Assembly: GCA_021788565.1 (NCBI GenBank)
Contig: JAJYKO010000025.1
Span: 1 to 17,112, forward strand
Source of the DNA: Chloroflexota bacterium
GTDB taxonomy: Bacteria > Chloroflexota > UBA6077
Direction of reading: 5' to 3'
DNA length: 17,112 bases
Shown here: positions 1-17,112 of the stretch, piece by piece
How the letters are laid out: each line of letters opens with the position of its first letter
Numbering within the stretch: the first letter of the stretch is position 1
Translations under genes and position numbers: made by a program
The notes under the pieces: model-generated
Database searches by the model: none
Seen by the model: only the letters and a program-made list of their open reading frames with translations
What the model was told of the DNA's origin: nothing

Positions 1-2
1 TG

Positions 3-182
3 CGGATCGCGATGCTTTTGACCATCGCGGCTGTCCTGTTGGTGGCAGGTGCAGTGGCTTCTTTCGTGAGCGCTCTCCGGCAGAACGCGCTGGCGGGAGG
101 CGAGACGGAAGGTCAGGATGAGGCTCTTGAGTCGCCGGTGGCAGAAGAGATTGACGTCTTCAATGTTCGCAAAGCGGCGTAA
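3..182 (+). CDS. C-terminal end of a membrane protein, possibly a transporter (partial)
   Basis: The frame is open from the window edge to a TAA at 180-182 and gives about 59 residues. They begin with one hydrophobic helix (MLLTIAAVLLVAGAVASFV), followed by a basic residue and a soluble acidic tail that ends in FNVRKAA. A last membrane helix followed by a charged cytoplasmic tail is what the end of a multi-pass transporter such as an MFS permease looks like, but one helix cannot identify a family. The gene is cut by the left edge, so its start is unseen. It converges with the minus-strand nuclease-like gene, with a strong hairpin between the two stops. It is probably host backbone or an unrelated neighbour rather than part of the defence locus. 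The reading frame is fairly certain; the transporter label is an inference. Confidence 0.55.
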   Translation, partial: RIAMLLTIAAVLLVAGAVASFVSALRQNALAGGETEGQDEALESPVAEEIDVFNVRKAA

Positions 183-224
183 GCACTCCTACATAGGTAA
201 TTCGTAGATTTGTGGGAACACTCC

Positions 225-252
225 CGTGGACATGCCCTCTGGCATGTCCACG
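225..252. terminator. Strong hairpin between two convergent genes, likely bidirectional terminator
   Basis: CGTGGACATGCC (225-236) and GGCATGTCCACG (241-252) form a perfect 12-bp stem with a CTCT loop. It lies 42 bases after the membrane-protein stop on the + strand and about 80 bases after the nuclease-like gene stop on the - strand, the expected place for a shared terminator. Neither side carries a clear T-tract, so it is not a textbook intrinsic terminator. It could instead stabilise the 3' ends. Confidence 0.55.
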
Positions 253-331
253 CCTGGCGGGCCTGAACACCATGATCGCTCGCGTTCAGCGCCCTAGACC
301 CGCTTTCTACGGTGCTGCAATGTCGATCTGC

Positions 332-1309
332 TTAGTAAGGAAGCTCTGGCTCCGACCGGACGACTCCCGGCGAGACCAAGTATGTCACGACCTTCCCTAT
401 AAGGAAGTAGCTGTTCGTAGGTATCATGCCTCCGCCGGGAACGCGAAACGGGCCGATCAGTCTGCCCGATGGAACGATCTCCGCTCGACCTTCCGTCACC
501 ACCTGAGCGAAGTGATCCAGGTCATTGGCGTTCTGCTTTACCTTTACGTTGTTCAGATGCCTCGAACGAAACTCGTGGATCAAGAGCACGGATCTCGACA
601 GCCCACGTCGCCCAGCTTCAGCAAGAACGCCCGCCAGTGCATGAACCAGTTGGTATCGCAAACTAGCGATGTCGGCGTCAACGCGACTGCGTCCAAAGAT
701 CGCCCTGGCGAGTTGGTCGATCCGATCAGGAATTCGGGAGCCAGTCCCGAGATTCTGTTCTCGGTACTCTCCGATCAACGGCCCGAACGCTTCGTCAGCT
801 TTCGCCTCAGCAGCCACGACCACGCCCTTGCCCTCGACTTGCCCAAATATTACGAGGTCACTCTTGCGTGGGTTACCCGCAAAGCCATCAAACCGCAAAG
901 GCATTTCGGCTATCGCCCGGCCGACCGCCATGCCGTTTGTCCAGATGTGATCTGCGAGCACTGCTCGAACCTCATCCGGAACCTGTGCTCTGCCTGATCG
1001 GAACCATGCTTGTGCCAGCTCCTTGGCACTCCGCCAGTCTTGCCACTGTACTGCTCCGCCCTCTGGCGGCGCTAGACGAAACCAGTGCTCCACCGAAGTA
1101 ATCGTCTGGCCGCTGGCCGACTCGATTACAACCGCTTGGTCAACGATCGACGTCGACGCAGTGTCGGCAGTTCGATTGATCGCGGGCGTCCGCCAGAAAC
1201 CTTGGCGTGTCCCGGCCGACTCCGCGTCCCGTTCGCCTCGGCCATACTCACATTGAACCCTGTTCCCGTACTCGTCCCAGATGTGGACTGGGTTACCTGT
1301 GTCGGACAA
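332..1309 (-). CDS. PD-(D/E)XK nuclease-like protein
   Basis: A 325-residue soluble protein. Residues 76-115 hold a conserved-looking stretch (HWFRLAPPEGG, then WRSAKELAQAWF) that I associate with a family of uncharacterised presumed endonucleases (DUF6946-like, from memory). Residues 148-175 give a candidate active site: D151 in SDLVIFG, then a strand, then E168-A-K170 in VVVAAEAKADE, a D-x16-E-x-K arrangement matching the PD-(D/E)XK fold. DNA cleavage is therefore a reasonable guess; the target is unknown. The start is a TTG at 1307-1309. No earlier start is possible because an in-frame TGA lies at 1334-1336. The TTG sits inside the last codons of the upstream zinc-ribbon gene (17-base overlap), which suggests translational coupling, and the purine-rich AAGGCAAGGG just upstream may help. 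The stop is TAA at 332-334. It is the last gene of the minus-strand block. Confidence 0.7.
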   Translation of the reverse strand: MSDTGNPVHIWDEYGNRVQCEYGRGERDAESAGTRQGFWRTPAINRTADTASTSIVDQAVVIESASGQTITSVEHWFRLAPPEGGAVQWQDWRSAKELAQAWFRSGRAQVPDEVRAVLADHIWTNGMAVGRAIAEMPLRFDGFAGNPRKSDLVIFGQVEGKGVVVAAEAKADEAFGPLIGEYREQNLGTGSRIPDRIDQLARAIFGRSRVDADIASLRYQLVHALAGVLAEAGRRGLSRSVLLIHEFRSRHLNNVKVKQNANDLDHFAQVVTEGRAEIVPSGRLIGPFRVPGGGMIPTNSYFLIGKVVTYLVSPGVVRSEPELPY

Positions 1310-1394
1310 AGCCCTTGCCTTGCGGATCGTCTGTCATCTCGCCGCCGCACCTGGGGCATCTGCCACCATTGGCGAGACTTTCGCTCGTTTTCAA
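1293..1394 (-). CDS. 33-residue zinc-ribbon microprotein
   Basis: A very short frame opening with TTG at 1392-1394 and closing with TAA at 1293-1295. The product begins MKTSESLANGG and continues RCPRCGGEMTDDPQGKGF, ending in VRHR. The CPRCGGEM knuckle with C13 and C16 is typical of a zinc ribbon; only two cysteines are present, so a second half must come from H32, a partner or a dimer. An AGGAGG ribosome binding site lies 6 bases before the TTG, which is as good as any in this window. The gene sits 45 bases after the PLD-like gene and overlaps the start of the nuclease-like gene by 17 bases, so the three look co-translated. It may be a metal-binding partner of the nuclease. The alternative is that the motif is the remnant of a longer protein, but the ribosome binding site and packed spacing argue for a real gene. 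Confidence 0.6.
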   Translation of the reverse strand: MKTSESLANGGRCPRCGGEMTDDPQGKGFVRHR

Positions 1395-1399
1395 TACAC

Positions 1400-1407
1400 T
1401 CCTCCTC
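1400..1407 (-). promoter_or_regulatory. Ribosome binding site deciding the TTG start of the microprotein
   Basis: On the minus strand the sequence reads GAGGAGG-AGTGTA-TTG. The AGGAGG core (complement of 1401-1406) is placed 6 bases before the TTG at 1392-1394. This is the main evidence that the 33-residue zinc-ribbon frame is translated. Confidence 0.6.
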
Positions 1408-1439
1408 GGAAAACGGCTGGCGCCATCCGGCCAGATGTT

Positions 1440-2708
1440 CTAGCAGTGAGTTCTTCCTTGGGCACCGAGATCTAACGAGAGCTGTCGCTTCTCTGCTTCT
1501 TTCGCCGCGTCAAACTCCTCATAGAGCTCTGGCAACCCCCGGAAAGCCTTCCTGGCGACTCTTACGAACTCGGGATCATTGAGCAGTTCATAAGTCACCC
1601 CTTTGTAAACTAGCGACACCTCCATGTGGTTCACAAGTCCGTTTCTAACGGTATTGAAGATGTCAGCTAATTCCCGTCGGAGCATTTGCTCCACGGCTCT
1701 TGAGTCCGGGCTCTTCCCCACGTACCTTACCCACCGGTCGGGCGGGCTAGTCGCCACAGCAGGCGCCAAAGCCCTAACCAAGGCCGACAAGTTGGTGTCG
1801 ATTTCCTTCTGGAGGTTTTCCTCAACCTGCTTACGGAATCGCACCACGAAGCGCCGAAGCGTCTTAACGGCAAGGTCAAAGTCGCCTTTGTTCTCCCGAA
1901 GTATCGCTGTCCCGTATCCTGGCAGAATCACCAAGAAACGACTGGCAATGTAGTCCTTGAGCTTCCGTACTCTTTCTCCGGAGAGTTCCTTGTTGCTGTC
2001 ACCGATTAAGCGGAAGGAACTCCGGAGCAGGTCCCTGGCTCTCTGGTCACGAGCAAGGCCCATGAGATCGCTGGGAATGGGAACAGTTTTCCGCGATATC
2101 ATGCAATTCTTGAGTCCGAACTCGACGAACTCGATACGTGAGTTGAACACACGTACCTTCCGGGCGACATCGAAAGGAACTGGAGGATTCCGCTGAAGAT
2201 CAGCAGCTAGGTCGCGAACCGTGGAAGGCGAAATGGCATCCATGCCGACGGTTCGTTCCGCAAGTCCATGCTCACATAGCCCCGTGCTCTTGGCCATATC
2301 ATCAGGAAGAGATCCTATCTGGATGGCGTTTGGGTGGATCTCTTGCTTCGTCCCCGCCTCGATCAGTTCAGGGATCGGTGCGAACACCAGCACCGCTTCG
2401 TCTGCGATGACGAGTCCGATTCTCACGCCTGGCTGATGGCAAAGAACCGCGTGTGACTGCTCAGCGGCCTGTTGCAGGTACTCAAGGCCTTCAATGGTGC
2501 CGTAGCCCAATCGGTACACCTCGGGATCAGCGTCAACCACCACGCTAACTGCGTGGAGACCCAAGGACGCCCATATTTCGCCGATCGCCTTGCCGACGTC
2601 TAACGAGACACCGGGCGACATGAAGAACACTCGGCTTCTTGCAGTGCGGAGGAATGAAATCAGGCCGACGTCATTTACGGTCGTGACCGTCGAAGACTCA
2701 AACGACAT
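1440..2708 (-). CDS. PLD-fold-like protein with a degenerate HKD motif
   Basis: A 422-residue protein. Residues 15-115 follow the plan of a phospholipase-D half: a strand-helix opening (LISFLRTARSRVFFMSPGVS), an alternating alpha/beta core, then VRIGLVIADEAVLVFAP. In that segment R96-x-G98-x4-D103 has exactly the H-x-K-x4-D spacing of the HKD motif, but His and Lys are replaced and only Asp is kept, so the usual phosphodiesterase chemistry should be lost. I see no second HKD. The rest (about 180-400) is helical and charged, with a long amphipathic stretch near 280-315, perhaps a coiled coil or DNA-binding arm. It starts with ATG at 2706-2708, preceded by GGAGAAGCACT. It leads the microprotein and nuclease genes. 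DISARM carries a PLD protein, DrmC, but I see no direct likeness beyond the fold. The function is unknown; a sensing or scaffold role is a guess. Confidence 0.65.
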   Translation of the reverse strand: MSFESSTVTTVNDVGLISFLRTARSRVFFMSPGVSLDVGKAIGEIWASLGLHAVSVVVDADPEVYRLGYGTIEGLEYLQQAAEQSHAVLCHQPGVRIGLVIADEAVLVFAPIPELIEAGTKQEIHPNAIQIGSLPDDMAKSTGLCEHGLAERTVGMDAISPSTVRDLAADLQRNPPVPFDVARKVRVFNSRIEFVEFGLKNCMISRKTVPIPSDLMGLARDQRARDLLRSSFRLIGDSNKELSGERVRKLKDYIASRFLVILPGYGTAILRENKGDFDLAVKTLRRFVVRFRKQVEENLQKEIDTNLSALVRALAPAVATSPPDRWVRYVGKSPDSRAVEQMLRRELADIFNTVRNGLVNHMEVSLVYKGVTYELLNDPEFVRVARKAFRGLPELYEEFDAAKEAEKRQLSLDLGAQGRTHC

Positions 2709-2913
2709 AGTGCTTCTCCATGAGGGCCGCTAAATCTAACCCAAGCGTGTGCACCTAGAAACGTGCTCGAATCGTGAGCGCCGCTGCTCAGAGTCTCAGG
2801 TACGTTCCATAGTCGGTAAGCCCAATGCCTCTTTCGATAAGTAGCTTCCCCTCGATCACACCTCCTGCGCGGAGTGCTGAACAAAAGGGTTGGTCGCAAG
2901 ATCGATTGGTGGA

Positions 2914-2939
2914 GGGTGGATACCCGTCCATATCCACCC
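2914..2939 (-). terminator. Hairpin after the DUF4234-like gene
   Basis: GGGTGGATA (2914-2922) and TATCCACCC (2931-2939) form a perfect 9-bp stem with an 8-base loop. The hairpin begins about 11 bases after the stop of the minus-strand membrane-protein gene. There is no T-tract, so the terminator call is tentative. The rest of the 242-base gap (2709-2950) shows no convincing gene and probably contains the promoter of the PLD-like gene. Confidence 0.4.
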
Positions 2940-2950
2940 AGCGCCAGTCC

Positions 2951-3601
2951 TCATGCGGATGCGATAGCAGAAGGTAGACGGTCCTCGAATGCCCACTGGT
3001 TCTCGAAGTGGCGATTGGGATCGGAGAGTATCCGGTAGTACCAGAAGATGCCCCAGATACCGATAGTCATGACGCTCGCCAGCAAGTTCAGCCAGTAGTG
3101 GCGCTCCGGCAGAACCGGGGAATATTGAATGAAGGTGGGCGCTCCCACCCTCTGGAGCACCTGGTTGGCCTTGTTCACAACATCCACCTGACGCTGTTCG
3201 TGCCAATAGAAGTCTACGGTCAGGAAATACCAGACGTAGAGCCCCGCGATGCCAGTCACTAGGCTCAAGATCAGCCAGAGCGCTGCCCCTTTGGCACCCT
3301 CTTGCTCGGCCTTCTGGCGTACGGCCGACTCGAGCGCCGCGACCTCCGGGAGGGAGTGAGGGTCAATACCTTTGGCCTGTACCCTCTCTTTGACAGCCTG
3401 CAGGAGGTTCAGGTTCATCGCGTTCTCTCGGCGAAGGTGCTCGTCGCGCCTCGAAATCAGCCTATACAGGACTACGATGCCCCAAATGCCGATGGTGATC
3501 AGCGGGAGAAGGATGGCATCCTTTAGAAAGTAAAGTCGGCGGTCGCTCTTCGACCGGGTGTTGATGTCTCCAGACATCATCGTCAACGCGTAGCTAGACA
3601 T
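2951..3601 (-). CDS. DUF4234-like integral membrane protein
   Basis: A 216-residue protein with three clear hydrophobic helices: about 30-49 (LLPLITIGIWGIVVLYRLI), about 105-127 (ALWLILSLVTGIAGLYVWYF) and about 166-190 (LLASVMTIGIWGIFWYYRI). The repeated TIGIWGI(F/V)xxYR signature in helices 1 and 3 is the mark of the DUF4234 family, small membrane proteins of unknown function. Residues 50-100 form a charged helical loop that may be a coiled coil. It starts with ATG at 3599-3601, with GGGGAGGAG placed 6 bases upstream. Another Met follows at residue 8, but the ribosome binding site favours the first. It is 242 bases from the PLD-like gene and separated from it by a hairpin, so it may be its own transcription unit. 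A membrane protein beside defence genes could be an effector, but this is only an inference from position. Confidence 0.7.
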   Translation of the reverse strand: MSSYALTMMSGDINTRSKSDRRLYFLKDAILLPLITIGIWGIVVLYRLISRRDEHLRRENAMNLNLLQAVKERVQAKGIDPHSLPEVAALESAVRQKAEQEGAKGAALWLILSLVTGIAGLYVWYFLTVDFYWHEQRQVDVVNKANQVLQRVGAPTFIQYSPVLPERHYWLNLLASVMTIGIWGIFWYYRILSDPNRHFENQWAFEDRLPSAIASA

Positions 3602-4351
3602 GTCTTGCTCCTCCCCAATACCGGCTCACGGCCGGGAAATTTGTCCGCCCGCCTGGAGGCTGACCCGTTGATACGTCCATACCCACTTGTTCCAGCAACT
3701 TCCGCGGCCCCACAACACGTGGTTTGCCCGGACGGGGGCAAAAGCGTGCCGATGATTTCGCAGGAATTGTTGTGAGCGGTCTGGCGGATATCGGGTACAG
3801 GATGGGCTGGCGGGGAGTGCTTCCCTGACAACCCCGGTCCCTCTCCTCTGGCGCCGTATACGGCGCGAGAAACCGAAGAGACAACCAGGTAGATCAACGT
3901 AGCCGCAGCGTACTACGGTTAACACGGCATATACAAGTGCCCTCGTCACCTCCGTAACAGAAGTTTTCTCAAGTTGGGTGAGTCCGCGTCACTGGCACCG
4001 CATGCAGGGCACTCTGCCGCGCATCCACCCTTGAATGGTGATGAGTGTCTGGGAGCACCTCTCATCTAGCATTAATTATCGGCAACAAAATCAGGCTTGA
4101 TTAGTGGCGGGAGGGCGGCCATCTCTGCTATCTCACTTCGCGTCTGAACTCATGTGGACAACGCACCCACTCGACCTTCATCTTAGTGCTATACTGGCGG
4201 CCGCAAGTGCATACAAGCACTGGGCCCTACGCGGTTCTCGGTTGCCATCCGGTCCGGCTCCATCAGGAACCTTCCATAATTCGGCTCGATCCTCGCCTCG
4301 TAACCTGACAACGCGCGACTACCCAGTCCCTGGGAACACCGGGAGCAGGCG
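3602..4351. other. 750-base intergenic region between divergent blocks
   Basis: No convincing gene is seen. Overlapping minus-strand frames near 3583-3949 and a plus-strand frame from 4104 lack family motifs and good ribosome binding sites. Structured elements are a 16-bp perfect palindrome (3851-3866) and a hairpin TTTGCCC/GGGCAAA (3723-3729 with 3736-3742). An AT-rich patch lies at about 4071-4105, and TATACT at about 4190 is a possible -10 box without a good -35. The region must drive both the minus-strand membrane gene and the plus-strand helicase operon, so it is the likely site of control. I see no tRNA or attachment site. Confidence 0.6.
3851..3866. repeat. Perfect 16-bp palindrome, possible operator
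   Basis: GCGCCGTATACGGCGC reads the same on both strands. It lies about 250 bases upstream of the divergent minus-strand membrane gene and about 485 bases upstream of the helicase start. A dyad of this length without a loop suits a dimeric regulator site better than a terminator. No regulator gene that would bind it is visible except the AbrB-type antitoxin further right. Confidence 0.35.
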
Positions 4352-7300
4352 ATGGACGTATTTACTCTTAGAGACAGGCTCATTCGGGAGTACCGCGAGT
4401 ACATTCGCGGCTTCGTCGCCATCAAGGAGCCAGTCGTCCGCCGGAAGGTGGAGGAGTACTTCGACGAGGGCTACCTCTGGCCGGAGCCGCTCGTGCAGCT
4501 CAACCCTGCCTTTCAACCAGGCCGCTGGGTCCACGAGCTGGTTGCCGAGAAGGTTCTCCATTCTGAGTGCGACACCGTATTCCGAAGGCGCGAGAACGAG
4601 ACCGACTTCGGCAAACCCATCCGCCTTCATCACCATCAGGAGCAGGCCCTCGCTGCCGCCGCAACGGGTAAGAGCTATGTCCTGACCACCGGCACCGGCT
4701 CCGGCAAGAGCCTCGCCTACTTCGTCCCCATCGTGGACCGCGTCCTTCGCAACGGCTCGGGCAAGGGGATCAAGGCCATCGTCATATACCCCATGAACGC
4801 TCTGTGCAACAGCCAGGAGGAGGCCCTGCGGCGCTTCCTGCAGTGGGGCCATCCCAACCTGAAGGGCCCGGTGACCTTCGCGAAGTACACGGGCCAGGAG
4901 GATCAGAAAACCCGGGATCGGATCAAGACCAACCCGCCCGATATTCTCCTGACGAACTTTGTCATGCTGGAACTGATCCTCACCCGCCGTGAGGAACTTG
5001 ATATCGTGGGCGCCGCCCAGGGCCTGGAGTTCCTGGTTCTGGACGAGCTTCACACCTACCGTGGGCGCCAGGGCGCCGACGTTGCCATGCTGGTCCGGCG
5101 GGTCCGGGATCGCTGTGGCGCGCCGACCATGCGGTGTGTGGGTACCAGCGCGACTCTCGCGGCGAGCGGCACTCGCGAGCAGCACCAGGCGGAGATAGCT
5201 CAGGTAGCTTCCCGCCTGTTCGGCACCGAAGTCCCCACGGAAAACGTCATAGGAGAGAGCCTCCAGCGGGCAACCGTAGGCGGGGCTGCTTCCCCAGATG
5301 ACCTCTCGCTCGCCCTGCAGATTTCGGCACCCTTTAGCGGTCTGCCCTATAAAGAGTTGGCCCGCAACCCGCTGGCGGTCTGGAGCGAGACGGCCTTCGG
5401 GCTGAAGGAAGACGAGCAAGGGCGCTTAGAGCGTCGTTCGCCGCGCACCCTCGGCGATGCTGCCCAGGAGTTGAGCGGAATCACCGGAGTCCACAGGCGG
5501 CGATGCGAGGAGCAGCTGCGCTCGCTCCTTATGGCCGGTTACCATGCCCGGCATCCCGAGACCGGTTTCCCGCTCTTCGCCTTCCGGCTCCACCAGTTCG
5601 TCAGCCGGGGAGACACGGTTTACGGCACTCCAGAGCCACCAGAGGAGCGCTATCTCAGCTTCGAGGGACAACAGTTCGTTCCTGGCGACCGTTCGCGGCG
5701 GCTCTACCCTATGGCTTTCTGTCGGGTTTGCGGGCAGGATCATCTGGTTGTTTCCCTGGTGGGCGAGCGACAGCTCGAACCGAGGAAACTCGACGAGGAA
5801 CCTGGTGGCGATGGTGTCGAAGGCGGCTACCTCGTGATCGCCGACGACAAGATGCCCAACCCCCTGGAGGACCCCTCGGTCCTGCCGGAGGATTGGACTG
5901 AAATCCGGAGGGGCGAGCTCGTCGTCCGCTCTTCGGCTCGCCACAATGTTCCCCGACCGGTGAGAGTGGCTCCCGACGGCCGTGTGCTTGGCGACATGGA
6001 AGAGGGCGGGAGCAAGGCTTGGTTTATGCCCGATCCCTTCCGCTTCTGCTTCGGCTGCGGCATCAACTACACCTCCGGCAGGGAGAAAGACTTCACCCGA
6101 CTGGCCGGACTTTCCTCCGAGGGTCGTAGCACCGCCACCACCATCATCTCGATGGCAATCGTCCGAGCCCTGAGGGAGGATAACAGCCTGCCGGACCGGG
6201 CGAGAAAGCTCCTCAGCTTCACCGATAACCGCCAGGACGCCTCGCTCCAGGCGGGCCACTTTAACGACTTCGTCCAGGTGACGCTCCTGCGCTCTGCCAT
6301 CCTCTCGGCCGTTGCCCAGGCTGGCGCGGATGGCCTGTCCCACGATGAGATCGCCCAGAAGGTAGTCAAGGCGATGGGCCTCGACCGCGAGGAGTACGCC
6401 TCGGACCCCGCCGCCGAGTTCTCCCGTCGCTCCCAGGACGAGGCGCTCAGGGAGGTCGCGGGCTACCTCGTTTACCACGACCTCCGCCGCGGCTGGCGGG
6501 TGACGTCCCCCAATCTGGAGCAAGTGGGGCTCCTCCACATCAGCTACGACGACCTGCCGGAGCTGTGTGCGGCCGACAAGTACTGGGCGGACCTCCATCC
6601 CGTCCTCGCCCAGGCCAGCCCCTCCGATCGGCAGTTCGTATGCCGGGCCCTCCTCAACCACCTCCGACGTGGCCTCGCGATCAAGGTCCAGTACCTGGAG
6701 CCGGAGTACCAGGAGCGCATTCGTCAGAGGAGCTACCAGTACCTGAAGGCCCCGTGGCGCTTCGAGGAAGCCGACAAGATGCGGGAGGCCAATGTCCTCC
6801 AGTTGGGCGGCGACAGGCAGTCCAGGAAAGACGACATTACCATCACTACGCGCTCACTCCTGGGGCGGTTCCTGAGGCGGGGCAGCAACTGGCCCGCGAC
6901 CGCCTTGCGTGGCCAGCAGGTGCCCGCCAACGAGCTGGACGCACTCGTCGCGGACCTGGTGAAGATGCTGGTGTTAGGGGGACACCTGGTTCAGGCAGAG
7001 GGAGTCAAGGGAGCTTACCAGCTCGACGCGGGGAAAATCCGCTGGCAGCTTGGTGATGGCACGGTCGAGCACGATCCCACACGCGTTTCGGGAAGGCCCG
7101 AGGGCGAGGTCGCCGTCAATCAGTTCTTCGCCCAGCTATACCACGTCGCCGCGTCTAACCTTCGGCAGCTCGAGGCCCGGGAACATACAGCCCAGGTTCC
7201 GGCCGCGGAACGCCAGGCCCGGGAGCACAGTTTCGGAGAGGCGAAGCTGCCCGTTCTCTACTGCTCCCCAACGATGGAGTTGGGAGTCGACATCCAGGAC

Positions 7301-9508
7301 CTCAACGCCGTCAACATGCGGAACGTGCCGCCGACCCCCGCCAACTACGCCCAGAGGAGCGGGCGGGCGGGTAGGAGCGGTCAGCCCGCGCTGGTCCTCA
7401 CCTACTGCACGTCCACGAGTCCGCACGACCAGTACTACTTCAGGCGCCCAGGCATGATGGTCGCGGGCGCCGTGGTTCCCCCAAGGCTCGATCTCGCCAA
7501 CGAGGAGCTGATCCAGGCTCACGTCCACGCAGTCTGGCTGGCGGAGACCGGCCAGCCGCTCTTCTCCGCTGTGAGCGACCTGCTCGATCTCTCCGATTCC
7601 GACCTGGCGATCAAGGCCGACGTACGGCACTACATCGACCAGAGCAGGTTCCAGGCATCCGCATTGAAGCGCTGCCTGAGTATCCTCGGGGCGATGTCCG
7701 GGGACATCGCCCCTACGAGTGCCCCCTGGTACACGTCGGACTGGCTCGAGAAGACGGTTCATAACGCCCCGAAGGCCCTGGACAGGGCCGCGGATCGGTG
7801 GCGGCACCTCTACCGCACGGCGAAGCTCCAGCAGCAGCTGCAGCACGACATCGTCGCCGATCCACTGCGGACGCAGGAGGACCGCAAGACCGCCCAGCGG
7901 CTCAGGGAAGAGGCGGAGACGCAGATCGAGCTTCTCACCCGTGGAAGACAGGATGTTTACTCCGACTTCTACAGCTACCGCTACTTCGCGACCGAAGGCT
8001 TTCTGCCCGGCTACAACTTCCCGCGCCTTCCGGTGACGGCCTACATCCCCGGCACGCGTAGGAAGAAGGGCGAGGAGGACTACATCAGCCGCGCCCGCTT
8101 CGTCGCCATCTCGGAGTTTGGCCCCCGCTCCATCGTCTACCACGAGGGGAACCGGTACAGGGTCAGCAGGGTGGTTCTTCCTCGGGAGGAAGCGGGAGGC
8201 AGGACACGTTCGGCTCAGTTCTGCCGGCTCTGCGGGTACGGGCACTTCGCCGAGCAGTTGAACGCCGACACTTGCGACCGCTGTGGCACGCCCCTCAACG
8301 CCTCGACGGCGCAGCGGTTCGACAGCCTCCTCAAGCTGGAGAGCGTCTCCACCTACCGGGTGGACCGGATCAGCTGCGACGAGGAGGAGCGGCTCCGGAT
8401 GGGCTACGAGGTGCGGACCATCTTTCGCTTCGCCACCAAAGACGACGGCTCCCCCTCGGTCCGGGAGGTCAGCTATCTCCTGGACGGTGAGCCGGTGGCG
8501 AAGGCCGCTTACGGACCATCCACCACGCTGTGGCGAGTCAATCTGGGATGGAACCGCCGAAAGGAGAAGAACCTCTACGGCTTCATGCTGGATATGGAGC
8601 GTGGCATCTGGAGCAAGATGGACGAGGAGCCGGACGCGGCTATCGAGGAGCCAGACCCGCTGGCGAGCCCCGCCTCGCCAAAACAGAGGGTCATCCCCTT
8701 CGTGGAGGACCACAGAAACGCCCTGTTGTTCAAGCTTGAGCAGAGCGAGGACGTGGAGACCATGCTGAGTCTGATGTACGCGTTGAAGCGCGGCATCGAA
8801 GCCCGGTACCAGCTGGAGGATTCGGAACTGGCCTGCGAGCCGCTGCCGGATGCGCAAACCCCCCGGTCCCTGCTCTTCTACGAGGCCGCCGAGGGCGGGG
8901 CGGGAGTGCTCGTCCGGCTCGCCGAGGAGCCGGGTGCCCTTGCGGCGGTAGCGCGTGAGGCTCTTGCCGTCTGCCATTTCGATCCCGATGATGGCAGCGA
9001 CCGTGGCAAGGCCGAGCGGGCGACGGAGGAGTGCGAGGCTGCCTGCTACGACTGCCTTCTCTCCTACAGCAACCAGAGGCATTACCAAATGCTCGACCGC
9101 AAGCTGCTGCCGGAACTGCTGCTCGAGCTGTCGCGCTCCATGGCCGAGGTGGGCGCTGGGGGAACCGGGCGAGAGTCTCAGCTCGAGGTGCTGCTCCGCC
9201 GCTGCGAGTCGGACCTGGAGCGGGATTTCGTGAACTGGCTGAACTCCCGGGGACTTCGCCTCCCGGACGTCGCCCAGGCCCACATCGAAGGGATGGCCGT
9301 CCGCCCGGACTTCCTGTACGAAGGCGAGATGACCTGCGTCTATGTCGACGGTGAGCCGCACCGGTTTCCAGAGCGCCAGGCACGAGATGCAGCAGCAAAC
9401 GCCGCCCTTGCTAACGCGGGGTGGACCGTCGTGCGCGTCCAGGGACCGGAGAGCTGGCCAACCGCGGCGGAGAAGCATGTGTGGCTGTTCGGCGTGCTAA
9501 AGATGTGA
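4352..9508 (+). CDS. YprA-type DEAD helicase with DUF1998 region and C-terminal Vsr-like nuclease
   Basis: A 1718-residue ATP-dependent superfamily 2 helicase. Motifs in order: Q-like motif (LHHHQEQAL, 92-100), Walker A (TTGTGSGKS, 112-120), DELH (231-234), SATLA (266-270), LSFTDNRQDASLQAGHF (about 620-635), CSPTMELGVDI (971-981) and QRSGRAGRSGQ (1001-1011). Two CxxC pairs (C457/C460, C566/C569) probably form one split zinc site. A second ribbon starts at C1291 (CRLCGYGHF, then CDRCGTPL). The DUF1998 region carries YEAAEGGAGVL (about 1510-1520) and CEAACYDC (1561-1568). Residues about 1605-1715 resemble Vsr/DUF559 nucleases: RPDFLY with D1653, YVDGEPH with D1666 and H1670, and GWTVVRV. YprA (MrfA) relatives are the core of DISARM, Druantia and Dpd; fused helicase-DUF1998 length fits Druantia-like forms better than DrmA plus DrmB. 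GGGAG precedes the ATG. It leads the plus-strand operon. Confidence 0.85.
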   Translation: MDVFTLRDRLIREYREYIRGFVAIKEPVVRRKVEEYFDEGYLWPEPLVQLNPAFQPGRWVHELVAEKVLHSECDTVFRRRENETDFGKPIRLHHHQEQALAAAATGKSYVLTTGTGSGKSLAYFVPIVDRVLRNGSGKGIKAIVIYPMNALCNSQEEALRRFLQWGHPNLKGPVTFAKYTGQEDQKTRDRIKTNPPDILLTNFVMLELILTRREELDIVGAAQGLEFLVLDELHTYRGRQGADVAMLVRRVRDRCGAPTMRCVGTSATLAASGTREQHQAEIAQVASRLFGTEVPTENVIGESLQRATVGGAASPDDLSLALQISAPFSGLPYKELARNPLAVWSETAFGLKEDEQGRLERRSPRTLGDAAQELSGITGVHRRRCEEQLRSLLMAGYHARHPETGFPLFAFRLHQFVSRGDTVYGTPEPPEERYLSFEGQQFVPGDRSRRLYPMAFCRVCGQDHLVVSLVGERQLEPRKLDEEPGGDGVEGGYLVIADDKMPNPLEDPSVLPEDWTEIRRGELVVRSSARHNVPRPVRVAPDGRVLGDMEEGGSKAWFMPDPFRFCFGCGINYTSGREKDFTRLAGLSSEGRSTATTIISMAIVRALREDNSLPDRARKLLSFTDNRQDASLQAGHFNDFVQVTLLRSAILSAVAQAGADGLSHDEIAQKVVKAMGLDREEYASDPAAEFSRRSQDEALREVAGYLVYHDLRRGWRVTSPNLEQVGLLHISYDDLPELCAADKYWADLHPVLAQASPSDRQFVCRALLNHLRRGLAIKVQYLEPEYQERIRQRSYQYLKAPWRFEEADKMREANVLQLGGDRQSRKDDITITTRSLLGRFLRRGSNWPATALRGQQVPANELDALVADLVKMLVLGGHLVQAEGVKGAYQLDAGKIRWQLGDGTVEHDPTRVSGRPEGEVAVNQFFAQLYHVAASNLRQLEAREHTAQVPAAERQAREHSFGEAKLPVLYCSPTMELGVDIQDLNAVNMRNVPPTPANYAQRSGRAGRSGQPALVLTYCTSTSPHDQYYFRRPGMMVAGAVVPPRLDLANEELIQAHVHAVWLAETGQPLFSAVSDLLDLSDSDLAIKADVRHYIDQSRFQASALKRCLSILGAMSGDIAPTSAPWYTSDWLEKTVHNAPKALDRAADRWRHLYRTAKLQQQLQHDIVADPLRTQEDRKTAQRLREEAETQIELLTRGRQDVYSDFYSYRYFATEGFLPGYNFPRLPVTAYIPGTRRKKGEEDYISRARFVAISEFGPRSIVYHEGNRYRVSRVVLPREEAGGRTRSAQFCRLCGYGHFAEQLNADTCDRCGTPLNASTAQRFDSLLKLESVSTYRVDRISCDEEERLRMGYEVRTIFRFATKDDGSPSVREVSYLLDGEPVAKAAYGPSTTLWRVNLGWNRRKEKNLYGFMLDMERGIWSKMDEEPDAAIEEPDPLASPASPKQRVIPFVEDHRNALLFKLEQSEDVETMLSLMYALKRGIEARYQLEDSELACEPLPDAQTPRSLLFYEAAEGGAGVLVRLAEEPGALAAVAREALAVCHFDPDDGSDRGKAERATEECEAACYDCLLSYSNQRHYQMLDRKLLPELLLELSRSMAEVGAGGTGRESQLEVLLRRCESDLERDFVNWLNSRGLRLPDVAQAHIEGMAVRPDFLYEGEMTCVYVDGEPHRFPERQARDAAANAALANAGWTVVRVQGPESWPTAAEKHVWLFGVLKM

Positions 9509-9539
9509 CCACACCCAACGAGCCGGCCATGCCTGGGCG

Positions 9540-9613
9540 CGCACGGCGCATATAGCTATAAGTAGCTCCATCTGATATGCTTGTCGCAGCATCGAGCATG
9601 GAGGGTCCGAGAC
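9540..9613 (+). promoter_or_regulatory. Gap before the toxin-antitoxin pair with palindrome, possible internal promoter/operator
   Basis: The 105-base gap between helicase stop and antitoxin start contains the perfect 10-bp palindrome TATAGCTATA (9551-9560) in an AT-rich island within very GC-rich DNA. AbrB-family antitoxins commonly bind AT-rich dyads to repress their own genes, so this is a plausible autoregulatory site and internal promoter. I could not match a good -35/-10 pair. GGAGGG, 8 bases before the ATG at 9614, is the antitoxin ribosome binding site. Confidence 0.35.
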
Positions 9614-9943
9614 ATGGCAGAGTCTGCGAAGTCAGAGCGCGAGACCGAAGGAGAGCGGATCAGGCGGAGGCTGAAGAGGTCTGGGGGCTCGGAGGCAGTG
9701 GTTCTGCCCAAGCCGTGGCTCCAGCGACTCGGGGTCGAGAACGAGGTGGACCTCGTGGAGCGCGAGGGGGGCATTCTGGTGCTGCCTGTGAAGCGGGAGC
9801 AGAGTATCGAGGATGAGCCGGAATTCGCCCTGTTCCTCGATTTCATGATGAAGAAGGCTCTCCTACGTCCCGAAGAGTTGGTGAACGTCGCGGAGATGAC
9901 GGCCGAAGATGAAGAGCTGGTACGTAACGTTCGGACTGAGTAG
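9614..9943 (+). CDS. prlF: PrlF-like AbrB-family antitoxin
   Basis: A 109-residue protein. Residues 18-59 are a swapped-hairpin AbrB/MazE-type DNA-binding domain: RRLKRSGGSEAVVLPKPWL, then LGVENEVDLVEREGGILVLPV. Residues about 67-109 form an acidic helical tail (EFALFLDFMMKKALLRPEEL) like the toxin-binding tail of PrlF/SohA antitoxins. PrlF neutralises the RNase YhaV, and the complex represses its own operon. I chose the ATG at 9614 because GGAGGG lies 8 bases upstream; a TTG at 9581 would add 11 residues (MSQHRAWRVRD) without a good ribosome binding site. The stop is 3 bases before the toxin ATG, the classic antitoxin-toxin order. The identity of the pair is strengthened by the clear YhaV neighbour. 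Confidence 0.8.
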   Translation: MAESAKSERETEGERIRRRLKRSGGSEAVVLPKPWLQRLGVENEVDLVEREGGILVLPVKREQSIEDEPEFALFLDFMMKKALLRPEELVNVAEMTAEDEELVRNVRTE

Positions 9944-9946
9944 CTT

Positions 9947-10432
9947 ATGTCGTTCGAGTTCGGCTCCAGGAGTCCCGCGCTCATCAACGGCTGGCTGGTC
10001 CTTGCTCTGCCAGAGGTGGAGCGACGCTACGCCGAGATTCGTCGCCGGGTGGTGGAGCTACGGGGTAGGCTCGCCGAAGAGGACTACGTCCAGCACCCTA
10101 CCTTGAAGCTGTTCGCGTCGGTACGGCGACTGCTGACGAGCACCATCCCAGCCGACCCTGACGCTCCGGAGTTCAAGCTCGAAGGCAGCCTGAGCAAGTT
10201 CCGTCGCGCCAAGAAACATGGGCTTCCTCCCCGTTACCGGCTGTTCTGGGTGTTCTCCAGCAGGCTGAGGGTAATCATCGTCCTGTACCTGAACGACGAG
10301 ACGACCCTCCGAAAAGAGGGCGCCAGGAGCGATCCGTACAGAGTCTTCCAGCGGATGATCGATCGGGGAGAGGTCGGAGCGGACTTCGAGGCGAATCTGC
10401 GGTTGTGGCGAAAGGCCCAACCATCTGCTTAG
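9947..10432 (+). CDS. yhaV: YhaV-type ribonuclease toxin
   Basis: A 161-residue protein close to the usual YhaV length (about 154 in E. coli). The family signature is clear: PTLKLFASVRRL (51-62), KFRRAKKHGLPPRYRLFWVF (84-103) and a C-terminal block, LNDETTLRKEGARSDPYRVF (115-134), then RMIDRG. YhaV is a RelE-superfamily RNase that cleaves mRNA, and growth arrest is prevented by PrlF. The basic residues around 84-97 and R122 in LRKEG are the likely RNA-contact or catalytic region; I cannot assign single catalytic residues with certainty. It starts with ATG 3 bases after the antitoxin stop and ends 48 bases before drmD. The pair is placed inside the defence operon, so its dose is probably tied to the operon's expression. 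No truncation is seen. Confidence 0.85.
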   Translation: MSFEFGSRSPALINGWLVLALPEVERRYAEIRRRVVELRGRLAEEDYVQHPTLKLFASVRRLLTSTIPADPDAPEFKLEGSLSKFRRAKKHGLPPRYRLFWVFSSRLRVIIVLYLNDETTLRKEGARSDPYRVFQRMIDRGEVGADFEANLRLWRKAQPSA

Positions 10433-10480
10433 CGCTCCGAAAGCAACCTGCTTCCTATAGAGGAGTTGGGGGTTTAGATA

Positions 10481-13321
10481 ATGACCGTCGCCGCTCCCGA
10501 GTTTTCCATAGGCTCCATGGTCCGCGCCAGGGGACGCGAGTGGGTGGTCCTGCCATCGGATGACCCGCAGATGCTGCGGCTCCGGCCGCTCGGCGGTACC
10601 GACGAGGATGCCTGCGGCCTCTACCTGCCCCTCGAGGGCGATGCCGTGGAGTCGGCCAGTCTCCCGCCGCCCGACCCTCGCTACGCGGGCAACACGGCCG
10701 CGGCGACCCTGTTACGTGACGCCGTCCGTCTTGGCTTCCGCTCGGGCGCGGGCCCTCTGCGCTCCCTGGCCCGGGTCGCCGTGGAGCCCCGTCCCTACCA
10801 GCTCGTGCCGCTCCTCATGGCTCTCCGCCTCGACCCAGTGCGGCTGCTGATAGCCGACGACGTCGGGATCGGCAAGACCATCGAGGCCGCCATGATCGCC
10901 AGGGAGCTGCTGGACCGCGGCGAGATTAGCCGCTTATGCGTCCTCTGCCCGCCTCACCTGTGCGAGCAGTGGCGGAAGGAGCTCGAGCTGAAGTTCCATC
11001 TGCCCGCCGTGGAGGTGCGCCCGGGCACGGTCACGGCTCTGGAGCGAGACCTTCCTCTGAACCGCTCCCTCTTCGAGGAGTACCCCGTCACGGTTGTGTC
11101 CATCGACTTCATCAAGAGCGACCGGAGACGTGCTCGTTTCCTGCAGACCTGCCCGGAGTTCGTCATAGTGGACGAAGCCCACTCGGCCGCGCAGGGGCGA
11201 TCCGGAGGTGTTGCCCAGCAGCAGCGCCACCATCTGCTCGACGATCTCGCCGCCGATCCGTCTCGCCATCTGCTGCTGGTCACCGCCACGCCGCACTCCG
11301 GCGACGAGGAGGCGTTCGCCTCCCTCGTGGGCCTGCTGGTGCCGGAGCTTCAAGAGAAGGTGGCCCAGCTGGAGTTCGGCTCCGGAACCCAGGCACGAGA
11401 GCGCCTGGCACAACACTTCGTCCAGCGCCGCAGGGCGGATATCGAGACCTACCTGAAGGCTTCCACGGTTTTCCCAGCGCGAGAGTCCAGGGAGCAGCCC
11501 TACCGCCTGAGTCCGGAGTACAAGCGGCTCCTGGAGGCCACGCGTTCCTACACGCGAGACCTGGTGGAAGCCTCCACAGGCATGTCCAGATTCCACCAGC
11601 GGGTTCGGTGGTGGGCCGCGCTGGCCCTCCTGCGCTGCGTCGGCTCCAGCCCCGCCGCGGCTGCCGCGGCGCTCCGCACACGCGCAGCCCAGCCCGAGAC
11701 CCAGGACATCGCCGAGGCAGACCGCCTGGGCCAGGACTCGGTCTTCGACCTGGTTGCGAGGGACGAGGCTGAGCAGGACGACTCCACCCCCGGTGTCGAT
11801 CTGGAGGAAGGCGACGACGCGGCCCCTTCCTCGGAGAGGCGAAGGCTGCTTGCCCTTGCGCGCCAGGCGCAGGAGTTGATCGGCAGGAACGACCCCAAGC
11901 TGGAGACCGCGGCTCGGCTGGTCAAGGAGCTTGTGGCGGACGGCTTCAACCCCATCGTTTTCTGCCGCTACATCGCGACGGCTCACTACGTCGGCGAGGA
12001 ACTCGGGAAGCGGCTCCAAGGGGTGGCAGTCAGGGTGGTGACTGGCGAGTTGCCCGCCGAAGACAGGGCTGATCGAGTCCAATCGCTCTCCTCCGAGCCG
12101 AAGAGGGTGCTGGTCGCCACCGACTGCCTGTCCGAGGGGGTAAATCTGCAGGAGCACTTCGACGCTGTGCTCCACTACGATATGTCCTGGAACCCCACGC
12201 GCCACGAGCAGCGGGAGGGCCGGGTCGACAGGTACGGTCAGCCCAGCCCCAGGGTCCGCACCGTCCTCCTGTTCGGGCAGGACAACCCGGTGGACGGGGT
12301 GGTGCTGAAGGTGCTGCTTCGCAAGGCCGAGACGATCCGGAAGACGCTCGGCGTAAGCGTGCCGGTGCCGGTGGACACCAACGCGGTGCTGGAGGCGCTG
12401 TTCGAGGCGCTGATGCAGCGCTCCGACGTCCCCCCCGAGCAACTCTCCCTCTTCTTCGACGACGAGGAGGAGATGGTGAACCGGGCCTGGGACGAGGCGG
12501 CCAACCGCGACAAACGAAACCGCGCGATCTTCGCCCAGCACGGCATAAGGCAGGAAGAGGTGGCGGCTGAGTTGGAGGCGGCCACCCGAGCAGTCGGCTC
12601 GTCCTCAGACGTTCGGCGTTTCATCCTCCAGGCCTGCGCCGACCTCGGCGTGCCGTTGTCCCAGGAAGGCAAGGGACTCCGGATAGACCTTGCTCACCTG
12701 CCCGCGGCCGCGCTCTCGCGTGCGGACCTCGCTCCCCGGAACGGGCCGTCGCTAGTCACCTTCGAGCTCCCCACGCCGCAGGGGGCAATCTACATACCTC
12801 GCACCCACCCCCTTGTCGAGGCGCTGGCGGGGCTGATCGTTGACACCGCTCTCACGGAGCCGGAGACCTCCCGGGCGAAGCGCTGTGGGGCGATGCGCAC
12901 GCGGGATGTCGCCATGCGCACCATCCTACTGCTGCTCCGCGCCCGCTTTCTGATCGAGGAGACACGCGGCGGAGAACCGTACCCGATGCTCGCCGAGGAG
13001 TGTCTCCTCACCGCCTTCCAGGGAGACCCGGCTGACCCGGTGTGGCTTTCCTCGGAAGATGCTGAGCTGCTCGCGATCTCGGTACCCAGTGCGAACCTGC
13101 CTCCGGGTCAGGCCCAACTGTGGATACAGCAGGTCCTGGACGCCCGGAGCGTCTTCGAGCTGCGTCTTGCCGAGCTTGCGCGGGGGAGGGCGGACGAGCT
13201 TCTTGCTGCCCACCGAAGGGTGCGCGCCGCCGCCCAGATCAAGGGGGTTCGCTACCGCGTCCAGCCCCACCAGGAGGTCGACCTTCTCGGCCTCTACGTT
13301 CTCATGCCCGACCGGCGATGA
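10481..13321 (+). CDS. drmD: DISARM-type SNF2 helicase DrmD
   Basis: A 946-residue SNF2/RapA-like superfamily 2 ATPase. An N-terminal beta-rich segment (10-60, SIGSMVRARGREWVVLPSDD) precedes the motor. Motifs: ADDVGIGKTIEAA (125-137, Walker A), DEAH (231-234), TATPHSGDEEAF (268-279), VATDCLSEGVNLQ (545-557) and QREGRVDRYGQ (577-587). The two lobes are split by an acidic, low-complexity insertion at about 400-455. The C-terminal 350 residues are helical, with no nuclease motif seen. In DISARM, DrmD is the large SNF2 protein of class 1 systems and works with the DrmA-DrmB complex and a methyltransferase. It is probably a DNA translocase; it may not unwind. ATG at 10481 follows a G-rich stretch (GAGGAGTTGGGGG), with wider spacing than elsewhere. 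It lies between the toxin and a 151-base gap before the methyltransferase. Confidence 0.85.
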   Translation: MTVAAPEFSIGSMVRARGREWVVLPSDDPQMLRLRPLGGTDEDACGLYLPLEGDAVESASLPPPDPRYAGNTAAATLLRDAVRLGFRSGAGPLRSLARVAVEPRPYQLVPLLMALRLDPVRLLIADDVGIGKTIEAAMIARELLDRGEISRLCVLCPPHLCEQWRKELELKFHLPAVEVRPGTVTALERDLPLNRSLFEEYPVTVVSIDFIKSDRRRARFLQTCPEFVIVDEAHSAAQGRSGGVAQQQRHHLLDDLAADPSRHLLLVTATPHSGDEEAFASLVGLLVPELQEKVAQLEFGSGTQARERLAQHFVQRRRADIETYLKASTVFPARESREQPYRLSPEYKRLLEATRSYTRDLVEASTGMSRFHQRVRWWAALALLRCVGSSPAAAAAALRTRAAQPETQDIAEADRLGQDSVFDLVARDEAEQDDSTPGVDLEEGDDAAPSSERRRLLALARQAQELIGRNDPKLETAARLVKELVADGFNPIVFCRYIATAHYVGEELGKRLQGVAVRVVTGELPAEDRADRVQSLSSEPKRVLVATDCLSEGVNLQEHFDAVLHYDMSWNPTRHEQREGRVDRYGQPSPRVRTVLLFGQDNPVDGVVLKVLLRKAETIRKTLGVSVPVPVDTNAVLEALFEALMQRSDVPPEQLSLFFDDEEEMVNRAWDEAANRDKRNRAIFAQHGIRQEEVAAELEAATRAVGSSSDVRRFILQACADLGVPLSQEGKGLRIDLAHLPAAALSRADLAPRNGPSLVTFELPTPQGAIYIPRTHPLVEALAGLIVDTALTEPETSRAKRCGAMRTRDVAMRTILLLLRARFLIEETRGGEPYPMLAEECLLTAFQGDPADPVWLSSEDAELLAISVPSANLPPGQAQLWIQQVLDARSVFELRLAELARGRADELLAAHRRVRAAAQIKGVRYRVQPHQEVDLLGLYVLMPDRR

Positions 13322-13346
13322 AGGGTGAAGGGAGAATCACACGCCA

Positions 13347-13425
13347 GCCCCGAAGGGGCGGACCATGTCAGCCCAGAGCAACGCTCTGGGTAAAGGACAT
13401 TGGATCGGACAAGCCCTGAAAGGGC
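13347..13425 (+). repeat. Three-hairpin intergenic repeat element
   Basis: Three successive perfect hairpins lie in the gap between drmD and the methyltransferase gene. They are GCCCC-GAA-GGGGC (13347-13359), CCCAGAGC-AAC-GCTCTGGG (13372-13390) and GCCCT-GAA-AGGGC (13413-13425). All have three-base loops. The composite (AGCCCCGAAGGGGCGG, then AGCCC...GGGT, then AAGCCCTGAAAGGGCG) resembles a dispersed palindromic repeat family I recall from large GC-rich bacterial genomes. It could trim or stabilise the transcript between the two genes. Confidence 0.6.
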
Positions 13426-13444
13426 GACCCAGCGCGAACCAAAA

Positions 13445-13465
13445 TGGCTGTTAGCTGATAACTGA
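13445..13465 (+). repeat. Degenerate heptamer repeat before the methyltransferase start
   Basis: Three consecutive 7-base units, TGGCTGT, TAGCTGA and TAACTGA, lie just before the GAGG ribosome binding site. Similar TAGCTGA heptamers occur as short tandem repeats in many genomes. A change of copy number would change the leader length but not the coding frame. Confidence 0.35.
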
Positions 13466-13472
13466 GGACTCC

Positions 13473-16400
13473 ATGAATACCGAGTTCACTACCGTCCGCA
13501 CCGAGGGAGGACTCCTCCCTCCAGACCTGCTGCACAGGATAGCGGCGGCCGACCCTGACCTCGGCGGCTTCGACCCCGAGAAGTACGGCCTCCAGCAGGG
13601 CGACCGGGTCGGCGAGGCCGCCTCTCGCGCCTGGGCGCGGGCGAAGAACTACTGGGCGGCCTTCCGCTCGGCCACGGAAGAGTTGCCGGAGGGCGAGAGC
13701 GGCCTCACGCAGACCCGGGCACAGTGGCTCCAGCCGCTGCTACGGGAGTTGGGCTACCGTGAGCTGCAGTACGACGCCGCGGGCGAGGTGATCGACGAGC
13801 GCCGCTTCCCCCGTTACTACCGCTCGGGGCCGGTCCCGCTGCACGTCCTCACCCTGCGCCAAAAGCTGGACAGTTCCCTCCCTAGCAGCTCGGGCCAGCG
13901 TCGGGGTAATCCTCACGCCCTGATGCAGGAGTACCTCAACCTCTCCGATGCCACCTACGGCATCGTCTCCAACGGCCTCCAGCTCCGCTTGCTGCTGGAC
14001 ACCGCCTCCCTCACCCGCCAGGCGTACGTAGAGTTCGACCTCCAGGCGATGATGGAGGGCGGCGTCTATGCCGACTTCGTCCTGCTCTACCTGGTGCTCC
14101 ACCGTTCTCGCCTTCCGCAGAAGACCGAGGAGGCCGGCCAGTCGTGGCTGGAATTGTGGAGGGCCAGGGCCGAGTCCCAGGGGGCGAGGGCGCTGGGAGA
14201 GCTCCGGCACGGCGTCGAGGAGGCGATCAAGGCCCTGGGGAACGGCTTTCTGGCGCACCCGGCGAACGATGCACTTCGTCAGCGCCTCAGGTCCGGCGAC
14301 ATGTCGGTCCAGGACTACTACCAGGAACTGCTGCGGCTCATCTACCGGCTGATCTTTCTGTTCGTCGCGGAAGAGCGGAGCCTGCTCTTCCCATCGGACG
14401 CCGACGCAACAGACAGGCGCCGCTACATGGAGAACTACTCCGCCTCGCGGCTCCGCGACCTCGCCCGCAAGTACCTGACGGATGATCGCCACGACGACCT
14501 GTGGAGGACGCTGCGTATCACCTTCGGCCTGCTCTCGGGCGAGAAAGATGGGATGAGCGTCCCGGCGCTGGGCGGAGGGCTCTTCGACGAAGAGTCATGC
14601 CCGAACCTGGACGGCTGCCATCTCCGAAACGATGCCCTGGCCGAGGCCGTCCGCCGGCTCTCCTGGGTGCGCATCGGCCGTGTCACCCGACGTGTCAACT
14701 ACCGCGAGATGGACGCGGAGGAGCTCGGCGGCGTCTACGAGGGTCTGCTGGAACAGCAACCCCAGATGGTGGCGGATGCCGCGCTGCCCCGCTTCGAGCT
14801 TGTGGGTAGCGGTGAACGCAAACAGACAGGCAGCTACTACACACCGACCTCCGTGGTGCAGGAACTCATCAAGTTGGTCCTCGAGCCGACTTTGGTCGCC
14901 CGCTTGAAGGGCAAGAAGACTCCTCACGAGAAGCGAGAGACAATCCTGAACATCACGGTCTGCGACCCGGCCTGTGGCAGTGGGCACTTCCTTCTCGCGG
15001 CAGCACGACGACTTGCCCAAGAACTCGCCCATATCGACGCTGGAGACACCGAGCCGTCGCCTCCTCAGGTACGCTCGGCTTTGCGAGATGCTATTTCCCA
15101 CTGCATCTACGGCGTGGACCTCAATCCCCTGGCGGTAGACCTGTGCAGGCTTGCCCTTTGGTTGGACGGCCACGATCCGGGGCGTCCTCTCACCTTCTTG
15201 GATGCTCATGTGAAGCTTGGAAACAGCCTGGTGGGAGCCACCGCTGAGTTGGTCAAGGGCGGAATACCAGATGAGGCCTTTGATCCTATAGGCGACGACG
15301 ATAAGAGGATATCTAGCATCGTCAAGAAGCGGAACAAACAGGAGCAGAGGCAGTACTCGTTGTTTGCCGCCGACCCCGCCGTCTGGGAAAGCATGAGAGA
15401 CGACTTGGCGATCGAGGCACTGGAGATAACTGATTTGCCGGAGGACCGAGCCACTCAAGTGGCGGAGCAGAGGGAGCGGTATAGGTCCTTCAGACGGGAG
15501 AGAGTTGACCCGGTGATGGCCCCACTGGATGCGTGGACCGCGGCATTCTTTTGGCCCCTGACCTCCGAATCGCCAGAACCGCCGACGACGGGGGTGCTGG
15601 ATTCCGCGAGACCTGGTCTTCCGCCCGTTCTCTCTGCCGGGCAACAGCGGGAGGTGGCACGGCTGCGGCTGAAGCACCGATTCTTCCACTGGCCCCTCGA
15701 GTTTCCGGAAGTCTTCGCCGATGGCGGGTTCGACGTGGTGCTCGGGAATCCTCCGTGGGACACGCTTAGTCCTGACGTCAAGGAGTTCTTCGCTATATAC
15801 GAGCCCGCAGTGCGTTTCCAGTCACCGGAGGATCAACGCCGATTGGTCGACGCCCTGCTGGAGAACCCTCTGATTTCTGCACGATGGCAAGAACATACAC
15901 GGACGCTGTATTCGACCGTCAAGTTCATCAAACAGAGCGGTAGGTACCGTCTCTTTGCCCCTGGAAATCTGGGCAAGGGAGACTTCAATGTGTACCGTAT
16001 GTTCGTGGAGGCTGCCCTGGCGAGTGCGCGAACCGGCGGCTGGGCCGCGCAGGTCGTGCCAGAAGGGCTCTACAACGGCGCGAATGCCATGGCAATCCGG
16101 GAGGCCTTGTTTGAGAAGTCCTCGCTCGCCGTCATTCTCGGCTTCGAAAACACGAAGGAAGTCTGGTTCAAGGATATTGATAGCCGCACGAAGTTCTGCG
16201 TGTACGCTGCCCAGGTGATTGGGCGCACAGAGGCCTTTAGAACTGCGTTCGGCATTCGGTCTGTGGATCAGTTAAGGGCGGCTGTGGCTGGGGAAACGCT
16301 GCTCCTGCCAGTGAACCTCGTGCATGAGTTCTCTCCAGATGCCCTGGCTATCATGGAACTGTCCAGTCAACTCGAGGTCGACATCGCGACAAAGGTGTAT

Positions 16401-17081
16401 GCTCGATGGCCCAAGTTTGGTGACGAGTCGGCTGGGGAACCGCTAAGGCACTACATGCGGGAAATCGATATGGGGAACGATCGCGATCTGTTCTCTGAGA
16501 CCCCACCCGGGCTTCCAGTGTATGAAGGAAGGATGGTAGGGCAATTTGACCATCGTGCGAAAGGTTATCAGTCAGGCCGGGAACGGTCTGCCGACTGGCT
16601 TGATTTCCCGTTTGGAAGCGCGCAGAAGGCGATCTTGCCGCAGTGGTACATACCCGTAGACAAGGTTCCAGAGAAGACCAAGGACAGAGTGAAGCGATTT
16701 CGAATAGGTTTCTGCGATGTGGCAAGTCCAACCAACGAACGTTCCCTAATCGCTTCCCTAATCCCGCCTGACAGCATTTGTGGACACAAGACTCCCACCA
16801 TCACATTCGAACCGGGGTGTGAGTGGTACTACCTGGTCTGGCTAGCTGTGGCCAATTCCATGACAATGGATTTCATTGCACGAAAAAAAGTGAGCCTCAC
16901 AATGTCCTACACCCTCCTCGATAGCCTTCCGTTTCCAAGGCTCAAGGCGAGCGATCCGGTGGTTGAGCGAATTGCCCCGCTGGTCCTAAGTGGTGCATCC
17001 GGCAAGTCTAGGCAACTTTCGCCAACTGTGCGATGCCTGGCTGGCGACGTGGCCGATGGCGCCGTCGCTGACCCCATATGA
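13473..17081 (+). CDS. N6-adenine DNA methyltransferase, DISARM DrmMI / PglX-like
   Basis: A 1202-residue protein. The N-terminal part (about 80-330) carries QWLQPLLRELGY, VSNGLQLRLLL and YVEFDLQAMMEGG, the pattern found at the start of Eco57I-type enzymes; I see no complete nuclease site, so it is probably a methylase only. The methylase core begins at TGSYYTP (452-458), with the AdoMet loop DPACGSGHFLLAAARRL (498-514) and the catalytic NPPW (759-762), which specify amino (N6-adenine) methylation of the gamma class. The C-terminal 400 residues should include the target recognition domain. Large enzymes of this kind mark self DNA in DISARM (DrmMI) and BREX (PglX). GAGG lies 5 bases before the ATG. 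Base composition drops from about 65% GC in the N-terminal half to about 50-57% after roughly 14850. The last 30 or so residues look unlike the expected end of the family. Confidence 0.85.
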   Translation: MNTEFTTVRTEGGLLPPDLLHRIAAADPDLGGFDPEKYGLQQGDRVGEAASRAWARAKNYWAAFRSATEELPEGESGLTQTRAQWLQPLLRELGYRELQYDAAGEVIDERRFPRYYRSGPVPLHVLTLRQKLDSSLPSSSGQRRGNPHALMQEYLNLSDATYGIVSNGLQLRLLLDTASLTRQAYVEFDLQAMMEGGVYADFVLLYLVLHRSRLPQKTEEAGQSWLELWRARAESQGARALGELRHGVEEAIKALGNGFLAHPANDALRQRLRSGDMSVQDYYQELLRLIYRLIFLFVAEERSLLFPSDADATDRRRYMENYSASRLRDLARKYLTDDRHDDLWRTLRITFGLLSGEKDGMSVPALGGGLFDEESCPNLDGCHLRNDALAEAVRRLSWVRIGRVTRRVNYREMDAEELGGVYEGLLEQQPQMVADAALPRFELVGSGERKQTGSYYTPTSVVQELIKLVLEPTLVARLKGKKTPHEKRETILNITVCDPACGSGHFLLAAARRLAQELAHIDAGDTEPSPPQVRSALRDAISHCIYGVDLNPLAVDLCRLALWLDGHDPGRPLTFLDAHVKLGNSLVGATAELVKGGIPDEAFDPIGDDDKRISSIVKKRNKQEQRQYSLFAADPAVWESMRDDLAIEALEITDLPEDRATQVAEQRERYRSFRRERVDPVMAPLDAWTAAFFWPLTSESPEPPTTGVLDSARPGLPPVLSAGQQREVARLRLKHRFFHWPLEFPEVFADGGFDVVLGNPPWDTLSPDVKEFFAIYEPAVRFQSPEDQRRLVDALLENPLISARWQEHTRTLYSTVKFIKQSGRYRLFAPGNLGKGDFNVYRMFVEAALASARTGGWAAQVVPEGLYNGANAMAIREALFEKSSLAVILGFENTKEVWFKDIDSRTKFCVYAAQVIGRTEAFRTAFGIRSVDQLRAAVAGETLLLPVNLVHEFSPDALAIMELSSQLEVDIATKVYARWPKFGDESAGEPLRHYMREIDMGNDRDLFSETPPGLPVYEGRMVGQFDHRAKGYQSGRERSADWLDFPFGSAQKAILPQWYIPVDKVPEKTKDRVKRFRIGFCDVASPTNERSLIASLIPPDSICGHKTPTITFEPGCEWYYLVWLAVANSMTMDFIARKKVSLTMSYTLLDSLPFPRLKASDPVVERIAPLVLSGASGKSRQLSPTVRCLAGDVADGAVADPI

Positions 17082-17091
17082 AAGGATGTCG

Positions 17092-17112
17092 ATGGGCATT
17101 CCAGTAAGCTGT
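17092..17112 (+). CDS. Possible start of a further gene (partial)
   Basis: An ATG at 17092 follows AAAGGA (17081-17086) with a 5-base gap and opens a frame (MGIPVSC) that runs off the right edge. An alternative ATG is at 17086 in the same frame. The start lies 11 bases after the methyltransferase stop, so the operon may continue. The same frame is open leftwards to a TAA at about 17000, so an overlapping start (GTG at about 17002) or a frameshifted methyltransferase end is also possible. Seven residues do not allow a family call. Confidence 0.3.

Follow-up and report, generated by a model that had tools for sequence, protein, structure and literature searches.

What kind of anti-phage system is encoded when a long YprA-type helicase, an SNF2 helicase, and a large methyltransferase share one operon? 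The window analyzed here (the whole stretch of 17,112 nucleotides), which probably derives from an uncultured member of the Chloroflexota, carries such genes, and a first-pass annotation had proposed that they form an intermediate class between DISARM and Druantia. Instead, the locus is very likely an ARMADA Type I anti-phage operon with an inserted toxin–antitoxin (TA) pair, and ARMADA Type I is not a new class, having been reported in a 2025 preprint (PMC12458937). The core of helicase, SNF2 protein, and methyltransferase is thus of an already known kind, and only the toxin cassette is unusual.

Gene content and kinship of the operon

The genes of the operon all lie on the + strand in the order helicase, antitoxin, YhaV, SNF2 helicase, methyltransferase, as read from the list of open reading frames (ORFs) and Pfam matches. 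The features are as follows:

4352..9508, + strand: YprA-type helicase (ArmC-like), 1718 aa; from its ORF, Pfam, and its place in the tree inside the ARMADA-I-like clade
4634..5161, + strand: RecA1/DEAD domain (TGTGSGKS, DELH), residues 95-270; Pfam PF00270, E 9.4e-27
7163..7381, + strand: Helicase_C/RecA2 domain, residues 938-1010; Pfam PF00271, E 5.7e-12
8771..9058, + strand: MZB/DUF1998 zinc-binding domain of the helicase chain, residues 1474-1569; PF09369, E 1.4e-10, over cut-off
9131..9505, + strand: probable C-terminal Vsr-like PD-(D/E)xK nuclease domain; structure model
9509..9613, + strand: intergenic stretch of 105 bp with small palindromes (read by eye), a possible TA operator
9614..9943, + strand: PrlF/MazE-like antitoxin of 109 aa with its start placed at ATG 9614 (TTG 9581 in the ORF list); PF04014, E 2.6e-7
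9947..10432, + strand: YhaV toxin, 161 aa, of modeled RelE-superfamily (BECR) fold; PF11663
10481..13321, + strand: BrxHII/DrmD-type SNF2 helicase (ArmA-like), 946 aa; Pfam SNF2 and Helicase_C, PADLOC and NCBIfam scores
13473..17081, + strand: PglX/DrmMI-like N6-adenine methyltransferase (ArmB-like), 1202 aa; Pfam Eco57I and N6_Mtase, DPACGSGHF and NPPW motifs

The three large proteins named in the first-pass annotation were all recovered with Pfam matches above cut-off: the 1718-residue helicase with DUF1998 in the same chain (DEAD, Helicase_C, MZB), the DrmD-type SNF2 helicase, and the N6-adenine methyltransferase, the last with a doubtful frame end. Neither the YprA-type nor the SNF2 helicase frame is truncated, and both keep intact motifs; the TGTGSGKS and DELH residues are invariant across a 7-row helicase alignment.

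In ARMADA Type I, a YprA homolog is followed by a BrxHII-like helicase and then by a PglX-like methyltransferase, and the chain of the YprA-type helicase also includes DUF1998 and, at its C-terminus, a Vsr-type nuclease (Bell et al. 2025 preprint, PMC12458937). A BrxA-like insert and a zinc-binding beta-barrel are further traits of the Type I helicase. The window has this gene order, with two extra genes after the helicase, and has the helicase core and DUF1998 in a single chain; a structure model of the helicase tail predicts an active Vsr-type nuclease. ARMADA, which the annotation had raised as a possible home for the locus, was therefore the right one: the order of the genes, the joining of helicase and DUF1998, the probable nuclease fusion, and the position in the tree all agree with Type I. 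The helicase C-terminus is probably a Vsr-like PD-(D/E)xK nuclease, a counterpart of the DrmC nuclease of DISARM, with moderate support: the structure model favors it, Foldseek gave no match to the tail at E <=0.001 (the top rows were mitoribosomal proteins), and the nuclease motif pattern was unmatched in the tails of 47 of 102 helicase relatives. No separate DrmC-type PLD nuclease gene was present among the 8 proteins scanned in a window that ends, at position 17112, 31 bp past the methyltransferase stop codon; a nuclease is probably present in fused form.

A quickly built 57-row tree, which gave long-branch warnings and whose labels were assigned from profile matches and gene order and not from the sequences listed in the preprint, among them WP_108720193.1 for Type I and WP_000937974.1 for Type II, placed the window helicase among 41 rows that form an ARMADA-I-like clade (SH-aLRT 99). 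Within this clade it nests with P0002, P0003, P0005, and P0008 at support 100. Five ARMADA II, three DruE, two unassigned, four YprA, one DpdJ, and one DrmA rows fell outside this clade. The helicase thus did not group with DrmA, and it was apart from the three DruE rows, two of them confirmed DruE3, in a tree where Druantia types I and II are unrepresented. Because the DrmA and DpdJ branches are very long, the tree gives no clear placement between DruE and DrmA, as the annotation had expected for an intermediate class.

ARMADA Type II has the same three core gene families and a fourth gene, ArmD, in which a RelE-like RNase domain is joined to a GajB-like helicase (PMC12458937). Type II differs from the window in its order, with SNF2 ahead of methyltransferase, helicase, and ArmD. 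Of the five references retrieved, L245, L248, and L249 show all four genes (SNF2 runs off the end of the stretch in L245 and L248), and L247 and L261 show the last three. Their helicases are also longer (2101-2134 aa) and form a separate clade. ArmD-like profiles found no match in the window, which thus lacks the Type II trait of ArmD after the YprA gene.

Relatives were collected with an alignment query (best 80 of 558, a sample weighted toward close relatives); a single-sequence search of genome contigs returned none. The layout scan covered 161 loci (L001-L092, L123-L190, and the window); L093-L122, all of which except L098 duplicate places already in the set, were excluded, and six weaker or second helicase places were not separately included. 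Merging of three duplicates at 97% gave 158 non-redundant loci. The helicase was followed by SNF2 in 110 of these, window included, which is beyond chance, and in 95 of the 110 the methyltransferase also lay within the retrieved stretch. The SNF2 or methyltransferase gene was upstream of the helicase in 12 loci. A same-strand SNF2 gene was absent from the retrieved stretch in 36, of which 21 had <1 kb of sequence remaining, and which include L033 and L136 with SNF2 on the opposite strand. The proposed three-gene operon accordingly stands in its order, strand, and conserved linkage, but not in its contiguity, as antitoxin and YhaV genes separate helicase from SNF2.

Three other genes of the window, encoding a 422-aa protein (1440-2708), a DUF6946 protein, and a DUF4234 protein, were not matched at E 1e-5 in an earlier set of the relatives' loci; at E 1, the 422-aa and DUF6946 proteins gave one row each (E 0.59 and 0.99), while the SNF2 positive control gave 170. 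Putative insertions in the helicases of L009, L011, and L021, suggested by long match spans, were dropped, as their ORFs are of normal length.

The toxin–antitoxin pair at the helicase–SNF2 junction

The two extra genes form a PrlF-YhaV arrangement: the antitoxin (PF04014) and YhaV (PF11663) matches are both over cut-off, the genes are 3 nt apart, and a structure model gives YhaV a RelE-like (BECR) fold. The first-pass annotation had suspected a gene-content variant; the variation is real and consists of this pair, although the annotation had overlooked it. As in PrlF-YhaV of Escherichia coli, a MazE/AbrB-type antitoxin lies immediately upstream of a toxin of the YhaV family, but here the pair is embedded in a defense operon. 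This also sets the window apart from ARMADA Type I as described; neither "YhaV" nor "MazE" occurs in the main text of PMC12458937. No sigma-70-like promoter match was found in the 105-bp stretch ahead of the pair.

Among the 161 loci, the YhaV profile matched the window alone (0 of 160 others). The helicase–SNF2 gap is <=200 bp in 94 of the 110 loci with that gene order, and it is 1 bp in L123 and 8 bp in L124, both close relatives of the window; gaps were counted from each ORF's first start codon, which makes small ones approximate. The pair looks like a single recent insertion at the ArmC-ArmA junction. Of 24 other YhaV loci examined with the single window sequence as query, three have an antitoxin relative upstream of YhaV. 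Among 400 Chloroflexota genomes, seven gave a PF11663 match (5 over cut-off), and two of these seven also have an ARMADA helicase, on separate contigs. We infer that the cassette either protects the operon against loss, as an addiction module, or is a passenger; a literature search on CreTA-type guarding found nothing.

Could the pair instead be a working arm of the same core? Core failure or phage sensing would then lead to loss of the antitoxin, and YhaV would halt translation, in the role that the RelE-like domain of ArmD may have in ARMADA Type II. We consider this unlikely. A broader proposal, likewise unlikely, holds that the helicase–SNF2 gap in ARMADA Type I serves as a slot for accessory effectors, which RelE-superfamily RNases have entered on more than one occasion, as ArmD-like proteins in one clade and as PrlF-YhaV in the window. 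The DNA-targeting core would then have a fallback arm that stops translation and kills or halts the cell should the attack on DNA fail. The modeled fold of YhaV and the published description of ArmD speak for a working arm, as does an ArmD-like protein found between helicase and SNF2 in four ARMADA-I loci (L022, L026, L052, and L072) and downstream of the methyltransferase in L075; the N-termini of these proteins align with those of ArmD-like proteins beside Type II helicases. Other effector-type genes, namely GmrSD, a weak PLD match, and SIR2, also sometimes occur at the junction.

Several observations weigh against it, however. The PrlF-YhaV case is a single instance, and the pair has its own leader, like an independent TA system. 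YhaV and the ArmD-like N-termini showed no significant similarity when their profiles were compared (E 0.26), and Pfam RelE did not match the ArmD-like proteins of L022 and L075, so that the RelE label of these N-termini rests on the preprint (PMC12458937). The four loci with ArmD-like proteins at the junction form one weakly supported clade (0.547) in a tree of 147 helicases (the 158 less 11 short ones), and may therefore reflect one event. Six of the fifteen other gapped loci have no convincing gene between helicase and SNF2. Finally, tested ARMADA Type II defense is non-abortive (PMC12458937).

On the same core, the inserted TA pair together with the uncertain end of the methyltransferase could also mark a decaying, non-working operon, which we regard as quite unlikely. 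The insertion splits an otherwise tight junction, and the methyltransferase frame diverges from its relatives near its end: among the four full-length relatives that match it best, three have alignments that end at residues 1167-1172 of 1202, and after a shared PFPR motif the four relatives exceed the window protein by 72 to 262 residues. Judged from these alignments, the C-terminus is probably not natural; it looks frameshifted or rearranged, and the copy may therefore be inactive or the contig may contain an error. Against decay, a weak alignment to the fourth relative (L035) continues up to residue 1201, the helicase and SNF2 frames show no damage, and the window ends only 31 bp on; assembly errors are common near sequence ends.

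Comparison with Druantia and DISARM

Among PADLOC models, those of DruE match the helicase best (DruE3, 367.7 bits), and Druantia III likewise has a long YprA-type helicase with a C-terminal nuclease. That the locus is a Druantia system, with DruE beside an SNF2-methyltransferase pair by chance, is nevertheless very improbable. True DruE3 proteins (two of the three DruE tree rows were scanned) match a DruE3 model along the whole chain with 2361 and 2381 bits, against 368 for the window. The SNF2 and methyltransferase genes are conserved neighbors across many loci, the tree separates the helicase from the DruE3 rows, and no PADLOC model of a Druantia partner gene matched the eight window proteins scanned. 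Druantia III as described consists of DruE and DruH only, and it has PLD domains where the window helicase has a Vsr-like domain. PADLOC-DB of 2023 is older than ARMADA, from which we infer that DruE is the nearest available name for this helicase. A literature search for DrmD plus DruE found nothing.

A class 1 DISARM with fused drmA and drmB is extremely improbable: DrmD-type and DrmMI-type proteins are present (268 and 243 bits, PADLOC), but DISARM has a separate DrmA helicase and DrmB DUF1998 protein where the window has one chain, and typically a separate PLD nuclease DrmC where the window nuclease is probably fused, while the helicase is not joined to DrmA in the tree and scores <=46 bits with PADLOC DrmA models and 19.9 with NCBIfam DrmA (cut-off 950), and the SNF2 protein reaches 310 of 610 bits for NCBIfam DrmD.

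The SNF2 protein scored highest, at 730 bits, with a PADLOC model named DpdE. This was read as a model naming effect, with NCBIfam DpdE under its cut-off (180 vs 500).

Proposed mechanism and meaning

By analogy with its relative DruE, the ArmC-like helicase of the ARMADA Type I core would load on infection-associated DNA, along which the ArmA-like SNF2 protein may move or which it may remodel. The ArmB-like methyltransferase would mark host DNA or license attack, and the fused Vsr-like domain could cut phage DNA without killing the cell, were the system non-abortive as ARMADA Type II is. YhaV, in turn, would cleave mRNA on the ribosome once the antitoxin falls. In the literature consulted, the ARMADA systems tested are of Type II, and no activity is shown for a Type I system.

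The locus adds to ARMADA Type I a member with an embedded toxin–antitoxin pair. If the helicase–SNF2 slot is functional, it would show a non-abortive defense gaining an abortive backup; if not, it would be a neat example of a TA pair hitchhiking in a defense operon.

Gene content and class membership of the operon

Five plus-strand genes occupy positions 4352-17081 in the open reading frame (ORF) listing of the window:

4352-9508, +, YprA-type helicase, 1718 aa (Pfam DEAD, Helicase_C and MZB/DUF1998, plus a C-terminal nuclease-like domain)
9614-9943, +, MazE/PrlF-like antitoxin (PF04014, E 2.6e-7)
9947-10432, +, YhaV toxin (PF11663, E 2.1e-34)
10481-13321, +, SNF2-type helicase, 946 aa
13473-17081, +, N6-adenine methyltransferase (DPACGSGHF and NPPW motifs)

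The ORF listing and Pfam agree with the first-pass annotation on the identities and coordinates of the three large genes; the toxin-antitoxin pair was missing from its account of the operon. That annotation had also proposed a class intermediate between DISARM and Druantia. By gene order and helicase phylogeny, however, the core genes are an ordinary member of ARMADA, a recently described anti-phage system defined in the preprint of Bell et al. (PMC12458937). As reported there, Type I loci generally run from a YprA homolog through a BrxHII-like helicase to a PglX-like methyltransferase, and ARMADA helicases carry a C-terminal Vsr-type nuclease that is predicted to be active.

In a quick maximum-likelihood tree of 57 rows, the window helicase fell inside an ARMADA-I-like clade of 41 rows (SH-aLRT 99). 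Outside this clade stood five Type II helicases, recognised by an ArmD-like neighbour gene, as well as three DruE, two unassigned, four YprA, one DpdJ, and one DrmA sequence. A place between DruE and DrmA had been anticipated; the helicase does lie apart from DrmA, but because the tree carries long-branch warnings, we claim no position between the two. The Druantia III DruE3 model gave the window helicase 368 bits, whereas two checked DruE rows matched over their full length at 2361 and 2381 bits. Scores also spoke against DISARM: DrmA reached 19.9 bits (cut-off 950) and DrmD 310 bits (cut-off 610). The window helicase is 60-68% identical to its eight nearest full-length relatives (P0003 being from Chloroflexi), and 63% identical to that of locus L007.

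Beyond the protein families, gene order, motifs, and conservation established directly for this locus, relatives suggest how it would work. Since the related DruE loads onto DNA bearing 3' single-stranded parts and cleaves long DNA (PMC13192584), the ArmC-like protein may be a helicase-nuclease that acts on DNA associated with infection. Both the SNF2 protein and the methyltransferase would be needed, as the preprint reports that ARMADA II requires all four genes, and defence would be non-abortive, as demonstrated for Type II (PMC12458937).

Conservation across related loci

Profiles of the three proteins were used to scan 161 loci, the window among them, drawn from plasmids, a set with one genome for each species, viral contigs, and Chloroflexota genomes. 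This sample leans to close relatives, with the best 80 of 558 relatives kept; merging at 97% identity left 158. The helicase was followed by SNF2 on the same strand in 110 of these, 95 of which also had a visible methyltransferase. SNF2 or the methyltransferase lay upstream instead in 12 of the 158, an order reported for many archaea and cyanobacteria (PMC12458937), and 36 had no same-strand SNF2 within the stretch examined, 21 of them with less than 1 kb of sequence remaining. Helicase matches at E 1e-80 were found in 65 of 400 Chloroflexota genomes.

Several arrangements were seen besides. Two are from Chloroflexota: in L151, SNF2 and methyltransferase matches flank both sides of a helicase split over two frames, and L187, in which a methyltransferase precedes a weakly matching helicase and an ArmD-like gene, looks Type II-like. 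A Nocardioides plasmid (L001) combines drmA-drmB with an ARMADA-I operon and a McrBC-like pair within one 31-kb stretch.

Alignments of the window methyltransferase to those of L003, L011, and L034 end at residues 1167-1172 of 1202, while that to L035 extends weakly to residue 1201. Beyond a PFPR motif common to them all, the window protein continues for 46 residues and these four for 118-308. The tail of the window protein is doubtful, and this copy may carry a frameshift, a truncation, or an assembly error. On a plasmid of Deinococcus radiodurans MP1 (L004), the ARMADA-I methyltransferase is broken up among several reading frames, and a transposase gene separates the last fragments.

The left flank

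Three minus-strand genes lie to the left of the operon:

332-1309, -, DUF6946 protein (Pfam)
1440-2708, -, uncharacterised protein, 422 aa (no family match)
2951-3601, -, DUF4234 protein (Pfam)

The DUF6946 and DUF4234 proteins had no match at E 1e-5 among the ARMADA loci examined. The 422-aa protein matched nothing in Pfam, PADLOC, NCBIfam, or PHROGs. It has no fewer than 251 homologs with E-values up to 0.001, those named being from Chloroflexi, Geobacter, Verrucomicrobiaceae, and Planctomycetaceae; judged from these, it is a member of a widespread uncharacterised family.

The prlF-yhaV pair and other junction genes

The helicase-SNF2 gap is at most 200 bp in 94 of the 110 loci, and 1 and 8 bp in L123 and L124, two close relatives of the window. 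In the window it measures 972 bp and contains prlF-yhaV plus a 105-bp leader. A YhaV profile based on 29 homologs matched the window alone among the 161 loci. PF11663 was detected in 7 of 400 Chloroflexota genomes (5 above cut-off), two of which (G137 and G336) also encode the ARMADA helicase, on different contigs. Of 24 YhaV loci examined (12 from Chloroflexota, with short flanks, and 12 viral), none had an ARMADA gene nearby. Given the tight gap elsewhere, the lack of YhaV in the other loci, and the lack of ARMADA genes at YhaV loci, the pair appears to be an independent module that was inserted once, and recently.

Other genes also occur at or near such junctions. In four ARMADA-I loci (L022, L026, L052, and L072), an ArmD-like gene lies between helicase and SNF2; its product is UvrD-type, with a RelE-like N-terminus by alignment, and the helicases have a different C-terminal tail. 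The L052 protein had a match at E 1e-40 in 16 of 249 genomes of one phylum sample. Inner junctions of ARMADA-I operons also hold further genes of effector type: GmrSD (L035), a weak PLD match (L059), and REase-ARP (L066), while PD-(D/E)XK_3-type proteins lie between SNF2 and methyltransferase in L156, L177, and L182 (by Pfam for L182, the others alike by eye). In Mycobacterium sp. shizuoka-1 (L075), an ArmD-like gene (22128-24218) lies 3' of the ARMADA-I methyltransferase, and five loci (L242, L243, L244, L246, and L260) encode ArmD-like proteins without helicase, SNF2, or methyltransferase profile matches in the stretch examined.

A limited literature search found no account joining ARMADA and YhaV, and a word search found neither YhaV nor MazE in the main text of the ARMADA preprint (PMC12458937). 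The toxin-antitoxin pair is probably an addiction module or a passenger; a role as a defence arm is less likely, and we consider it improbable. The toxin cassette, in its one occurrence, is the sole unusual feature of this locus.
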